This document shows, in pieces, positions 1-64,000 of a stretch of DNA of 64,000 nt (positions are counted from its first letter, which is position 1; each line of letters opens with the position of its first letter). The stretch is from Blastococcus tunisiensis. Lineage in GTDB: Bacteria; Actinomycetota; Actinomycetes; Mycobacteriales; Geodermatophilaceae. The position numbers were made by a program, and so were the translations under genes. The notes below the pieces were generated by a model. It ran no database searches, was not told where the DNA came from, and worked only from the letters and a program-made list of their open reading frames with translations. The stretch covers positions 1 to 64,000 of the forward strand of contig NZ_FOND01000008.1 of NCBI RefSeq assembly GCF_900112815.1. Reading direction: 5' to 3'.

Positions 1-61
1 CTTGCATGTGTTAAGCACGCCGCCAGCGTTCGTCCTGAGCCAGGATCAAACTCTCCGTAGA
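1..61 (-). rRNA. 16S ribosomal RNA, 5' end only
   Basis: Read on the minus strand, positions 54 to 35 carry the conserved bacterial 27F site (AGAGTTTGATCCTGGCTCAG). It is followed by the usual GACGAACGCTGGCGGCGTGC segment. Counting back to the E. coli numbering puts the mature 5' end near position 61. Only about 60 nt lie in the window; the rest of the rrn operon continues past the left edge. Confidence 0.97.
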
Positions 62-428
62 TGAATTTGAACCGGCTGAGAACCGAGAGCTAGCACTCTC
101 GATATCAATCAACCAAAGGAATCCCAGCCGAGCTCCGAAGAACCCGACACGGGGTATTACTTGGCACTGACTTTCGGCACGCTGTTGAGTTCTCAAAGAG
201 CGGACGCGCAGAAACTCGACCCTCGCGGGCTCCGCATCTGGCTGGATGTCCAACACTACGCCGGTTTCCAGGACCCGCCACAGCGGGGCACCTGGTCCGG
301 CGGACCTTCCGGTCCGCGCGGCGCATGGAGAACAGTACACGAGCCCGGAGGGGGTCTGCAGGGGGGTCCCCGGCCCCGTCCAGAGGCTCGCGCCGAGCTT
401 GCGAGGAGTGAGGGGGACGGGGTGTTTC
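62..428 (-). promoter_or_regulatory. rRNA operon leader, no protein gene
   Basis: This 367-base stretch upstream of the 16S gene has no convincing coding frame. On the minus strand, positions 201-188 read GCTCTTTGAGAACT, which resembles the boxA antitermination element of actinobacterial rrn leaders. It is followed by an AT-richer spacer, typical of the processed region before mature 16S. The promoter must lie to the right of about position 210. No -35/-10 pair could be picked with confidence, so the left and right limits of the leader are approximate. Confidence 0.7.
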
Positions 429-1058
429 TCAGGCGACGCCGGTGGGGCGGAACTGGACGCTGATCCGAGGGCCGACCGGCTTCGCCGTCTTGGGGATGCA
501 GTGCTCCCACGTGCGCTGGCAGGAACCGCCCATGACCACCAGGTCGCCGTGCCCCAGCGGGAAGCGCAGGCTCTGACCGCCCCGCGCCGGGCGGAGCAGC
601 AGTGGACGCGGGGAGCCGAAGGAGACGATGGCGACCATCGTGTCGGCGGTGCGGGCCCGGCCGAGGCGGTCCCCGTGCCAGGCGACGCTGTCGCGTCCGT
701 CGCGGTACAGGCACATGCCGGCGCTGACGAACCGGTCGGCCGGTTCGACCCGGTAGTAGCGGTTGAGCGCCTCCCGCGCCTCGGCCAGCAACGGGTGCGG
801 CAGCGTCTCGGCGCCTCCGTACCAGCGGAGCAGCCGGGGAACGGCCACCTCCCGCTCGTACATCTGGCGGCGGTCCTCCCGCCAGCCGATATCACCGAGC
901 AGGACGTCGAGGATCTCGTCCGACCCGGTCACCCAGCCGGGCAGGTGGTCGACCCAGGCGCCGTCGCTCAGTTCGTGCCGGGTGACGGAACCGGCCAGCG
1001 GGCCCAGCGAGGCCTCCTCGGCCAGATCCCACATCGAGGGCTGGTGCGCGAGTGACAT
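429..1058 (-). CDS. alkB: AlkB-family 2-oxoglutarate/Fe(II)-dependent dioxygenase
   Basis: This 209-residue protein has the AlkB fold signature. The iron ligands are H128-x-D130 (WHGD) and H186 (WEHCIPK). R198 and R204 (RISVQFR) would hold 2-oxoglutarate. The family reverses alkylation damage in DNA or RNA by oxidative demethylation in the cytoplasm. Its length matches bacterial AlkB proteins. The gene lies downstream of a RecQ-like helicase on the same strand. The promoter region carries a LexA-like palindrome 20-41 nt before the ATG, so damage induction is plausible. The exact substrate range cannot be told from the sequence. Confidence 0.92.
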   Translation of the reverse strand: MSLAHQPSMWDLAEEASLGPLAGSVTRHELSDGAWVDHLPGWVTGSDEILDVLLGDIGWREDRRQMYEREVAVPRLLRWYGGAETLPHPLLAEAREALNRYYRVEPADRFVSAGMCLYRDGRDSVAWHGDRLGRARTADTMVAIVSFGSPRPLLLRPARGGQSLRFPLGHGDLVVMGGSCQRTWEHCIPKTAKPVGPRISVQFRPTGVA

Positions 1059-1077
1059 GCCGGCACGCTACTCCGAG

Positions 1078-1099
1078 TTTTCGCACAGGTGTGCGAAAA
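1078..1099. promoter_or_regulatory. LexA-like palindrome upstream of alkB
   Basis: Arms TTTTCGCACA and TGTGCGAAAA form a 10-bp perfect inverted repeat around a GG centre. The core CGCAC-N4-GTGCG differs from the usual actinobacterial SOS box (CGAAC-N4-GTTCG) by one base in each arm. Its position just upstream of alkB suits an operator. Assignment to LexA is an inference. Confidence 0.55.
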
Positions 1100-1170
1100 G
1101 CTGTGGACAGGGTCCCTCTGCCGGGGCCTGCGCCGAGCGTGCGCGGCGTGGGGAGCAGCGGGGTCCGTCT

Positions 1171-3390
1171 TCAGGCGGTCAGCGCCAGGGCGAACGGCAG
1201 CACCGCCGTGGCACCGGCCCGCCGCAGCTCACGGCCGGCCACGGTCATGGTCCACCGCGAGTCGGCGAGGTCGTCGACCAGCAGGACCGGGGCCGACCCG
1301 GCCTCGGCGAGGCGGTCGCGCAGGTCGGGCCCGACCACGAGCCGGTCCCACACCGCGGCCAACCGGAACGCGCTGTTGCCACCGGGCTGCCCGGTGGGCC
1401 CGCCGTGCTGGAGCGTCAGCTCCCCCAGGTAGGGCAGCCGCCCCAGCCGGGCCAGCCCCTGCGCCAGGCCGGTGACCAGCCGGGGCCGGCGCCGGGAGGG
1501 GATGGCGACGACCGCGCCGGGCCGCTCCTTCCAGTCCCAGGACGCCAGCACGCGCGCGCACGCGCGGATCAGCTCGTCGTCCGGAGGCAGGTCGGACACC
1601 GACCGCTGCACCGGCACGTCGAAGGCCGCGTCCGGATCCTCCTCGATGCTCGGCGCCTCGAGGTCGACGACGCCGCCGATGCCGTCGTCGCCCAGCAGCG
1701 TGCGCAGCCGCTGGCCCCAGCCGAGATCGGTGAGCCGGGCGACCGCCCGGCCGGGCTCGATCTGCTCACCCGGGGCGATCTTGCCCTTGACGTCCACCCC
1801 CAGCCGGTCGGCGCCGGTCGGCCACTGCGCGCGGGGGGCGAGCTCCACACCGGGCCGGTCGAGCGCCGCCGACGCGGCCTCGGCCGCGGCCTCGGGGACG
1901 TCGGCGGAGTACCAGGGGCCGGCGCAGACGTCGCAGCGACCGCACGGCGCCGCGGTCGGGTCGTCCAGTGCCTCCTGGAGGAAGGCCATCCGGCACATCG
2001 CCTCGTCGACCGGCCGCGCGTAGGCGATCATCGACCGCTGCTCGGCCTCGCGGGTCCGCGTCACGCGGGCGTACCGGTCGGCGTCGTACACCCACGGCTG
2101 CCCGGTGGAGCGCCAGCCGCCCTGGACCCGTTCCACCGCGCCGTCCACGGCGAGGACCTTCAGCAGCAGCTCGAGCCGGGAGCGGCGGACGTCGGCCACG
2201 GTCTCCAGCCGGGCCACCGACCACGCCTTCCCGTCGGCCATCGCCGTCAGCACGGCCGCGGCGTGGTCCTCGCGCGGCATCGAGGAGGTGGCGAACCACT
2301 GCCAGATCGCGAGGTCCTCGGGACCGGGGAGGAGCAGCACGTCGGCGTGCTCCACGGCGCGGCCGGCCCGGCCCACCTGCTGGTAGTAGCTGACCGGTGA
2401 AGAGGGGGCGCCCAGGTGGACGACGAAGCCGAGGTCGGGCTTGTCGAACCCCATGCCCAGCGCGGAGGTGGCCACCAGCGCCTTGACCTCGTTGGTCCGC
2501 AGCGCCTCCTCGGCGTCCTTGCGGTCGGCGTCGTCCAGGCGGCCGGTGTAGGCGCGCACCTCGTGGCCGGCGTCGCGCAGCAGCCGTGCGGTCTCCTCGG
2601 CGGCGGCGACGGTGAGCGTGTAGACGATCCCGCTGCCCGGGAGGTCGCCCACGTGGGCGGCCAGCCAGGCCAGCCGGGCGCGGTCGGACGGCAGCCGGAG
2701 CACGCCCAGCCGCAGCGAGTCCCGCGACAGCGGGCCGCGGACCGTCGTGACCCCCACGCCACCGGCGCCCAGCTGCTCGGCGACGTCGGCGACGACCCGC
2801 TCGTTGGCCGTCGCGGTGGTGGCGAGGACCGGCGTCCCCGCGGGGAGCGTGCCCAGCAGGTCGCGGATCCGGCGGTAGTCGGGGCGGAAGTCGTGCCCCC
2901 AGTCGGAGACGCAGTGCGCCTCGTCGACGACGACCAGACCGCAGCGGGCGACCAGGCCGGGCAGCTGCTCCTCGCGGAACCGCGGGTTGGTCAGCCGCTC
3001 GGGGGAGACCAGGAGCACGTCGACGTCGTCCGCGGCGAGCCGGGCGGCGATGTCGTCCCACTCCGTCATGTTCGCGCTGGAGATCTCCACCGCGCGGATG
3101 CCCGCACGGGCGGCGGCGGTGACCTGGTCGCGCATCAGCGCCAGCAGGGGGCTGACGAGCAAGGTGGGGCCCTTGCCCCGGCGGCGGAGCAGCGCGGTGG
3201 AGACGAAGTAGACCGCCGACTTGCCCCACCCGGTCCGCTGCACGACCAGCGCCCGCTCCGACCGCTCCACCAGCGCCGAGACCGCGTCGTCCTGGCCCTC
3301 CCGGAACACGGCGTCGGGACGACCGGTCAGCTCGCGGAGGACGGCGAGCGCCTCGTCGGCGATCTCGGACGGCGGCGCGGCGGTGGTCAT
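1171..3390 (-). CDS. RecQ-family DNA helicase with C-terminal phosphoribosyltransferase-like domain
   Basis: This 739-residue superfamily 2 helicase has a Walker A motif (TGWGKS, about residue 53), a DEAH box (DEAHC, 156-160) and the RecQ motif VSDWGHDFRPDYRRI. A Cys4 zinc cluster (CRMAF...CGRCDVC) lies near residue 500. RecQ proteins unwind DNA during recombination and repair. After the zinc region there is no clear HRDC domain. Instead about 120 residues end in VLLVDDLADSRWTMT, which resembles the PRPP loop of type I phosphoribosyltransferases, with the usual TG replaced. ATG at 3390 was chosen because the helicase domain begins soon after it; an upstream extension looks non-coding. alkB follows on the same strand 112 nt later. 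Confidence 0.9.
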   Translation of the reverse strand: MTTAAPPSEIADEALAVLRELTGRPDAVFREGQDDAVSALVERSERALVVQRTGWGKSAVYFVSTALLRRRGKGPTLLVSPLLALMRDQVTAAARAGIRAVEISSANMTEWDDIAARLAADDVDVLLVSPERLTNPRFREEQLPGLVARCGLVVVDEAHCVSDWGHDFRPDYRRIRDLLGTLPAGTPVLATTATANERVVADVAEQLGAGGVGVTTVRGPLSRDSLRLGVLRLPSDRARLAWLAAHVGDLPGSGIVYTLTVAAAEETARLLRDAGHEVRAYTGRLDDADRKDAEEALRTNEVKALVATSALGMGFDKPDLGFVVHLGAPSSPVSYYQQVGRAGRAVEHADVLLLPGPEDLAIWQWFATSSMPREDHAAAVLTAMADGKAWSVARLETVADVRRSRLELLLKVLAVDGAVERVQGGWRSTGQPWVYDADRYARVTRTREAEQRSMIAYARPVDEAMCRMAFLQEALDDPTAAPCGRCDVCAGPWYSADVPEAAAEAASAALDRPGVELAPRAQWPTGADRLGVDVKGKIAPGEQIEPGRAVARLTDLGWGQRLRTLLGDDGIGGVVDLEAPSIEEDPDAAFDVPVQRSVSDLPPDDELIRACARVLASWDWKERPGAVVAIPSRRRPRLVTGLAQGLARLGRLPYLGELTLQHGGPTGQPGGNSAFRLAAVWDRLVVGPDLRDRLAEAGSAPVLLVDDLADSRWTMTVAGRELRRAGATAVLPFALALTA

Positions 3391-3470
3391 GCCTCCGACA
3401 GTAGGCACCACGGACGACGGAACCGACCTCCCGCTACGGGCTGTGGATGTGAGGGGGAGAATCCACGCCG

Positions 3471-4304
3471 ATGCCATCGCCGGAGGGCCTGCCGCCCGAC
3501 AACCACGTCCACACCCACTGGTCCTGGGACACCGCCGACTCCGCCACGATGCGCCGGGCCTGCGAGCGCGCCGTCCAGCTCGGGCTGCCGGCCATCGCCT
3601 TCACCGAGCACCTGGACTTCACCGTCTGGGACCCCGACGACCGCGCCACCGACGAGGGGCTGGTGGAGCGGCACGCGTCCCGGCACGCCGAGATCGACGC
3701 GGCCGGCTACTTCGCCGAGCTGGAGGAGGTGCGCGACCGGTTCCCGGAGCTGCGGATCCTGTCCGGCGTCGAGACCGGCGAGCCGCACCTGTTCGCGGCC
3801 AGCGTGGCCGGCTACCTGCGCGACGCCCCGGTGGACCGGGTCCTCGGCTCGCTGCACTCGCTGTCCCGCGACGGCCTCCTCTACGGCGTCGGCCACCTGC
3901 TGTGGGACGACGCCGACGGGACGATGCGCCGCTACCTCGGCGAGCTGGTGGACATGATCGAGACCAGCGACGTCTTCCAGGTCCTCGCCCACGTCGACTT
4001 CCCGCGGCGCTACTGGCCGGGTGGCACGCACCGCTACGTGGAGAAGACGTTCGAGGAGGAGTACCGGGAGGTGTTCCGGGCGCTGGCGTCCACGGGCCGC
4101 GCCCTGGAGGTCAACACCAGCAGCCCGCTGGCCTCGGTCGACCAGGTCCGCTGGTTCCACGAGGAGGGCGGCGACGCGGTGAGCTTCGGCAGCGACGCGC
4201 ACCAGCCCGGCGCCGTCGGCCAGCACTTCCGGCTCGCCGTCGACATCGTCGAGGCCGCCGGCTTCCGCCGCGGGCGGGACCCTTTCGACTTCTGGCGTCG
4301 CTGA
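3471..4304 (+). CDS. PHP-domain phosphoesterase, histidinol-phosphatase-like
   Basis: This 277-residue protein has the PHP metal-binding motifs: HVHTH at 12-16, a TEHLDF motif near residue 45, internal histidines (GSLHS, LAHVDFPRR), and GSDAH near the C-terminus. PHP proteins of this size include the HisK type of histidinol phosphatase and other trinuclear-metal phosphoesterases. No histidine biosynthesis genes lie nearby, so the substrate is uncertain. The gene is divergent from the RecQ-like helicase, with 80 nt between the start codons. Confidence 0.8.
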   Translation: MPSPEGLPPDNHVHTHWSWDTADSATMRRACERAVQLGLPAIAFTEHLDFTVWDPDDRATDEGLVERHASRHAEIDAAGYFAELEEVRDRFPELRILSGVETGEPHLFAASVAGYLRDAPVDRVLGSLHSLSRDGLLYGVGHLLWDDADGTMRRYLGELVDMIETSDVFQVLAHVDFPRRYWPGGTHRYVEKTFEEEYREVFRALASTGRALEVNTSSPLASVDQVRWFHEEGGDAVSFGSDAHQPGAVGQHFRLAVDIVEAAGFRRGRDPFDFWRR

Positions 4305-4308
4305 CCGG

Positions 4309-4503
4309 TCAGCCGTCCCCGGGAGCGGGTCCGGGCCGGCCCCACAGCCAGCCCTGGCCGTGGCCGACCCCCCCGGGCCCGGAGCGCGTCGCGCTCGCCG
4401 CCGTCTCCACGCCCGTGCCGACCCGTTCCCGCGCCGTCTCCAGCAGCCAGGTGAGCCAGGGATCGCCCAGGAGGGGTCCGAGCGGCTCGACCGTCACCGA
4501 CAT
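4309..4503 (-). CDS. Small hypothetical protein (64 aa)
   Basis: This small minus-strand frame starts at an ATG preceded by a strong purine block (GGGGGGATCG just before the start). It ends 5 nt from the stop of the convergent PHP gene. The N-terminal half (GPLLGDPWLTWLLETARERV) looks like an amphipathic helix; the C-terminal half is rich in Gly, Pro and Trp. No family was recognised. The good ribosome-binding site and tight fit between neighbours favour a real gene, but the frame could be fortuitous in such GC-rich DNA. Confidence 0.4.
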   Translation of the reverse strand: MSVTVEPLGPLLGDPWLTWLLETARERVGTGVETAASATRSGPGGVGHGQGWLWGRPGPAPGDG

Positions 4504-4609
4504 CGATCCCCCCGATGCACCCGCGCAGCCGGGAGTCGTCGACCGGAACCGGCTGGTGTCCCGGAATCCGTCCGGCTGCGTCGTCGATACCAGACGGAGG
4601 AGATCCGTA

Positions 4610-4678
4610 ATGCCAGCCAGACCGATCCGGTCAACTACTTCACCGCTAAGGAATCTCCCGCTAGGGTCGGTGCCGTGA
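4610..4678 (+). CDS. Leader/relay ORF (22 aa) upstream of carbamate kinase
   Basis: An ATG at 4610 follows a near-ideal Shine-Dalgarno sequence (GGAGGAGATCCGTA). The 22-codon frame ends in a TGA that overlaps the GTG start of the carbamate kinase gene (GTGA at 4675-4678). That arrangement would couple translation of the kinase to the short peptide. The putative 22-bp operator at 4634-4655 lies inside this frame. If transcription begins downstream of 4610, the ORF would not be translated at all. The peptide has no recognisable domain. Confidence 0.4.
4634..4655 (+). promoter_or_regulatory. Putative pyrimidine-regulon operator, site A
   Basis: The core TCACCGCTAAG is identical to site D before hyuA, and 17 of 22 positions match that site overall. 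The site lies 20 nt before the carbamate kinase start. It belongs to a set of six related sites found only before nucleobase or ureide genes and the NmrA-MarR operon. Confidence 0.6.
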
Positions 4679-5640
4679 CCTCTTCGCGCGCCGTGATCGC
4701 CCTGGGCGGCAACGCCATGACCGGGCCCGACGGCTCGGCGACGCCCGGGGCCCAGCGCACGGCGATGCGCGAGGCGGCCGGACACATCGCCGAGGTCGTG
4801 GCCGCCGGCATCGAGGTCGTCCTGACGCACGGCAACGGCCCGCAGGTCGGCAACCTGCTCGTCAAGAACGAGATGGCCGCGCACGTCGTCCCGCCGGTGC
4901 CGCTGGACTGGAACGTGGCGCAGACGCAGGCGACGATCGCCTTCACCCTCGCCGACGAACTCGACGCCGCGCTCGCGGCGCGGGACCTCCCCCAGCGCAC
5001 CGCCGGCCTGATCACCCGCACGCTCGTCGACCCCGACGACCCGGGCTTCCGGACGCCGTCGAAGCCGGTCGGCCGCTTCCTGCCGCGCGAGGAGGCGGAA
5101 CGGTTCGTCTCCCTTGGCCAGCTGTGGGAGGACCGCGGCGAGAAGGGCTGGCGCCGGGTGGTCGCCTCCCCCGAGCCGAAATCCGTCGTCGACTCCCCGG
5201 CGATCCGCGCCCTGGCCGCGGCCGGCTTCGTCGTCGTCTGCGCCGGTGGCGGGGGCATCCCGGTGACCGACGACGGCCGGGACGGCGAGGCGCTGCGCGG
5301 GGTCGAGGCCGTCATCGACAAGGACCTGACCGCCGCGATCCTGGCCGGCGAACTCGGCGCGGACACCCTGGTCATCGCGACCGACGTCCCGAACGTGATG
5401 GTCGACTTCGGGACGCCCTCCCAGCGGCCGCTCGGCCGGGTGACCGCCGCCGAGATCCACGAGCACGCCGCCGCCGGGCAGTTCGCACGCGGCAGCATGG
5501 GCCCCAAGGTGGAGGCCGCGCTGCGCTTCGTGGAGGGTGGCGACACCGCCACCGGACGGCGCCGAGCCGTCATCACCTCCCTGGACCACATCGCCGACGC
5601 CGTCCGCGGGGACGACGCCGGCACCGTACTGACAGCCTGA
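4675..5640 (+). CDS. arcC: Carbamate kinase
   Basis: This 321-residue amino acid kinase-fold protein has the N-terminal ALGGNAM loop, the family motif [12 protein letters not shown] and the CAGGGGIPV glycine loop. Carbamate kinase transfers phosphate from carbamoyl phosphate to ADP, giving ATP and carbamate, which breaks down to ammonia and CO2. GTG at 4675 was chosen because the conserved [10 protein letters not shown] start follows at once. No arginine deiminase or ornithine carbamoyltransferase genes are nearby. The next gene, 29 nt downstream, is a ring-opening amidohydrolase, and FdrA/AllG genes with a related operator lie 7 kb away. This context suggests the carbamoyl phosphate comes from nucleobase ureides rather than arginine. 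Confidence 0.92.
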
Positions 5641-5669
5641 TCCAGTCCCGACCAGACCAAGGAGAGCCA

Positions 5670-6773
5670 GTGCCCGCACCGATCGAGGTCCGCAAGGTCC
5701 CGCTGCACAACGTCAGTGACGCCTCCGAGCTCGCGAAGCTCATCGACGACGGCGTCATGGAGGCCGACCGGGTCGTCGCGGTCATCGGCAAGACCGAGGG
5801 CAACGGCGGGATCAACGACTACACCCGGATCATCGCCGACCGGGCGTTCCGCGAGGTGCTGCTGGAGAAGGGCACCCGCTCGCTCGACGAGGTCAAGCAG
5901 ATCCCCATCGTCTGGTCCGGCGGCACCGACGGCGTCATCAGCCCGCACGCGACGGTCTTCGCCACCCTGCCCGAGGACTCGGTCGAGAAGACCGACGAGC
6001 CGCGGCTGACCGTGGGCTTCGCCATGAGCGACGTCCTGCTGCCCGAGGACATCGGCCGCGTCGCGATGGTGGAGAAGGTCGCCGAGGGCGTGAAGAAGGC
6101 GATGGCCGCCGCGGGGATCACCGACCCGGCCGACGTGCACTACGTGCAGACCAAGACGCCGCTGCTGACCATCGACACGATCCGCGACGCGCACGAGCGC
6201 GGGGAGACGACGATCCTGGAGGAGCCGCACGGCTCCATGGACATCTCCAACGGCACGACGGCGCTGGGGATCGCGGTGGCGCTCGGCGAGATCGAGATGC
6301 CGAAGCAGGAGCAGATCATGCGCGACCTCTCCCTCTACAGCGCCGTCGCGTCCTGCTCGTCCGGCGTGGAGCTGGACCGGGCCCAGATCGTCGTCGTCGG
6401 CAACGCCCGCGGGCACGGCGGCACCTACCGCGTCGGCCACTCGGTGATGAAGGACGCGCTCGACCAGGACGGCATCTGGAACGCCATCCGCGACGCCGGC
6501 CTGGAGCTGCCCGAGCGGCCGCACCACACCGACCTCGGCGACCGCCTGGTCAACGTGTTCCTCAAGTGCGAGGCCTCCCCCGACGGCAAGGTCCGCGGGC
6601 GGCGCAACGCCATGCTCGACGACTCCGACGTCTCCTGGCACCGCCAGATCAAGGCGACCGTCGGCGGCGTGACCGCGTCGGTGACCGGCGACCCGGCCGT
6701 GTTCGTGTCGGTGGCCGCGGTGCACCAGGGCCCGTCCGGCGGCGGCCCGGTCGCCGCCATCGTCACGGCCTAG
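5670..6773 (+). CDS. Ring-opening amidohydrolase, barbiturase / cyanuric acid hydrolase family
   Basis: This 367-residue protein has the three-fold repeat architecture of the AtzD/barbiturase family. Lys-Ser dyad residues are visible as K41 with S83 (SGGTDG) and K162 with S231 (CSSGVE). S356 (GPSGGGPVA) belongs to the third repeat, whose lysine is less certain (K299 or K328). Enzymes of this family open barbiturate to ureidomalonate or cyanurate to carboxybiuret. GTG at 5670 follows the ribosome-binding site AAGGAGAG. The gene is 29 nt behind carbamate kinase in one operon. Because the permease of the shared regulon is uracil-like, barbiturate is the more likely substrate; this is an inference. 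Confidence 0.88.
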
Positions 6774-6795
6774 CACGACACCCCCTCCGAGAGGG

Positions 6796-6856
6796 GACGA
6801 CCGCGGGGAAGCAGCGGTCCGGACAGCGGTCCGGGCTCCTGCTTCCCCGTCGTCGT
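6796..6856 (+). terminator. Hairpin after the carbamate kinase / amidohydrolase operon
   Basis: Arms GGGGAAGCAG and CTGCTTCCCC pair across a GC-rich loop. The stem is extended by GACGAC/GTCGTC with a small bulge. It lies 22 nt after the amidohydrolase stop. There is no U tract, which is common in high-GC actinobacteria. Confidence 0.6.
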
Positions 6857-6994
6857 TCCCGGCCCCGGGCGACGGCCGTCCGGCACCGCAGGACACCGCA
6901 CCGGCGCGCCTCCTCGGCCGTGCCGGAACGGGACCTACCGTGTTCCGGAATCCCCGCGAACCAGACGGGGCCGTTCTGCCCGGAGGAAACCGTC

Positions 6995-8248
6995 GTGCGT
7001 TGGTCAGGTCGGCGGGATGTCACCCCGGTCGCCCCCGACAGCGGGCCACCGACCGTGGCTCCCCGCCCCCGCGCCGCCGTCGCGGGACGGCACCAGGAGC
7101 GGGACGTCAGCCTGGAGGTGGCCGCGCAGCAGGCGGGGGTCCTCTCCCAGGCCAGCCGCGAGGTGTCGGACACCTCGCAGGAGGCCGCCGCCTCCCTCGC
7201 CGAGCTGCGCACCGCGATCGGGGAGATCTCGGCCAGCACCGTGCGGGCCTCGACCGTGGCCGAGGCGGCCGTGCGCGACGCCGAGGCCGTCGACGCCCGC
7301 ATCGCCGCACTGCAGACGGCCAGCGAGGCGATCACCGACCTGGTCGACCTCATCGCCGCGATCAGCCAGCAGAGCCGGATCCTGGCGCTGAACGCCTTCG
7401 TCGAGGCGGCCCGCGCCGGTGAGGTGGGGCGCGGGTTCGCCGTCGTCGCGCAGGAGGTCAAGCAGCTGGCCGGCCGGACCGCCCAGGCGGCGGAGGACAT
7501 CGGCGCCCAGGTCGCCGCCGTCCAGCAGGAGACCGGCGCCGCCGTGGACGTCATCCGCCGCATCGGCAGCACGCTGACCTCGATCGCCGACGCGCAGGAC
7601 TCCATCGCCGCGGCCGTCGAGCAGCAGCGGGTGGCCACCGACCGCGTCGTCGACAACGTCGACCGGGCCGCAGGCGGCTCCGCCCGGATCACCGAGGCCG
7701 TCGCGCAGCTGGCCGAGAGCCAGCGGGTGGCCTACGTGCGCCGGGCCCTGGACGTGGCGCAGCAGGTGCTGGACGACGCCGGGGGCATCGAGCTGGGCAC
7801 CGCGCGGCAGACGCTGACCGTCCGGGACCAGGCGACCTCGCGCGCCCACCCCGCGGACCTCCCCGAGCTGCTGCTGGGCGGCGTCCCGGTGGACCGCGAC
7901 GACGACCCCGGGCGGCCGTCCGCGCTCGTCGACGACGTCGTGGCCCGGGTGGGCGGGAGCTGCACGCTGTTCCAGCGGCTGGACGACGCGGGCGGCATGG
8001 TGCGGGCGGCCACGAGCGTCGTCACCCCCGCGGGGCGGCGCAACGTCGGCACCTACATCGCCCGGACCGACGCCGACGGCAGCCCGAACCCGGTGCTCAC
8101 CGCGGTGCACGCGGGTCGGACGTTCACCGGACCGGCCACGGTCGCCGGGCGGCCGTACTTCACCGCCTACGCCGGGCTGCACTCCCCCGCCGGCGAGCTC
8201 ATCGGCATGCTCTACGTCGGCATCCCGCTGGACGCGATGCCCGCCTGA
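6995..8248 (+). CDS. Soluble methyl-accepting chemotaxis-like protein with C-terminal Cache-type domain
   Basis: This 417-residue protein contains a chemoreceptor signalling coiled coil over about residues 45-245, with a hairpin tip region ([21 protein letters not shown]). A Cache-like sensor module follows (about 290-415: [40 protein letters not shown]). No membrane helix is present, and the sensor follows the signalling part, the reverse of classical receptors. GTG at 6995 was chosen for its GGAGG sequence 8 nt upstream; longer frames in this phase look non-coding. No chemotaxis genes lie in the window, so it may act in another signalling route. Confidence 0.82.
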
Positions 8249-8281
8249 CCCCTCCGCCCGCCTGGCCGGCGGCGGTGCCGC

Positions 8282-9953
8282 TCAGCAGCGGTAGAGCAGG
8301 AAGGCGACGTCGTCGTCCGGGGCGTCCACGAGCAGCTTCTGCCGCAGCTCCTCCGCCAGGTCCTCGGGCGGGAGGGCCCGGCCCGCCGCCAGCGCCTCGA
8401 CGGCCCGGGCCATGCCCTCGTCCAGCGCCTCGCCGCGCCGCTCCACCAGGCCGTCGGTGTAGAGGAACAGGGTGGACCCGGGCGGCAGCACGACGTCGGC
8501 CTCGGGGCGCTCCAGGTCCGGGACGACGGCGAGCGGCAGCGACCCCGCCTCCTCCAGGAACCGCGCGCCACCGTCGACGTCCACCACGATCCCCGGCACG
8601 TGGCCCGCGCTGCTGTAGCGCAGCTCCCCGGTCGCGGGGTCGACCACCGCGCAGAACACGGTGCTCACCGACGCACCGGGGATGAGTGCGGCGAAGCGGT
8701 CCAGGGCCTCGAGGACGTGGGCCGGCGAGCGGCTCTCCAGCAGCAGCGCCCGTCCGGCGCTGCGCAGCTGCCCCATCACGGCGGCCGCCGACAGCCCGGT
8801 GCCGACGACGTCGCCGACGACGACCCCGTACCGGCCCTCCGGGAGGTCGATGACGTCGTACCAGTCCCCGCCGACCTCCAGCGTGCCGCTCGCCGGCTCG
8901 TAGTGGACGGCGAAACCGTCGGGCAGCGCGGTCGGCCCCAGGACGGCGCGCTGCAGCGTGACCGCCACCTCGGTGAAGAATGCGGCGCGAGCCCTGTCGA
9001 CCGCCGACTGCTCGTCGGCACGGCGCCGCTCGACCTCCACGGCCCGGGCATCGGCGACGGCGGCGGCCACCTGCCCCGCGGTGAGGGAGAGGAAGGTCCG
9101 GTACTCGTCGTCGAGGCGCAGGTGCGGACTGGTGCCCAGCACCAGGGCGCCGACCGGCGTGCTCCGGCCGGCGACGACGAGCGGCAGCGCCATCGCGGTG
9201 CGCACGTCGGACTCACCGATCCCGCCGACGGTGGACAGACCCGGCAGCAGCCCGTCGAGACCGTCGAGGAGCTCCGGCCGGCCGGTCGCGACGACCCGGG
9301 CCACCGGGCCCGGGACGACACCGCCGGCCGCCTCGCCGTCGAAGGGGAGGCCGTGAGTGGCCACCATCCGCGGCACCCGGTGCTCGTCGAGGAGGTACAC
9401 CAGCCCGAACGGGCAGTCCGTCCGCGCGCCGGCGAGGACGTCCAGCGCCGCGGCGGCCGCTTCGGCGGCGTTCCCGTGCACCGAGCGAGGCAGGCTGCCC
9501 AGCCGCTGGAGGACGCCCATCCGGCGTGCCGCCAGGACGCGCTGCGTGGTCTCCACGACCGTGTCGAGCAGACCGGCGATCCGCCCGCCCGGTTCCACGA
9601 CCGGGCTGAAGGAGAACGAGAAGTACGTCTCCTCCACGAACCCGTACCGGGTCATCACCAGGGGGAGGTCCTCGGAGTAGGTCGCCCGGCCGGCCATGAC
9701 CTCGTCGACCATCGGCTGCAGGTCGGCCCAGATGTCGGCCCAGACGGTCGGCGCCGGGCGGCCGAGCGTCGGGGTGCCGGTCGCCCAGCATGGGCGCGTA
9801 CGTGTCGTTGTAGACCATCACCAGGTCCTCGCCCCACATCAGCAGGGTGGGGAACCGGCTGTTCAGGCAGGTGCTGACGGCGCCGCGCAGGGTGGGTGAC
9901 CAGTCGCTCTCCGGGCCGAGCGGCGTCGCGGCCCAGTCGTGCTCGAGGACCAT
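8282..9953 (-). pseudogene. PAS-GAF-SpoIIE (PP2C-like) phosphatase gene with an apparent frameshift
   Basis: The downstream part (8282-9712) reads as 476 residues. It has the end of a PAS domain, a GAF domain (about 70-210) and a SpoIIE/RsbU-type phosphatase domain (EVGGDWYDV, VVGDVVGTG, LFLYTDGLVE, DDDVAFLL). The start of the PAS domain (MVLEHDWAATPLGPESDW, MWGEDLVMVYNDTYAPMLG) lies in another frame upstream, from an ATG at 9953. Removing one base from the GGGG run at 9771-9774 joins the two parts into a normal PAS sequence. This is either a real one-base frameshift or a homopolymer sequencing error. Intact relatives dephosphorylate anti-anti-sigma factors. If translation restarts at 9712, the phosphatase could still be made. 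Confidence 0.8.
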
Positions 9954-10141
9954 CCGCTGCAGCGGGCTCCGCGGGACCCCCGGAACCAGCTCTGCCAACC
10001 GCCCGTCCAGACCCCTACCCCCAGCGCCCGCACGCGGCCTCGTCGCCGGCGGCGTCGATCGAACGTGTTGTGCCCGATGATTCCATCCGCGGCCGGATCC
10101 GTCTCGTCGCGCCTCCGGAAGGACGCGTGCCCCGCAGACCG

Positions 10142-10184
10142 GTGGCCACCGGGGCCGAGCCCCAGTGGCCACCGGGGCCGAGCC
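10142..10184. repeat. 20-bp tandem direct repeat
   Basis: The sequence GTGGCCACCGGGGCCGAGCC occurs at 10142-10161 and again, identically, at 10165-10184. It lies just downstream of the Ohr gene's stop codon. The surrounding 240-base gap between the phosphatase gene and ohr holds no other recognisable feature. Confidence 0.8.
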
Positions 10185-10192
10185 GGCCCTGG

Positions 10193-10615
10193 TCAGGCGA
10201 CGGTCGTCTCCAGCGTCACGGGGACGTTCCCGCGGGTCGCGTCGGAGTAGGGGCACACCTGGTGCGCGGCCTCGACGAGCTGCTCAGCAGCGGCCTGGTC
10301 CAGCCCCCCGAGCTCGACGGACAGCGCGATCTCGAGGCCGAAGCCCCCGGCGTCGTTCGGGCCGATGCCGACGTCGGCGGTGACGGCCGAGTCGGAGAAG
10401 CTGATCTTCTGCTGGCGGGCGACGGCCTTGAGCGCGGAGTGGAAGCAGGCCGCGTAGCCGGCGGCGAAGAGCTGCTCGGGGTTGCTCGCGCCACCCGCGC
10501 CGCCCATCTCCTTCGGAACGGCCAGGTCGAGGTCGATCAGGCCGTCGGAGGACCGGGTGTGGCCGTCACGGCCCTCGCCGGTGGCGGTGGCTGTGGCGGT
10601 GTAGATCGCGGGCAC
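10193..10615 (-). CDS. ohr: Organic hydroperoxide resistance protein, Ohr/OsmC family
   Basis: This 140-residue protein has both catalytic cysteines of Ohr: C57 (GYAACFHSAL) and C121 (VCPYSDATRGN). The conserved Arg (R21) and Glu (E47, NPEQL) are also present. Ohr reduces organic and lipid hydroperoxides in the cytoplasm, usually with dihydrolipoyl partners. GTG at 10615 was chosen for a GGAGG five bases upstream and for normal family length. The gene is divergent from a TetR-family gene, and two near-identical operators lie between them. Ohr is more often controlled by a MarR-type OhrR. Confidence 0.93.
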   Translation of the reverse strand: MPAIYTATATATGEGRDGHTRSSDGLIDLDLAVPKEMGGAGGASNPEQLFAAGYAACFHSALKAVARQQKISFSDSAVTADVGIGPNDAGGFGLEIALSVELGGLDQAAAEQLVEAAHQVCPYSDATRGNVPVTLETTVA

Positions 10616-10640
10616 GGAGACCTCCAGGTGCAGGAACGTG

Positions 10641-10660
10641 ACAGAACGGTCATTCTGCTC
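10641..10660. promoter_or_regulatory. Operator-like site 1 in the ohr/tetR intergenic region
   Basis: ACAGAACGGTCATTCTGCTC shares 17 of 20 bases with the site at 10696-10715. It lies 26 nt before the ohr start. It is probably bound by the adjacent TetR-family repressor. Confidence 0.65.
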
Positions 10661-10695
10661 ACCTGAGGCAACCACGAGCCATCGAGCGATGCAAT

Positions 10696-10715
10696 ACAGA
10701 ACGTTCGTTCTGCTA
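10696..10715. promoter_or_regulatory. Operator-like site 2 in the ohr/tetR intergenic region
   Basis: ACAGAACGTTCGTTCTGCTA contains perfect arms AGAACG and CGTTCT with a TT spacer. It ends 2 nt before the GTG of the tetR gene. That suggests autoregulation by a repressor bound over the promoter or start. Confidence 0.7.
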
Positions 10716-10717
10716 TC

Positions 10718-11293
10718 GTGGCGGACGTGACGCCGCCCACCCGGCCGTCCGCGGCCCGGGACCGCCTGCTCCGGAGCGCCTCGGCGACCTTCTACGCCGA
10801 GGGCATCCGCGGGGTCGGCGTCGACCGCATCGTCGCCGAGGCCGGCGTCACGCGGGCGACCTTCTATCGGCACTTCCCGAGCAAGGACGACCTGGTGGTC
10901 GCCTACCTGCGCGGGATCGACGAGGCGATCCGGGCACGGGTGGGCCAGGTGCCGGAGCAGCGGGCGGCCGCCGCCGGGCTGGTGCGCGCGCTGGCCGGCG
11001 GCATCGGCGACGAGCTGTGCACCGCCGGCTTCCGGGGCTGCCCGTTCATCAACGCCGCCGCCGAGTTCGCCGAGCCGGAGAGCCCCGTCCACCGCGCCGT
11101 CGTCGACCACCGCGCCTGGCTGGGGGGCACGGTGGCCCGCGCGTTCGCCGTCGCCGGCCGTCCCGACCCCGACGAGGCGGCCCGGCGGTTCGTGATGCTG
11201 CGCGACGGCGCGATGGTCGCCGGCTACCTCGCCGACCCCGCCACCGCGCGACGGACGCTCATCGCCGGGGTGGAGGACCTGCTCACGGGCTGA
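10718..11293 (+). CDS. TetR-family transcriptional regulator
   Basis: This 191-residue protein has an N-terminal TetR helix-turn-helix (about residues 14-60, with VDRIVAEAGVTRATFYRHFPSKDDL) and an all-helical ligand domain. The motif GFRGCPFINAAAEF contains two cysteines (C at about 103 and 109) and is seen in TetR proteins of this subgroup. GTG at 10718 is the first start; a second GTG at 10727 is possible. The gene is divergent from ohr, with operators between them, so a role as repressor of ohr and itself is likely. Redox sensing through the cysteines is only a suggestion. Confidence 0.85.
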   Translation: MADVTPPTRPSAARDRLLRSASATFYAEGIRGVGVDRIVAEAGVTRATFYRHFPSKDDLVVAYLRGIDEAIRARVGQVPEQRAAAAGLVRALAGGIGDELCTAGFRGCPFINAAAEFAEPESPVHRAVVDHRAWLGGTVARAFAVAGRPDPDEAARRFVMLRDGAMVAGYLADPATARRTLIAGVEDLLTG

Positions 11294-11307
11294 CGAGCCC
11301 GCCGAAC

Positions 11308-11354
11308 CATGCGAACTCGTGGTCATCGGGCGTGGATGGCCACGAGTTCGCATG
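11308..11354. terminator. Bidirectional hairpin between tetR and the S4 paralogue
   Basis: A long palindrome with arms CATGCGAACTCGTGGTCAT and ATGGCCACGAGTTCGCATG (one G-U type mismatch) lies between convergent genes. Its centre resembles the palindrome at 12837-12885, so it may belong to a repeat family as well as act as a terminator. Confidence 0.75.
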
Positions 11355-11389
11355 ATCGGCGCGGGGGCGGGTCACGCTCGGCGGGTGCG

Positions 11390-11992
11390 TCAGCGGGAGT
11401 AGTACTCCACGACCAGCTGCTCCTCGCAGATCACCGGGACCTCCTCGCGTCCCGGCGTCCGCTCGACGCGGGCCACGAGGTCGGCCAGCCGAACCTCGAG
11501 GTAGGCCGGCGGCTCGGCGTGCGCCCCCGAGGCAGCGACGAGGAACGGGTCCTTCCGCTTCGACTTCTCCGCCACCTCGAGGAAGTCGCCCGGCTTCAGC
11601 CGGTAGGAGGGGCGGTCGACCCGCTTGCCGTTGACCAGCACGTGCTGGTGGGTGACGAACTGGCGGGCCTGGTAGATGGTCCGGGCGAAGCCGGCGCGCA
11701 GGACGGTCGCATCCAGCCGCGACTCGAGGTCCTGGATCAGCGCCTCGCCGGTCTTGCCGCCCGACCGCTTCGCCCGGTCGAAGGCGGCCCGCAGCTGGGT
11801 CTCGCTGATGTCGTACTGCGCCCGGAGCCGCTGCTTCTCCTTGAGCCGGGTGGAGTAGTCGCTGTCCTTGCGCCGCTTGCGACCGTGCTCGCCCGGCGGG
11901 TACGGCCGGCGCTCGAAGTACTGCACGCACTTCGGCGTCAGCGGGATGCCCAGCGCGCGGCTGAGGCGGACCTTGGGGCGGGGAGTGTTCAC
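11390..11992 (-). CDS. rpsD: 30S ribosomal protein S4 (probable second copy)
   Basis: This 200-residue protein is typical of S4: KVRLSRALGIPLTPKC, FERRPYPPGEHGRKR, the S4 RNA-binding domain (VLRAGFARTIYQARQFVTHQHVLVNGKRVDRPSYRL) and a C-terminal EYYSR-type end. S4 starts small-subunit assembly. Only one cysteine remains where zinc-binding S4 proteins have four, so this looks like a zinc-free form. It stands alone rather than beside S11, S13 and rpoA, so it is probably a paralogue. GTG at 11992 was chosen from the MNTPRPKVRLS family start. Its promoter region contains a DtxR/IdeR-type iron box. Confidence 0.9.
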   Translation of the reverse strand: MNTPRPKVRLSRALGIPLTPKCVQYFERRPYPPGEHGRKRRKDSDYSTRLKEKQRLRAQYDISETQLRAAFDRAKRSGGKTGEALIQDLESRLDATVLRAGFARTIYQARQFVTHQHVLVNGKRVDRPSYRLKPGDFLEVAEKSKRKDPFLVAASGAHAEPPAYLEVRLADLVARVERTPGREEVPVICEEQLVVEYYSR

Positions 11993-12018
11993 GGGCACCT
12001 CTTCGCGAGCGGGCACTG

Positions 12019-12037
12019 TTTGGTTAGGCTCACCTTA
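12019..12037. promoter_or_regulatory. DtxR/IdeR-type iron box
   Basis: TTTGGTTAGGCTCACCTTA matches the actinobacterial iron box TTAGGTTAGGCTCACCTAA at 17 of 19 positions. It lies between the divergent S4 paralogue (start 11992) and the DUF2470 gene (start 12069), so it could control either or both. Confidence 0.8.
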
Positions 12038-12068
12038 CAACTCACCGCTACTCCCCCGAGGTGGTCCC

Positions 12069-12824
12069 ATGACGGCCGGTTCGCCCTCTTCGTCCGCGAC
12101 CACCGCGCACCAGCCCCCGGTGGCCGAGCGGGCCCGCACGGTGGCCGCCCGCCCCGCGGCGTCGCTGCACTGCGCGGGTCTCGGCATCTGCCAGCTGTGG
12201 GGAGCCACGACCACCGCGCGCGGCGACGTGCTGCTCGTCGTCCCCGCGGCCGGTGAGCTCGTCACCGCCCTGGCGCGTTCCCCGCTGGGCGACGTCCCGG
12301 CCCGCCTGACGGTGACCGACCGGGCGCCGCGGCCGCTGCGCCACCCGGTGCGCGGGCTGGTGCAGCTCACCGGCTGGGTCATGCCGGTGCCGGAGGACGA
12401 CGTCGCCCGGCTGGTCCTCGACTTCGCCGACGCCTACCCCTGCGACAGCCTCTTCGACGTCGGGCTGAGCGCCTCGCTGGTGCGGCTGGACCTGGCCGAC
12501 GTCGTGCTGGAGGAGGCCGGCGTCTCCAGCGACGTCGAGCCGGAGGACTTCCTGGCCGCCCACCCCGACGTCGTCAGCGCCGCGGAGACCGAACTCATGA
12601 CCGCGGAGAGCCGGGCGCTGGGCCGGCTCGGCGACCGGGTGCAGCAGTGGGCCGGCCGGCACGACGACGTCCGACTGCTCGGCCTGGACCGGTTCGGCGT
12701 CCGCTTCCGGGTGCAGGGCCGCACCGGCTGCTACGACCTGCGGGTGCCCTTCGGGTTCCCGCTGGACGGGCCCGCCGGCTTCCCCGCCGCCCTGGACCAC
12801 CTGCTCACCTGCGGCCCCGCCTGA
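12069..12824 (+). CDS. DUF2470-domain protein, possible haem/iron-related flavin-fold protein
   Basis: This 251-residue protein has an N-terminal split-barrel-like part (residues about 25-150: LHCAGLGICQLWG, VLLVVPAAGEL). A DUF2470-type helical domain follows (about 160-245: DVEPEDFLAAHPDVVSAAETELM...HDDVRLLGLDRFGVRFRV). DUF2470 often accompanies pyridoxamine-oxidase-like or haem-utilisation proteins. An iron box 32 nt upstream of the ATG supports a link with iron, though the function is not established. The start follows a GAGG ribosome-binding site. Confidence 0.72.
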   Translation: MTAGSPSSSATTAHQPPVAERARTVAARPAASLHCAGLGICQLWGATTTARGDVLLVVPAAGELVTALARSPLGDVPARLTVTDRAPRPLRHPVRGLVQLTGWVMPVPEDDVARLVLDFADAYPCDSLFDVGLSASLVRLDLADVVLEEAGVSSDVEPEDFLAAHPDVVSAAETELMTAESRALGRLGDRVQQWAGRHDDVRLLGLDRFGVRFRVQGRTGCYDLRVPFGFPLDGPAGFPAALDHLLTCGPA

Positions 12825-12836
12825 CGCCGTGCCGAA

Positions 12837-12885
12837 TGCGACGAACCGGTGGTCATCAGCGCGTGATGGCCACCGGTTCGTCGCA
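12837..12885. terminator. Bidirectional hairpin between the DUF2470 and allG-like genes
   Basis: Arms TGCGACGAACCGGTGGTCATC and their near-perfect complement flank AGCGCG. The element lies between the two convergent stop codons. It shares the internal pattern GTGGTCATC-GCGTG-ATGGCCAC with the hairpin at 11308-11354. Confidence 0.78.
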
Positions 12886-12895
12886 CTCGTCGTCG

Positions 12896-14317
12896 TCAGG
12901 CGGTGCGGGTCTCCTCGGCCAGCGCGACCAGCGCCTGCTCGAAGCACACCTGCGGCGGCTGGACGAGGCCGGCGCCGACCTGGCCGGTTCCGGCCACGCG
13001 CCCGGCCATGCCGGTGTTGATCTGCGGCAGCCAGCCGGTGCGCGCCACCTTGAGGACGTCGATGCCCGTCGGCGAGCCGCGGAAGCCCATGATCGGGATG
13101 GCCATGGCCGGGTTCTCCGCCAGCGTCACCTGGTACATCCGCTCGGTGGTGGCCAGCGCGTCCGGGACGGTGCCACCGACGAAGCGCACGATCGCCGGGG
13201 CGGCGGCCATGGCGAAGCCGCCGATGCCGTAGGTCTCCATGATCGCGGAGTCGCCGATGTCGGGGTTGGCGTCGTCCGGTCCGTAGTCGCCGAGGAACAG
13301 GCCCACCGGGGTGTTGGCCGGGCCGGTGAACCAGCGGTCGCCGGTGCCGGCGGTCTGGATGCCGAACTCGGTGCCGTTGCGGCTCATCACGGTGAGCATC
13401 GAGGAGCCGGGGATGCCCCGGGCGGCGTCCAGCGCGAGCTTGGCCGTCGGCATGCCGAGGTTGAGGAAGAAGTGCTCGTTGCCGCCGATGAACGCCAGGA
13501 CGGCGGCGATGTCGGACGACGGGACGCCCTCGACGGCCACGATCGACGGGGACAGCTCGCGCAGGGTCATCAGCGAGCCGGCGCGGTTGCGGTTGTGCCC
13601 CTCGTCGCCCATCTGCAGCATCTGCGCCAGCACGCTCTTGACGTCCAGCGGGTCGTTGCCGGCGTCGATCGAGCCGCGCACCGCCTTCTGCAGGACCGGC
13701 CCGAGCACGTCGCGCATCCAGGCCAGCCGGGTCTGCACCTCGTCGTTGAAGGCGCCCATCCGCAGCACCTTGCCGAGGCCCTCGTTGAGGTTGCAGAACG
13801 CCTGGCCGCCGTGGACCGGGTCCTTGAGGCACCACATCCACATCGACGGCGACGTCACCCCGGCCATCGGGCCGACCGTGCGGTGGTGGTGGCACGGGTC
13901 GAGGGTGATCTCACCGGCGGCGAGGATCCGCTCGGCATCCTCGACGTCGGTGGCCCAGCCCTCGAAGAGGCAGGCGCCGATGAGCGCCCCGCGCATGGGC
14001 CCGGACGCCGTCTCCCAGGTCAGCGGGGGGCCGGAGTGCAGCAGCGTGCGGTCCTGGAGGCCGATCACCTCACGGGCCGGCCGGACGTCGACCAGTTGCG
14101 AACCGGCGGACATGATCCGCTCGACCGCGACCCGGTTGGCGGCGTTGCGGCGCGGGTCCAGCGCCAGCGCGGCGAGGTCGGCCGGGTCGCCGAAGCCCGG
14201 CGGGCGCCAGTCGACGTCGTGCACGTCGGCGCCCTGGGCGCGCAGCGCGTCGGAGAAGACGTCGACACCGGCGGCGACGATGGCCGGGGGAGCGGAGAGC
14301 AGTCCACCGAGGGTCAT
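12896..14317 (-). CDS. allG: DUF1116 / AllG-like protein, probable carbamoyltransferase subunit
   Basis: This 473-residue protein belongs to the DUF1116 family of E. coli YlbE/AllG. Recognisable segments are HSGPPLTWETASGPMRGA, DPCHHHRTVGPMAG, GNEHFFLNLGMP and GNGTEFGIQ-like text. AllG works with AllF (FdrA) and AllH in oxamate carbamoyltransferase, which splits oxalurate with phosphate into oxamate and carbamoyl phosphate. ATG at 14317 follows GAGGAG. It lies 70 nt behind fdrA on the same strand. No AllH (DUF2877) homologue was seen in the window. With a barbiturase-type enzyme in the regulon, the natural ureide could be ureidomalonate instead of oxalurate; this is inference. Confidence 0.85.
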   Translation of the reverse strand: MTLGGLLSAPPAIVAAGVDVFSDALRAQGADVHDVDWRPPGFGDPADLAALALDPRRNAANRVAVERIMSAGSQLVDVRPAREVIGLQDRTLLHSGPPLTWETASGPMRGALIGACLFEGWATDVEDAERILAAGEITLDPCHHHRTVGPMAGVTSPSMWMWCLKDPVHGGQAFCNLNEGLGKVLRMGAFNDEVQTRLAWMRDVLGPVLQKAVRGSIDAGNDPLDVKSVLAQMLQMGDEGHNRNRAGSLMTLRELSPSIVAVEGVPSSDIAAVLAFIGGNEHFFLNLGMPTAKLALDAARGIPGSSMLTVMSRNGTEFGIQTAGTGDRWFTGPANTPVGLFLGDYGPDDANPDIGDSAIMETYGIGGFAMAAAPAIVRFVGGTVPDALATTERMYQVTLAENPAMAIPIMGFRGSPTGIDVLKVARTGWLPQINTGMAGRVAGTGQVGAGLVQPPQVCFEQALVALAEETRTA

Positions 14318-14387
14318 GACTCCTCCTCGCTGGCGCTCGTCGGGCCGATGACGGTCGCTCTGTTCTTCGATGAGCTCGCAAGCTCGC

Positions 14388-15917
14388 TCATGCAACGGCT
14401 CCCAGCAGGTCGAGGGCGTACCGCGTGGCCGCGGCGTTGGAGGAGAAGACCGCCGCACCGGCGGCGGCGAGGGCATCGGCCTGGCGGGACCAGCCCTGCG
14501 GATCACCCTCGGTGCCGATCAGGGCGATCACCACCGGCAGGGCGGCCTGCTCGCGCGCGGCGGTCAGCGCCGGGACGAGCGCGCCGGCCGGGTCCGGATC
14601 GGCGCCGTAGCCGAGGACGACGTCCATGAGCAGGACGGCGGGCTCGCCGGAGCGGGCCAGGGCGTCCAGCGCCTCGAGCCGCAGCGTCGGGTCGATCATC
14701 GGGTGCGCGCGGCCCACGGTCAGGGCGTCGTCCCCGAAGTCGATGACGACGTGACCGGAGGCGGACAGGTCCGTCCCGAGATCGAGCTCCGGCTCCAGCG
14801 GGGTGTTCGAACGGATGTCGCCGAGCGCGGGGGCGGCCAGCAGCATCGTCTCGTCGGCCAGCGTGCCGCCGGAGTAGAGGCCCTTGAGGACGGCGCCGGG
14901 GACCGCGGACTCCGCGGGACCGGGGCGGGACGGCCACACCGGGACGTCGTGCCCCATGTCGGCCAGCAGCCCCTCGACGGCCGCGGTCAGGTCGGGCGTC
15001 TCCGGCGACAGGACGGCGGAGCGCACCGGCACCGAGAGCCCGCCGGCGAACTCCTCGACGGCCGCGGCGACCGACGCCGCCGGCGGCTTGGAGACCAGGA
15101 GCACCCGCTCGGTGGCCTCGTCGGCGTCCAGCGCGGCCAGGGCGTCGAGGGTGGCCAGCCCGCCGACCTCCTCCTTCAGGTCGCGGCCGCCGACACCCAG
15201 CACGTGCGAGACGCCCACGCCGGCCATGTCGAGCAGGCAGGAGATCTGCTGGGCACCGGTGCCGGACGCGGCCACCAGACCCACCGGACCGGGGCGGACG
15301 ACGTTGGCGAAGCCGAGGGCGACCCCGGAGACGATCGCCGTCCCGCAGTCGGGGCCCATGACCAGGACGCCGGCGTCGTGCGCGGCGCGCTTGAGCGCGA
15401 CCTCGTGCTCGACCGGGACGCCGTCGGAGAAGACCAGCACGCTGCGGCCGGCGGCGATCGCGTCGGCGGCCTCGGCGACGGCGTACTGCCCGGGGACGCT
15501 GACGATCGCCAGCGCGGAGCCCTCGAGCTCGCCGAGGCCGGCGCCGATGGTGCGCTGCGGGATGGCCTGGGCGGAGCCGGCGGAGCGCTCGCGCGCGGCG
15601 AGGGCGGCGTCGACGGCGGCCAGCGCGCCGGCCAGCGCGGCGTCGTCCTCGGCCCGGACGGCGATCAGCAGCTGCTCGGGGCTGGTCGGCTCGTCCGGGG
15701 ACAGACCCATGTTCGCGGCAAGTTCCAGGTTCAGCGGCGTGGCCATGGCGACCAGGACGGCGGTGACGCCGTCCGCGGCCGCGACGTCGCGGCTGACCTG
15801 CATGAGCTTCACGGAGTCGGCGTAGACGCCGGATCGCAGGGCCACCGACCGGACTCCGGCCGTGGCTGACGGGGCTCCCGGGGGCGCTGAGGCAGTCACC
15901 TGCGTCACCGTACCCAC
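14388..15917 (-). CDS. fdrA: FdrA/AllF-like protein, acyl-CoA synthetase-related carbamoyltransferase subunit
   Basis: This 509-residue protein has the FdrA layout: an N-terminal part with VYADSVKLMQVSRD and MATPLNLELA, a succinyl-CoA-ligase-like nucleotide fold (VLVMGPDCGTAIV, LVAASGTGAQQISCLLD), and a C-terminal part with YSGGTLADE and FDDGALT-like text. E. coli FdrA is AllF of the oxamate carbamoyltransferase system. The GTG at 15917 starts 1 nt from the operator at 15919-15940; two further GTG codons lie within 12 nt, so the start may be slightly downstream. The gene heads an operon with allG and is divergent from the permease. Confidence 0.86.
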   Translation of the reverse strand: MGTVTQVTASAPPGAPSATAGVRSVALRSGVYADSVKLMQVSRDVAAADGVTAVLVAMATPLNLELAANMGLSPDEPTSPEQLLIAVRAEDDAALAGALAAVDAALAARERSAGSAQAIPQRTIGAGLGELEGSALAIVSVPGQYAVAEAADAIAAGRSVLVFSDGVPVEHEVALKRAAHDAGVLVMGPDCGTAIVSGVALGFANVVRPGPVGLVAASGTGAQQISCLLDMAGVGVSHVLGVGGRDLKEEVGGLATLDALAALDADEATERVLLVSKPPAASVAAAVEEFAGGLSVPVRSAVLSPETPDLTAAVEGLLADMGHDVPVWPSRPGPAESAVPGAVLKGLYSGGTLADETMLLAAPALGDIRSNTPLEPELDLGTDLSASGHVVIDFGDDALTVGRAHPMIDPTLRLEALDALARSGEPAVLLMDVVLGYGADPDPAGALVPALTAAREQAALPVVIALIGTEGDPQGWSRQADALAAAGAAVFSSNAAATRYALDLLGAVA

Positions 15918-15918
15918 A

Positions 15919-15940
15919 GATCTCTCAGCGGTGAAGTATC
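15919..15940 (-). promoter_or_regulatory. Putative pyrimidine-regulon operator, site B1 (fdrA side)
   Basis: Read on the minus strand the core is TCACCGCTGAG, flanked by GATACT and AGATC. Compared in the matching orientation, it agrees with site E (NmrA-MarR promoter) at 17 of 22 positions. It touches the fdrA start, so bound protein would block the ribosome-binding region or promoter. Confidence 0.6.
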
Positions 15941-15956
15941 GGCATCTGTTCGCAAT

Positions 15957-15978
15957 AACGATTTAGCACTGAGGTACT
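15957..15978 (+). promoter_or_regulatory. Putative pyrimidine-regulon operator, site B2 (permease side)
   Basis: The core TTAGCACTGAG is followed by GTACT. Nineteen of 22 bases match site C before the molybdenum hydroxylase operon. It lies 115 nt upstream of the permease start. Only one half-site matches the palindromic consensus well. Confidence 0.55.
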
Positions 15979-16093
15979 TCCGCAGCGCCGTGGCGCATGA
16001 CACATTGGCCGCTCTCGGTGCTGGCCGGGCCCTCGCCAGGGCCCGTCGACCGGCACCGACCCAGGCCGCAAGTCAGTCGGAGGAGGCGCTCAG

Positions 16094-17587
16094 ATGGCGT
16101 TCAGCTGGAAGCTCTACGGGGACGGCAAGACGCCGCCCCTGGGTGAGGCGGTAGCCCCGGACGAACGGCTCTCGTGGCCGCGGACCGCCGGGATCGGTGC
16201 GCAGCACGTCGTGGCCATGTTCGGGGCGACCTTCGTCTTCCCGCTCATCATGGGCCTGGACGCGAACCTCGCGATCATGATGAGCGGTATCGCGACGATC
16301 ATCTTCCTGCTCATCGTGAAGAACCAGGTGCCGAGCTACCTGGGCACCAGCGCCGCCTTCGTGGGCGGCGTCGCGGCGATCCGCGCCAACGGCGGTGAGT
16401 CCAGCGACGTCGTCGGCGCCCTGCTGGTCGCCGGTGTGGTCCTGGCGCTCGTCGGCGTCGTGATCCACTTCGCCGGTCTCGGCGTCATCAACCGCGTGCT
16501 TCCCCCGGCGGTCACCGGCGCGGTCGTGATGCTGATCGGGTTCAACCTGGCCCCGGTCGCCGCCGGCATCTACTGGCCCCAGGACCAGTGGGTCGCGCTG
16601 GCCACGATGACCTTCGTCATCGTCGCGTCCCTGGCGCTGCGGGGCTTCATCGCCCGCGTCTCGATCCTGCTCGGCCTGATCTTCGGCTACCTGCTGTCGG
16701 TGCTGCTCGACGTCACCGCCGGTCCGATCACGGCTCCCGACGGGACCGGCACGGTCAGCGAGCACGACCGGATCTCCTTCGACGCCGTCGGTCAGGCCGA
16801 CTGGTTCGGGCTGCCCGAGTTCACCTTCCCCACGTTCTCGGTCAACTTCAGCCTCCTGGTGATCCCCGCGGTCATCGCCCTGGTCGCCGAGAACGCCGGC
16901 CACGTCAAGGCCGTGGCCGAGATGACCAAGCGCGACCTCGACCCGTACATGGGCCGCGCGGTGGCCGCGGACGGCATCGCCACCGTCGTCGCCACCTCGG
17001 TCGGTGGCTCCCCGACGACGACCTACGCCGAGAACATCGGCGTCATGGCCGCCACCCGGGTCTACTCCACGGCGGCCTACTACATCGCCGCGCTGGTGGC
17101 GATCCTGCTGGGCCTGATCCCCAAGTTCGGCGCGCTGATCAGCATCGTTCCGGGCGGGGTGCTCGGCGGGATCACCGTCGTCCTCTACGGGATGATCGGC
17201 CTGCTCGGCGCCAAGATCTGGAAGGAGAACCGGGTCGACTTCGCCAACCCGATCAACCTCGTGCCGCTCGCGGCGGGGATCATCATCGGCATCGGCAACG
17301 TGACCCTGAGCTTCACCGACGACTTCTCGCTCACCGGGATCGCCCTCGGCTCGATCGTCGCCGTCGTCGCCTGGCACCTCGCCAAGGCGCTGGCCCCGGC
17401 GGACATGAAGGAAGCGCTGCTGCGCGAGGGCAGCGTTCCCGAGAGTGCCTCCGCCCTCGGCCACCACGGCGCCCCCGTGGGACGCTCCGAGGGTCCGGCC
17501 GGCGGCTACGCCGACGAGCGCGGTGGCACCGACCCGTCGTCGGTCGACGAGCTCGGCCGCGCGGGTCGGCCCGACCAGAACCGCTAG
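16094..17587 (+). CDS. NCS2-family nucleobase permease, UraA/RutG-like
   Basis: This 497-residue membrane transporter is of the nucleobase-cation symporter 2 family with the expected 14 membrane segments. The N-terminal signature QHVVAMFGATFVFPLIMG is of the UraA (uracil) type. UraA's substrate-binding residues have counterparts at E266 and H270 (VAENAGH) and E313 (YAENIGVMAATRVYST). The last 60 residues are a hydrophilic, probably disordered tail. ATG at 16094 follows GGAGGAGG. A leader hairpin (GGGCCCT/AGGGCCC, 16027-16044) precedes it. The gene is divergent from fdrA and precedes the molybdenum hydroxylase. This supports uptake of uracil or thymine; xanthine or urate cannot be excluded. 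Confidence 0.9.
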   Translation: MAFSWKLYGDGKTPPLGEAVAPDERLSWPRTAGIGAQHVVAMFGATFVFPLIMGLDANLAIMMSGIATIIFLLIVKNQVPSYLGTSAAFVGGVAAIRANGGESSDVVGALLVAGVVLALVGVVIHFAGLGVINRVLPPAVTGAVVMLIGFNLAPVAAGIYWPQDQWVALATMTFVIVASLALRGFIARVSILLGLIFGYLLSVLLDVTAGPITAPDGTGTVSEHDRISFDAVGQADWFGLPEFTFPTFSVNFSLLVIPAVIALVAENAGHVKAVAEMTKRDLDPYMGRAVAADGIATVVATSVGGSPTTTYAENIGVMAATRVYSTAAYYIAALVAILLGLIPKFGALISIVPGGVLGGITVVLYGMIGLLGAKIWKENRVDFANPINLVPLAAGIIIGIGNVTLSFTDDFSLTGIALGSIVAVVAWHLAKALAPADMKEALLREGSVPESASALGHHGAPVGRSEGPAGGYADERGGTDPSSVDELGRAGRPDQNR

Positions 17588-17615
17588 TCCCAGGCCGGGT
17601 TCCCGGCCGCTCCGA

Positions 17616-17651
17616 CCGCACGCCGTCCCCGTCCGCGGGGGCGGCGTGCGG
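17616..17651 (+). terminator. Hairpin after the permease gene
   Basis: Arms CCGCACGCCGTCCCCG and CGGGGGCGGCGTGCGG (one bulge) flank a short loop. The hairpin lies 29 nt after the permease stop and upstream of operator site C, separating two transcription units. Confidence 0.75.
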
Positions 17652-17690
17652 CGTTGCGGGGGCCCGATCCGGAGTTCCGGGCCGGACCAG

Positions 17691-17712
17691 AAAGTTTTAG
17701 CGCTGAGGTACT
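17691..17712 (+). promoter_or_regulatory. Putative pyrimidine-regulon operator, site C
   Basis: The core TTAGCGCTGAG, followed by GTACT, matches site B2 at 19 of 22 bases. It lies 69 nt before the first molybdenum hydroxylase gene. After both B2 and C the sequence runs on with a similar spacing to a GCTCTCG motif, suggesting conserved promoter architecture. Confidence 0.58.
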
Positions 17713-17780
17713 TTCGCCGTCCCGCGTGCGGTGAAAGAGTGACTGCTCTCGCACGACTCGTACGGAGGTGACCGCAGCCG

Positions 17781-18656
17781 GTGAAGCCTGCACCGTTCCG
17801 CTACGCCGATCCCAGCACGCTCGACGAGGCCCTCGCGGTCCTGTCCGACGAGGGTGCGGGCGCCAAGGTGCTCGCGGGCGGCCAGTCGCTGCTCCCGCTG
17901 CTCTCCATGCGGCTCGCGGCACCCACCACCCTGGTCGACATCAACCGGGTGCCCGGTCTCGACTCGATCGAGGTCACCGGCGACGGCGTGACCGTCGGGG
18001 CGCTGGTCCGGCACAACGCCCTCCTGGCGCACGAGGGGGCCGCCGGTGTGCAGCCGCTGCTGGCCCGCGCCACGGCGAACGTCGCCCACCCCGCCATCCG
18101 CAACCGGGGCACCACCGTCGGGTCCATCGCGCACGCCGACCCCTCCGGCGAGATGACCTCGGTCCTCGCCCTGACCGACGGCACCGTCTCCGTGGCCGGC
18201 CCGGGCGGCGTCGAGACGGTCGGCTGGCGGGACTTCTTCGTCGGCCCGCTGGAGACGTCGGTCTCCGGCCCCGCCGTCGTCACCGCCGCGTCCTTCCCGG
18301 CGCTGCCGGCGCGTTCCGGTACGGCGTTCGCCGAGGTCGCCCGCCGCAAGGGTGACTACGCGGTCTGCGGCGCCGGAGTCGTCGTCACGCTGGACGCCGA
18401 CCGCCGCGTCGAGCGGGTGCTGGCGTCCTACGTCTCGGTGGGCATCGTCCCCGAGGTGCACGACCTGACCGAGGCCGTCGCCGGGAAGCCCGTCGACACC
18501 GCCGACTGGGCCGCCGCCGGGGAGCTGGCACGGACCCTGGTCGAGCCGGACACCGACATCCACGCCAGCGCCGACTACCGGCGCCTGCTGGTCGGCGTCC
18601 TGACCGAACGAACCCTTCGCGACGCAGCCGCGGAAGCGGCGGAGAGGGCGGCATGA
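17781..18656 (+). CDS. Molybdenum hydroxylase FAD-binding subunit (CoxM/CutM-like)
   Basis: This 291-residue subunit of the xanthine dehydrogenase/CO dehydrogenase family has the FAD motifs AGGQSLLPLLSMRLA (about 33-47) and NRGTTVGSIAHADPSGE (about 112-128). It passes electrons from the iron-sulfur subunit to the final acceptor. GTG at 17781 follows GGAGGTG. Its stop overlaps the next start as ATGA. The neighbouring 2Fe-2S and molybdopterin subunits, UraA-like permease and shared operator indicate a nucleobase hydroxylase, perhaps uracil/thymine dehydrogenase. Confidence 0.92.
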   Translation: MKPAPFRYADPSTLDEALAVLSDEGAGAKVLAGGQSLLPLLSMRLAAPTTLVDINRVPGLDSIEVTGDGVTVGALVRHNALLAHEGAAGVQPLLARATANVAHPAIRNRGTTVGSIAHADPSGEMTSVLALTDGTVSVAGPGGVETVGWRDFFVGPLETSVSGPAVVTAASFPALPARSGTAFAEVARRKGDYAVCGAGVVVTLDADRRVERVLASYVSVGIVPEVHDLTEAVAGKPVDTADWAAAGELARTLVEPDTDIHASADYRRLLVGVLTERTLRDAAAEAAERAA

Positions 18657-19171
18657 CCTCCGTCGACACGGACCGCACCATCACCCTGACCGTGAACGGT
18701 GTTCCGCGCGAGGCCACCGTGCCGGTGCGCCGGCTGCTGTCGGACGCGCTGCGCCACGACCTCGGACTGACCGGCACGCACGTCGGCTGCGAGCACGGGG
18801 TCTGCGGGGCCTGCACGGTGCTGGTGGACGGCGACCCGGTGCGCTCCTGCCTGCTGCTCGCCGTCCAGGTGGACGGGCACCAGGTGACGACGGTCGAGGG
18901 CCTGGCCCGCGACGACCACCAGGGCGGGCAGGTGCTGCACCCGGTGCAGGAGGCCTTCCGCGAGTGCCACGCCCTGCAGTGCGGGTTCTGCACGCCGGGC
19001 TTCCTCACCACGATCGCCGCCGGGCTGGAGAAGCGGGACAACGCCGCGGAGCTCACCGAGGACGAGGTCGACGACATGGTCGGCGGCAACCTCTGCCGGT
19101 GCACCGGCTACGCCAACATCAAGAAGGCCGTGCACCACGCCAACGCCGCGATGCGGGACGGCGCCCGATGA
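18653..19171 (+). CDS. Molybdenum hydroxylase 2Fe-2S subunit (CoxS-like)
   Basis: This 172-residue protein binds two [2Fe-2S] clusters. The N-terminal plant-ferredoxin type has CEHGVCGACTVL near residues 44-55, with a later Cys (RSCLL). The C-terminal helical type has CGFCTPGF and CRCTGY. It links the molybdenum centre to FAD. Both ends are translationally coupled: ATGA with the FAD subunit upstream, and ATGA with a 34-codon relay ORF downstream. Confidence 0.94.
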   Translation: MTSVDTDRTITLTVNGVPREATVPVRRLLSDALRHDLGLTGTHVGCEHGVCGACTVLVDGDPVRSCLLLAVQVDGHQVTTVEGLARDDHQGGQVLHPVQEAFRECHALQCGFCTPGFLTTIAAGLEKRDNAAELTEDEVDDMVGGNLCRCTGYANIKKAVHHANAAMRDGAR

Positions 19172-19272
19172 CGGCGGGCCACCGGAGCCGCGTCCCCGGA
19201 TGGGGAGCCGCGCCACGGCACGGCTCCGCATCGGCCGCGGCGGCTCAGGCTCCCCGGGAGGGACGGCGATGA
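19168..19272 (+). CDS. Relay ORF (34 aa) between hydroxylase subunits
   Basis: The ATG overlaps the stop of the 2Fe-2S gene (ATGA, 19168-19171). The TGA overlaps the ATG of the large subunit (ATGA, 19269-19272). The peptide is rich in Ala, Arg and Pro with no known domain. The double overlap suggests it carries ribosomes from one gene to the next across a gap that would otherwise be 97 nt. The large subunit also has its own ribosome-binding site (GGGAGGGACGGCG), so coupling may not be required. Confidence 0.4.
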   Translation: MTAGHRSRVPGWGAAPRHGSASAAAAQAPREGRR

Positions 19273-21689
19273 CGACGAAGCTGTTCGGCGAGCCGGTCCG
19301 GCGTCGCGAGGACGCCCGGCTGATCGTCGGCAAGGGCCGCTACCTCGACGACATCGGGCACCAGGCGCTGGCCGCCGCCTTCGTGCGCTCCCCGCACGCG
19401 CACGCGCGGATCACCGACATCGACGTCGAGCCCGCCCTGGACGTCGAGGGCCTGATCGCGATCTACACCTACGACGACCTGACCGGACCGATGGCCGAGC
19501 CGTTGCCGGTGCTGATCCCGCACCCCCAGCTCACCGAGCCGCGCACCAACTACCCGCTGGCCCGCGACGTCGTCCGGCACGTGGGCGAGGCCGTGGTGAT
19601 GGTCATCGCCACCGACCGGTACGTGGCCGAGGACGCCGCCGAGCGGATCCTGGTCAGCTACGAGGAGCTGCCGGTCGTCGTCGGCGTGGACGCCGCGGTC
19701 GAGGCCAAGGCCGCCGTGCACGACGACGTCCCGGACAACGTGGCCGCCCGGCACCGCCAGGAGACCGGCGACGTCGAGCCGGTGCTGGCCGCCTCGCCGC
19801 ACACGCTGAGCTTCACGCAGTACATCGAGCGCAGCGCCTCCATGCCCATGGAGGGCAAGGGCGTGCACGCCAAGTGGGACGCCGACGACCGTTCGCTGCG
19901 GGTCTACACCAGCACGCAGGCGTCGACGTCGGTGCGCGCGGCGGTCGCCGCGAAGCTCGACCTGTCGCTGGACCGGGTCGAGGTCATCGCCCCGGACGTC
20001 GGCGGCGGCTTCGGCGTGAAGATCGTGCACCCGTGGCCGGAAGAGCTGCTCATCCCGATGGCCGCCATCGCGCTGCAGGCCGAGGTGAAGTGGGCCGAGG
20101 ACCGGCGCGAGCACTTCATCTCCAGCGCGCACGAGCGGCAGCAGCGCCAGGACATCACCGTGGGCTACGACGACGAGGGCCGGATCACCGCTCTCGACGT
20201 CCACGTCCTGCACGACAACGGCGCGTACACGCCCTACGGGATCATCGTCCCGATCATCACCGCGACCCAGCTGGTCGGCCCGTACGTCATCCCCGTGTAC
20301 CGGGTGCAGGTGGACAGCGTCTACACCAACACGGTCATCGTGACGCCGTACCGCGGCGCCGGCCGGCCGCAGGCCTGCTACGCGATGGAACGGACGATGG
20401 ACCGCATCGCCGACGAGCTGGGCCTCGACCGCGCCGTCGTCCGCGAGCGGAACCTCATCCAGCCCGACCAGTTCCCCTACGACCACCAGCTGACGTTCCA
20501 GGACGGCCGGCCGGTCATCTACGACTCGGGCGACTACCCCGGCCTGGTCGACAAGCTCAAGGCGCTGGTCGGCTGGGACGAGGCGTCGCGGCTCCGGGAC
20601 GACGCAGCTGCGCGCGGGAAGCACCTCGGCATCGGGATGGCGCTCTACGTCGAGGGCACCGGGCCCGGGCCGTACGAGGGCGGGCACGTGCAGGTGCTCG
20701 GCAGCGGCAAGGTGCTGGTGTCGACCGGGCTGACCTCGCAGGGGCAGGGCCACGAGACGGCGTTCGCGCAGATCGTCGCCTCCGAGCTCGGCGTGCCGAT
20801 CGAGGACGTCGAGGTGACCACCGGCGACACCCGGCGGTTCGGGTACGCCGTCGGGACGTTCGCCTCCCGGGCCGCGGTGATGAGCGGCAACGCGATCGCG
20901 CTCGCCGCCCGCGGGGTGCGGGAGAAGGCGCTGCGGATCGCGGCCGACGTGCTCGAGGTGGACGTCGCTGACCTGGAGATCGACGAGGGCCTGGTGCAGG
21001 TGAAGGGCGTGCCGGGGTCGTCGATCCCGCTGCGGACCGTCGCCGTGCTGTCCAACCCGCTGCGCTACGCGTTCGACGAGGCGGCCAAGCAGGCCACCCA
21101 GTTCACGACGCACGACGACTCGAAGCCGCCGGTGGCCGAGGGGGATGCCCCGGGGCTGGAGCACCGCGACTACTACTCGCCGCTGCGCTCGACGTTCGCG
21201 TCCGGGGCCCACGCCGCCATCGTGGAGATCGACCCGGCCACATGGGAGATCGAGATCGTGAAGTACGCCGTGGTGCACGACTGCGGCAACGTGGTGAACC
21301 CGATGATCGTCGAGGGCCAGGTGCAGGGCGGCGTCGCGCAGGGCGTGGGCGGCGCGCTGTACGAGCGGATGGTCTACGACTCCGACGGTCAGCTGACCAA
21401 CGCCTCGTACATGGACTTCCTGATGCCGTACTCCAGCGAGGTGCCCGACGTGGTCATCGACCACCAGACGACGCCCTCGCCGCTGAACCCGCTGGGCATC
21501 AAGGGCGCCGGCGAGGCCGGCGTCATCCCGGGGACGGCCGCGATCGCCTCGGCGATCGAGGACGCGGTGGGACGGCGGATCACGTCGATGCCCATCTCCC
21601 CCACGGAGCTGTACGACCTCGTGCGCAACCCTGATTCGGAGAAGACCGCCGTGGCTGCCGGCCGCGCGGGGACTGGAGTGATGGCGTGA
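19269..21689 (+). CDS. Molybdenum hydroxylase molybdopterin-binding large subunit
   Basis: This 806-residue catalytic subunit belongs to the xanthine dehydrogenase/CoxL family. PYRGAGR (360-366) is the active-site loop of form II CoxL-like enzymes, not the AYxCSFR loop of true CO dehydrogenases. The catalytic glutamate is E749 (KGAGEAG). Other cofactor motifs include GGGFGVK (about 244) and TGLTSQGQGHET. Such enzymes hydroxylate heterocycles with water-derived oxygen. ATG at 19269 was chosen for its ribosome-binding site and family start (KLFGEPVRRREDARL). The gene context argues for a pyrimidine such as uracil to barbiturate, but purine or aldehyde substrates remain possible. Confidence 0.92.
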   Translation: MTTKLFGEPVRRREDARLIVGKGRYLDDIGHQALAAAFVRSPHAHARITDIDVEPALDVEGLIAIYTYDDLTGPMAEPLPVLIPHPQLTEPRTNYPLARDVVRHVGEAVVMVIATDRYVAEDAAERILVSYEELPVVVGVDAAVEAKAAVHDDVPDNVAARHRQETGDVEPVLAASPHTLSFTQYIERSASMPMEGKGVHAKWDADDRSLRVYTSTQASTSVRAAVAAKLDLSLDRVEVIAPDVGGGFGVKIVHPWPEELLIPMAAIALQAEVKWAEDRREHFISSAHERQQRQDITVGYDDEGRITALDVHVLHDNGAYTPYGIIVPIITATQLVGPYVIPVYRVQVDSVYTNTVIVTPYRGAGRPQACYAMERTMDRIADELGLDRAVVRERNLIQPDQFPYDHQLTFQDGRPVIYDSGDYPGLVDKLKALVGWDEASRLRDDAAARGKHLGIGMALYVEGTGPGPYEGGHVQVLGSGKVLVSTGLTSQGQGHETAFAQIVASELGVPIEDVEVTTGDTRRFGYAVGTFASRAAVMSGNAIALAARGVREKALRIAADVLEVDVADLEIDEGLVQVKGVPGSSIPLRTVAVLSNPLRYAFDEAAKQATQFTTHDDSKPPVAEGDAPGLEHRDYYSPLRSTFASGAHAAIVEIDPATWEIEIVKYAVVHDCGNVVNPMIVEGQVQGGVAQGVGGALYERMVYDSDGQLTNASYMDFLMPYSSEVPDVVIDHQTTPSPLNPLGIKGAGEAGVIPGTAAIASAIEDAVGRRITSMPISPTELYDLVRNPDSEKTAVAAGRAGTGVMA

Positions 21690-22348
21690 ACCTCGACGGC
21701 TCGGCAGTTCTCTCGGGTGACCCGGAGCAGGTGTGGGCGGTGATCACCGACCCGGCCGTGCTGGCGCGCACCATCCCGGGCTGCGAGACGCTGGAGCAGG
21801 TCGGGGACGACGAGTACAAGATGAACGTCTCGGTGGGCGTCGGCGCGATCCGCGGGACGTACGCCGGTGAGGTGCGCCTGGCGGACAAGCAGCACCCGAC
21901 GTCCTACGTCATGCACGCCTCCGGGGCCGGCGCGCCGGGGAACGCGCGGGCGCAGGTGACGATCAACCTGGAGCCGGCCGGCGACGGGAAGACGAACCTG
22001 ACCTACTCGGCCGACGCCGTGATCGGCGGGCCGGTGGCCGGTGTGGGCCAGCGGATGATCACCGGCGTCGCGAAGCGGATGGCCGGCCAGTTCTTCACGG
22101 CCATCGACGACGAGCTGACCGGCAAGGCGGCGCCTGTCGCGGCCCCTGCCGCGCCCGCCGCTGCCGCCCCGGCCGCCGAGCCGGGAGCCGCTCCCGCAGC
22201 CGCACCAGCGGTCTTCGCCGGCCGTGCCGCTGCTGCGCCGGCGGCGATCGGCGGCGACGTGCGGACGCTGGCGCTGGGGGCCGTCGGTGGCGCCGCGCTC
22301 ACCCTGATCGGCGTCCTCGTCGGCTACCGCATGGGCCGCCGTCGCTGA
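21686..22348 (+). CDS. CoxG-like SRPBCC protein with C-terminal membrane anchor
   Basis: Residues 1-150 form a CoxG-type START/SRPBCC domain (VWAVITDPAVLARTIPGCE, GVGAIRGTYAGEVRL, VGQRMITGVAKRMAGQFF). An Ala/Pro-rich linker follows, then one membrane helix near the C-terminus ending in arginines. CoxG proteins recruit or help mature molybdenum hydroxylases, such as CO dehydrogenase, at the membrane. The GTG start overlaps the large-subunit stop (GTGA), placing it in the same operon. Confidence 0.88.
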   Translation: MNLDGSAVLSGDPEQVWAVITDPAVLARTIPGCETLEQVGDDEYKMNVSVGVGAIRGTYAGEVRLADKQHPTSYVMHASGAGAPGNARAQVTINLEPAGDGKTNLTYSADAVIGGPVAGVGQRMITGVAKRMAGQFFTAIDDELTGKAAPVAAPAAPAAAAPAAEPGAAPAAAPAVFAGRAAAAPAAIGGDVRTLALGAVGGAALTLIGVLVGYRMGRRR

Positions 22349-22359
22349 TCACGACCAGC

Positions 22360-22407
22360 ACGCGCTGAGGGCTGCCCGACCACTCGGTCCGGCAGCCCTC
22401 AGCGCGT
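22360..22407. terminator. Bidirectional hairpin after the hydroxylase operon
   Basis: Arms ACGCGCTGAGGGCTGCC and GGCAGCCCTCAGCGCGT are perfectly complementary, between convergent genes. The stem and the flanking GATCA...AGCACGC resemble the hairpin at 28688-28734. Confidence 0.85.
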
Positions 22408-22420
22408 TCGACGCGGGCCA

Positions 22421-23341
22421 TCACACCGCCAGGCGGATCCCGGTCTCGCGCTCGGAGACCTGCCACAGGGTGTCGATCTGCTCCTGCAGGCGCCACCGGC
22501 GGAGGATCGGGCGGCGGACCGCCGGGCCGTGCGAGCCGTAGCGGGGCGCGAACAGCTCGCCGCCCTTCGCCCCCGGATCGGTCGCCGCCCGCAGCTGCGG
22601 CCGCGCCCCTTCGAACGGCGTCGTCCCCGACCGCGCCGTGAACGCTTCGAAGACGGGGCCCAGCCGGCCGGCGCCGCCCTCGCGCGTCGTCCGCGCGGAC
22701 AGGTCCGTGTTCGACAGCCCGGGATGCGCGACGAGCGAGGACGCCGCCGCGCCGGCCCGCTCGAACCGCTGCTGTAGCCCCAGCCCACAGTGCAGGTTGG
22801 CCATCTTCGACCGGGCGTAGGACGCCCACGCCCCGTAGTTCCGCCGCAGGTGCGGATCGGACGGATCCAGCCGCCGGGCCCGGTGCCGCGCCGTGCTGGT
22901 CACCGTCACCACCCGCGCCGCCGGTGCGGCCAGCAGCGCCGGCATCAGGTGCGCCGTGAACGCCCAGTGCCCCAGGTGGTTGATGCCGAACTGCATCTCG
23001 AACCCGTCGGCGGTCTCCCGCTGCGGCATGGCCATGACACCGGCGTTGTTCACCAGCAGGTCCACGCACTCATGGGCGGCCAGGACCTTCCCTGCCGCCT
23101 CGGAGACCACTGACAGATCGCCCAGGTCGAGCGGCACCACCTCGAGCGACGCCGCCGGGTACCGCTCGGCGATCCGCGCCACCGCCGCCGACGTCTTCTG
23201 CGGGTCCCGCGCCGCCATCACCACGTGCGCACCCGCCCCGGCCAGCGCGAGCGCCGTCTGGAAGCCCAGCCCGCCGTTCGCGCCGGTCACCACCGCGGTG
23301 CGACCGGTCAGGTCGGGGATGTCCTTCTCGGTCCACGGCAT
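22421..23341 (-). CDS. Short-chain dehydrogenase/reductase (retinol dehydrogenase / protochlorophyllide reductase-like)
   Basis: This 306-residue NAD(P)-dependent oxidoreductase has the Rossmann glycine motif TGANGGLG, NNAGVM, and the catalytic YxxxK (YARSK) after a serine-containing VTSTA strand. The C-terminal extension and HPGLSNTDL segment fit the long SDR group often annotated as retinol dehydrogenase-like. ATG at 23341 was chosen because WTEKDIPDLTGRTAVVTG is the family start. The substrate is unknown. It shows no regulon operator and is probably unrelated to the hydroxylase operon. Confidence 0.88.
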   Translation of the reverse strand: MPWTEKDIPDLTGRTAVVTGANGGLGFQTALALAGAGAHVVMAARDPQKTSAAVARIAERYPAASLEVVPLDLGDLSVVSEAAGKVLAAHECVDLLVNNAGVMAMPQRETADGFEMQFGINHLGHWAFTAHLMPALLAAPAARVVTVTSTARHRARRLDPSDPHLRRNYGAWASYARSKMANLHCGLGLQQRFERAGAAASSLVAHPGLSNTDLSARTTREGGAGRLGPVFEAFTARSGTTPFEGARPQLRAATDPGAKGGELFAPRYGSHGPAVRRPILRRWRLQEQIDTLWQVSERETGIRLAV

Positions 23342-23433
23342 GGCGCCAGCCTCACACAGCCGCCGCCGCTCAGTTCCGGGCCGGTGGCGGGTCACATCTG
23401 GCGACAGCCATCGCCCGGAGCACCAGGAGAACC

Positions 23434-24102
23434 ATGACCACGAGCCCCCGGGTCGCCAGGCTCGCCGACGTCGCGGCCGAGCGCCTCGACCTGTGCGACT
23501 TCCTGGAGACACTCGACGACCGGGACTGGCAGGTCCGCTCGCTCTGCGCCGAGTGGACCGTGCACGACGTCCTCGCCCACCTCACGCTCTCGCACCGCCA
23601 GACCCTGCGCGCGACGCTGGCCCACGCCGTCCTGGCCCGCGGCAGCTTCGACGCGGCCGAGGCCATGTGGGCGCAGGAGATCGCGGCCGAGAAAACCCCC
23701 GTGGAGCTCATCGCCCTGCTGCGCAGCACGGCCGCCGTCGACCACCGCGTGCCCCTGAGCGGCCCGCTCGACCCGCTCACCGACGTCCTCGTCCACTGGC
23801 AGGACATCGCCCGTCCGCTCGGGCACCGGCGCGAGATGCAACCCGACCGGGTGCGCCCCGCGCTGGAGCACGTGTGGACCAGCGGCTTCTACGGACGTGC
23901 CGCCCGGGTCTTCGCCGGCCTGCGGGTCGTCGCGACGGACGCGGACTGGACGAACGGGGACGGCGGGCCCGAGGTCCGCGGCCCGATCGGCGACCTCCTG
24001 CTCCTCGCCACGGGGCGCCCCGCCGGTCTGGACGCTCTCGTCGGGCCCGGCCTGCGGGATGCCATCACCCGGATGCGCGGACTGGGGCGCACGACGGTCT
24101 GA
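23434..24102 (+). CDS. DinB/maleylpyruvate isomerase-family protein
   Basis: This 222-residue protein has the mycothiol-dependent maleylpyruvate isomerase N-terminal fold (WTVHDVLAHLTLSH, DVLVHWQDIARPLG). Histidines in these motifs usually bind a divalent metal. Members use mycothiol or related thiols in isomerase, transferase or detoxification reactions; many have no assigned role. ATG at 23434 follows AGGAG. The gene is divergent from the SDR gene and convergent with the putative selenoprotein gene. Confidence 0.75.
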   Translation: MTTSPRVARLADVAAERLDLCDFLETLDDRDWQVRSLCAEWTVHDVLAHLTLSHRQTLRATLAHAVLARGSFDAAEAMWAQEIAAEKTPVELIALLRSTAAVDHRVPLSGPLDPLTDVLVHWQDIARPLGHRREMQPDRVRPALEHVWTSGFYGRAARVFAGLRVVATDADWTNGDGGPEVRGPIGDLLLLATGRPAGLDALVGPGLRDAITRMRGLGRTTV

Positions 24103-24175
24103 TCCGCCCGCGAGCCGCGCACCAGCCGGTCGGCACGTCCCCGCGGGAACCCCGGTCGAGCCGTGATGCGTGACG

Positions 24176-24193
24176 GCGTTCCCACGGGAACGC
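24176..24193. terminator. Short palindrome between convergent genes
   Basis: GCGTTCCC and GGGAACGC flank AC. It lies between the maleylpyruvate isomerase-like gene and the putative selenoprotein gene. A related GTTCCC/GAAC hairpin occurs at 30677-30704. Confidence 0.5.
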
Positions 24194-24238
24194 GGTGGAG
24201 GCAGCCGGCTCGGCGACGTTGCCGCGAGAACGCGCCGG

Positions 24239-24895
24239 CTACCGGCGATCCGGCGCGTGCTCGGCCCGCCACTCGTCGAAGGCGGCGAGGAACGACTCGG
24301 CCATCCCCTTCTCCGTGAGCAACTGCTCGCGGTCGCGCTCGTCGACCATCCGCTCGGCCAGCGCCCCGGTGTTGAACTTGATCGCCCGGAAGTACGGGAT
24401 GAACGCCGGCGGCGTGAAAGCGCGCTCCGACGGCTGCGGCTCCACGTCCGGCGACCAGGGCGGAACGGAGACCGGGTCGAGGCCCAGCGACTCGAGGGCG
24501 GCCAGGATCGGTTCGTCGTCCGGACGGTCGGTGAAGTCGCGCGACAGCTCCCGGAACACCTCCCGCCCGTCAGGGGCGACGGCGAGGACGACCGGCTTGA
24601 AGATCCCGCCGCGCTCGGGGTTCCAGACATCGAGGGGCTTGGCCAGCTGCGAGCCGTCCGGATCGCTGACCCACCGGAACGGCAGGTGCCAGGTGCGGTT
24701 CATCGCGAGCTGCACCTCCGGCGGATCGGTGGAGGCGAGCACCACCTCGGTGCCGGAGTCGGCGAGCCGGGACAGCGACCGGGCCAGGCGGACCGCCTGG
24801 GCGCAGCAGTACGGCTACCAGTCGCCGCGCAGGCCGATCAGCAGCAGGGCGGCGCGCTCGTCGGAGCGGAGGGCGAGCAGGTCGGCGGGGTCCAT
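24239..24895 (-). CDS. Putative selenoprotein: AhpC/TSA-like thioredoxin-fold protein with in-frame UAG as selenocysteine
   Basis: The frame runs from ATG 24895 to a terminal TAG at 24239. An in-frame TAG at 24817-24815 is codon 27. Reading through gives 218 residues with IGLRGDW-[UAG]-PYCCAQAV, placing the UAG exactly where relatives have the catalytic cysteine of a CPYC-type motif. The rest (VVLASTDPPEVQ, FRWVSDPDGSQLAK, VWNPERGGIFKPVVLAV) is a good peroxiredoxin-like thioredoxin fold with no other damage. A hairpin with a GGUC loop follows 18-34 nt from the UAG, as in bacterial SECIS elements. Selenocysteine coded by UAG has been reported in Geodermatophilus and Blastococcus. The alternative is a pseudogene with one nonsense mutation, or translation only from about 24745. 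Confidence 0.8.
24784..24800 (-). promoter_or_regulatory. SECIS-like hairpin downstream of the in-frame UAG
   Basis: On the minus strand CCAGGC and GCCTGG pair as a 6-bp stem (7 with one more G-C pair) around a GGUCC loop. Counting the U of UAG as 1, the stem spans 18-34 and the GGUC loop is at 24-27. In E. coli fdhF the loop GGUC is at about 22-25. The loop bases and spacing match what SelB recognises. Confidence 0.7.
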
Positions 24896-25036
24896 CACCC
24901 GAGCGTAGGGACGACCCGCCCCCGCCCGCCTCTCGAGACCGCGCTGGGCCGCCGTCACCCCTGCTCAGCGCGTCACCACTGTGCCCGTGTCCACGCCATC
25001 CGGCTGGATCAGGTGGACCGGCGCACGACGACGCGC

Positions 25037-25597
25037 TCAGGCAGCCCGGTCCCGTGCCTCGGCGCGGAGCTGCACCGCCGTCAGCACCTCCCAGCGGATC
25101 GCCGTGCTCCCCGGGCGGACGAGCAGCCAGTAGCGGTCGAACTTCCGCCGGGTCTCGTAGTCCGTCGAGAGCACCCGCGTCTCCGAGCTGAGCTCCGTGC
25201 CGCCCCGGGACGGCGTCAGCCGGAAGTCCATCGCCGCCTTCACCCAGCGCGGTCGCATCCAGTTGCGCAGCCCCTCGGCGTCCAGCTCCGGCGCCTTCTC
25301 CCCACCGGTCAGCCGCCAGGCCTGCAGCGCCCCGCCGAACACCAGCGACCGCGGCTCGTCCGAGGCCAGCAGCGGCACGGGCAGGCAGTCCAGGAAGGGC
25401 CGGTCGCGCAACTGCCCCAGCCCGGACCCGGACAGCAGCACCGGCAGGAAGCGTGCGGCACCGAGGACGACGGTCACCGGCAGCCCGGACAGCCGGACGG
25501 CGTGCAGCTCCTCCCACACCACCTCGGGCGGAGCGTCGATCCAGCGCGCCTGCCGGGTGACGTGCTGGGGATTGAGCAGGACGTCGTCGAGTTCCAC
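25037..25597 (-). CDS. SRPBCC-like hypothetical protein
   Basis: This 186-residue protein looks like a polyketide-cyclase/START-type fold: an N-terminal RQARWIDAPPEVVWEELHAV segment, a central MDFRLTPSRGGTELSSETRVL and a C-terminal YWLLVRPGSTAIRWEVL helix. Such proteins bind hydrophobic ligands; no catalytic residues can be named. It lies 141 nt upstream of the putative selenoprotein gene on the same strand. That gap has no clear feature, so co-transcription is possible but not evident. Confidence 0.65.
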   Translation of the reverse strand: MELDDVLLNPQHVTRQARWIDAPPEVVWEELHAVRLSGLPVTVVLGAARFLPVLLSGSGLGQLRDRPFLDCLPVPLLASDEPRSLVFGGALQAWRLTGGEKAPELDAEGLRNWMRPRWVKAAMDFRLTPSRGGTELSSETRVLSTDYETRRKFDRYWLLVRPGSTAIRWEVLTAVQLRAEARDRAA

Positions 25598-25751
25598 GCC
25601 GCGCTACCTATCCCGGAGATCCGGCGCGCAATCGGGATGGGCCCGCCAGGGAGCGCCGTCCTCCCTCACCATGAGGCGTCCTCCCTCGCGTTCGGCGGTG
25701 CGGGAGGACGCTGCATGATCAGGTCCCCTGATCATGGCCGGTCGACGACGG

Positions 25752-26384
25752 TCAGGCCCGGCGGCGGGCGGCCTTCCGGTACCCGGCGAGCATGTGGGCG
25801 CCGAGCTCGGTGAGCTCCTCGCGCAGCCACTCCTCGGTCGCCTCCGGCGGCGCGGCGACCAGCGCCCCGGCCAGCGCCTGCAACGTGGCGGCCCCCCAGA
25901 AGGTGCCCAGCTCGTCCGCGTCCCCGCCGAGCAGCATCGTCTCGACCTGCTCGCGCATCCGCGTGCCCTTCTCCACCAGCACCGGGCGGCTCATCGCGGT
26001 GGGGTCGCGGGTCAGGTAGGCGGCCACCCGCCGGTGGCGCAGCAGGAAGTCCACGTAGCCGGCGATGTCCACGGCGCCGCGCCGCCGCGCCTGCAGGCCG
26101 GCGTCCGCCAGTGCCAGCAGCTCGTCGAAGGCCGGCTCCACCAGGGCCAGCAGGATCTCGTCCTTGGTGTGGAAGTGGTAGTAGACGGCGGCCTTCGTGA
26201 CGCCGAGCCGGTCGGCGATGTCCTGCAGCGACGTCCCCTCGAACCCGTGCTCGCTGAACAGGTCCAGGGCCGCGTCCAGGACGCGCTGTGCGCCAGGGGA
26301 CCGGCCGGTCGCCTGCCCGGCCCCTGGAGTTCCCGCGCTCGTCACCGGCACAGAGTAGGCACGTCCCCACGTGACGCGGCTCAT
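25752..26384 (-). CDS. TetR-family transcriptional regulator
   Basis: This 210-residue repressor has a TetR helix-turn-helix at about residues 35-80 (ALDLFSEHGFEGTSLQDIADRLGVTKAAVYYHFHTKDEIL). The ATG at 26384 is supported by its place next to the operators; a GTG about 13 codons later would also fit. It is divergent from an MMPL-family transporter with two related palindromes between the starts. It therefore very likely represses the transporter and itself in response to a lipophilic ligand. Confidence 0.9.
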   Translation of the reverse strand: MSRVTWGRAYSVPVTSAGTPGAGQATGRSPGAQRVLDAALDLFSEHGFEGTSLQDIADRLGVTKAAVYYHFHTKDEILLALVEPAFDELLALADAGLQARRRGAVDIAGYVDFLLRHRRVAAYLTRDPTAMSRPVLVEKGTRMREQVETMLLGGDADELGTFWGAATLQALAGALVAAPPEATEEWLREELTELGAHMLAGYRKAARRRA

Positions 26385-26391
26385 GCACCAC

Positions 26392-26430
26392 CTAGCCGTT
26401 CGGCTAGTGGCATGCTTGCCGATCGGCTAG
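26392..26430. promoter_or_regulatory. Two TetR-type operators between tetR and the MMPL gene
   Basis: Site 1 (26392-26407) is CTAGCCGTTCGGCTAG with perfect CTAGCCG/CGGCTAG arms. Site 2 (26415-26430) is CTTGCCGATCGGCTAG, matching site 1 at 13 of 16 bases. Both lie between the divergent starts. Confidence 0.8.
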
Positions 26431-26471
26431 GTGACCAGTCACCGGCATCCCTCGACCCCCGGAGCGCACCC

Positions 26472-28676
26472 GTGGCCGTCTTCCTCCACCGTCTCGGACG
26501 CTGGGCCTTCTCCCGCCGGTGGACGGTCCTCGTCTCCTGGGTGCTCGCCCTCGTCCTCCTCGGCGGGCTGGCGGGCGCCTTCGCCAGGGACGCCGACGCG
26601 CAGCTCACCATCCCCGGCGTCGAGTCGGTCAACGCGCTGGAGACGCTGCAGGAGCGGTTCCCCGGCGGCGCAGCGGGCGGGGCCACCGCCCGCGTCGTGT
26701 TCGCCGCCCCCGAGGGCTCGGCCGTCACCGACCCCGAGCTGACCGCAGCGATCCAGCAGGCCCTCGCCGAGGCGGCCGACGCCGAGCAGGTGGCCGCCGT
26801 CAGCGACCCGTTCCGGACCCAGGCCGTCTCCCCCGACGCGTCGATCGCCTACTCCACCGTCAGCTACGGCGTGCAGGTCGACGAGATCACCGACGACGCC
26901 CGCGCGGAGCTGCTCGCCGTCGCCGACGCCGCCGAGGACGCCGGGCTGCGCGTGGAGTTCGGCGGCGAGGCCACCCAGGCGATCCCGGCGCAGGGAGCTG
27001 CCGAGGCGATCGGCGTCCTCGTCGCGCTCGTCGTCCTCGCGATCACCTTCGGCTCGCTGCTGGCCGCCGGCCTCCCCCTGCTGACCGCGCTGATCGGCGT
27101 CGGAGTCGGCATGGCCGGCGTGCTCGCGCTCTCCGCCGTCGTCGACCTGACCAGCACCACCCCCACGCTGGGCCTGATGATCGGCCTGGCCGTCGGCATC
27201 GACTACGCCCTGTTCATCAGCATCCGGCACAAGGAACAGCTGGCGGCCGGGGTGGATCCCCGGGAATCGGCCGGCCGTGCGGTCGGCACCGCGGGCAGCG
27301 CCGTCGTCTTCGCCGGTCTCACGGTGATGATCGCCCTCGCCGGGCTGACCGTCGTCGGCATCCCCTTCCTCACCACGATGGGCCTGGTCGCGGCCGGCAT
27401 GGTCGGCGTCGCCGTCCTCGTCGCGCTCACCCTGGTGCCCGCGTTCCTCGGCTTCGCCGGGAACCGGTTCGACCGGTGGAAGGTCCCGGGCCTGCGCCGC
27501 CGCCAGGCCGCGCTGGCCGCGAAGGAGTCGGCCGGCACCCGCTGGGCGCGCCTCGTCACCCGCCGCCCGCTGGTCGTGCTGCTCACCGGCATCATCGGCC
27601 TCGGCGTCGTCGCCCTCCCGGCCCTGGACCTGCGGCTCGGGGTGCCCACGGACGGCGACCTGGGCGCCGAGACCACCCAGCGGCAGGCCTACGACCTGCT
27701 CGCCGAGGGCTTCGGCCCCGGGTTCAACGGTCCCCTGACGGTGCTCGTCGACGCCACCGGGTCCGACGACCCGCAGGCGGCCTTCGCCGCCACCGCCGCG
27801 GCGATCGGCGAGCTGGACGGCGCCGTCGCCGTCACCCCCGCCATCCCGAACGAGAGCGGCGACACCGCGATCATCTCCGTGATCCCGGAGGACGGGCCGT
27901 CGGCCGCCGGGACCGAGGACCTCGTCACCGACATCCGCGACCTGCGCCCCGGCCTGACCGAGGACACCGGCTCGGAGCTGGCGGTCACCGGCAACACCGC
28001 CGTCGGCATCGACATCTCCGAGAAGCTCGCCGCCGCCCTGCCGGTCTTCCTGCTGGTCGTCGTCGGCCTGGCGTTCCTGCTGCTGATGCTGGCGTTCCGC
28101 TCGATCCTGGTGCCGATCAAGGCCACCCTCGGCTTCCTGCTCAGCCTCGCCGCCACCTTCGGCGCCCTGGTGGCGGTCTTCCAGTGGGGCTGGCTCGCGG
28201 GGTTCCTCGGGGTGGAGCAGACCGGGCCGGTGCTGAGCTTCCTGCCGATCCTGCTCATCGGCCTGCTGTTCGGCCTGGCCATGGACTACGAGGTGTTCCT
28301 CGTCAGCCGGATGCGGGAGGAGCACGTGCACGGCGCCGAGCCGAAGGATGCCGTCATCGGCGGCTTCCGGCACGGCGCCCGCGTGGTGACGGCGGCGGCC
28401 CTGATCATGGGCTCGGTGTTCGGCGGCTTCATCCTCGGCCACGACGCGACCATCAAGAGCATCGGCTTCGCCCTGGCCTTCGGTGTGCTGGTCGACGCCT
28501 TCGTCGTCCGGATGGCGATCGTGCCGGCGGTCATGACCCTGCTGGGCAAGGCGGCCTGGTGGCTGCCGCGCTGGCTGGACCGGGCGATGCCCGACGTCGA
28601 CATCGAGGGCGCCGCCCTCCAGCGGCACATCGCCGCGCCCGAGCGCACGGCGGAACCGGTGGGCGCGCGGTCCTGA
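26472..28676 (+). CDS. MMPL/RND-family membrane transporter
   Basis: This 734-residue transporter has the MMPL layout. The first membrane helix (TVLVSWVLALVLLGGLAGAF) is followed by an extracytoplasmic porter loop. Five helices with the GLAVGIDYALFI motif come next, then a second loop. A second five-helix group has FGLAMDYEVFLVSRMREE. These Asp-Tyr pairs form the proton relay. MMPL proteins export lipids or drugs in actinobacteria. GTG at 26472 was chosen for a GGAG upstream and for the usual start just before helix 1. It is probably controlled by the divergent TetR protein. Confidence 0.93.
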   Translation: MAVFLHRLGRWAFSRRWTVLVSWVLALVLLGGLAGAFARDADAQLTIPGVESVNALETLQERFPGGAAGGATARVVFAAPEGSAVTDPELTAAIQQALAEAADAEQVAAVSDPFRTQAVSPDASIAYSTVSYGVQVDEITDDARAELLAVADAAEDAGLRVEFGGEATQAIPAQGAAEAIGVLVALVVLAITFGSLLAAGLPLLTALIGVGVGMAGVLALSAVVDLTSTTPTLGLMIGLAVGIDYALFISIRHKEQLAAGVDPRESAGRAVGTAGSAVVFAGLTVMIALAGLTVVGIPFLTTMGLVAAGMVGVAVLVALTLVPAFLGFAGNRFDRWKVPGLRRRQAALAAKESAGTRWARLVTRRPLVVLLTGIIGLGVVALPALDLRLGVPTDGDLGAETTQRQAYDLLAEGFGPGFNGPLTVLVDATGSDDPQAAFAATAAAIGELDGAVAVTPAIPNESGDTAIISVIPEDGPSAAGTEDLVTDIRDLRPGLTEDTGSELAVTGNTAVGIDISEKLAAALPVFLLVVVGLAFLLLMLAFRSILVPIKATLGFLLSLAATFGALVAVFQWGWLAGFLGVEQTGPVLSFLPILLIGLLFGLAMDYEVFLVSRMREEHVHGAEPKDAVIGGFRHGARVVTAAALIMGSVFGGFILGHDATIKSIGFALAFGVLVDAFVVRMAIVPAVMTLLGKAAWWLPRWLDRAMPDVDIEGAALQRHIAAPERTAEPVGARS

Positions 28677-28687
28677 GCGTGATCAGC

Positions 28688-28734
28688 ACGCACCGAGGGC
28701 TGTCCGGATGCCCGTCCGGCAGCCCTCTGTGCGT
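28688..28734. terminator. Bidirectional hairpin after the MMPL gene
   Basis: ACGCACCGAGGGCTGTCCGG pairs with CCGGCAGCCCTCTGTGCGT (few mismatches), between convergent genes. It shares its GAGGGCTG/CAGCCCTC stem and its flanks with the hairpin at 22360-22407. Confidence 0.8.
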
Positions 28735-28739
28735 TCTCG

Positions 28740-29873
28740 TCACGAGTCGAGCGCCGCGTACACCGCGCGCACGTAGGCCTCGCTCCGGGTCGAGCCCAGC
28801 AGGCCCGGTGCCATCCGGTTCATCAGGTAGGTGATGGTCAGCCGGCGGTCGAGGTCCATGACGGCCAGCGAGCCGCCCCAGCCGCCCCAGAAGAAGGTGC
28901 GGCCCGCCGGCACGTACGGCACGGCGGGTGACCCCAGGCAGTAGCCGATCCCCCAGGTGAACGGCGCCTCCAGCACCAGGTCGGTGCCGTCGGCCTGCAC
29001 GTCGAACACCCGCTCGACCGTCCGCGCCGAGAGCAGCCGCACGCCGCCGGCCGTCCCGCCCAGCGACAGCACCCGCAGCACGTCCAGCAGGCCGCGGGCG
29101 TTCGAGTGCCCGTTCAGCGCCCCGAGGTCGGCGGCCCGCCACTCCGGCGTCGTGGTCGCCTTCACCGACATGACCGGCGCGGTGAACGTCCGCACCGCGA
29201 TCGACGCCGGGTCGACGTCGGCGGGCGGCTCCTCCCGCGGCGGGGCGACCACCGGTGCGATCCGGTCCCGGTCCCGCTCGCGGGCACCCACCTGGAAGTC
29301 CGCCCCCAGGGGCCCGGCGATCTCGTCGGCCACGAACTTGCGGAAGGTCTTGTTGGTGATCCGCCGGATCACCTCGCCGACGAGGAATCCCTGGGTGGCC
29401 GCGTGGTACCCCGCCGCGGTCCCCGGCTCCCACCAGGGCCGCTGCTGCGCCAGCCGCTCGGTCGCCGTCGGCCAGTCGTACATGTCGCGGACGGTGAAGG
29501 GCGGCTCCCACCCCGACAGGCCCGACGTGTGCGCCATGAGGTGCCGCACCAGCACGTGCTTCTTGCCGTTCGCGGAGAACTCGGGCCAGTAGTCGCCCAC
29601 GGGCGCGTCGAGATCCAGCTCGCCCCGCTCGACCAGCATGAGTGCCGCCAGGTTGAGCACGCACTTCGTCGTCGACCAGCCGTTGACGATCGTGTCCTGC
29701 GTCCACGGGGTGGTCCGCTCCTCGTCGCGGTGGCCACCCCAGACGTCGACGACGGTCTCGCCGTCGAGATCGACCGCGACCGAGGCGCCCAGCTCGTCGC
29801 CGTCCAGCTGCGCCGCCAGCGCGTCCCGCACCCCCGCGAAGCGCTCGTCGCAGGTGCCGTGGACCTCGGCCAT
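28740..29873 (-). CDS. Serine hydrolase of the beta-lactamase / EstB esterase family
   Basis: This 377-residue protein has the class C beta-lactamase fold. The nucleophile motif is S67-T-T-K70 (WSTTK), a tyrosine motif YHAATQGFLVGE lies near residue 155, and FFWGGWGGS near residue 345 replaces the KTG motif. Members are usually esterases or peptidases rather than antibiotic-degrading enzymes. No signal peptide is visible, which argues for a cytoplasmic esterase. ATG at 29873 follows GAGG. Confidence 0.85.
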   Translation of the reverse strand: MAEVHGTCDERFAGVRDALAAQLDGDELGASVAVDLDGETVVDVWGGHRDEERTTPWTQDTIVNGWSTTKCVLNLAALMLVERGELDLDAPVGDYWPEFSANGKKHVLVRHLMAHTSGLSGWEPPFTVRDMYDWPTATERLAQQRPWWEPGTAAGYHAATQGFLVGEVIRRITNKTFRKFVADEIAGPLGADFQVGARERDRDRIAPVVAPPREEPPADVDPASIAVRTFTAPVMSVKATTTPEWRAADLGALNGHSNARGLLDVLRVLSLGGTAGGVRLLSARTVERVFDVQADGTDLVLEAPFTWGIGYCLGSPAVPYVPAGRTFFWGGWGGSLAVMDLDRRLTITYLMNRMAPGLLGSTRSEAYVRAVYAALDS

Positions 29874-30021
29874 GGAGCCTCCTCGTCAGCCGGGCCCGCA
29901 CGAGCCCCGGCCCGATGAGACCACGGCCACAAGATCGCAACAACGAGAGGCGAGGTACTGGAATGTTCAAGCAACTGCCTGCGGTTGCCTCCAGCACCAC
30001 CCAGCAGACGGAGGGACAGAC

Positions 30022-30666
30022 ATGGCACGGATCAGCGTGTTCGGCGGGACCGGCTACGCCGGGAGCAACGTGGTCGCGGAAGCGGTGCGGCGCGGTCACT
30101 CGGTGACCGCGGTCAGCCGCACCGCCCCGGAGCGGCCGATCGACGGTGCCGACCACCTCCAGGGCTCGATCCTGGACGCCGGCACCCGGGCGAGTGCGCT
30201 CGAGGCCGCGGACGTCGTCGTGGTGGCCGTCGCCCCGCGCGGCGACATGGCGGGTTCCGTCGAGCCGGGCATCGCGGCGCTGGCCGCCGAGGCCGACCGG
30301 ACCGGCGTCCGCATCGGCGTCATCGGCGGCGCGGGGTCGCTGCAGGTGGCCGAGGGCGGACCGCGGCTGTTCGACACCCCCGAGTTCCCGGCCGAGTACC
30401 GCCCCGAGAGCGTCGAGATGGCCGGCGCCCTGGACGACCTGCGCAGCTCCCCCGAGAGCCTGGACTGGTTCTACGTCTGCCCGCCGGCCGGCTTCGGCGG
30501 CTTCGCGCCCGGAGAGCGCCGCGGCGGCTTCCGCGTCGGCGGCGACGTGCTGCTCAGCGACGACGAGGGCAACTCCTTCATCGGCGGCGCGGACTTCGGC
30601 ACCGCCGTCGTGGACGAGATCGAGCGGCCGGCCCACCGGCGGGCCCGCTTCACCGTCGCCTACTGA
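30022..30666 (+). CDS. NAD(P)-binding NmrA/YwnB-like protein
   Basis: This 214-residue atypical SDR has the N-terminal nucleotide motif VFGGTGYAGSNVV. Later segments GVIGGAGSLQV, DTPEFPAEY and DWFYVCPPAGF are typical of the small NAD(P)H-binding proteins annotated as YwnB or RrgB-like. ATG at 30022 follows GGAGGGACAG. About 50 nt upstream lies a palindrome (GCAAC-TGCCTGC-GGTTGC), possibly an operator. It is divergent from the serine hydrolase. Its role is unknown; redox sensing or flavin-like reduction is possible. Confidence 0.78.
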   Translation: MARISVFGGTGYAGSNVVAEAVRRGHSVTAVSRTAPERPIDGADHLQGSILDAGTRASALEAADVVVVAVAPRGDMAGSVEPGIAALAAEADRTGVRIGVIGGAGSLQVAEGGPRLFDTPEFPAEYRPESVEMAGALDDLRSSPESLDWFYVCPPAGFGGFAPGERRGGFRVGGDVLLSDDEGNSFIGGADFGTAVVDEIERPAHRRARFTVAY

Positions 30667-30676
30667 GCTCCCGCGG

Positions 30677-30704
30677 ACCGGGACGTTCCCGTGCGAACGT
30701 TCCG
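30677..30704. terminator. Hairpin between convergent genes
   Basis: CCGGGACGTTC and GAACGTTCCGG arms (one mismatch) flank a short CGTGC loop. It lies between the NmrA-like and GNAT genes. Confidence 0.65.
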
Positions 30705-30705
30705 G

Positions 30706-31164
30706 TCAGCGCCGCTCGAGGACGTGCCCGGTCGCCTCGAAGGCCTCGTTCCCGGCCAGTCGCCCGGTCCGCGTCGCGACCCGCCGGAAGCCCTCGCTCG
30801 CGTACAGCCGCCGCGCCGGGTTGCCGTCCAGCACGGTCACCCGGACCAGCCCCTCGGCGCCGAAGTCGTCGGCGTGCGCGAGCGCGTGCCGGAGCAGCGC
30901 GCGGCCCACGCCCCGCCGCTGGGCATCGGGATGGACGTACAGCCAGGTGATCTCGCTGTGCGCGTAGGCGACGAAGCCGACGACGGCACCGTCCAGCTCC
31001 GCGACCCACAGGCACTCGTCGAAGAGCCCTTCGCGCCGGCCCGTCACGGTCAGGCTCAGGAAGGCCTCCTCGCCGACCGTCGCGAGCTCCTGGAGGCGGG
31101 CCGCGTCGTGCGCCCGCACGATCGCCTCCCAGTCCTCGGGCCGGTACTCGCGGATGGCGACCAT
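30706..31164 (-). CDS. GNAT-family N-acetyltransferase
   Basis: This 152-residue protein has the acetyl-CoA-binding motif A (ITWLYVHPDAQRRGVGRALLRHAL; QRRGVG fits the Q/RxxGxG/A loop). NPARRLYASEGFR (motif B) ends the fold. ATG at 31164 is preferred over one six codons upstream because IREYRPEDWEAI is the usual start. The substrate is unknown. Confidence 0.88.
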   Translation of the reverse strand: MVAIREYRPEDWEAIVRAHDAARLQELATVGEEAFLSLTVTGRREGLFDECLWVAELDGAVVGFVAYAHSEITWLYVHPDAQRRGVGRALLRHALAHADDFGAEGLVRVTVLDGNPARRLYASEGFRRVATRTGRLAGNEAFEATGHVLERR

Positions 31165-31217
31165 GGGACAAGGGTCCCCCATCGGCCACGGGCGCCGGAC
31201 GCCGACCGGCGCGGCCG

Positions 31218-32615
31218 TCAGGGCCGCAGGGGCACCAGCTCCGGCCGGGTCCGCTCGAGGGCGGCCGCCAGCCCCAGCACGAGAGCATCGCTCCCGGGTG
31301 CCGCTCCGAGCATCACCCCGATCGGCATCCCCGTGCCGTCGGTGCCCCAGGGCAGGCTCAGCGCCGGGCCCCCGGTCACGTTGAACACCCCCGCGAACGG
31401 CGAGATCCGGAAGATGTCAGCGAAGAGCTCCCGGGCCGGGCGCCGGGTGTGCAGCTCGCCGATCCGCGGGGCCGGCAGCGCCGTCGTCGGGCTGAGGACG
31501 ACGTCGACACCGCCCAGGGCCGCGGCGAGCGCGTGGGCGAGCCCACGCAGCGCGAGCTGGGCCTGCACCACGTCGACGGCGGTCATCCGGCGTCCTCGCT
31601 CGAGCAGGTCGAGGACCGCTTCTTCCAGCGTCTCCCGGGAGGCCACCCGCCCGGTGCCGGCCTCCGCTTCCGCGACCGCCGCGGCGAGGTGGCCGGCGAC
31701 CACCCGGCCGAGCAGGGGGCCCACGTCGGCCGCCCGGTCGAGCGGCGGGAGGTCGACCAGCTCGTGCCCGAGCGCCTCCAGGTCCGCGGCGCACGACCGG
31801 ACGCCGGCGACGTAGGACGGGTCGACGCCCCCTCCACCGGGCGCCTCCGTCAGCACCCCGACGCGGAGCCGGCGCGGCGGGACGATCTCCGCCGGCATGC
31901 CCGGGAGCGAGAACGGCTCCCCCGGGGCGGGGCCCGCGGTGACCGAGAGGACCAGCGCGCTGTCGCCGACGGTCCGGGTGACGGCGTGCTCGTGGCTCAT
32001 CCCGGCCCAGTCGTCGACCCGGAACGGACCCATCGGGTTGCGCCCGCGAGACGGCTTCAACCCCACCAGCCCGCACCATGCCGCCGGGATGCGGATGGAC
32101 CCGCCGCTGTCGCTGGCGTGCGCCGCCGGCACCATGCCCGCCGCCACCGCGGCGGCCGCACCCCCGCTGGACCCGCCTGCCGACCGGTCGGGATCCCAGG
32201 GATTGCGGGTCGGGCCGTACAGCTCCGGCTCGGTGGTGATGTTCAGCCCCAGCTCCGGGCTGCTGGTCCGCCCCACGACGACGGCCCCGGCGTCGACCAG
32301 GCGCGCCACCACGGTGGCGGTCCCCAGCGGCGGCAGTCCGGCGAACAACCGGCTGCCCCGGGACAGGGGCAGGTCCGCCGACTCCGCGTGCAGGTCCTTG
32401 AGCAGCAGCGGGAGCCCGGCCAGAGGGCCGCGGGGCCGCCCCTCCCGCTCCAGGCGGCGCAGGCCGGGGCCGGGGTCCACCGCCACGACGGCACCCACCG
32501 CCGGATCGCGCTCCTCGATCCGCCGGACGGCGGCCTCCACCACCTCGCGAGCGCCGGCGGCGCCGGAACGCACGGCGGCGGCGAGCTCGGCCACCGATCC
32601 GTCGAGCAGCTCCAC
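31218..32615 (-). CDS. Amidase of the amidase-signature family
   Basis: This 465-residue protein has the Ser-cisSer-Lys triad: K73 (LLLKDL), S149 (GGSSGG) and nucleophile S173 ([22 protein letters not shown]). Amidase-signature enzymes hydrolyse carboxamides or act in GatCAB; with no gatB/gatC nearby this is a stand-alone amidase. GTG at 32615 begins 2 nt after the stop of an alpha/beta hydrolase gene, so the two form an operon. The natural substrate is not evident. It shows no regulon operator, so a link to the pyrimidine genes is not supported. Confidence 0.9.
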
Positions 32616-32617
32616 CG

Positions 32618-33340
32618 TCAGTCCCGGCCCGCCTCGACCAGCTTGCCCGCCAGTCCCGCGGGATCGGTGAACAGCACCTCGTGCGAGCCGTGCATCTGGA
32701 CCAGGCGGAACGGCCCCAGCCGTGACGACATCTGCGGATGCCAGCTGAACTCGGTCGCAGGGAACACGTTGTCGTCGGTCGCGTAGAGGTAGGACCGGGG
32801 CACGGGCAGGCCGACGAAGCCGGTCAGTGCCAGCGGCTCCGTCGACCGGGCCAGCGGCTCCGGCGTCATCCGGGCGTGCGCGGCCTGCGCCGTGGCCAGG
32901 TCCGCGTCGTTGCAGAAGGCCTCGCGGAAGAAGTCGAAGGGCAGGCTGACCGTGCCGTCGCCGGCCGCTTCGGCCAGGGCCTGGAACGCCGGGGCCACCG
33001 AGGCGGGCACGTCGTCGAACACCGTGCCGCCGTCCCGGACGACGTAGGCGTTGTGGAAGACCATCCGCCGCAGCCGCTCCGGCACGCGGAGCGCCACCTG
33101 CTGCACGACCGACCCGCCGAAGCTGTGGCCCACCAGGACCACGTCATCCAGCCCGCTGCTCTCGAGCAGGCCGACCACCGCGTCGACGACCTGCCGCATG
33201 GTAACGTCGCGGGCGGCGCCGGCGCCGTTGCCCGGCAGCGTCGGCGTGTGGACCTCGTGGCCGGCCGCCTCCAGGTGCCGCCGGACGTGGTCCCAGCACC
33301 CCCCGTCGTGCCAGGAACCGTGGACCAGGACGAACCGCAT
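32618..33340 (-). CDS. Alpha/beta-fold hydrolase, hydroxynitrile lyase / esterase-like
   Basis: This 240-residue protein has the [15 protein letters not shown] start of the salicylate-binding-protein/hydroxynitrile-lyase-like group. The nucleophile elbow is GHSFGGS, and a C-terminal histidine lies in [16 protein letters not shown] at 33340 gives the typical length. The gene precedes the amidase by 2 nt. It may release small esters; the substrate is unknown. Confidence 0.85.
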
Positions 33341-33399
33341 GACTGCCTCCCGCACTCGACGTGACGACGAACGCTAGGGAGGCCGCGCCGCACGCGCCG

Positions 33400-34329
33400 T
33401 CAGCAGACGGACCGATGCCTGTCAGCCGCGTGCCGGGCCCGCCACGAGCCGGGCGTCTCCCCGTACACCGCCCGGAAGCGGGCGCCCAGGTGCGAGGCGG
33501 AGGCGAAGCCGAACCGGGAGGCCAGGTCGGCGACCCCCGTCCCGGGGGACTCCGCCAGGACACGGGCGCAGGCCTGCAGGCGCTGCCGGCGGAGGTGCTC
33601 ACCCGGTGTCGCACCGCCCGTGGTGAAGGCGCGGTGCAGCTGACGGACCGACACCGACAGCTGCCGCGCCAGCCAGGCCACCGACAGGGCGGGATCGTCG
33701 AGATGGCGCTCCGCCGTGCGCTCCGCGGCGAGCCGGAGCGCCACCAGCGGGTCGCCGGCCAGATCCCCGAGCGCACCGCGGAGCACCAGGTGCAGGACCG
33801 ACTCGAGCAGCCCGGCCAGGTCCTCGGTCTCGGAGCCCTGGGCGTCGAGGGCCGCCGACAGCACGTACGGGAGCTGACCGGCGACCGCCCGGGCCGCGCG
33901 CTGCAGGGGCACCGCGCGCACCGGACCGTCCAGGGCCGGGCACCGCGCCGTGACGTGGGCGGCCGGCAGCGCGACGAACAGCAGCGACGCCGGCCCGGGG
34001 TAGTCCACGGCGAAGCCCTCACCGGCCGGCACCACCACGAGCCGGTGCGGACCGATCGCCTCCGTGCCGCCCCGATGGGTGATGCTGCCGGTGCCCCGCT
34101 GCGCGAGCAGGAGGAAGACGCTCCCGGCCGCGGCGCCGTCGTCGTCCCGGCGGGACTGCAGCGGGCCGACCTCGGCGGAGACGAGCGCGACGCCGCCGAC
34201 GGAGACGTCGACCAGGTCGGCGCGGAAGCGCTCGGGCGCGGGCGCACGGAGCACCTGGTCCACCAGCGAGCCGCGCACGGCCTCGGAGAAGTGCGCCAGG
34301 CCCGCGGCTCCGGCGAAACGCTGCTGCAT
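33400..34329 (-). CDS. AraC-family transcriptional regulator
   Basis: This 309-residue regulator has an AraC-binding-like (AraC_binding_2) sensor domain at about 20-190 and two helix-turn-helix motifs in the C-terminal 100 residues (SVAWLARQLSVSVRQLHRAF; GVADLASRFGFASASHLGARFRAVYGETPGSWR). It is divergent from a short-chain dehydrogenase, with 74 nt between the starts, and lies upstream of the hydrolase-amidase genes on the same strand. It may control either group. Confidence 0.9.
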   Translation of the reverse strand: MQQRFAGAAGLAHFSEAVRGSLVDQVLRAPAPERFRADLVDVSVGGVALVSAEVGPLQSRRDDDGAAAGSVFLLLAQRGTGSITHRGGTEAIGPHRLVVVPAGEGFAVDYPGPASLLFVALPAAHVTARCPALDGPVRAVPLQRAARAVAGQLPYVLSAALDAQGSETEDLAGLLESVLHLVLRGALGDLAGDPLVALRLAAERTAERHLDDPALSVAWLARQLSVSVRQLHRAFTTGGATPGEHLRRQRLQACARVLAESPGTGVADLASRFGFASASHLGARFRAVYGETPGSWRARHAADRHRSVC

Positions 34330-34403
34330 CGGCGCATCCTGCCCCGGAACAGAATGCGGGGGAACCGGCTCGGGCAGAGTCGACGACAGCAGAGGAGATC
34401 CCC

Positions 34404-35234
34404 ATGGCCAGGACGTGGTTCATCACCGGCGCATCCCGCGGCTTCGGCAGGGAGTGGGCGATCGCCGCTCTCGAGCGCGGCGACAGCGTCGCCGCCACCG
34501 CCCGCGACACCGCGTCCCTCGATGACCTGGGAGCGCAGTTCGGCGACCGGCTGCTGCCCCTGACGCTCGACGTGGACGACCGCGACGCCGTGTTCTCCGC
34601 GGTGAAGGACGCCCACGACCGGTTCGGCCGGCTCGACGTCGTCGTGAACAACGCGGGCTACGGCCAGTTCGGCATGGTCGAGGAGATCTCCGAGGCGGAG
34701 GCGCGGGGCCAGTTCGACACGAACGTGCTCGGCGCCCTCTTCGTCGTCCAGGCGGCGCTGCCCCACCTGCGCGCGCAGGGCTCCGGCCACATCCTGCAGG
34801 TGAGCAGCATCGGCGGGATCAGTGCGTTCCCGAACATCGGCATCTACAACGCGTCGAAGTGGGCGCTGGAGGGGTTCAGCCAGTCGCTGGCCGCCGAGGT
34901 CGCCGACTTCGGCATCAAGGTCACGATCATCGAGCCCGGCGCGTACTCCACCGACTGGGGTGGCGCCTCGGCTCGGCACGCCGAGCAGAACCCGGCCTAC
35001 GACGCGTTCCGCGAGAAGGCGGCGGAGCAGCGCAAGGCCCGGGCCGGCAACCCGGGCGACCCGCTGGCCACCCGGGAGGCGGTGCTGCAGCTCGTCGACG
35101 CCACGAACCCGCCGCTGCGGGTCTTCTTCGGCGACGGCCCGCTGGGCATCGCCACCCGCGACTACGAGTCCCGGCTGGCCGAGTGGCGCGCGTGGGAGCC
35201 GCTGTCGGTCGCCGCCCACGGCCGCAGGAGCTGA
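34404..35234 (+). CDS. Short-chain dehydrogenase/reductase
   Basis: This 276-residue classical SDR has the cofactor loop TGASRGFG near the N-terminus, NNAGYG, the serine strand VSSIGG and YNASK as the catalytic YxxxK. ATG at 34404 follows AGAGGAG. It is divergent from the AraC gene, which probably regulates it. The substrate is not predictable from sequence. Confidence 0.9.
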   Translation: MARTWFITGASRGFGREWAIAALERGDSVAATARDTASLDDLGAQFGDRLLPLTLDVDDRDAVFSAVKDAHDRFGRLDVVVNNAGYGQFGMVEEISEAEARGQFDTNVLGALFVVQAALPHLRAQGSGHILQVSSIGGISAFPNIGIYNASKWALEGFSQSLAAEVADFGIKVTIIEPGAYSTDWGGASARHAEQNPAYDAFREKAAEQRKARAGNPGDPLATREAVLQLVDATNPPLRVFFGDGPLGIATRDYESRLAEWRAWEPLSVAAHGRRS

Positions 35235-35316
35235 GCCGCCCACCGGATGGGCGCGAACCGTGGTGACCGGAGGCGGACGACCACGGGGGCTGCGCGGATC
35301 GTGGTCGCCGCGGCGC

Positions 35317-35931
35317 TCACTCGGGGACGAAATTGCCGGTCTCCACCTCCCCGACCCGCTGGTAGGTCGTCATCAGCACGCCGTTGGGCGACACCTTGTG
35401 GTCGCTGAGCCGCCACGTGCGCGGGACGGTCCCCTCGCCGAACAGCCGCTTGCCCTCGCCGAGGGTGACGGGGAAGACGACCACCCGCAGCTCGTCGACG
35501 AGGTCCTCGCGCAGCAGCGTCTGGATCAGCCCGGCCGAGCCGTGCACCTGCAGCTCGCCGCCGTCCTCGGCCGTGAGCGCCCGGACGGCGTCACCGACGT
35601 CGCCCTCCAGCAGCTCCGCCGTCTCCCACTCCACCGAGGCGCGCGTGCGCGAGGCGACGTACTTCTTCGCGAAGTTGAGACCCTGGGAGACCGGGTCGTC
35701 ACTGATCATCTTCGGCCACGACGCGTAGAAGATGTCGTAGGTGCCGCGCCCGAGCAGGAAGTCCTGGGCCCCGGCGAACCAGGCGTTCATCTGCTCGCCC
35801 AGGACCTCGTCGAAGTGGGGGACGAGCCAGCCCTCGTACGAGAAGCCGCGCGAGGGGTCCTCCCCCGGGCCGCCGGGGGCCTGCATGACCCCGTCGAGCG
35901 TGACGAACGTGGTGACGACGAGCGGACGCAT
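35317..35931 (-). CDS. Dihydrofolate-reductase-like (RibD C-terminal) family protein
   Basis: This 204-residue protein has the RibD_C/DHFR-like fold: VVTTFVTLDGVMQAPGG at the start, FLLGRGTYDIF, LQVHGSAGLIQTLL and DELRVVVFPVTLGEGKRLF. Stand-alone members are NADPH-dependent reductases of unknown substrate, common in actinobacteria. It is convergent with the SDR gene, with about 80 nt between the stops and no strong hairpin there. Confidence 0.88.
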   Translation of the reverse strand: MRPLVVTTFVTLDGVMQAPGGPGEDPSRGFSYEGWLVPHFDEVLGEQMNAWFAGAQDFLLGRGTYDIFYASWPKMISDDPVSQGLNFAKKYVASRTRASVEWETAELLEGDVGDAVRALTAEDGGELQVHGSAGLIQTLLREDLVDELRVVVFPVTLGEGKRLFGEGTVPRTWRLSDHKVSPNGVLMTTYQRVGEVETGNFVPE

Positions 35932-36068
35932 GGGAACTCCTCTACCGGGCGGGCCGCCGTTCGGCCCCCTCGGTAGGACGTCGAACGGGCACGGCGCTCA
36001 TCGACACGGCCGCGAGAACCTTCTCGGAGAACGCCCGGAGCCGGCTCCCGGTGCACGGAGCGAGGGAG

Positions 36069-36977
36069 TCAGCGATCCCCGTCGTCGGCGCGGCGCGGCG
36101 GGCCGGCCCGCCGGTGCGGATGGGTCTTGACGCCGTACATCGCCCGGTCGGCGCGGCCGATCAGCTCGTCGGCGTCGTCGCCCGGGCGGCTCACGGCCAC
36201 CCCGATGCTGACCCCGATGGACAGCGGCCCCTGGGGGCCTTCCCAGGGGCGGCGCACGGCGTCGTCGACCTGCTCGGCGAGGGCGACCAGCTCGTCCGGT
36301 GCGCGCCCGTGGCAGAGGATCACGAACTCGTCGCCGCCGAACCGGGCCACCAGATCGCCCGGCCCTGCCAGCTCGGCCATGCGCCGGGCCGTCTCCGCCA
36401 GCAGCTGGTCGCCGACCGCGTGGCCGTGCCGGTCGTTGACGACCTTGAACTGGTCCAGGTCGCAGAACAGCAGCGCACACGGGACCTCGTCGGCCAGCCG
36501 GGCCCGCAGGGCGTCGAACAACGCGCCCCGGTTGGCGATCCCGGTGAGCAGGTCCGTCTGCGCGCGCAGGTGCAGCTGCGCCTCCCGGCGCCGGTCGTCG
36601 GTGACGTCGATCCCCACGCAGCCGATGGCGTAGGGCTCGCCCTGGTCGTCGCGGAGCACGGTGTTGCGCATCGCCACCCGTCGGCGCTCGCCGGCACCGG
36701 TGATCCAGTCCCCCTCCTGGGGATGGGCGACCCCGGTGGCCATGGCGCGCGCCACGGCGTCCTGGGAGAGGGCCACGTGCTCGGGGGCGACGTAGATGTC
36801 CCAGAACGGCATGCCCTCCAGGTCGGCCCCCGTCCGTGCGGTGAACCGCTGGAGCGCCGGATTGGTCAGCAGGATCCGGCCCCGCCCGTCGACGATGCAG
36901 AGCAGGGCGTCACTGCCCGCGACGAAGTCGCGCAGCAGCTGGTCCGGGAGCTGCGCCACCTCGGGGTGCACCGTCAT
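36069..36977 (-). CDS. PAS-GGDEF diguanylate cyclase
   Basis: This 302-residue protein has an N-terminal PAS domain (about 15-135, including GRGRILLTNPALQRFTARTG) and a C-terminal GGDEF domain with the intact catalytic loop RFGGDEFVIL. It should make cyclic di-GMP from two GTP. There are no membrane segments. No RxxD inhibitory site is seen in the usual place before GGDEF, so product inhibition may be weak. The preceding 137 nt (35932-36068) hold no recognised feature. Confidence 0.9.
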   Translation of the reverse strand: MTVHPEVAQLPDQLLRDFVAGSDALLCIVDGRGRILLTNPALQRFTARTGADLEGMPFWDIYVAPEHVALSQDAVARAMATGVAHPQEGDWITGAGERRRVAMRNTVLRDDQGEPYAIGCVGIDVTDDRRREAQLHLRAQTDLLTGIANRGALFDALRARLADEVPCALLFCDLDQFKVVNDRHGHAVGDQLLAETARRMAELAGPGDLVARFGGDEFVILCHGRAPDELVALAEQVDDAVRRPWEGPQGPLSIGVSIGVAVSRPGDDADELIGRADRAMYGVKTHPHRRAGPPRRADDGDR

Positions 36978-37123
36978 CCGGACGTCTCCCGCCGTCGGCT
37001 GAGCGCACGTCGTCGTGCGCCTGGCACGCGGACCGGGCGGTTCCCCGCCGTGCCCACGCCTCCCCCGACGATGATTCTGCGGCCATGCATGCAGGAGGCC
37101 GCAAGTGTTACTGCGGGTACGGG

Positions 37124-38206
37124 TCAGCTCCGGCTTCCGGTGAGCGTCGGGTAGTCGGTGTAGCCGACCGACCCGGAGGCGTAGAACGTCGCCGTGTCCG
37201 GTGCGTTCTCGGGATGCTCACCGGCCCAGCGCTCGACCAGGTCCGGGTTGGCCAGCACCGGGCGGCCCACGGCCACCGCCTCGGCGTGCGCGTCGCCGAT
37301 CAGCTGCACCGCCTCCGCGCGGGTGGTCACCGTCCCGAACCCGCTGTTGGCGACCAGCGGACCGTCGAAGCGGGCGCGCAGGTCCTGCACGAGGTCCCCG
37401 GCCGGTTCCACGTGCAACACGCTCAGGTAGGCCAGGCCCAGGGGGCGCAGCCCGTCCAGGAGGGCGCCGTAGGTGGCCCGCACGTCGGCGGGATCGGTCT
37501 CGAGGGCGTCCTGGATGTTGTGCTCGGGGGAGATGCGGATGCCGACCCGGCCGGCCCCGACGGCCGCCGCAGCCGCGGTGGCCACCTCGATGCCGAGGCG
37601 GGCCCGGTTCTCCGGGCTGCCCCCGTACTCGTCGGTGCGCTGGTTGGCCGCCGGCGACAGGAACTCGTGCAGCAGGTAGCCGTTCGCGCTGTGCAGCTCG
37701 ACGCCGTCCATCCCGGCCCCGACGGCCCGCTCGCAGGCGGCGACGATGTCGGCGGCGGTGGCGCGCACCTCGTCCGTCGTCAGCGCGTGCGGCACGGGGT
37801 AGGGCTCCTTGCGCCCACCGCCGACGTGCACCTGCCCGCGGATGGCGATCGCGCTCGGCCCGACCACCCGGGTGCCGGTCAGCTCGGGGTGGGAGACCCG
37901 GCCGCCGTGCATGATCTGCATGACGATCCGCCCGCCGCGGGCGTGCACGGCGTCCGCGACGCGCCGCCAGCCGGCGACCTGCTCGTCGGTGACGATGCCC
38001 GGCTGGCCGGCGTAGGCGCGGGACTCCTGGTTCGGGTACGTGCCCTCGGTGATGATCAGCCCGACGCCGGCCCGCTGCGCGTAGTGCTCCACCACGATGT
38101 CGCCGGGCACGCCGGCCCGTCCCGACCGCAGGCGGGTCAGCGGCGCCATGACGACGCGGTTGGCGAGCTCGAGGTCCCCGAGGCGGACGGGTGAGAAGAT
38201 GTCCAT
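37124..38206 (-). CDS. Old yellow enzyme-family alkene reductase
   Basis: This 360-residue FMN-dependent oxidoreductase has the NemA/XenB pattern: SPVRLGDLELANRVVMAPLTRLRS at the start, QIMHGGRVSHPE with the conserved histidines, ANGYLLHEFLSPAANQRTDEYGG and NSGFGT. It reduces activated alkenes or nitro compounds with NAD(P)H. A MarR gene lies 61 nt upstream on the same strand and could be co-transcribed. Confidence 0.92.
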   Translation of the reverse strand: MDIFSPVRLGDLELANRVVMAPLTRLRSGRAGVPGDIVVEHYAQRAGVGLIITEGTYPNQESRAYAGQPGIVTDEQVAGWRRVADAVHARGGRIVMQIMHGGRVSHPELTGTRVVGPSAIAIRGQVHVGGGRKEPYPVPHALTTDEVRATAADIVAACERAVGAGMDGVELHSANGYLLHEFLSPAANQRTDEYGGSPENRARLGIEVATAAAAAVGAGRVGIRISPEHNIQDALETDPADVRATYGALLDGLRPLGLAYLSVLHVEPAGDLVQDLRARFDGPLVANSGFGTVTTRAEAVQLIGDAHAEAVAVGRPVLANPDLVERWAGEHPENAPDTATFYASGSVGYTDYPTLTGSRS

Positions 38207-38267
38207 GCCCGGGGCAACCGGGGTGCGGCACGCGTCGATTCCGGGAACGGCACGGATGCGAGCCGCG

Positions 38268-38771
38268 TCACTCCGGTCCGGTCGCGGTGCGCTCCACGGC
38301 GGCGAGGACGTCGGTGAAGCCCGCGCGGTCGGCCTCCGGCACGTCGTCGAGGAGCCGGTCCAGCGTCGCCACGTGGTCGGTGACCGCCGCGTCGACCAGT
38401 GCCCGGCCCTGCCCGCTCAGTTCCACGACTCCGAAGCGGCCGTCGGCGGGGTCCGGGCGGCGCACCACCAGCCCCCGCTCCTCCAGCCGCTGCAGCCGGT
38501 TCGTCATCGCCGCCGGGGAGAGCACCAGGGCGCGCGCCAGGTCGCCGGGTGAGAGCCGGTAGGGCGCCGACGACCGGCGGAGCGAGGCCAGCACGTCGAA
38601 CTCGCCGCGGTTGAGGCCGTGCCGGCCCAGGGTGGCCGCGATCGCGCGGGACGCCGCCAGGTGGGCCCGGGTGAGCCGCGCGAACACCGCCATGGACGAC
38701 GGATCGAGGTCGGGCCGCTCGTGTCGCCACTGCTCGACCATCTGCTCCACGGGGTCCCCTTGGTCCGGCAC
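38268..38771 (-). CDS. MarR-family transcriptional regulator
   Basis: This 167-residue winged-helix protein (RPDLDPSSMAVFARL, EFDVLASLRRSSAPYRLSPGDLARAL, AAMTNRLQRLEERGLVVRR with a DGR wing) is clearly paralogous to the MarR protein at 52578-53144. GTG at 38771 is given; a GTG at 38750 has a better ribosome-binding site (AAGGGG). A large perfect palindrome lies just upstream. It is divergent from a SnoaL-like gene and upstream of the alkene reductase, which are its likely targets. Confidence 0.9.
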   Translation of the reverse strand: MPDQGDPVEQMVEQWRHERPDLDPSSMAVFARLTRAHLAASRAIAATLGRHGLNRGEFDVLASLRRSSAPYRLSPGDLARALVLSPAAMTNRLQRLEERGLVVRRPDPADGRFGVVELSGQGRALVDAAVTDHVATLDRLLDDVPEADRAGFTDVLAAVERTATGPE

Positions 38772-38782
38772 AGAAACAGTTT

Positions 38783-38819
38783 GACATCGAAATGATGACC
38801 GGTCCATCATTTCGACGTC
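38783..38819. promoter_or_regulatory. MarR operator palindrome
   Basis: Perfect 11-bp arms TCGAAATGATG and CATCATTTCGA flank ACCGGTC (38787-38815). They extend to 15-bp arms with one mismatch. The site lies between the divergent MarR (38771) and SnoaL-like (38856) starts. Confidence 0.85.
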
Positions 38820-38855
38820 GAAACGAACACGGGGACGATCCCTTGGAGGACGACG

Positions 38856-39269
38856 ATGCCGTCACCCCTGACCACCTGGTACGACGCCCTGGCCGCCGGC
38901 GACCTGCCCCGCGCCGCCGGCGCCCTGACCGAGGACACGGTCCTGCACGTGCCCGGCCGCAGCACCAACACCGGCACCTACACCGGGCGCGACGCCGTCC
39001 TCGGCTTCGTCGGCCACGCCGCCGAGGTCACCGGCGGCACGCTGGACCTGACCGTCCACCGGGTCCTCGACGACGGCGAGTGGGGCGTGGCGCTCTGCAC
39101 GTACACCGCCACCCGCCCGGACCGCGAGCGGCCGCTGGAGAACAACCTGGCCCATGTCGCCCGGCTGCGGGACGGGCGGATCGCCGAGTCGTGGCTGCAC
39201 AGCCGCGACCAGTACGCCGTCGACGAGTTCTGGGGCGACCCGGTGCCGGCGTCGACCGCCCTGGGGTGA
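38856..39269 (+). CDS. SnoaL/NTF2-like protein
   Basis: This 137-residue alpha+beta cone-fold protein (TTWYDALAAGDLPRAAGALTEDTVLHVPGRS, YTGRDAVLGFVGHAAEVTGG, AHVARLRDGRIAESW) resembles SnoaL-like polyketide cyclases and ketosteroid isomerase relatives. Many small members have no assigned reaction. ATG at 38856 follows GGAGGACGACG. Divergence from the MarR gene with a shared operator suggests MarR control. Confidence 0.82.
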   Translation: MPSPLTTWYDALAAGDLPRAAGALTEDTVLHVPGRSTNTGTYTGRDAVLGFVGHAAEVTGGTLDLTVHRVLDDGEWGVALCTYTATRPDRERPLENNLAHVARLRDGRIAESWLHSRDQYAVDEFWGDPVPASTALG

Positions 39270-39279
39270 CGGCTGGAAC

Positions 39280-39335
39280 GGCCCCGCTGCAGGAGCCCGC
39301 CGCGAGCGCGCGAGCGGTGGGGGGCAGCGGGGTCC
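39280..39335. repeat. Intergenic palindromic element / terminator
   Basis: GGCCCCGCTGC and GCAGCGGGGTCC form the outer arms around a GC-rich centre. It lies between the convergent SnoaL-like and ABC transporter genes. The right half (GAGCGG-TGGGG-CAGCGGGGTCC) resembles sequence at 1130-1166 just downstream of the RecQ gene. Confidence 0.6.
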
Positions 39336-39339
39336 CTGC

Positions 39340-41166
39340 TCAGCCGACGAGCTCGACCTCGCGCTCGGCGGTGCCGACCAGCCGGGCGTAGCGCCCGCCC
39401 CGGCCCACGAGCTCGTCGTGCGGGCCCTGCTCCACGACCCGCCCGGCGTCGAGGACGGCGATCCGGTCGGCGTCGCGCACGGTGGAGAGCCGGTGCGCGA
39501 TGGTGATCGTCGTCCGGCCCCGCGCGGCCTCGTCGAGGGCGGCCTGCACGGCCCGCTCGGTCTCGTTGTCCAGGGCGCTGGTGGCCTCGTCCAGCACCAG
39601 CACCCGCGGGTCGCGCAGCAGCGTGCGGGCGATCGCCAGCCGCTGCTTCTCGCCGCCGGAGAACCGGTGGCCGCGGGCGCCGACGACGGTGTCGTAGCCG
39701 GCCGGCAGCGCGGCGATCACGTCGTGCACCTGGGCCCGGCGCGCGGCGGAGACCATCTCCTCGTCCGTGGCGTCGGCCTTGGCGTGCCGCAGGTTCTCCC
39801 GGATCGTGCCGTGCAGCAGGTAGGTCTCCTGCGAGACGACGCCGACGACGCGGGCGAGGTCGGCCAGCGCCATGTCCCGGACGTCGACGCCGTCGATGGT
39901 CACCCGGCCGGTCGTCGGGTCGTTCAGCCGCGCGACCAGCGAGGCCAGGGTGCTCTTGCCCGATCCGGTCTCGCCCACGAGGGCCAGGGTCGAGCCGGCG
40001 GGGACCGCGAGCTCGACGCCGGACAGCGCGGCCCGGGGACCCTCGGGGTAGGTGAACCCGACGCCCTCGAACCGGACCTCCCCGCGGACGGAGGCGGGGT
40101 CGACCCGGACGGGCCGCGCGGGGTCGTCGATGTCGACGGGCAGGTCCTGGTACTCGAACACCCGGCTGAAGAGCGCCATCGAGGCGGTCAGCGAGACGCC
40201 GATGTCCAGCAGCTGCATGAGCGGGCGGAAGAGCGCGCCCTGCAGCGTGGTGAAGGCGACGAGGGTGCCGATGGTCATGCCGCCCGACGTCGCGGGCAGC
40301 CCGGCGGCCAGGTAGATCAGCGCGGGGATGCCGGCGAAGACGACGCTCATCGTGGCCATCCGCCACCGGCCGGCCAGCTGGGAGCGGACCTCGAGCGCGA
40401 CCAGGTCGTCGGACGTGGTGGCGAAGCGCTGCGACTGCGCCGGCCCGGCACCGAGGGTCTTGCCCAGCAGCACGCCGCTGATCGACAGCCCCTCCTCGAC
40501 CTGGGAGTGCAGGTCGGCCAGCGAGCGCTGCCGCTGGGCGGTGATGGTGCGGCGCATGCGGGCGACCCGGCGGGTCAGCGCGATCGCCGGCGGCAGCACG
40601 ATCAGCGACAGCAGCGACAGCCGCCAGCTGAGCACCGCCATGGCCACCGCCGTCCCGACCACCGTGGTCAGGCTGGAGGCGAAGGACGTCGCGGTCGAGG
40701 TGACCACCGACTGCATGCCGCCGATGTCGTTGGTCAGCCGCGACTGCACCTCGCCGCCCTTGGTGCGGGTGAAGAAGCCGAGCGACTGGCGCTGCAGGTG
40801 GGCGAAGACCGCCGTCCGCAGGTTGTGCATGACCCGCTGCCCGACCGTGGTCGACAGCCAGGTCTGGACGACGCCGAACACCGCGGTGACCACGGTGACG
40901 GCGAGCATCCCGCCGACCGCCCACAGGAGCAGCGCGACGTCCTGGTCCGGGATCGCCTCGTCGATGACCAGCCGGATGAGGAAGGGCGTGGCCAGGGCGA
41001 CCGCGGAGGACGCCACGATCAGTGCCACGACCACCCCGAGCTGCCACCGGTAGGGCCGGAACAGCGCGGCCACCCGGCTCCACCGCACGGGTGAGCGCTC
41101 GAGCTGCGCCTTGTCGGCCGGATCGGGGCTGCGGCCGGATCGCCCGCCACCACTTCGCGTCGTCAT
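39340..41166 (-). CDS. ABC exporter, fused membrane and ATPase domains
   Basis: This 608-residue half-transporter probably works as a dimer. Six membrane helices (about 35-320) precede an ATPase domain with Walker A GETGSGKST, the Q-loop VSQETYLLHGTIREN, signature SGGEKQRLAIAR, Walker B VLVLDEATSALD and the H-loop AHRLST. It resembles multidrug or lipid exporters. ATG at 41166 is used; a GTG six codons upstream (41184) is an alternative. A MarR gene is divergent, with a palindromic operator between them. Confidence 0.93.
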   Translation of the reverse strand: MTTRSGGGRSGRSPDPADKAQLERSPVRWSRVAALFRPYRWQLGVVVALIVASSAVALATPFLIRLVIDEAIPDQDVALLLWAVGGMLAVTVVTAVFGVVQTWLSTTVGQRVMHNLRTAVFAHLQRQSLGFFTRTKGGEVQSRLTNDIGGMQSVVTSTATSFASSLTTVVGTAVAMAVLSWRLSLLSLIVLPPAIALTRRVARMRRTITAQRQRSLADLHSQVEEGLSISGVLLGKTLGAGPAQSQRFATTSDDLVALEVRSQLAGRWRMATMSVVFAGIPALIYLAAGLPATSGGMTIGTLVAFTTLQGALFRPLMQLLDIGVSLTASMALFSRVFEYQDLPVDIDDPARPVRVDPASVRGEVRFEGVGFTYPEGPRAALSGVELAVPAGSTLALVGETGSGKSTLASLVARLNDPTTGRVTIDGVDVRDMALADLARVVGVVSQETYLLHGTIRENLRHAKADATDEEMVSAARRAQVHDVIAALPAGYDTVVGARGHRFSGGEKQRLAIARTLLRDPRVLVLDEATSALDNETERAVQAALDEAARGRTTITIAHRLSTVRDADRIAVLDAGRVVEQGPHDELVGRGGRYARLVGTAEREVELVG

Positions 41167-41201
41167 CCCCTCGATGCCGACCACCTCCCTCGTCGAGATA
41201 C

Positions 41202-41227
41202 TGAGGTTACCTCACGGTGTGGTAACC
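41202..41227. promoter_or_regulatory. Overlapping MarR-type palindromes, ABC exporter/marR promoter
   Basis: TGAGGTTACCTCA (41202-41214) is palindromic. GGTTACC...GGTAACC (41205-41227) forms a second inverted repeat with 7-bp perfect arms. Both lie between the exporter and MarR starts. Confidence 0.8.
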
Positions 41228-41252
41228 ACACCGCTCCCGCTACCATTCCCCC

Positions 41253-41669
41253 GTGACCGACGACGGGCCGGCCGACCTCGGCGACCTCCTCATGCGGGTC
41301 GCGCGCAACCAGCGCCGTCGCTTCCGCGAGGTGCTCGCCCCCTGGGACCTCTCCCCCCACCAGGCCCGTGCGCTCATGGTCGTCAGCGCCGAGGACGGGG
41401 TCCGCCTGTCCGACCTCGCCGACCGGCTGCACATCGCCCCCCGGTCGGCGACCGAGGTGGCCGACGCCCTGCAGGAGCGCGGGCTGGTGGAGCGCTCCCC
41501 CGACCCCGGCGACCGCCGGGCGATCCTGCTGCGGCCCACCGACGAGGGCCGGCGGGTCCGCGCCGAGATCGCCGCCGCCCGTGCGGCGGACTCCGCGGCG
41601 CTCTACGCCCGCCTCTCCGAGGCCGACCGCGCCGCTCTCGCCCGGATCCTCCGCACGCTGACCGACTGA
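41253..41669 (+). CDS. MarR-family transcriptional regulator
   Basis: This 138-residue winged-helix protein (LSPHQARALMVVSAEDGVRLSDLADRL, SATEVADALQERGLVERSPDPGDRRA) is compact. GTG at 41253 is the only start giving the full domain. It is divergent from the ABC exporter and probably represses it together with itself, releasing when an exported compound is bound. This is a common arrangement for multidrug exporters. Confidence 0.9.
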   Translation: MTDDGPADLGDLLMRVARNQRRRFREVLAPWDLSPHQARALMVVSAEDGVRLSDLADRLHIAPRSATEVADALQERGLVERSPDPGDRRAILLRPTDEGRRVRAEIAAARAADSAALYARLSEADRAALARILRTLTD

Positions 41670-41736
41670 CCGGGCCGGCCCGGGGCCTCCGACCGAGAAT
41701 CGGGCGAGTCGTCCACGCGGAACGGGGAGGTCCGAC

Positions 41737-42312
41737 ATGGCGGAGCAACTGGGGATCGACTGGGAACTGGCCGGGCTGGTGGCGCTGGCGACCGTGGCCA
41801 TGTACCTGACCCTGATCGCCTGCGTCCGCGTGGTCGGGCAGCGCAGCCTGTCGAACATGTCCAGCTTCGACCTCGGGTGCGCCATCGCGCTCGGCGCCGT
41901 CGTGGGCCGGACGGCCCTGCTGCTGGACCCCACGCTGCTGGTCGGCGTCGTCGCCATGGTGACCCTCTTCTCGACCCAGGCGATCCTCGCCCGTCTCCGG
42001 CAGAGCCGGTGGGTGGACCGGCTGATGAACCGGCCACCGGTGCTGCTGATGGCCGGGCCGCTGCCACTGCGGGACAACATGCGCGCCGGGCACGTCGCCG
42101 AGGACGAGCTGCGCCAGCGCCTGCGGCTGGCCGGCATCCGCCACCTGGACGAGGTGCGCTGCGTCGTGCTCGAGCGGAACGGCTCGGTGAGCGTCGTCCG
42201 CCGGTCGGAACCACTGGACCCGTGGCTGTTCTCCGACGTGCCCGGCGCGCAGCAGCTCTGCGGGCCGGCGCCCGCCGACCCGGGAGAGCGCGGCGCCGGC
42301 CGCTCCACCTGA
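41737..42312 (+). CDS. DUF421-family membrane protein
   Basis: This 191-residue protein has about three membrane helices in the first 90 residues. The YetF-type cytoplasmic domain follows, with RPPVLLMAGPLPLRDNMRAGHVAEDELRQRLRLAGIRHLDEVRCVVLERNGSVSVV. The N-terminal motif VVGQRSLSNMSSFDLGCAIALGAVVGR is characteristic. The family is widespread (YdfS, YetF, related to spore-germination proteins) but has no clear biochemical role. ATG at 41737 follows GGGGAGG. Confidence 0.85.
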   Translation: MAEQLGIDWELAGLVALATVAMYLTLIACVRVVGQRSLSNMSSFDLGCAIALGAVVGRTALLLDPTLLVGVVAMVTLFSTQAILARLRQSRWVDRLMNRPPVLLMAGPLPLRDNMRAGHVAEDELRQRLRLAGIRHLDEVRCVVLERNGSVSVVRRSEPLDPWLFSDVPGAQQLCGPAPADPGERGAGRST

Positions 42313-42366
42313 GGTCGGCGGCGCGTGGTCTCCCGGTCCGCGGCGACGTGGTGCGACGATGCGGCC

Positions 42367-42798
42367 GTGACCGAGCCCGTCCGCCCCGACGCCATGCGGG
42401 TGTCCGACGCCGAACGGACCGTCGTCCAGGAACGGCTGCGCTCCGCGGTGGGCGAGGGGCTGCTGGACCTGCACGAGTTCGACACCCGGGTCCAGGCGAT
42501 CTGGGCGGCGAAGACCCGCGGGGACCTCGCCCGCCTCACCGCCGACCTGCCCGAGCCCCCGCCGCCGCCACCGCCGGCGGAGCCGTGGGCCGCCTTCGCC
42601 GCGGACGACGCGGGCACCGCGATGCGCGTGCTCACGATCATCTGGGCCTGCGCGGTCACCATCAACCTGGTGATCTGGGGCACCGTCTCGCTGGCGACCG
42701 CCCAGTTCCTGCACCCCTGGTGGCTCTACGTCGCCGGCCCGCCGGGCGCCGTCCTCGCCGTGCTCTACGCCTTCGGCATCGGCCGGCGGAAAAGCTGA
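42367..42798 (+). CDS. DUF1707-domain membrane protein
   Basis: This 143-residue protein starts with a DUF1707/SHOCT-like module (MRVSDAERTVVQERLRSAVGEGLLDLHEFDTRVQAIWAAKTRGDLARLTADLP). A proline-rich linker and two membrane helices follow. DUF1707 proteins are common actinobacterial proteins of uncertain function, sometimes regulatory. GTG at 42367 was chosen for the domain start. The gene lies directly upstream of hyuA, but an operator between them makes hyuA a separate unit. Confidence 0.85.
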   Translation: MTEPVRPDAMRVSDAERTVVQERLRSAVGEGLLDLHEFDTRVQAIWAAKTRGDLARLTADLPEPPPPPPPAEPWAAFAADDAGTAMRVLTIIWACAVTINLVIWGTVSLATAQFLHPWWLYVAGPPGAVLAVLYAFGIGRRKS

Positions 42799-42817
42799 CC
42801 GCGAGGGTTCCCGGCCA

Positions 42818-42839
42818 GGTATCTCACCGCTAAGGTATC
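42818..42839 (+). promoter_or_regulatory. Putative pyrimidine-regulon operator, site D
   Basis: GGTATC-TCACCGCTAAG-GTATC, the clearest copy, ends 4 nt before the hyuA ATG. Read on the other strand it matches site E at 17 of 22 positions, and all five differences are transitions. The AAGG inside it would also serve as ribosome-binding site, so a bound regulator and the ribosome would compete for the same segment. Confidence 0.68.
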
Positions 42840-42843
42840 GGCC

Positions 42844-44946
42844 ATGACTGAGCGCCGGGTCCGGATCGGCATCGACACCGGCGGGACGTTCACCGACGTC
42901 GTCGCCGTGGACGAGGAGACCGGGCAGACCACCACGACGAAGACCCCATCGACGCCCACCGACCCGGCCGAGGGGTTCCTCACCGGGGTCCGCAAGGTCC
43001 TCGGGCTGATGGACCTCGACGGTTCGGCGGTGACGGCCGTCAGCCACGGGACGACGGTGGCCACCAACCAGCTGCTCGAGGGCAAGCTGGACCGGATCGG
43101 GTTCATCACCACCGAGGGCTACGAGTCGGTGCTGGAGATCGCCCGGCAGTCGGTGCCCGACGGCTACGGCAACAGCTACTTCTGGGTCAAGCCGCCGCGG
43201 ATCGTGCCGGCCGACCTGGTCCGCACGGTGCGCGGGCGACTGGACCACACCGGCGCCGAGGTCCGCCCGTTCGACGAGGACGACGCCCGCGCCGCGGCCC
43301 GCTTCTTCGCCGACGCCGGCATCACCACCATCGGCGTCTGCTTCCTGCACGCCTACGCGAACGACGCGCACGAGAACCGGATGCTCGAGGTGATCCGCGA
43401 GGAGCACCCCACCGCCGTCGTGAGCATCAGCTCGCAGGTGCTGCGCGAGTACCGCGAGTACGAGCGCTCGGTGACCACGCTGGTCGACGCCGCCGTGAAG
43501 CCCAAGGTCGGCGCGTACGTCACCAACATCCGCACCCGCCTCGACGAGATCGCCCCCGGCGTGCCCTTCTACGTGATGAAGAGCAACGGCGGCGTGCTGT
43601 CGGCCACGGAGGTCGTGCACCAGCCGATCACCACCATGCTGTCCGGCCCGGCCGCCGGCGCCCTGGGCGCCGCGCTGATCGCCGGCACCGCCGGGTTCGA
43701 CCGGGTGCTCACCTGCGACGGCGGCGGCACCTCCACCGACGTCACGGTCGTGATCGACGGCGAGCCGGCGCTCACCACCGAGGGCTCCGTCGGCGAGTAC
43801 CCCTCGAAGATCCCGATGATCGACGTCGTCACGGTCGGCGCGGGCGGCGGCTCGATCGCCTGGCTCTCCCCCGAGGGCACGCTCAAGGTCGGCCCCCAGT
43901 CCGCCGGCGCCGATCCCGGGCCGATCTGCTACCCGGCCGGCGGCGACCAGCCCACCGTCACCGACGCGCACGTCGTGCTCGGCCGGATCCCCCCGCACCT
44001 GCTGGGCGGGGAGATCCCGCTGTCGGCCGATGCTGCGCGCGACGGGCTGCAGCAGCTCGGCGCGAAGCTGGACATGGACCTGGAGCGCACGGCCACCGGC
44101 ATCCTGGAGATCTCCGCCTGGAACCAGGCCAACGCGCTGCGCCAGGTCACCGTCGCCAAGGGCCTCGACGTCCGCGACTTCACGCTGACCACCTTCGGCG
44201 GCTCCGGCTCGCTGCTGGCCTGCCGGCTGATGGACATCCTCGGCCTGCCGCGCACCCTGGTGCCGCCGAACCCGGGCAACGTCAGCGCGTTCGGCCTGCT
44301 CACCGTCGACGTCCGCAACGACTACGTGCAGACCGTCGTCAGCAAGCACCTCGACCTCGACCTCGACCGCGTCCGGTCGGTCTACACCGACCTGGAGGCC
44401 CAGGCGCAGGAGGCGCTGGACGGCGAGGGGTTCGGCCGCGACTCCCAGCGGATGCAGCGGACGGCCGACCTGCGCTACGTGGGCCAGGCGTTCGAGGTGC
44501 GGGTGCCGGTTCCCGACGGCGAGCTGGACCGGGCGGCCACGGAGGAGGTCGCGCAGGCGTTCCACGCCGCGCACCGCCAGCTCTACGGCTACGACTTCGC
44601 CGACGACCCGCGCCAGGCCGTCGAGTGGGTCAACCTCCGCGTCAGCGGGATCGGCCCCATCCGGCGTCCCGACCTGGTGGAGCTGCCGTCGAAGGACGGG
44701 GGGACGGACCGGGCCGTCACGGGCTCGCGACGGGTGTTCTTCGACGACTGGGTGGACACCCCGCTGTACGACCGGCCCGGCCTGGCCCCGGGTGACGTGG
44801 TGCGCGGCCCGGCGATCATCGAGGAGTTCGGCTCCACCGTCCCGGTGCACCCCGGCTTCGCCGCCACCGTCGACGCCCACGGAAACCTGATCCTGACGCG
44901 CGCCGAGGCGAGCGACCTGCTGCTGACCAAGGAGTCGGGCAAGTGA
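42844..44946 (+). CDS. hyuA: Hydantoinase/oxoprolinase A-type subunit
   Basis: This 700-residue protein has the ATP-binding motifs of the HyuA/5-oxoprolinase family: GIDTGGTFTDVVAV at the start, SHGTTVATNQLLEGK, MLSGPAAGALGA, CDGGGTSTDVTVV and GAGGGSIAWL. Family enzymes use ATP to open hydantoin, N-methylhydantoin or 5-oxoproline rings, or to carboxylate acetone, with a B subunit. ATG at 42844 follows operator D immediately. Shared control with the barbiturase-type operon suggests a nucleobase-derived cyclic amide or ureide substrate; the identity is not shown by sequence. Confidence 0.9.
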   Translation: MTERRVRIGIDTGGTFTDVVAVDEETGQTTTTKTPSTPTDPAEGFLTGVRKVLGLMDLDGSAVTAVSHGTTVATNQLLEGKLDRIGFITTEGYESVLEIARQSVPDGYGNSYFWVKPPRIVPADLVRTVRGRLDHTGAEVRPFDEDDARAAARFFADAGITTIGVCFLHAYANDAHENRMLEVIREEHPTAVVSISSQVLREYREYERSVTTLVDAAVKPKVGAYVTNIRTRLDEIAPGVPFYVMKSNGGVLSATEVVHQPITTMLSGPAAGALGAALIAGTAGFDRVLTCDGGGTSTDVTVVIDGEPALTTEGSVGEYPSKIPMIDVVTVGAGGGSIAWLSPEGTLKVGPQSAGADPGPICYPAGGDQPTVTDAHVVLGRIPPHLLGGEIPLSADAARDGLQQLGAKLDMDLERTATGILEISAWNQANALRQVTVAKGLDVRDFTLTTFGGSGSLLACRLMDILGLPRTLVPPNPGNVSAFGLLTVDVRNDYVQTVVSKHLDLDLDRVRSVYTDLEAQAQEALDGEGFGRDSQRMQRTADLRYVGQAFEVRVPVPDGELDRAATEEVAQAFHAAHRQLYGYDFADDPRQAVEWVNLRVSGIGPIRRPDLVELPSKDGGTDRAVTGSRRVFFDDWVDTPLYDRPGLAPGDVVRGPAIIEEFGSTVPVHPGFAATVDAHGNLILTRAEASDLLLTKESGK

Positions 44947-46847
44947 GCACTTTTCCCACGGGTCCCCTGAACGCCACGAAGGTCGACGCCGACCCGGTCC
45001 TCGTCGAGATCGTCGCCGGCACGCTGGCCGCGATCGAGAAGGAGGTCGAGACCTCCATCGGCCGGACGTCGCGGTCACCCATGATCCGGGATGCGCACGA
45101 CTTCCGGGCCGGCATCCACGACCGGAACCTGCGCAAGCTCACCGGCCGCTCGTACTCGGCGCTCGTGCACCCGGTGGTGCGCGACTACCCGATCGAGACG
45201 ATGAACGTGGGCGACGTCTTCTTCCACAACGACGTCTACGCCTCCGAGGGCGGGATCGGCCACCTGCCGGACCTGTGCGTGACCGTGCCGGTCTTCGCTG
45301 GATCGTCCGACGGCGGAGAGGACGGCTCCCAGCGCGTCGTCGCCTTCATCCAGGCCTTCGGCCACCACGACGACATCGGCGGCGCGGTGCCCGGCTCGAT
45401 GCCGTCGGCGGCCACCAGCGTGTACGAGGAGGGCCTGATGGTCCCCCCGATCAAGCTGTGGGACCGCGGCGTGCCCAACGAGAGCGCGCTGAAGATCATG
45501 ACCCGCAACTCCCGGATGCCCGACTCGCTGGCCGCCGACCTCGACGCCGAGTGCTCGGCCTGCCTGGCCGGCGCCCGCCGCCTGGGCGAGCTGTTCGACC
45601 GGTACGGCGTCGACGCGGTCGAGGCGTGCTTCGACGCGATCCTGGCCAACTCCACGGAGGTCTACCGCCGTGAGATCCTGTCGCAGATCCCCGACGGCAG
45701 CTACGTCTGGGAGGACTACGCCGAGCACGACGGCGTCGACGAGCCCCAGCTGCACCGCCAGCGGATCACGCTGATCATGGACTCCACCCAGGAGACCCCG
45801 CTGGTCATCGACTTCACCGGCACCGGCCCGCAGGCGAAGGGCCCGATCAACCACTGCGGCGACTACGCCGACGGCAACTTCCTCAAGAAGTGGCTGGCGC
45901 CGATCCTGCGCAACCTGGCCGAGAGCCCCGAGCGCATGGCGCAGCTCGACGTCAACGAGGGCGTCGTCCCGCTGATCGAGATGCGGTTCCCGGAGAAGGG
46001 CACGCTGCTCACCCCGATCTTCCCGGCGCCGACCAACGCCCGGACGTTCGTGATCCTGCGGCTCCTCGGCGTCCTCGCCGGCGTGCTGGCCAAGGCCACC
46101 GGCGGCCGGATGCCCGCCGACCAGGAGACCATCCGCTACACCGGCGTCTACGGCACCGACGCCGACGGCGAGCCCTACCTCATGCGCGAGGTGCTCGGCG
46201 GCGGCTCGGGCGGGCGGTACTACGCCGACGGCGAGGACACCATCCACGTCGTCCCCGACTCCCGGAACCTGCCGACCGAGTTCACCGAGGGCCGCTTCCC
46301 GCTGCGGGTGGAGCGGCTCGGGCTGGCCGTGGACTCCGGCGGCCCCGGGCGCTACCGCGGCGGTTGCGGCTACGAGAAGCACATCCGGGTGCTGCGCGAC
46401 GCGCACTTCATGTCGATCGCCGACCGCTCGATCCTCGCCTGCTGGGGCGTCAAGGGCGGCAAGGCCGGCAAGCCGTTCCAGATCACCGTCGACCCGGGCG
46501 GCCCTGGCGAGCACGACGTCGACGCGCTCGCCGACGCCGAGCCGCTGACGGCCGGCACCGTCGTGCGGATCCGGACCACCGGCGGCGGCGGCTGGGGCGA
46601 CCCGCTGGAGCGGCCGGTGGAGGAGGTGCTGCGCGACATCGCGTGGCGCAAGGTGTCGGTCGCCGGTGCCCGGGCGGACTACGGCGTCGTGGTGCGCGAG
46701 GACGGCACGGCCGACGAGACGGCGACCGACGAGCTGCGGGCGTCGATGCGGGCCTCCCGCACCGGCGAGGAGCCGTTCTTCGACCGCGGCCCCGGCTACG
46801 CCACCCTCTCCGGCGGCGCCGCGTTCAACGAGTTCGACGTCCTGTAG
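44943..46847 (+). CDS. hyuB: Hydantoinase/oxoprolinase B-type subunit
   Basis: This 634-residue protein shows HyuB motifs: SPMIRDAHDFRAGI, GDVFFHNDVYASEGGIGHLPDL, AFGHHDDIGGAVPGSMP, GPINHCGDYADGNF, FPAPTNARTF and TTGGGGWGDPLERP near the C-terminus. It pairs with HyuA; its GTG start overlaps the hyuA stop (GTGA). The histidine-rich motifs probably bind a metal at the active site. A strong hairpin follows the stop. Confidence 0.92.
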   Translation: MSTFPTGPLNATKVDADPVLVEIVAGTLAAIEKEVETSIGRTSRSPMIRDAHDFRAGIHDRNLRKLTGRSYSALVHPVVRDYPIETMNVGDVFFHNDVYASEGGIGHLPDLCVTVPVFAGSSDGGEDGSQRVVAFIQAFGHHDDIGGAVPGSMPSAATSVYEEGLMVPPIKLWDRGVPNESALKIMTRNSRMPDSLAADLDAECSACLAGARRLGELFDRYGVDAVEACFDAILANSTEVYRREILSQIPDGSYVWEDYAEHDGVDEPQLHRQRITLIMDSTQETPLVIDFTGTGPQAKGPINHCGDYADGNFLKKWLAPILRNLAESPERMAQLDVNEGVVPLIEMRFPEKGTLLTPIFPAPTNARTFVILRLLGVLAGVLAKATGGRMPADQETIRYTGVYGTDADGEPYLMREVLGGGSGGRYYADGEDTIHVVPDSRNLPTEFTEGRFPLRVERLGLAVDSGGPGRYRGGCGYEKHIRVLRDAHFMSIADRSILACWGVKGGKAGKPFQITVDPGGPGEHDVDALADAEPLTAGTVVRIRTTGGGGWGDPLERPVEEVLRDIAWRKVSVAGARADYGVVVREDGTADETATDELRASMRASRTGEEPFFDRGPGYATLSGGAAFNEFDVL

Positions 46848-46863
46848 GAGTTGCTCTCCGCAC

Positions 46864-46901
46864 GCTCGGCCCCTGCCCACACCCGTGGGCAGGGGCCGAG
46901 C
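46864..46901 (+). terminator. Strong hairpin after hyuB
   Basis: GCTCGGCCCCTGCCCAC pairs with GTGGGCAGGGGCCGAGC, a perfect 17-bp stem around ACCC, starting 17 nt after the stop. It ends the hyuAB unit. Confidence 0.88.
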
Positions 46902-46969
46902 TCGTGCAGGGGTACCTCCGCCACCGGTTCCACGTGGCCGGCGCGGAGCCGGACCGGCAGGCTGCGGGC

Positions 46970-47110
46970 ATGACCGAGCCGCGCGAGGACGACGAGACCA
47001 ACAACCTGCACCCCGGGCAGCACGACGAGGGCGGGCACGGCGGCATGGCCACCCGCGAGCGGGACGCCGAGAAGGCCGATGACCAGCCGGGGGACCGCCC
47101 CCGGGGCTGA
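46970..47110 (+). CDS. Small acidic hydrophilic protein (46 aa)
   Basis: The frame from ATG 46970 encodes a Glu/Asp/Gly/His-rich peptide (MTEPREDDETNNLHPGQHDE at the start) without hydrophobic segments. It is probably disordered. The codon third positions look normal for the genome, but the ribosome-binding site is weak and no family was recognised. It is convergent with the helix-turn-helix regulator. Confidence 0.4.
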   Translation: MTEPREDDETNNLHPGQHDEGGHGGMATRERDAEKADDQPGDRPRG

Positions 47111-47164
47111 CCCCGGGTGACCGGTACGGGACCGGACGCCGGGTCCGGACGCGCGGACCGGACG

Positions 47165-47950
47165 TCAGGGACCGGCCAGCGCCCGCAGGACGTCGGCGGT
47201 GTGCGCGTCGGCGGGCAGGAACGCCTCGATGCTCAGCTCGGCCGCGGTGAGGTCGACGGCGGTGCCGAAGGTGGTCACCGTGCTGAGGAAGCTCAGCACG
47301 TCGTCCCCGGCGCGGACCCACAGCGGCACGACGATCCCGTCCGGAGGCGCGCGGTCCGCGCCGCCGGGCAGCGCGGCGAGCTCGTCGTGCAGCGCGCGCA
47401 GCCGTCCGTCCCCGGTCAGGTGCGCCTCCCGGTCGAGGCGGTGCAGCACGTGCCGGCGCCACTGCGGCAGGTTGAGGATCCGCGGCGCCAGCCCCTCGGG
47501 GTGCAGGCTCAGCCGGAGGACGTTGACCGGCGGCACGAGCAGCTCGTCGGCCACACCGTCGGTCAGCAGGGCGATGCTGCGGTTGCCGGCCACCAGGTTC
47601 CACGACCGGTCGACGACCACCGCCGGGTACGGCTCGTAGGCGGCCAGCACGAGGTCGATCGCCCGTCGGACGGCGGCCATGTCCGGGTCGTCGAGGCCGC
47701 GCCGGCCGTAGACCGGCGCGAAGCCCGCCGCCACGAGCAGGTCGTTGCGCTCGCGCAGCGGCACCTCCAGGTGCTCGGCCAGGTGCAGCACCATCTCGCG
47801 GCTCGGCCGGGCCCGGCCGGTCTCGACGAAGCTCAGGTGCCGCGCGGAGACCCCCGCCTCGCCGGCCAGGTCGAGCTGGCTGAGCCGCCGGCGCTGCCGC
47901 CAGTCGCGCAGCAGCTCCCCCACGGCGGGCCGGGTCCGGACGCTGGTCAC
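47165..47950 (-). CDS. XRE/MmyB-like helix-turn-helix regulator
   Basis: This 261-residue protein has an XRE-type helix-turn-helix at about 10-65 (LRDWRQRRRLSQLDLAGEAGVSARHLSFVETGRARPSREMV). The MmyB-like ligand domain follows (about 95-260: YEPYPAVVVDRSWNLVAGNRS, MHPEGL-like LHPEGLAPRI, FLPADAHTADVL). MmyB-type domains bind fatty acids in a known structure. GTG at 47950 is the domain-based start. It is divergent from a small membrane protein, with a palindrome between them. Confidence 0.9.
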   Translation of the reverse strand: MTSVRTRPAVGELLRDWRQRRRLSQLDLAGEAGVSARHLSFVETGRARPSREMVLHLAEHLEVPLRERNDLLVAAGFAPVYGRRGLDDPDMAAVRRAIDLVLAAYEPYPAVVVDRSWNLVAGNRSIALLTDGVADELLVPPVNVLRLSLHPEGLAPRILNLPQWRRHVLHRLDREAHLTGDGRLRALHDELAALPGGADRAPPDGIVVPLWVRAGDDVLSFLSTVTTFGTAVDLTAAELSIEAFLPADAHTADVLRALAGP

Positions 47951-47987
47951 GGGAAGGGACGCTAGCGACGGCGGCGCCTGGTGTCGC

Positions 47988-48002
47988 TTACCTGCGAGGT
48001 AA
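47988..48002. promoter_or_regulatory. Palindromic operator between the XRE regulator and a membrane protein
   Basis: TTACCT-GCG-AGGTAA is a perfect inverted repeat, 38 nt from the regulator start and 36 nt from the membrane protein start. Confidence 0.72.
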
Positions 48003-48037
48003 TCGACCCGCGGCCGACGCGGCGCCACGGTGGCCGC

Positions 48038-48451
48038 ATGACAACCTCTCCCGCCGCGGCGACCGCGGCTCCGCCCCGTCCCGATTCGCTGCTGCGGTTC
48101 GCGCTCCGGCTCGACGCCGTCGTCAGCGGCCTCAACGGCGCCGCCTACCTGGCGGCCGCCCCGCTCCTGGACGACGTCCTCGGCCTCTCCGGCGGCCTGC
48201 TCCGCGGCGCCGGCGTCTTCCTCCTCGTGTACGGCGCCGCCGTCTGGCTGGTCGGAACGCGCCGGCCGATCCCCGCGACCGCCGTCGAGGCCGTGGTCGC
48301 CGGCAACAGCCTGTGGGTCGTCGGCAGCCTGGCCGTCGTCGCCACCGGCACGCTCACCCCCACCACGGCCGGCGCCGTGTGGCTCGTCCTGCAGGCGGCC
48401 GTCGTCGCCGGGTTCGTGGCGCTGCAGGTCGCCGGCCTCCGCCGGCGCTGA
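48038..48451 (+). CDS. Small integral membrane protein (four helices)
   Basis: This 137-residue protein is nearly all hydrophobic with four predicted membrane helices and short loops (LRFALRLDAVVSGLNGAAYLAAAPLL, GVFLLVYGAAVWLVG, NSLWVVGSLAVVATG, GAVWLVLQAAVVAGFVALQ). No domain name can be given with certainty. Divergence from an MmyB-like regulator is a frequent pairing in actinobacteria and suggests direct regulation. Confidence 0.78.
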   Translation: MTTSPAAATAAPPRPDSLLRFALRLDAVVSGLNGAAYLAAAPLLDDVLGLSGGLLRGAGVFLLVYGAAVWLVGTRRPIPATAVEAVVAGNSLWVVGSLAVVATGTLTPTTAGAVWLVLQAAVVAGFVALQVAGLRRR

Positions 48452-48474
48452 CGGCGGTCCTCCGGAGGACGGCG

Positions 48475-48506
48475 GGACGACCCCCGGCCTCAGCGGGGGG
48501 TCGTCC
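48475..48506. terminator. Hairpin between convergent genes
   Basis: GGACGACCCCCGG and CGGGGGGTCGTCC arms flank a short loop. It overlaps the stop codon of the DUF1992 gene. Confidence 0.65.
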
Positions 48507-48987
48507 GGCGCCGGAGCGGCCACCGGAGCCGACGGCGCCGGGCGGCCGCCGGCGGGGGCGAGGGCGGCGGCGGGACCGGTGACCGGTCCCGCTGCCAGCC
48601 GGCCACCAGCGCCTCCACGTCGGCCAGCCCCGGCACCGGCGACCACCGGCTCTCCTGCGGGCGCCGCCAGAAGGCCCGCACCCGGTCGTTGAAGTCCTCG
48701 GCCACCGCCCGCACCTGCTCCTCCGAGGCCAGCCGGGCCACCCGTGCGGGCAGCTCGTCCCGTTCGCGGCGCAGCCCCAACCCGGGCGGCAGCATCGCGG
48801 CGGTGTCCACGCCCTCCCGCCGGGCCTTGGCGACCGCCCAGTCGTAGGCGGTCTCGTCCCGGTCCAGGCCCCGCAGCGGCTTGCCGGCCCCGTCCAGGTC
48901 CTCGAACTCCCCACGGGCGATGCTCTGCGAGATCTGGTGGTCCACCCAGCTCTGCACGGACATCCCGGGGGGCTTGCGCTCGGTCAT
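48490..48987 (-). CDS. DUF1992 (DnaJ subfamily C member 28-like) protein
   Basis: This 165-residue protein has the DUF1992 pattern SWVDHQISQSIARGEFEDLDGAGKPLRGLDRDETAYDWAVAKARREG, with later ARVARLASEEQVRAVAEDFNDRVRAF. A basic, proline-rich tail follows. Despite the family name there is no J domain. Function is unknown. It is divergent from the NUDIX gene by only 38 nt. Confidence 0.85.
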   Translation of the reverse strand: MTERKPPGMSVQSWVDHQISQSIARGEFEDLDGAGKPLRGLDRDETAYDWAVAKARREGVDTAAMLPPGLGLRRERDELPARVARLASEEQVRAVAEDFNDRVRAFWRRPQESRWSPVPGLADVEALVAGWQRDRSPVPPPPSPPPAAARRRRLRWPLRRRTTPR

Positions 48988-49025
48988 CGCACGCCATCGT
49001 CCCAGCGGTCTGCCAGGGTGGCGCG

Positions 49026-49559
49026 GTGCGGACGACGAGCAGCCGAGAGGTCTACCGGAACCCGTGGACGCGGGTACGCGAGGACGTGGTCGAGCTGGCC
49101 GACGGCTCGACCAGCGTCTACGGCGTGGTGGAGCGGCCCGACTTCGCCCTGGTGCTGCCGGTGGACGGCGACGGGTTCTGGCTGGTCGAGCAGTTCCGCC
49201 ACCCCATCGGACGGCGCAGCTGGGAGTTCCCGCAGGGCACCTGGAGCGCCGGCCGCGACGGGAGCCCGGAGCAGCTGGCCCGCACGGAGCTGGCCGAGGA
49301 GACCGGGTTCCGGGCCGGCCGGCTGGAGCACCTGGGCCGGCTGGACCTGGCGCCCGGGCTGATGACCCAGCGGTTCGACGTCTGGCGGGCCACCGACCTG
49401 ACCCCCGGCCCGACGGCCCGCGAGGCCACCGAGGCCGACATGCGCTCCGGGTTCGTCGGGGAGGCGGAGCTGCGCGCCATGATCGGCGACGGCCGGCTCA
49501 CCGACGCACCCTCGCTGGCGGCCTACAGCCTGCTCCTGCTGGCGGCCGGCGCCGGCTGA
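49026..49559 (+). CDS. NUDIX hydrolase (ADP-ribose pyrophosphatase-like)
   Basis: This 177-residue protein has a NUDIX box reading G-SPEQLARTELAEETGFRAG (catalytic glutamates in ELAEETG). WSWEFPQGTW-like text (RRSWEFPQGTWSAG) precedes it, as in NUDT5/ADP-ribose pyrophosphatases. It would hydrolyse a nucleoside diphosphate linked to another group. GTG at 49026 follows AGGGTGG. Confidence 0.88.
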   Translation: MRTTSSREVYRNPWTRVREDVVELADGSTSVYGVVERPDFALVLPVDGDGFWLVEQFRHPIGRRSWEFPQGTWSAGRDGSPEQLARTELAEETGFRAGRLEHLGRLDLAPGLMTQRFDVWRATDLTPGPTAREATEADMRSGFVGEAELRAMIGDGRLTDAPSLAAYSLLLLAAGAG

Positions 49560-49646
49560 CCACGCCTGGTCACGACCGGCCCTCGATCGGGTGTGACCTG
49601 CACCGGCCGCCGTGCATCGGCGCCGGTCAGCGGCCAGGCTGTCCGG

Positions 49647-50660
49647 GTGCCTCTGTCCGTCCCCGGCCTGCCCGGGCTGCCGCCCGACCTGTCGGGGCCG
49701 GTCGCGGTGGAGCTGGCCAAGCCGGTGCGCACCATCCCCCCGTCGCACGCCCTCCCCGGCGGCTGCCGCTACGAGCCCAAGTGGGACGGCTACCGGCTGG
49801 TGGTCGTGCGCAGCGGTGGCACGACCCGCGTGTGGTCCAAGCAGGGCCGGGACCTGACCGACCGGTTCCCCGACGTCGTCGCGGCCGCCGTGGCCCAGGT
49901 GCCCGCCGGCACCGTCCTCGACGGCGAGGTGGTCGTCTGGAACGGTTCGCGGCTGGACTTCGGCCTGCTGCAGCAGCGGATGGTCACCGCGGCGGGCCGG
50001 ATCGGGCCGCTGGTGGCGGCCTCCCCGGCGTCGTACGTGGCCTTCGACCTGTTGGCCGCCGGCGGCGAGGACCTGCGCGGCTGGACGCTCACCCGCCGGC
50101 GGGCGGCGCTGGAGGACCTCGCGGCCCGCTGGGCCCCGCCGATGCAGCTGTCCCCGGCCACGGCCGACCCGGCCGAGGCGCGCACCTGGTTCGACGACTA
50201 CCGCCCCGCCGGGATCGAGGGCCTGGTCGCCAAGGGGGCCGGCACCCGCTACGCCCCCGGACGGCGGGAGTGGCTCAAGGTCAAGTCGTGGGAGACCACC
50301 GAGGTCCTCGCGGGTGGGGTCATCGGCCCGATCGGTGCGCCCAGCCAGCTGGTCGCCGGCCGCTACCGGGACGGCGAGCTGGTCGTCGTGGGCAGGACGA
50401 GCCCGCTGAACCCGCGGCAGTCCGCCGAGCTGGCCGCCGTCCTGAGCCCCGCCACCACCGATCACCCGTGGCCCGAGCGCATCGGCACCGGCGCCTTCGG
50501 GGGCGGCCGGCTGTCGGTGGCCCTCACCCGGGTGGCACCGACCGCGGTGGTCGAGGTCAGCGCCGACGCCGCGCTGCAGGCGGGCGTCTTCCGCCACCCC
50601 CTGCGTTTCGTCCGGATCCGTCCCGATCTCCGACCGGAGGACCTCCCGCCCGTCCGGTGA
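49647..50660 (+). CDS. ATP-dependent DNA ligase
   Basis: This 337-residue protein has the adenylation motif I EPKWDGYR with active-site K45, motif III/IIIa (YVAFDLLA), motif IV GIEGLVAKG and motif V EWLKVKSW. A short OB-fold domain follows. It resembles the compact LigC/LigB-type ligases of actinobacteria, used in repair beside the main NAD-dependent ligase. No polymerase, primase or Ku gene is next to it. GTG at 49647 was chosen for domain start. Confidence 0.9.
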   Translation: MPLSVPGLPGLPPDLSGPVAVELAKPVRTIPPSHALPGGCRYEPKWDGYRLVVVRSGGTTRVWSKQGRDLTDRFPDVVAAAVAQVPAGTVLDGEVVVWNGSRLDFGLLQQRMVTAAGRIGPLVAASPASYVAFDLLAAGGEDLRGWTLTRRRAALEDLAARWAPPMQLSPATADPAEARTWFDDYRPAGIEGLVAKGAGTRYAPGRREWLKVKSWETTEVLAGGVIGPIGAPSQLVAGRYRDGELVVVGRTSPLNPRQSAELAAVLSPATTDHPWPERIGTGAFGGGRLSVALTRVAPTAVVEVSADAALQAGVFRHPLRFVRIRPDLRPEDLPPVR

Positions 50661-50739
50661 GAATGCGCAGCTCAGGCGCCTGTCCCCCGCCCGGGTGAGG
50701 CCTGCGCAAGCTGCACGGCCCCGGTGCCGATGGGGGTGC

Positions 50740-52581
50740 GTGAGCGTCCCCGCCGTCCCGACCGCCCGTGCCGCCTGGCTGCACGCGGCGCTCGCGGTGC
50801 TGGCGGTCGGCCTCGTCGTCACCGTCGTCCCCGTGGGCCCGTGGCGGCCCGCGGCGGAGATCGCGCTCTTCGGCCTCGGCCTGGCGGCCGCCGCCACCGC
50901 GCTGCGCCGCCACCGGACACCGCTCGTGGTCGGCTGGTGGGGCCTGACGCTGGGCCTGCTCCTCTTCGCGCTGAGCTGTGCCGCCGAGGTCCTCGAGCTG
51001 ACCGGGATCGTCGCCGGCCCGGCCGGCGCCGCCGAGACCGCCCTGGACATCGCGGCCTACGCCGCGGTGGTCGTCGGCGCGCTGGGCGTCGTCCGCACCG
51101 GTGGCGGGCGCCGGAACCCGAGCTCGTGGCTGGACACCGCGACGCTGCTGCTCGCCGGCGGGCTGGCCGTGCTGGCGGTCGGGGGCGACCGGCAGCCGAC
51201 GTCGGGGGACCTCGCCGAGCTGGGCATCGGCACCCCGGTGCTCACCGCGGTGCTGCTGATCGTCTGCGTCCCGCTCGCCATGTCACGCGGGGGCCGGTCG
51301 GTCAGCACGATGGCGCTCCTGGCCGCGGCGGCGCTCACCGTCGTCGGGTACGGCGGCCGCATCCTCGTCGGCACATCGCTGCGCGACTCCCCGTTCCTCG
51401 ACCCGCTGCCGCTGCTCGCCGTCGCGGCGCTGGTGCTCGCCGGCCGGCATCCCGCCGTCGCCCTGATGGGCCGCGACCCGGAGTCCGAGCAGGACGCCGC
51501 CACCACCCGGGTCCTCGGCCTGGGTGCGGCCCTGCTGGTCAGCCCGGCCCTGCTGATCCTGTGGACCATGGGGCACGGCGGCGTCGGCTACGTGCTGGGC
51601 GCCGGCAGCCTGCTGCTCACCGGCATCGCGCTGTGGCGGCTGCTCGCGCTGAACCGGGAACGGGAGCGCACCCGGGCCGCGCTGACCGCCAGCGAGGCCC
51701 GCCTGCAGCTGCTGCTGGAGAACGCGGCCGACGTGATCGCGATCGTCGACCCCTCCGGCTCCATCGCCTACATGAGCCCGGCCGTGCAGTCGCTGCTCGG
51801 CCGCCCGCCGGCGGAGTACCTCGGGCGCAACGCCATCGAGCTCGCCGATCCGCGCGACCAGCCGCGGCTGCGTGCCGCGGTCGCCGCGGCGGGCAGCGCG
51901 AGCGACATCGAGGCCGGCGGCGTGGACACCGACATCCGCGTGCAGCACAGCTCCGGCGGCACCCGCTGGGTGGAGATGCGGATCAGCGGCCGCGTCGCCG
52001 CCGCCGGCATCGAGGGCTGGGTGGTGAACTTCCGCGAGGTCACCGACCGGAAGATGTTCGAGGAGGAGCTGCGCCGCCAGGCCCGGACCGATCCGCTCAC
52101 CGGGCTGATGAACCGGACCGCGTTCTCCGACCGCCTGGCCGCCGCCACCGGCTCGATCGACGTCACGGCCCCACCGGCCGTGCTGTTCGTCGACATCGAC
52201 GACTTCAAGGCCGTCAACGACTCCCTGGGCCACGCCGCCGGCGACGACCTGCTCGTCACCGTCGCCGCGCGGCTGACCGCGGACGTCCGGGCCGACGACG
52301 TCGTGGCCCGGCTCGGCGGCGACGAGTTCGCCGTCCTGCTCGCCGACGCCGACGCCGAGCGGCTGCGCGACGTCGCGGACCGGCTGCTGGCCTCGCTGCG
52401 CGCGCCGATGGCGCTGGCCGGCACCCGGGTGTCGGTGACCGCGAGCATCGGCGGGGCGCTCGGCCGCCCCGGCGACACCGCCGAGCACCTCCTGCACGCG
52501 GCCGACACGGCCATGTACTCCGCGAAGCGCTCCGGCAAGGACTCCCGGTCGCTGCTCGACGTCGCCCCCGGGCGTGCCTAG
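50740..52581 (+). CDS. Membrane PAS-GGDEF diguanylate cyclase
   Basis: This 613-residue protein has about eight membrane helices in the first 300 residues, a PAS domain (about 330-450: LLLENAADVIAIVDPSGSIAYMSPAVQSLLG) and a GGDEF domain with intact RLGGDEFAVL. It should make cyclic di-GMP in response to a membrane or PAS-sensed signal. No EAL domain follows. GTG at 50740 follows GGGGG. Its stop overlaps the stop of the convergent MarR gene by a few bases. Confidence 0.9.
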   Translation: MSVPAVPTARAAWLHAALAVLAVGLVVTVVPVGPWRPAAEIALFGLGLAAAATALRRHRTPLVVGWWGLTLGLLLFALSCAAEVLELTGIVAGPAGAAETALDIAAYAAVVVGALGVVRTGGGRRNPSSWLDTATLLLAGGLAVLAVGGDRQPTSGDLAELGIGTPVLTAVLLIVCVPLAMSRGGRSVSTMALLAAAALTVVGYGGRILVGTSLRDSPFLDPLPLLAVAALVLAGRHPAVALMGRDPESEQDAATTRVLGLGAALLVSPALLILWTMGHGGVGYVLGAGSLLLTGIALWRLLALNRERERTRAALTASEARLQLLLENAADVIAIVDPSGSIAYMSPAVQSLLGRPPAEYLGRNAIELADPRDQPRLRAAVAAAGSASDIEAGGVDTDIRVQHSSGGTRWVEMRISGRVAAAGIEGWVVNFREVTDRKMFEEELRRQARTDPLTGLMNRTAFSDRLAAATGSIDVTAPPAVLFVDIDDFKAVNDSLGHAAGDDLLVTVAARLTADVRADDVVARLGGDEFAVLLADADAERLRDVADRLLASLRAPMALAGTRVSVTASIGGALGRPGDTAEHLLHAADTAMYSAKRSGKDSRSLLDVAPGRA

Positions 52582-53144
52582 GGCTGCTGCGGCAACCGCC
52601 CCCGGGCCACCAGCAGCCGGCGGAGCAGCCCGGCCAGCAGCTCCTGGTCGGTCCGCGACAGACCGTCCAGCAGTTCCCGCTCCGTCTCCAGGTGGTCGGG
52701 CAGCGCGGCGTCCAGCGCGGCCCGGCCGGCCGCCGTCAGCGTGACGACGACGGCGCGGCCGTCGGCCTCGCTGCGCTCGCGGGTGATCAGGCCCCGCTCC
52801 TCCAGCCGGTCCAGCCGCTGGGTGATCGCCCCGGAGGTGACCAGCGCCGTGCGCATCAGCGCGGTCGGCGTGAGCTGGTAGGGCGCCCCCGCCCGCCGCA
52901 GCGCCGCGAGGACGTCGAACGACGGGGCATCGAGGCCGTACCGGGCGAAGGTCGCCCGCTGGGCCAGGTAGACCTCCCGCTGGAGCTGGGTGATGCGGCC
53001 GATGATCCCCATCGGGGAGCAGTCGAGGTCCGGCCGCTCCCGCGCCCACTGCTCGAGGATCAGGTCGACCGCGTCCTCCGCCGGGCCCCCGGGTGCCGGG
53101 TCCTGCACCGGATCCACCGACACCGCCTCCCGCACGTCGCTCAC
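52578..53144 (-). CDS. MarR-family regulator, candidate regulator of the pyrimidine regulon
   Basis: This 188-residue winged-helix protein (RPDLDCSPMGIIGRI, SFDVLAALRRAGAPYQLTPTALMRTALVTSGAITQRLDRLEERGLITRE with DGR wing) is a paralogue of the MarR protein at 38268. GTG at 53144 overlaps the stop of the NmrA-type gene (GTGA), so the two are translationally coupled. The operon's promoter carries site E, which is the same type of 22-bp site found before carbamate kinase, fdrA, the permease, the molybdenum hydroxylase and hyuA. This makes it the best candidate for the shared regulator, by the usual autoregulation logic. Confidence 0.88.
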   Translation of the reverse strand: MSDVREAVSVDPVQDPAPGGPAEDAVDLILEQWARERPDLDCSPMGIIGRITQLQREVYLAQRATFARYGLDAPSFDVLAALRRAGAPYQLTPTALMRTALVTSGAITQRLDRLEERGLITRERSEADGRAVVVTLTAAGRAALDAALPDHLETERELLDGLSRTDQELLAGLLRRLLVARGRLPQQP

Positions 53145-53989
53145 CGTAGTTCCCCCGACACGTCGAGCGCGGACAGGTGCTGGGCGAAGGTCCGCGGCGG
53201 GCGGCCGAGCAGTGCCTCCAGCACCCGTGGGCTGCCGGTGAACCCGTGCGCCCGGTAGTGGTCGAACATCAGCCGCGCGCAGTGCGCCGCGTACTCCTGC
53301 GGCGGCGGGACCGGCCCGTCGGGGACGACGTCGACCGCGCGCACCTCCCGGCCGAGCCGGGCCCCGGCCAGCTCGGCGATCCGCGGCGCGGTCAGCGGCT
53401 CGGGCCCGACCGCCTCGAAGGTGCCGCCGTCGAGGCCGTCCTCGGTCAGCAGCGTCGCCGCGGCGTCGGCGACGTCGCGCAGGTCCACCAGCGACTGCGC
53501 CTGCTCCAGCCCCCACGGACTGCGCAGCACGCCGGTGTCCGCGGCCTCGGCCAGCTGGCCGTCCAGGTTGTCGGCGTAGGCGCAGGGCTGGAGGACCCGC
53601 CAGCGCAGCCCGCCGGCGTCCAGCGCCTCCTCCACCCGGTCCTTGGCGGCGTGGTGCGGCATGCTGCGCGCCTGCGGGCGCAGCACCGAGTGGTAGACCA
53701 CCCGGCCGACCCCGGCCCGGCGCGCGGCGGCCAGCAGCGCCGTCGCGCCGGCCGTCTCCCCCGGGTCGAAGTTCGGCCAGATGAGGTACAGCGCGTCGGC
53801 GCCGGTGAGCAGCGGCTCCACGGCGGCCGGGTCCGTCAGGTCCACGGCGACGACGTCCGCGCTGAGCGCGGTCAGCTCCGGTCGCGGCCGTCCGCTGCCG
53901 ACCAGCGCACGCACCCGCAGCCCGCGCCCCCACAGCGCCCGGACGACGGCACCCCCCGTCGCGCCCCCGGCCGCCGTCACCACGATCAC
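53141..53989 (-). CDS. NmrA-like NAD(P)-binding protein
   Basis: This 282-residue atypical SDR has the nucleotide motif VTAAGGATGGAVVRAL at the start and an NmrA/NAD(P)H-binding fold (DALYLIWPNFDPGE, VYHSVLRPQ, VDLRDVADAAATLL). NmrA proteins often sense NAD(P) redox state; in fungi NmrA takes part in nitrogen control. GTG at 53989 lies 4 nt from operator site E. It is coupled to the downstream MarR gene, suggesting a sensor-regulator pair or a reductase under MarR control. Confidence 0.87.
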   Translation of the reverse strand: MIVVTAAGGATGGAVVRALWGRGLRVRALVGSGRPRPELTALSADVVAVDLTDPAAVEPLLTGADALYLIWPNFDPGETAGATALLAAARRAGVGRVVYHSVLRPQARSMPHHAAKDRVEEALDAGGLRWRVLQPCAYADNLDGQLAEAADTGVLRSPWGLEQAQSLVDLRDVADAAATLLTEDGLDGGTFEAVGPEPLTAPRIAELAGARLGREVRAVDVVPDGPVPPPQEYAAHCARLMFDHYRAHGFTGSPRVLEALLGRPPRTFAQHLSALDVSGELR

Positions 53990-53992
53990 CGG

Positions 53993-54014
53993 GATACCTC
54001 AGCAGTGAGGCATC
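53993..54014 (-). promoter_or_regulatory. Putative pyrimidine-regulon operator, site E (NmrA-MarR promoter)
   Basis: GATACC-TCAGCAGTGAG-GCATC is a near-perfect palindrome. It lies between the 3' end of the sensor ATPase gene and the NmrA-type start. Its other strand matches site D at 17 of 22 positions with only transitions between them. Confidence 0.72.
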
Positions 54015-54045
54015 TGCCCGTCAAGCAGGACCCCTCGGGCGGCGG

Positions 54046-55035
54046 TCAGCGGATGCGCGAACTCAACCGGACACTGAGCCCTGTCGGCCCGGGCAGCACG
54101 TCCACGTGGTCCCACAGCTTGCGGGCAAGCCACAGCCCCATGCCCCCGCGGGAGAGGTCCGCGCCGTGCGCAGGGAGGAAGCCGCTGAACGGGTCCCCGT
54201 AGGAGGTGCCACGGTCGGCGATGACGCAGACGACGTGCGTCCCGTCGCCCCAGACGCGGGCCGACACCGGGGGCACGCCGTGCCGGAAGGCGTTGGCCGC
54301 GATCTCGCTGGCGGCCAGGTGCAGGTCCTCCTGCTGGTCCCGCCGGGGCACCAGGGCGGCGATCACGTCGTGCAGCTGGTGGCGCAGCCCGGCCAGCGTG
54401 CCCGCGTCGTCGACGGCGAAGGCGGGCTCGTCGTCCTCGACCGGCTCGCGGGGCAGGGGGAGGGAGCGGACGAAGTCGTCCGGGTCCTGGAAGCCCGGGT
54501 TGGCCCGCGGCCCGGCGGCGCCGACCAGCACCGGGTGGGTCGCGGCAGCGCTCTCGACCACCGGCTCGGGCAGCCGTCGCCGGTCGTAGGTGCAGATCAC
54601 GTCGACGGGGACGCCGCCCATCAGCCGGTTGAACGCGGCCTCGAAGCGCAGGCCCTCGCGCCAGCCCGCAGGCTCGGCGCCGAAGTCGATCTCCGACAGG
54701 ACCCGCAGCCGTCCCGAGCCCGAGGCGGCGGCCCGATCCAGGAAGCGGCCGGCCATCGCGAGCGCGTCGGGGGCGCGGGAACCCAGCAGGCTCAGTCGCG
54801 GCTCCGACTCCACGGCGGCCGCCCGCTCACCGAGCTCGGACGTGATCAGCTCGACCGTGCCGGGCAGGCAGTTCAGGGCGACGAGGTCACCGTTCCGCAG
54901 GCCGGCGTCTAGGAAGGGCAGGGCCACGTCGAGCAGTTCCACGTCACCGCCCACCACGGCGGCCGCGTGCCCGCAGCTCACCGGCGCACCGCCGTTCCCG
55001 GACCGCTGCGCGGGCAGGGAGAGGAACGAACGCAT
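54046..55035 (-). CDS. MEDS-domain anti-sigma-type ATPase/kinase
   Basis: The 329-residue protein begins with a MEDS (DcmR-like) sensory domain (HAAAVVGGDVELLDVALPFLDAGLRNGDLVALNCLPG...VDVICTYDRRRLP). It ends with an HATPase_c domain of the anti-sigma/RsbW type (N box EIAANAFRHG, DRGTSYGDPF, GGMGLWLARKLWDHV). Such proteins tie a sensed signal to sigma-factor partner switching. ATG at 55035 is used; a GTG at 55050 behind a G-rich ribosome-binding site is also possible. Confidence 0.85.
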   Translation of the reverse strand: MRSFLSLPAQRSGNGGAPVSCGHAAAVVGGDVELLDVALPFLDAGLRNGDLVALNCLPGTVELITSELGERAAAVESEPRLSLLGSRAPDALAMAGRFLDRAAASGSGRLRVLSEIDFGAEPAGWREGLRFEAAFNRLMGGVPVDVICTYDRRRLPEPVVESAAATHPVLVGAAGPRANPGFQDPDDFVRSLPLPREPVEDDEPAFAVDDAGTLAGLRHQLHDVIAALVPRRDQQEDLHLAASEIAANAFRHGVPPVSARVWGDGTHVVCVIADRGTSYGDPFSGFLPAHGADLSRGGMGLWLARKLWDHVDVLPGPTGLSVRLSSRIR

Positions 55036-55150
55036 GGTCGCAGAGCGATCCACCTGCCCCCCGTGATCGGTCCGGACCGGTCGACCCCGGTCGATTGAGC
55101 GTTCATTCTGGGCCATGGGGTGCCGGGCACCGCAACCGGGGCGGCTCCCA

Positions 55151-55798
55151 TCAGATGGCGTGCGGCTCACCCTGGCGGCCGGCGCAGGACGCCGTCCCCA
55201 GCCAGGAGTGCGGGGCGCCCTGGTAGCACCAGCCCAGCCGGGGCCGCCGGGCGCTCACCCAGAGCGCGGGCACCCGCTTGTCCCCCGCCCGCGATCCGGC
55301 GACCGAGAAGCAGTTGCGGCCGCGCAGGACATTGGGGTCGGAGACCAGCAGGGCCAGGCCCTCCGCGATGGTCAGCGGGGTGCGGCCGGCCGCGGCGAGG
55401 CGGGGCAGCACCTCGCCCGGCGGCTGGTCGAACGTGCCGGCCCCGAGGTCGACGTCGAGCAGCAGGTACGGCCCGACCGGGACGTCGAGCTCCGGCAGCG
55501 GCCGGAAGCCGGCCACCTCCTCGTCGGTCATCGTGGTGAAGCCGGAGCCGCCGACGGTGTGCACCGTCTCCAGCACGGGCACGACCGGCAACGCCGGGAA
55601 GACGACGACGAACGGGATCCGCTCGGCACCGCCCGCCACGGGGGGCAGCACGTCCCGCAGCGGCTCCGCGCAGGCACGGAAGCAGGACTCGGCCAGCTCC
55701 ATCGCCTCGGGCAGCCCGGTCATGACGAGCGCGTCGACCTGGCGGTCGAACTCGAGCTCGGCCTCGGTGGGGCAGGCGGCCACCGGCATCGCGGTCAT
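55151..55798 (-). CDS. Hypothetical protein, DUF5701-like
   Basis: This 215-residue protein contains ELEFDRQVDALVMTGLPEAMELAESCFRACAEPLRDVLP, RIPFVVVFPALP and FSVAGSRAGDKRVPALWVSARRPRLGWCYQGAPHSWLGTASCAGR. These fit the actinobacterial DUF5701 family as I recall it. It has no catalytic motif that I recognise. The gene lies 34 nt after the DUF6986-like gene on the same strand, at the end of the malate synthase operon. Confidence 0.62.
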   Translation of the reverse strand: MTAMPVAACPTEAELEFDRQVDALVMTGLPEAMELAESCFRACAEPLRDVLPPVAGGAERIPFVVVFPALPVVPVLETVHTVGGSGFTTMTDEEVAGFRPLPELDVPVGPYLLLDVDLGAGTFDQPPGEVLPRLAAAGRTPLTIAEGLALLVSDPNVLRGRNCFSVAGSRAGDKRVPALWVSARRPRLGWCYQGAPHSWLGTASCAGRQGEPHAI

Positions 55799-55832
55799 CG
55801 CAGAACCTCTCGGACGATCCCCGCCGAGGACG

Positions 55833-57092
55833 TCAGCGGGCCGTTCGATCATCGGCGGCCACTCCGGCTCCCCCAGGCCGCCGGCCAGCAAGCCTAGCCA
55901 GGTCCCGCCGATCCGGCCCGCCGACCTCGCGAACATCTGACTCCTCCAGGGCGCCGCAGTCCAGCCCGCGCAGGAGAACGGCCGCCAGCGCCCGGGCCGT
56001 CGCGGGCTCGTCGAGCACGCCGGCGTCGGCGCGGTCCAGGTAGGCGGCCAGCCGCCCGGCCGCCGCGGGCAGCGCCTGGCGGTAGAAGGCGTAGGTCGCG
56101 GCGTACCGGGTGACCAGCTGGGCCGGGTGCAGGTCCCAGCCCTGGTAGAGGCCGCGCTCGAGGGCACGGCGGACCAGCCCGGCGTGCAGCCGCCAGGCCG
56201 CGTGCACCTGGTCCCGGCCGCCGACCGGCAGGACGTTGGTCGAGCCGTCGACGGCCACGGCACCGGTACCGGCGACGGCGACCTGCATCAGCTCCTTGGC
56301 CAGGTCGGCGGCCGGGTGGTCGGCGGCCTGGTGGGCCGCGGCGATGCCGAGCGCGGCGCTGTAGTCGTAGGTGCCGTAGTGCAGACCGGCCAGTCGCGGC
56401 CCGGCCGCGTGCACCATCCGCGCCAGCGTCACGGCACCGTCGGGGCCGAGCACCGCCTGCGGCGTCTCCACCTGGAGCTCCAGGGCCAGGGCGACGCCAT
56501 GGGCGTCCTCGAGTGCGTCGAGCACCGGCAGGAAGGCCCGGACCTGCTCGACGTCGGTCACCTTCGGCAGCGTGACGACCGCCCGGCGGAGACCTCCGGC
56601 GCCGACCGCCCCGAGGAAGAGGTCGAGACTGCGCACCCCCCGCCGCCGGGTGGCCCCCTCCAGCGACCGGATCCGGATCCCGGCCGACGGCGGCCCCGTG
56701 CCCGCGGCCCGGTCGGCGGCCACCGCAGCCGCCGCCCGCAGCACGTCGTCGTCCTCGGCGCGCGCCCCGCCCCGGTAGCCGTCCTCCGCGTCGACCCGCA
56801 GGTCCTCGACCGGCTCGGTGGCGAGCGTGGCCCGCACCCGGGTCAGCAGTTCCTCGACCAGCGCCGGGTCCAGCCCGAGGTCGGGCAGGCCGTGCTCGTC
56901 CAGCGCCGCCAGCGCGGCCGCCCCCCATCCGGCGGCCAGGCCGGGGACGACGGCGTCGGCCGGGACGTAGCAGGTGTGCACCGGCTGACGGTCCGGCCGG
57001 TCTCCCGGGTAGGCCGCCAGGCGCGCGTCGTCGACCGGGCCCAGCCGCCGGTCGAGCTCGGCGTAGACCGCCTCGGGCAGTGACCGACTCAT
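55833..57092 (-). CDS. HpcH/HpaI aldolase-like protein (DUF6986 type)
   Basis: This 419-residue protein looks like a TIM-barrel aldolase/citrate-lyase beta relative: DLRVDAEDGYRG (metal/acid motif), VTLPKVTDVEQVRAFLPVLDAL, LELQVETPQAVLG and GLHYGTYDYSAALG. In actinobacteria such genes commonly sit next to malate synthase A. The reaction is not established, but a C-C lyase or CoA-thioester function fits the fold. The ATG at 57092 overlaps the stop of a 43-codon relay ORF, which in turn overlaps the malate synthase stop. Confidence 0.75.
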   Translation of the reverse strand: MSRSLPEAVYAELDRRLGPVDDARLAAYPGDRPDRQPVHTCYVPADAVVPGLAAGWGAAALAALDEHGLPDLGLDPALVEELLTRVRATLATEPVEDLRVDAEDGYRGGARAEDDDVLRAAAAVAADRAAGTGPPSAGIRIRSLEGATRRRGVRSLDLFLGAVGAGGLRRAVVTLPKVTDVEQVRAFLPVLDALEDAHGVALALELQVETPQAVLGPDGAVTLARMVHAAGPRLAGLHYGTYDYSAALGIAAAHQAADHPAADLAKELMQVAVAGTGAVAVDGSTNVLPVGGRDQVHAAWRLHAGLVRRALERGLYQGWDLHPAQLVTRYAATYAFYRQALPAAAGRLAAYLDRADAGVLDEPATARALAAVLLRGLDCGALEESDVREVGGPDRRDLARLAGRRPGGAGVAADDRTAR

Positions 57093-57220
57093 CGTCTCGC
57101 CCCGGCCCCCACGACGGCCGGCCTTCCCCACCGGTCGCCGCCCTCGCGGTCGGGCGCGAGGTCGGACGCCCTGCGGTGAGGTCGGCGGTCGTGCTGGTGC
57201 ACCGGCGGCGGCTCGGTCAT
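57089..57220 (-). CDS. Relay ORF (43 aa) between malate synthase and the aldolase-like gene
   Basis: The ATG at 57220 overlaps the malate synthase stop (ATGA). The TGA at 57091-57089 overlaps the ATG of the next gene (ATGA). The encoded peptide is rich in Arg, Pro, Asp and His and has no domain. The double overlap is the same as in the hydroxylase operon at 19168-19272. It may serve only to keep ribosomes moving from aceB to the downstream gene. Confidence 0.42.
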   Translation of the reverse strand: MTEPPPVHQHDRRPHRRASDLAPDREGGDRWGRPAVVGAGARR

Positions 57221-58788
57221 TCCACGAGCCCGTACGCGGGCAGGGTCAGGAAGTCGGGGAAGTCCTCGGCGAGCGCCACCTGCTCGAACAGCGCCCGGGC
57301 CTGGTCGACGTGGTCCAGCCGTCCGATAGCGGCGACCTCCTCGTCGATGACGCGGCGCACCAGCTCCGCGGTGACCGTCTCCCCCGTGTCCAGCTCGACG
57401 GCGGCGTGCACCCACTGCCACACCTGCGAGCGGCTGATCTCGGCGGTGGCGGCGTCCTCCATCAGCCCGTGGATGCCCACGGCGCCGTTGCCGGCCAACC
57501 AGGCGGCCAGGTAGCGGATCGCCACCTCCACGTTCGCCCGCAGCCCGGCCATCGTGCGCTCGCCCGGCACGCCGGCGACGTCGAGCAGCTGCTCCGGCGT
57601 GACCGAGACGTCGTCCCGGAGCCGGTCGAGCTGGTGCGGCCGGCCGCCGAGCACGGCGTCGAAGGCCTCCCGGCAAACCGGCACCAGGTCGGGGTGCGCC
57701 ACCCAGGAGCCGTCGAAGCCGTCACCGACCTCGCGGGTCTTGTCCTCCCGGACCTGCGCCAGCGCCCGCGCGTTGGCCCCGGCGTCGCGGCGGCTGGGGA
57801 TCGCCGCCGCCATGCCGCCGATGGCCAGGGCGCCGCGGCGGTGGCAGACGGCGACCAGCTGCTCGGTGTAGGCGCGCATCATCGGCGCCGTCATCGTCAC
57901 CGCGGCCCGGTCGGGGAGCACGAACTCCGGCCCCGCGTCGCGGAAGACCTTGATGATGCTGAACAGGTAGTCCCAGCGGCCGGCGTTGAGGGCGGTGGCG
58001 TGGCTGCCGAGCTCGTGCAGCATCTCCTCCATCTCGAACGCGGCCGGGATGGTCTCGATCAGCATGGTGGCGCGAATCGACCCGGCCGGGAGACCCAGCA
58101 CCTGCTCGGCGTGGTCGAACACCAGCGCCCACAGCCGCGCCTCGAGGGCCCCCTCCAGCTTGGGCAGGTAGAGGTACGGGCCGCTGCCGCGGTCGAGCTG
58201 CTCGCGCGCGTTGTGGAAGAGGTAGAGCCCGGCGTCCACGAGGGCGCCCACGGCAGGCGCGCCGTCCACCAGCAGGTGCCGCTCCGGCAGGTGCCAGCCG
58301 CGGGGCCGCGGCACGATCGTCGGCAGCTCGCCGTCCTCGCGCAGCCGGTACTCGCGCCCGTCGGGGGCGGTGAAGGCCAGCGTCCGGCGGACGGCGTCCC
58401 GGAGCACGACCTGCCCGCCGACGACGTTGCGCCAGTGCGGCGTGTTGGCGTCCTCGAGGTCGGCCAGCCAGACGTTCGCCCCGCAGTTGAGCGCGTTGAC
58501 CGCCATCTTCGGCTCGGTCGGCCCGGTGATCTCGACCCGGCGGTCGACCAGCCCGGGCGGTGGCGGGGGAACCTGCCATCCGCCGGTCCGGACGGCCTCG
58601 GTCTCCGGCCGGACGTCGATCCGGCGGGCGGTGGCGATCTCGGCCCGGCGGGTCGCGCGGGCAGCCAGCAGGGCGTCGCGGTGGGCGCCGAAGCGGGTCT
58701 GCAGGTCGGCCACGAAGGCCAGCGCCCCGGGCGTCAGGATCTCCTCGCCCCGCTCGACGGCCGGACCGTCCACGCGCACGTCGGCCAT
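57217..58788 (-). CDS. aceB: Malate synthase A
   Basis: This 523-residue protein is a normal-length malate synthase A. Motifs include EITGPTEPKMAVNALNCGANVWLADLEDANTPHW, ATMLIETIPAAFEMEEMLHEL, ALNAGRWDYLFSIIK and GFDGSWVAHPDLVP. It condenses glyoxylate with acetyl-CoA to malate. No isocitrate lyase gene is near. Its neighbours are uric acid degradation genes, so it probably uses glyoxylate released from allantoin. ATG at 58788 lies 106 nt from the divergent OHCU decarboxylase gene. Confidence 0.95.
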   Translation of the reverse strand: MADVRVDGPAVERGEEILTPGALAFVADLQTRFGAHRDALLAARATRRAEIATARRIDVRPETEAVRTGGWQVPPPPPGLVDRRVEITGPTEPKMAVNALNCGANVWLADLEDANTPHWRNVVGGQVVLRDAVRRTLAFTAPDGREYRLREDGELPTIVPRPRGWHLPERHLLVDGAPAVGALVDAGLYLFHNAREQLDRGSGPYLYLPKLEGALEARLWALVFDHAEQVLGLPAGSIRATMLIETIPAAFEMEEMLHELGSHATALNAGRWDYLFSIIKVFRDAGPEFVLPDRAAVTMTAPMMRAYTEQLVAVCHRRGALAIGGMAAAIPSRRDAGANARALAQVREDKTREVGDGFDGSWVAHPDLVPVCREAFDAVLGGRPHQLDRLRDDVSVTPEQLLDVAGVPGERTMAGLRANVEVAIRYLAAWLAGNGAVGIHGLMEDAATAEISRSQVWQWVHAAVELDTGETVTAELVRRVIDEEVAAIGRLDHVDQARALFEQVALAEDFPDFLTLPAYGLVE

Positions 58789-58893
58789 GTCCCCGCCGTC
58801 CCTTCCGTGCTTCGTCGCGAGGGACGCGGCGCTCCTCCGGTCCAGCACCGTTCCCGGGTCCCGGTGGACCACCGAGGCTGGCATCCTCTCACC

Positions 58894-59391
58894 GTGAGCT
58901 CCCTCGACGACTTCAACGGCGAGCCCGCCGACCGGGCCGTGCAGGCGCTCCGGGCCTGCAACGCCGCCCCGCGGTTCGCCGCCGAACTGGTCGCCGGCCG
59001 GCCCTACCGGGACGTCGGGACGCTCGTGGACCGCGCGGAGGAGGTCGCCCGCGCCCTGCCGTGGGAGGAGGTGCTGATCGCGCTGGCCGCCCACCCGCGG
59101 ATCGGTGACCGCCCGGAGGGCGATTCCACGGAGGCGATGTCCTCCCGCACGGAGCAGAGCTCGATGAGCGGTGCCGACGACGCCACACGGGAGGCGCTCG
59201 TGGGCGGCAACCGCCGCTACGAGGAGCGGTTCGACCACGTGTTCCTGATCCGCGCCTCCGGCCGCAGCCCGCAGGAGATGCTGGCCGAGCTGGAGCGCCG
59301 GCTGGGCAACGACGAGGAGACCGAGCGCGCCGAGGTCACCGGGCAGCTCGCCGAGATCACCGCCCTGCGGGTGCGGGCGCTGGTGTCGTGA
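58894..59391 (+). CDS. 2-oxo-4-hydroxy-4-carboxy-5-ureidoimidazoline (OHCU) decarboxylase
   Basis: This 165-residue protein has the OHCU decarboxylase pattern with the catalytic histidine in AAHPRIGD, and later NRRYEERFDHVFLIRASGRSPQEMLAELERRLGND. It is the third step from urate to S-allantoin, after uricase and hydroxyisourate hydrolase. GTG at 58894 gives the family start. Its stop overlaps the next GTG (GTGA). Confidence 0.94.
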   Translation: MSSLDDFNGEPADRAVQALRACNAAPRFAAELVAGRPYRDVGTLVDRAEEVARALPWEEVLIALAAHPRIGDRPEGDSTEAMSSRTEQSSMSGADDATREALVGGNRRYEERFDHVFLIRASGRSPQEMLAELERRLGNDEETERAEVTGQLAEITALRVRALVS

Positions 59392-59705
59392 GCGTCTCCA
59401 CGCACGTGCTCGACTCGGTCCTGGGCCGCCCGGCCGCGGGGCTCACCGTCCGGCTGCTCGCCGGGGAGGACCTGCTCGCCGAGGGGGTCACCGATCGCGA
59501 CGGTCGCTGCCGGCTCACCGAGGAGGCCACCTCGGCCGGTCCGCACCGGCTGGTCTTCGCGACCGGCGGGTGGTTCGCCGACCAGGACCGCGAGACCTTC
59601 TACCCGGAGGTCGTGATCACCTTCGACGTCCGGGAGCCGGACGCACACCACCACGTCCCGCTGCTGCTCGCCCCGTACGCCTACTCGACCTATCGCGGCA
59701 GCTGA
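59388..59705 (+). CDS. uraH: 5-hydroxyisourate hydrolase (transthyretin-like)
   Basis: This 105-residue protein has the three signatures of HIU hydrolase: STHVLDSVLGRPAAG at the start, HRLVFATGGWF with the conserved arginine region before it, and the C-terminal YSTYRGS. It hydrolyses 5-hydroxyisourate made by uricase. It is coupled to the decarboxylase gene and lies 49 nt before uricase. Confidence 0.96.
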   Translation: MSVSTHVLDSVLGRPAAGLTVRLLAGEDLLAEGVTDRDGRCRLTEEATSAGPHRLVFATGGWFADQDRETFYPEVVITFDVREPDAHHHVPLLLAPYAYSTYRGS

Positions 59706-59754
59706 GGGTTCCACGGGAAACATCCCCGCCACCCACACAGGGAAAGGTGCGCGC

Positions 59755-60678
59755 ATGGCGATCAGGCTCGGACCGAACCAGTACGGGAAGGCGGAGGTGC
59801 GCGTCGTCGCGGTCGACCGCAGCTCGCCGCGGCACACCCTCGTGGACCTGAACGTCAGCACCAGCCTGCGCGGGGACTTCACCGCCGCGCACGCCACCGG
59901 CGACAACAGCCACGTCCTGACCACCGACACGCAGAAGAACACCGTCTTCGCCTTCGCCCGGGAGGGGGTCGGGACCCCGGAGGAGTTCGGCCTGCGGCTG
60001 GCCCGGCACCTCGCCGGCTCCTACGACTGGATCACCGGCGCCCGGGTGGCCGTGGCGTCCTACGGCTGGGACCGGATCACCGTCGCCGGCGCCGAGCACG
60101 ACCACGCGTTCCGCAGGGCCGGCGCCGAGCACGACCACGCGTTCCGCAGGGCCGGCGCCGAGGTCCGCACCGCCGTCGTCACCGTGGACGGCGAGGACGA
60201 GCACGTGATCGCCGGCCTCGCCGACCTCGTCGTCCTCAAGACCACCGGCTCGGAGTTCCGGGGCTTCCCGCGGGACCGCTACACGACGCTGGCCGAGACG
60301 ACCGACCGGGTCCTGGCGACGGCGGTCACCGCGCGCTGGCGCTACCGCGCCGGCGACCTCGACTACGACGCGCTCTTCGCCGGGGTCCGGACGGCGCTGC
60401 TGGAGACGTTCGCCTCCACCCACTCCCTCGCGCTGCAGCAATCCCTCCATGCGATGGGCGTGGCCGTCCTCGAGCAGTTCCCGGAGGTGGCCGAGATCCG
60501 GCTGTCGATGCCGAACCGGCACCACTTCCTGCAGGACCTGTCCGCGTTCGGGCTCGACAACCCGGATGTCGTCTACCACGCCGACGACCGCCCGTACGGG
60601 CTGATCGAGGGCACCGTCCTGCGCGACGACGTCCCGCCGGCGGAGATCGCGTGGCAGGGGACGCCCGGGTCCTGCTGA
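59755..60678 (+). CDS. uox: Urate oxidase (uricase) with an internal 11-residue tandem duplication
   Basis: This 307-residue cofactor-free uricase has the motifs KAEVRVV, SHVLTTDTQKNTVF (the catalytic Thr region), FRGFPRDRYTTLAET and the C-terminal SMPNRHHFLQDLSAFGLDN. It oxidises urate to 5-hydroxyisourate. Residues 111-121 and 122-132 are identical (AGAEHDHAFRR twice), a 33-bp tandem copy; relatives carry this segment once. The extra copy lies just before the strand with RTAVVTVDG and may form a longer loop. Whether the enzyme stays active cannot be judged from sequence. Confidence 0.93.
   Translation: MAIRLGPNQYGKAEVRVVAVDRSSPRHTLVDLNVSTSLRGDFTAAHATGDNSHVLTTDTQKNTVFAFAREGVGTPEEFGLRLARHLAGSYDWITGARVAVASYGWDRITVAGAEHDHAFRRAGAEHDHAFRRAGAEVRTAVVTVDGEDEHVIAGLADLVVLKTTGSEFRGFPRDRYTTLAETTDRVLATAVTARWRYRAGDLDYDALFAGVRTALLETFASTHSLALQQSLHAMGVAVLEQFPEVAEIRLSMPNRHHFLQDLSAFGLDNPDVVYHADDRPYGLIEGTVLRDDVPPAEIAWQGTPGSC
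60085..60150 (+). repeat. 33-bp perfect tandem repeat inside uricase
   Basis: Unit one is 60085-60117 and unit two is 60118-60150, identical over 33 bp. The first 12 bp of the unit are repeated again at 60151-60162. The reading frame is kept, adding 11 residues. It looks like a recent slippage or recombination event, or an assembly error. Confidence 0.92.
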
Positions 60679-60680
60679 GG

Positions 60681-61154
60681 TCAGCCGGCCTCGACGCCGA
60701 TGCCACCGAACACCACGACGGCGTGGATGCGCAGGTCGGCGGCGTGCTCGTCGTGGGTGCGCTGCAGCGAGCCGTCGGTGCCGATGCCGCCCACCCCGCG
60801 GAACCGCCACCAAACCCGCCAGTCCGCCGGCACCCGCACGGCGAGGCCGGCCATCATCGCCCGCACGGTGAGGTCGATGCCGTGCGGCGGCAGCGGGAGG
60901 GCGGTCAGGTCGATCTCGCCCCCGGCCATGGCGAGGTCCAGCCGGAGCCGGGACAGCTCGGGGTTGGTCGGGCGCAGCTCGACCCCGCTGTGGGTGATCG
61001 CCCGGCGGATGCTCGTGCTCGTCTCGTCGCCCTCGTCCCTGCGGCGGGCGAGGAGCCACCCGGTCACCGCCACGACGGCCTGGAAGGCGAACCAGCCGAA
61101 CAGCCAGGGCCGGAGCCTGCGGAGCGCGGCCGACCGGGAGCGGGACGTCGTCAT
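60681..61154 (-). CDS. LiaF/Toast-rack-like membrane-anchored protein
   Basis: This 157-residue protein has one N-terminal membrane helix (LFGWFAFQAVVAVTGWLLA). A beta-rich domain follows (SGVELRPTNPELSRLRLDLAMAGGEIDLTALPLPPHGIDLTVRAMMAGLAVRVPADWRV) that resembles the C-terminal domain of LiaF-like proteins. In other bacteria LiaF-type proteins inhibit cell-envelope stress kinases. No two-component genes are next to it. The stop is 2 nt from the convergent uricase stop. Confidence 0.7.
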   Translation of the reverse strand: MTTSRSRSAALRRLRPWLFGWFAFQAVVAVTGWLLARRRDEGDETSTSIRRAITHSGVELRPTNPELSRLRLDLAMAGGEIDLTALPLPPHGIDLTVRAMMAGLAVRVPADWRVWWRFRGVGGIGTDGSLQRTHDEHAADLRIHAVVVFGGIGVEAG

Positions 61155-61468
61155 GCACCCAGCCTGCCGTGTGGACGGCCCGCCGCCCAGGGGACGGGCG
61201 GCGGGCCGGCCGATTCAACGGCCGGAATGGCGGCCGGCCGGCAATGACGGCGGCGGCGGTGGGAAGCCCCCCACCGCCGCCGCGTCTCAGGCCGCTCCGA
61301 TAGCGCGTCAGTACCGGAACACCGCGACCGAGCTGAACGAGGTCGCCGTGCCCGCGACCTCCGGCGGTTCGCCGTTGCCGCGTTCTTCGGCGGTTCGCTG
61401 GAGCGACTACAGCGGAACGGCGGCGAAAGATCCGGCCTTTCTGGTTCCGGGTGCCGTGCCTGGCCGGG
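61155..61468. other. Intergenic region with a strong hairpin, no gene seen
   Basis: This 314-base stretch separates the LiaF-like gene (start at 61154) from the methyltransferase (stop at 61469). Positions 61249-61283 form a hairpin with CGGCGGCGGTGGG/CCCCACCGCCGCCG arms. The remaining sequence (about 61300-61440) contains two copies of CGGCGGTTCG 26 nt apart and no credible reading frame, RNA gene or mobile-element trace. Confidence 0.6.
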
Positions 61469-62611
61469 TCAGCCGTGCACGAGGCGGTAGAAGCGGAAGA
61501 CGTCGTGCTCCACCGGCAGCACCTCCAGCCCGGAGAAACCGGCCGCCCGCGCATAGCCCTCGAGGACCGCCGGACGCATCACCGTGCCGGTGGCCACCGA
61601 CGGGGTCGTCGACCGGCCGTCGGGCAGGCAGCAGGTGAGGCTGTAGCCGTACATCAGCCGCTCGACCTCGTCCCCGGGGGCCGTGAACGTGTCGGCGACC
61701 TTCTCGTCCACCACCAGCACCGTCCCGCCGGGGCGCACCATCGCGCGCATCGCCGCCAGGACGGCCACCGGATCGGGCATGTCGTGCACGCACTCGAACG
61801 CGGCGACCAGGTCGTAGGCCCGCTCACCGGCCAGCGTGCCGACATCGGCGACGGTGAACCGGGCGCGGCCGTCCAGGCCGGCGTCCACCGCGTTGCGGCG
61901 GGCGGCCTCGATCGACGGGGCGTCGACGTCGAAGCCGTCGACCCGCGCGGCCGGGTAGCCGCCGGCGATGCCGAGCGCCGACCAGCCGAAACCGCAGCCG
62001 ACGTCGGCCACGCGGCCGCCCGCCCGGAGCACCGCGTCGACGGCGGGGATCGCGGGCAGCACCTCGGTCACCAGCGGGCCGGCGAAGAACGGCCGGTTGG
62101 CCCCGGCCTGCGCCTCGCGGGCGTCGGAGCCCATCTCGGCCCAGCTCAGCCCGTCACCGGTGCGGTACACCTCGGCCAGCCGCGGCACGTTCCGGGTGAA
62201 CGCCATGGCCGCGCGCGCCAGCGGTGCGGCGAACGCCGGGTCGAGCTCGTCCACCAGGACCGCCCGGTGCTCCTCCGGGAGGGTGTAGCGGCGCACGTCG
62301 GGCGCCGCCGCGACGTCGTCCACGGTGAGGTAGCCGGCCACGGCCTGCTGCTCGAGCCACTCACGGGCGTAGCGGGCGTCGGAGCCGGTCCGGGCAGCCA
62401 GCTCCGGCGGGGTCGCTGCGGCGTCGGCGAGGGCCCGGTACCAGCCGAGCCGGGCGCCGAGATCCACGGCGGCGGTCTCGAAGGCGCCGATCACGGCGGC
62501 GACCAGCCGGTCGCCGAGCGCGCCACCGGACGGCGGCTCGGGGGACGCGGCCCGTTGTTCGGGCGGGCGCGGGTGCGACGGAACGGTCCGGGACGGGTCT
62601 GCCTGGGTCAT
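61469..62611 (-). CDS. SAM-dependent methyltransferase with winged-helix N-terminal domain
   Basis: This 380-residue protein has an N-terminal winged-helix/dimerisation part (LGWYRALADAAATPPELAARTGSDARYAREWLEQQAVAGYL). A class I methyltransferase domain follows with motif I VADVGCGFGWSALGIA, FDVDAPSIEAAR and the post-motif FECVHDMPDPVAVLAAMRAMVRPGG. The layout is that of small-molecule methyltransferases with a rRNA-MT-like amino end. The substrate is unknown. Confidence 0.87.
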   Translation of the reverse strand: MTQADPSRTVPSHPRPPEQRAASPEPPSGGALGDRLVAAVIGAFETAAVDLGARLGWYRALADAAATPPELAARTGSDARYAREWLEQQAVAGYLTVDDVAAAPDVRRYTLPEEHRAVLVDELDPAFAAPLARAAMAFTRNVPRLAEVYRTGDGLSWAEMGSDAREAQAGANRPFFAGPLVTEVLPAIPAVDAVLRAGGRVADVGCGFGWSALGIAGGYPAARVDGFDVDAPSIEAARRNAVDAGLDGRARFTVADVGTLAGERAYDLVAAFECVHDMPDPVAVLAAMRAMVRPGGTVLVVDEKVADTFTAPGDEVERLMYGYSLTCCLPDGRSTTPSVATGTVMRPAVLEGYARAAGFSGLEVLPVEHDVFRFYRLVHG

Positions 62612-62651
62612 GCCCCGTCACCGTGGCCCGACCGGACCCGGGGGACAAGGG

Positions 62652-63776
62652 TCAGCGGCGCGCGGAGGCGGTGACCGTGAACTTCGGCGTCTGCACCACG
62701 ACGCGGGTCGGCCCCACGAGCCGGGCGAGCACCGGTTTGTAGCGCAGCGCGCTGTTGTAGACCGTCCACAGCTCGCCCCCCGGTCGCAGCACCTGCGCCG
62801 CGGCGGCGAACAGCCGGTCGGCGGCGGTGGTCACCACCGCGGCGCCGACGTGGAACGGGGGGTTGCAGACGACCAGGTCGACGCTCGCGTCGGGGAGGGA
62901 GTCGGCCGCGTCGTCGCGGACCACCCGGATGCGGCCGGCGAGGCCGTTGGCCTCGGCCGTCGCGCGGGCCGACGCCACCGCCGCGGCGGACTGGTCGACG
63001 GCGAGCACCTCCAGCACGGGCCGCGTGCGGGCCAGCCGGGCGGCCAGCACGCCGGTGCCGCAGCCCAGGTCGAGGGCCGTCCCGGCATCGGGGGCCATCC
63101 GGTCCAGGGCGCCGAGCAGGGTCCGGGTGCCGACGTCGATCCTGGTCCCGGCGAAAACCGCCCCGTGGGCCCGGACGGTCAGCCCCAGGTCGGGATGTTC
63201 CTGCGCGCGGGGGAACGAGGACGGACCGCGCTTCGGGCCACGGGCGACCAGCACCCGTGACTTCTGCCGGGCGAGCGTGGCCGAGACGTCGGCGAAGGAG
63301 TCGCCCAGCACGTCGTTCATCGCGTGCGTCATGTGCTTGACCCGCCCGCCGACGAGCACGGTGACGTCGGGAGCGGCGACGGCGGCGACCCGCTCGGCGA
63401 TCTCCCGGAGGGCGTCCAGGGCCTTGGGCGCCTGCACCAGCACGACCCGGGCGCCGGTCGCGACCTCTGCCAGGGGAAGCGAGCGGAAGGTGCCGGCCAG
63501 GCCGGTCCGCTCGGCGTTGCGGGCCAGCGCCCGCTCGCCGACCAGCAGGTCCTGCGCCACCCGGACGCCGGAGGCGCCGTGCAGGGCCACCGCGCCGAGC
63601 GTGAGCGCGCCGTAGGCGTCGTCCACGACGGCCACCTCACCGGGTCCGCACAGGGCGAGGGACGCGGCCGCCTCGTCCAGCAGCAGCCGGTCGGTCGCGT
63701 CGACGGCGACGAGTTCCGGCGCCTCGACGTCGGGAGCCCGCCGGAGCCGGGCGAAGAGTTCGGCCGGTGCCGTCAC
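62652..63776 (-). CDS. RsmC/RlmG-type class I methyltransferase
   Basis: This 374-residue protein has two tandem methyltransferase-like domains; only the second is catalytic, with DLGCGTGVLAARLA and the guanine-N2 methyltransferase motif NPPFH (VCNPPFHVG). This is the plan of RsmC/RlmG rRNA guanine-N2 methyltransferases. GTG at 63776 overlaps the stop of the upstream dehalogenase-like gene (GTGA), so the two are coupled. Confidence 0.88.
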   Translation of the reverse strand: MTAPAELFARLRRAPDVEAPELVAVDATDRLLLDEAAASLALCGPGEVAVVDDAYGALTLGAVALHGASGVRVAQDLLVGERALARNAERTGLAGTFRSLPLAEVATGARVVLVQAPKALDALREIAERVAAVAAPDVTVLVGGRVKHMTHAMNDVLGDSFADVSATLARQKSRVLVARGPKRGPSSFPRAQEHPDLGLTVRAHGAVFAGTRIDVGTRTLLGALDRMAPDAGTALDLGCGTGVLAARLARTRPVLEVLAVDQSAAAVASARATAEANGLAGRIRVVRDDAADSLPDASVDLVVCNPPFHVGAAVVTTAADRLFAAAAQVLRPGGELWTVYNSALRYKPVLARLVGPTRVVVQTPKFTVTASARR

Positions 63777-64000
63777 CGGGGCGTCGACGCGATGAGCTCG
63801 GCGACGACCCGGGCGAGCTCGGGGCCGACGTCCTCCTGGAGGAAGTGGCCGCCGCCGGGCAGCGTCGTGTGCGACATGCCATGGGCGCCGGGAACCAGCT
63901 TCTGGAAGACCCGTTCACCGCCGCCGGTGATCGGGTCGCCGTCGGAGAACGCGGTCAGGAAGGGCTTGTCCCAGCGGGACAGGACCTCCCATGCCGCGCG
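63773..64000 (-). CDS. Haloalkane dehalogenase-like alpha/beta hydrolase, C-terminal part
   Basis: The last 75 residues of a gene that continues beyond the right edge are present. WEVLSRWDKPFLTAFSDGDPITGGG carries an acid-residue region, and TLPGGGHFLQEDVGPELARVV contains the catalytic histidine of the haloalkane dehalogenase/epoxide hydrolase group. The nucleophile and halide-binding residues lie outside the window, so the substrate is open. Confidence 0.75.
   Translation of the reverse strand, partial: RAAWEVLSRWDKPFLTAFSDGDPITGGGERVFQKLVPGAHGMSHTTLPGGGHFLQEDVGPELARVVAELIASTPR

Follow-up and report, generated by a model that had tools for sequence, protein, structure and literature searches.

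How should a UAG codon be read when it stands at the active site of an otherwise intact gene for a thiol oxidoreductase? The usual codon for selenocysteine is UGA, and UAG would ordinarily end translation. In the window analysed here, a stretch of 64,000 nucleotides from Blastococcus tunisiensis, a single in-frame TAG at codon 27 interrupts such a gene. An earlier note had pointed out this frame, and we recover it as described, on the minus strand, which that note omitted. The comparisons below indicate that its product is very probably a selenoprotein of full length, with an AhpC/TSA fold, the activity of a thiol oxidoreductase or peroxidase, and the active site U-P-Y-C.

Use of UAG for selenocysteine in Geodermatophilaceae has been known since 2016, and a UAG-containing AhpC since 2017. 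Excerpts of PMC5330540 describe a tRNA-Sec with the anticodon CUA in three Geodermatophilaceae genomes and credit Mukai et al. 2016 (Angew. Chem.) with the UAG-Sec formate dehydrogenases and UGSC-motif selenoproteins of this family; UAG for selenocysteine in Blastococcus is also cited in a passage of PMC5133445. The AhpC in question, with a Sec-TAG and a bSECIS, comes from Blastococcus saxobsidens DD2 (Santesmasses et al. 2017, in the same excerpts of PMC5330540). The present analysis adds a family-wide tally of the gene, its counterparts with UGA or Cys, and indications that the codon switched from UGA to UAG within the family.

The reading frame and its active-site codon

Both strands were read. 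The frame runs from a start ATG at 24895-24893 through the UAG at 24817-24815 to a terminal TAG at 24241-24239 (Table 1), with 191 further open codons after codon 27. The surrounding motif is GDW-UAG-PYCC, which places the UAG on the Cys of a W-C-P-Y-C motif, as had been proposed, and more precisely on the first of the two Cys in a thioredoxin-type CxxC. Homology was also said to continue past the TAG without a shift, and the AhpC-TSA model PF00578 indeed matches residues 16-109 across the UAG with 42.6 bits (cut-off 26); the match to the Redoxin model PF08534 spans it as well (28.1 bits against a cut-off of 26.6). Of the seven AhpC/TSA matches in the Blastococcus tunisiensis genome, six are free of stops, the exception being that of the window gene. 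Ordinary gene finding would yield either 26 residues or a start after the UAG, and the expected truncation can be seen in the mechanical list of open reading frames, which holds just a 168-residue fragment beginning downstream of the UAG.

Table 1. Positions of the gene and of its predicted elements in the window
Feature	Position	Strand	Remarks
Predicted selenoprotein CDS, peroxiredoxin-like (AhpC/TSA)	24242..24895	minus	218 residues if the UAG of codon 27 is taken as Sec
Predicted selenocysteine codon, an in-frame UAG (codon 27)	24815..24817	minus	column is UAG in orthologues, UGA/Cys in homologues
Cys30 and Cys31 codons (U-P-Y-C-C)	24803..24808	minus	unchanged across the alignment of 24 orthologues; UxxC partner residue is Cys30
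Predicted SECIS hairpin	24784..24800	minus	7 bp, GUC loop beginning 21 nt after UAG
Terminal UAG, presumed stop	24239..24241	minus	half of intact orthologues also end in TAG

Selenocysteine machinery of the genome

The genome scanned comprises 5,036,776 bases in 43 contigs, and the tRNA-Sec model finds seven matches in it at E <= 0.001. The best of them scores 69.1 bits in Rfam (gathering score 47), is classed as tRNA-Sec and carries the anticodon CUA; the six weaker ones are tRNA-Ser (three), tRNA-Tyr, tRNA-Leu and tRNA-Met according to ARAGORN, and a tRNA-Sec with the anticodon UCA is not among the seven. The gene of this tRNA is located on contig 26, with selD on one strand, selA-selB on the other and the tRNA between them. 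The earlier note had proposed a search for these three genes and for a tRNA-Sec reading UAG; the single tRNA-Sec found reads CUA, and all three genes are present beside it with scores above the curated NCBIfam cut-offs: selA (TIGR00474) 418.6 bits against 267.9, selB (TIGR00475) 279.4 against 242.25, and selD (TIGR00476) 389.4 against 125. The motif of SelD itself contains Cys, not Sec.

The window gene shares its UAG with other genes of the genome. Two formate dehydrogenases (FDHs) of the TIGR01553 type read QARI-UAG-HS at the Sec site, each with a predicted GGUCU loop 18 nt past the UAG, and two UGSC proteins read D-UAG-GSC, giving at least five UAG genes under searches with AhpC/TSA, two FDH models and UGSC.

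Could the codon be read as an amino acid other than selenocysteine, be it pyrrolysine, a residue brought by a suppressor tRNA, or Cys or Ser carried on tRNA-Sec? ARAGORN labels the tRNA 'tRNA-Pyl' owing to its CUA anticodon, but Rfam scores the same molecule as tRNA-Sec, its gene stands between selD and selA-selB, and PylS was not found, TIGR02367 giving no match at E 1e-5 anywhere in the genome (as a control, this model has matches in 8 of 14 named genomes, above the cut-off in one). Pyrrolysine is rejected. Misloading of tRNA-Sec would be compatible with the sequence; the Sec sites of the FDH and UGSC genes, however, are UAG as well, and we consider incorporation of any other amino acid very improbable.

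Orthologues in Geodermatophilaceae

Thirty of the 112 family genomes surveyed, spread over 5 of the 12 genera, carry the peroxiredoxin-like gene (Prx), and codon 27 is TAG in every one of the 30, which leads us to reject a stop arisen by chance. Its close named relatives belong to Geodermatophilus, Blastococcus and Modestobacter, in agreement with the earlier impression that the DNA resembles the Geodermatophilus and Blastococcus group; 16 of the 17 named loci share an exact 399-base stretch with genomes of the survey and were not counted as independent. Neighbouring genes were examined for hints of function: with up to 3 kb taken on either side, four of the 17 named Geodermatophilaceae loci have the upstream neighbour and none has the downstream one, and we therefore claim no operon. 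Intact frames are found in 28 of the 30 orthologues, and their final stops are divided equally between TAG and TGA (14 each). The second TAG of the window gene had been taken for a terminal stop that only context could set apart from a recoded codon, a reading with which the 14 orthologues likewise ending in TAG accord.

Downstream of the UAG the intact orthologues are under purifying selection, with a median dN/dS of 0.33 over 378 pairs. In the two remaining orthologues, which come from different genera (L065 in G104 and L066 in G029), one C is gone from a CCC run just 3' of the UAG, and the remainder of the frame is put out of phase. Their distal part is nonetheless as constrained as that of the intact pairs (median dN/dS 0.33 and 0.26, respectively, against 0.33), which points to a recent loss or to an assembly error. 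The two are not sisters on a quick tree, and their union in a single clade is not rejected (p-AU 0.389). Both the patchy distribution of the gene and the frameshifts in 2 of its 30 copies count against the selenoprotein reading.

Patchiness would also agree with a regulatory role of codon 27, in which the UAG serves as a stop, a 26-residue peptide is the main product and readthrough is marginal. Release factors are known to compete with selenocysteine insertion, and such competition would favour this scheme. Set against it are the clear purifying selection on the distal part of the gene and the fact that most of the fold is encoded after the UAG, and we accord a regulatory stop only a very small chance.

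Homologues outside the family

A profile built from 24 orthologues was searched against 396 genomes of the phylum and matched 39 of them, with 43 matches including that of the window. The Sec column was read in 29 homologues from other actinobacterial families: 25 have UGA there, and four have Cys (TGC). The 13 further matches, judged by listing alone, have one TGA in four cases, two TGA in one and no stop in eight. An alignment of homologues at this column had been suggested to see whether it is Cys or UGA elsewhere, and in the homologues read nothing other than UAG, UGA or Cys occurs in it. The nearest homologues (L085, L086 and L096) are UGA genes from two other families; their N-terminus is likewise short, and they too have UPYCC. 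A distant relative in Azospirillum has Cys at the Sec column. The results that the earlier note had regarded as fatal were the absence of selB or selC, a tRNA-Sec reading UCA only, and a column that is neither Cys nor Sec; none of the three turned up.

A tRNA-Sec was found in 21 of the 23 homologue genomes checked, in 22 copies, every one of which has the anticodon UCA. The two genomes lacking a match are G295, which has a Cys copy, and G391. The latter carries a Cys copy and a Prx copy with one TGA (C66, C113), and yet has no tRNA-Sec match; it is a draft estimated at 82% completeness, and the lack may stem from incomplete assembly. A UGA copy in a genome without a tRNA-Sec match counts against the selenoprotein reading.

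A quick tree of 58 protein rows (28 UAG, 25 UGA, 5 Cys), computed with the Sec column masked, unites all UAG rows in a single clade (SH-aLRT 100) that adjoins UGA rows, and at least four changes of codon state are needed over the tree as a whole. Because the branches are long, we make use of the UAG clade only.

A nonsense mutation or sequencing error in a Cys-type gene, to which the single-base deletions beside the UAG in two orthologues might lend the appearance of decay, is ruled out by the conservation of the UAG across genera, being identical in 30 of 30 genomes and five genera, and the conserved distal part (median dN/dS 0.33) and the UGA or Cys in 29 of 29 homologues read leave a pseudogene next to no probability.

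Synonymous constraint and the predicted SECIS hairpin

What could distinguish the UAG of codon 27 from a UAG that ends translation? The 33 bases past codon 27 are near-frozen across the 28 intact orthologues, reading CCS TAC TGC TGC GCC CAG GCG GTC CGY CTG GCC. Mean codon entropy in degenerate columns is 0.25 bits over codons 28-38 (7 columns) against 0.84 bits elsewhere (77 columns); this is the lowest-entropy sliding window of the gene, and only 14 of 100,000 random samples are equally low. Degenerate columns with an invariant residue show the same pattern: a single codon is used in five of seven such columns over codons 28-39, in 2 of 42 over codons 40-218 and in none of 12 over codons 1-26. 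The constrained codons 28-38 overlie the predicted hairpin with its GUC loop.

The 26-nt stretch of the hairpin has an MFE of -11.9 kcal/mol. According to the part of PMC13188914 that sets out bSECIS rules (Fig. 2 legend), the loop has 3-9 nt with a G in its first two positions, the upper stem has 4-16 bp, the distance from the codon is 16-37 nt and the MFE is at or below -7.5 kcal/mol. The hairpin after codon 27 conforms to these rules, which are weakly specific. Its folding energy does not differ significantly from that of shuffled sequences (z -0.9 and -1.1). When the same loop rule is applied to the 283 TAGs that the two strands of the window contain, 11% are followed by at least seven contiguous pairs, and of the 14 terminal TAGs of orthologues six are followed by at least eight. 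As the energy is not significant and the rule is weakly specific, our case is built on the synonymous constraint and on the homologues. The stem is nearly invariant in the UAG clade, its sole variable pair changing from G-C to G-U, hence there is little covariation signal. In 18 of the 25 UGA homologues GGTC is kept at the same place, within a stem of another register and sequence.

Long hairpins also occur downstream of some terminal TAGs, in orthologues such as L048, L051 and L061, and are perhaps transcription terminators. The presence of a hairpin by itself is therefore no mark of recoding, and it is the conserved hairpin after codon 27 that is likely to discriminate between a UAG for selenocysteine and a UAG for termination.

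By the known pathway, SelA would turn Ser-tRNA-Sec with the anticodon CUA into Sec-tRNA, using selenophosphate supplied by SelD. SelB, bound to the hairpin directly 3' of codon 27, would bring the Sec-tRNA to the UAG, at which the release factor would lose; at the terminal UAG, which has no conserved element of this kind, translation would end. From this pathway we infer the binding of SelB, the selenium in the product and its redox activity. The selenoprotein interpretation of the earlier note draws support from the codon itself, the CUA anticodon, the sel genes, the conservation, the synonymous constraint, and the UGA and Cys counterparts.

Fold and expected redox centre

An AlphaFold2 model of the protein, with Sec modelled as Cys, reaches a pLDDT of 87.8 and a pTM of 0.85. 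Its best 50 matches in the PDB are peroxiredoxins, AhpC2, Bcp4 and AhpE among them, the top match having an E of 1.3e-6 and the TM-score being about 0.5 by query length. A sequence alignment with protein disulfide isomerase puts U27 at the first Cys of the WCxxC motif. When aligned with a classical peroxiredoxin, U27 lies on the Ser of SxxC, and Cys30 on its Cys, the peroxidatic one. The classical (T/S)xxC motif is not present, as U27 replaces the Ser of SxxC, and membership in the SelL-related redox proteins (NF040769) was rejected at 16.3 bits against a cut-off of 120. We would expect the redox centre to be a U27-C30 selenenylsulfide, with a peroxide or a disulfide as the substrate.

Relation to known selenoproteins

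The closest known case is the DD2 AhpC, which in the passages of PMC5330540 devoted to it resembles the window gene in being an AhpC with a UAG Sec site, a downstream bSECIS and a tRNA-Sec with CUA. Of eight AhpC/TSA matches in Blastococcus saxobsidens DSM 44509, only the window gene's orthologue contains a stop, and the DD2 AhpC is therefore very probably the same orthologue. That report concerns one gene of another genome, whereas 30 orthologues together with UGA and Cys relatives are considered here. The FDH and UGSC proteins of Mukai et al. 2016, as the same passages present them, share the tRNA-Sec(CUA) and the UAG but belong to other enzyme families.

A table of PMC9312934 offers two further parallels. 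Its Prx-like thiol:disulfide oxidoreductase selenoproteins (pfam00578) have the AhpC-TSA domain and UxxC in common with the window gene, a likeness drawn from a table description; the word 'UAG' is absent from the main text of that paper, whereas the window gene uses UAG. Its TxxU Sec peroxiredoxin is also a peroxiredoxin selenoprotein, with Sec as the last residue of TxxU rather than the first of UxxC. Among the matches listed in a search of the open-licence literature we found no family-wide tally of UAG-Sec Prx, and passages of PMC10778597 and PMC7609411 contain nothing on this case.

A proposed change of selenocysteine codon within the family

How widely does UAG serve for selenocysteine in Geodermatophilaceae? 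At E <= 1e-9 a tRNA-Sec is matched in 108 of the 112 genomes, with 110 tRNAs in total, of which 102 have the anticodon CUA and eight UCA. By genome, 100 have CUA only, seven UCA only (genera g5, g6 and g7), one (G058) has both and four have no match; the UCA-only loci are L009-L014 and L017. The FDH model TIGR01591 mainly returned stop-free frames in the family, and the UAG genes came from TIGR01553, for which, among the matches listed, all 13 long Sec-site matches and all 32 N-terminal halves contain one TAG. The UGSC search gave, among the matches listed, one TAG or no stop in each case and TGA in none.

Three genomes of genus g7 (G071, G073 and G074) have an FDH with TGA at the Sec site, CNRT-UGA-HAPSV (L126, L273 and L274). 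A tRNA-Sec(UCA) is present in G073 and G074, and G071 shows no tRNA-Sec match at E <= 1e-9. Given the tRNA-Sec(UCA) of g5-g7 and the UGA at the FDH Sec site of g7, the family appears to span the switch between UGA and UAG, with the proviso that g5-g7 are represented by draft genomes and that their FDHs are of another type than those with UAG.

We hypothesize, with somewhat better than even confidence, that the family preserves a change of the Sec codon affecting its whole selenoproteome: mostly CUA tRNAs with UAG in FDH, UGSC and Prx genes, three genera with UCA, one of these with UGA in FDH, and one genome with both CUA and UCA. The Prx gene would then go back to an ancestor in other actinobacteria that used UGA, its codon having changed with or after entry into the switched lineage. 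The two additional g7 genomes with UGA at the FDH Sec site make this slightly likelier; the direction and the timing of the change are what the comparison of sequences suggests. If so, Geodermatophilaceae offer a clean natural case in which UAG replaced UGA as the Sec codon while still acting as a terminator of the same gene in half of the intact orthologues. Since relatives hold UAG, UGA or Cys at one and the same residue, they could serve as matched material for the adaptation of SelB, SECIS and release factors to a change of the Sec codon.

Two loci of the family stand apart. In G079, a genome with a CUA tRNA-Sec, an FDH match contains an in-frame TGA (L227 / L237 / L275, C12:812469-814946); the match starts beyond the Sec site, no Sec-site motif was found in the surrounding DNA, and the gene may be a broken copy. 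In G058 a second tRNA-Sec, with the anticodon UCA, exists beside the CUA copy (L008 / L238, C17:1173-1263), for which horizontal transfer or dual decoding of selenocysteine are possible explanations; some frames in its stretch were recognised by eye as transposase-like.
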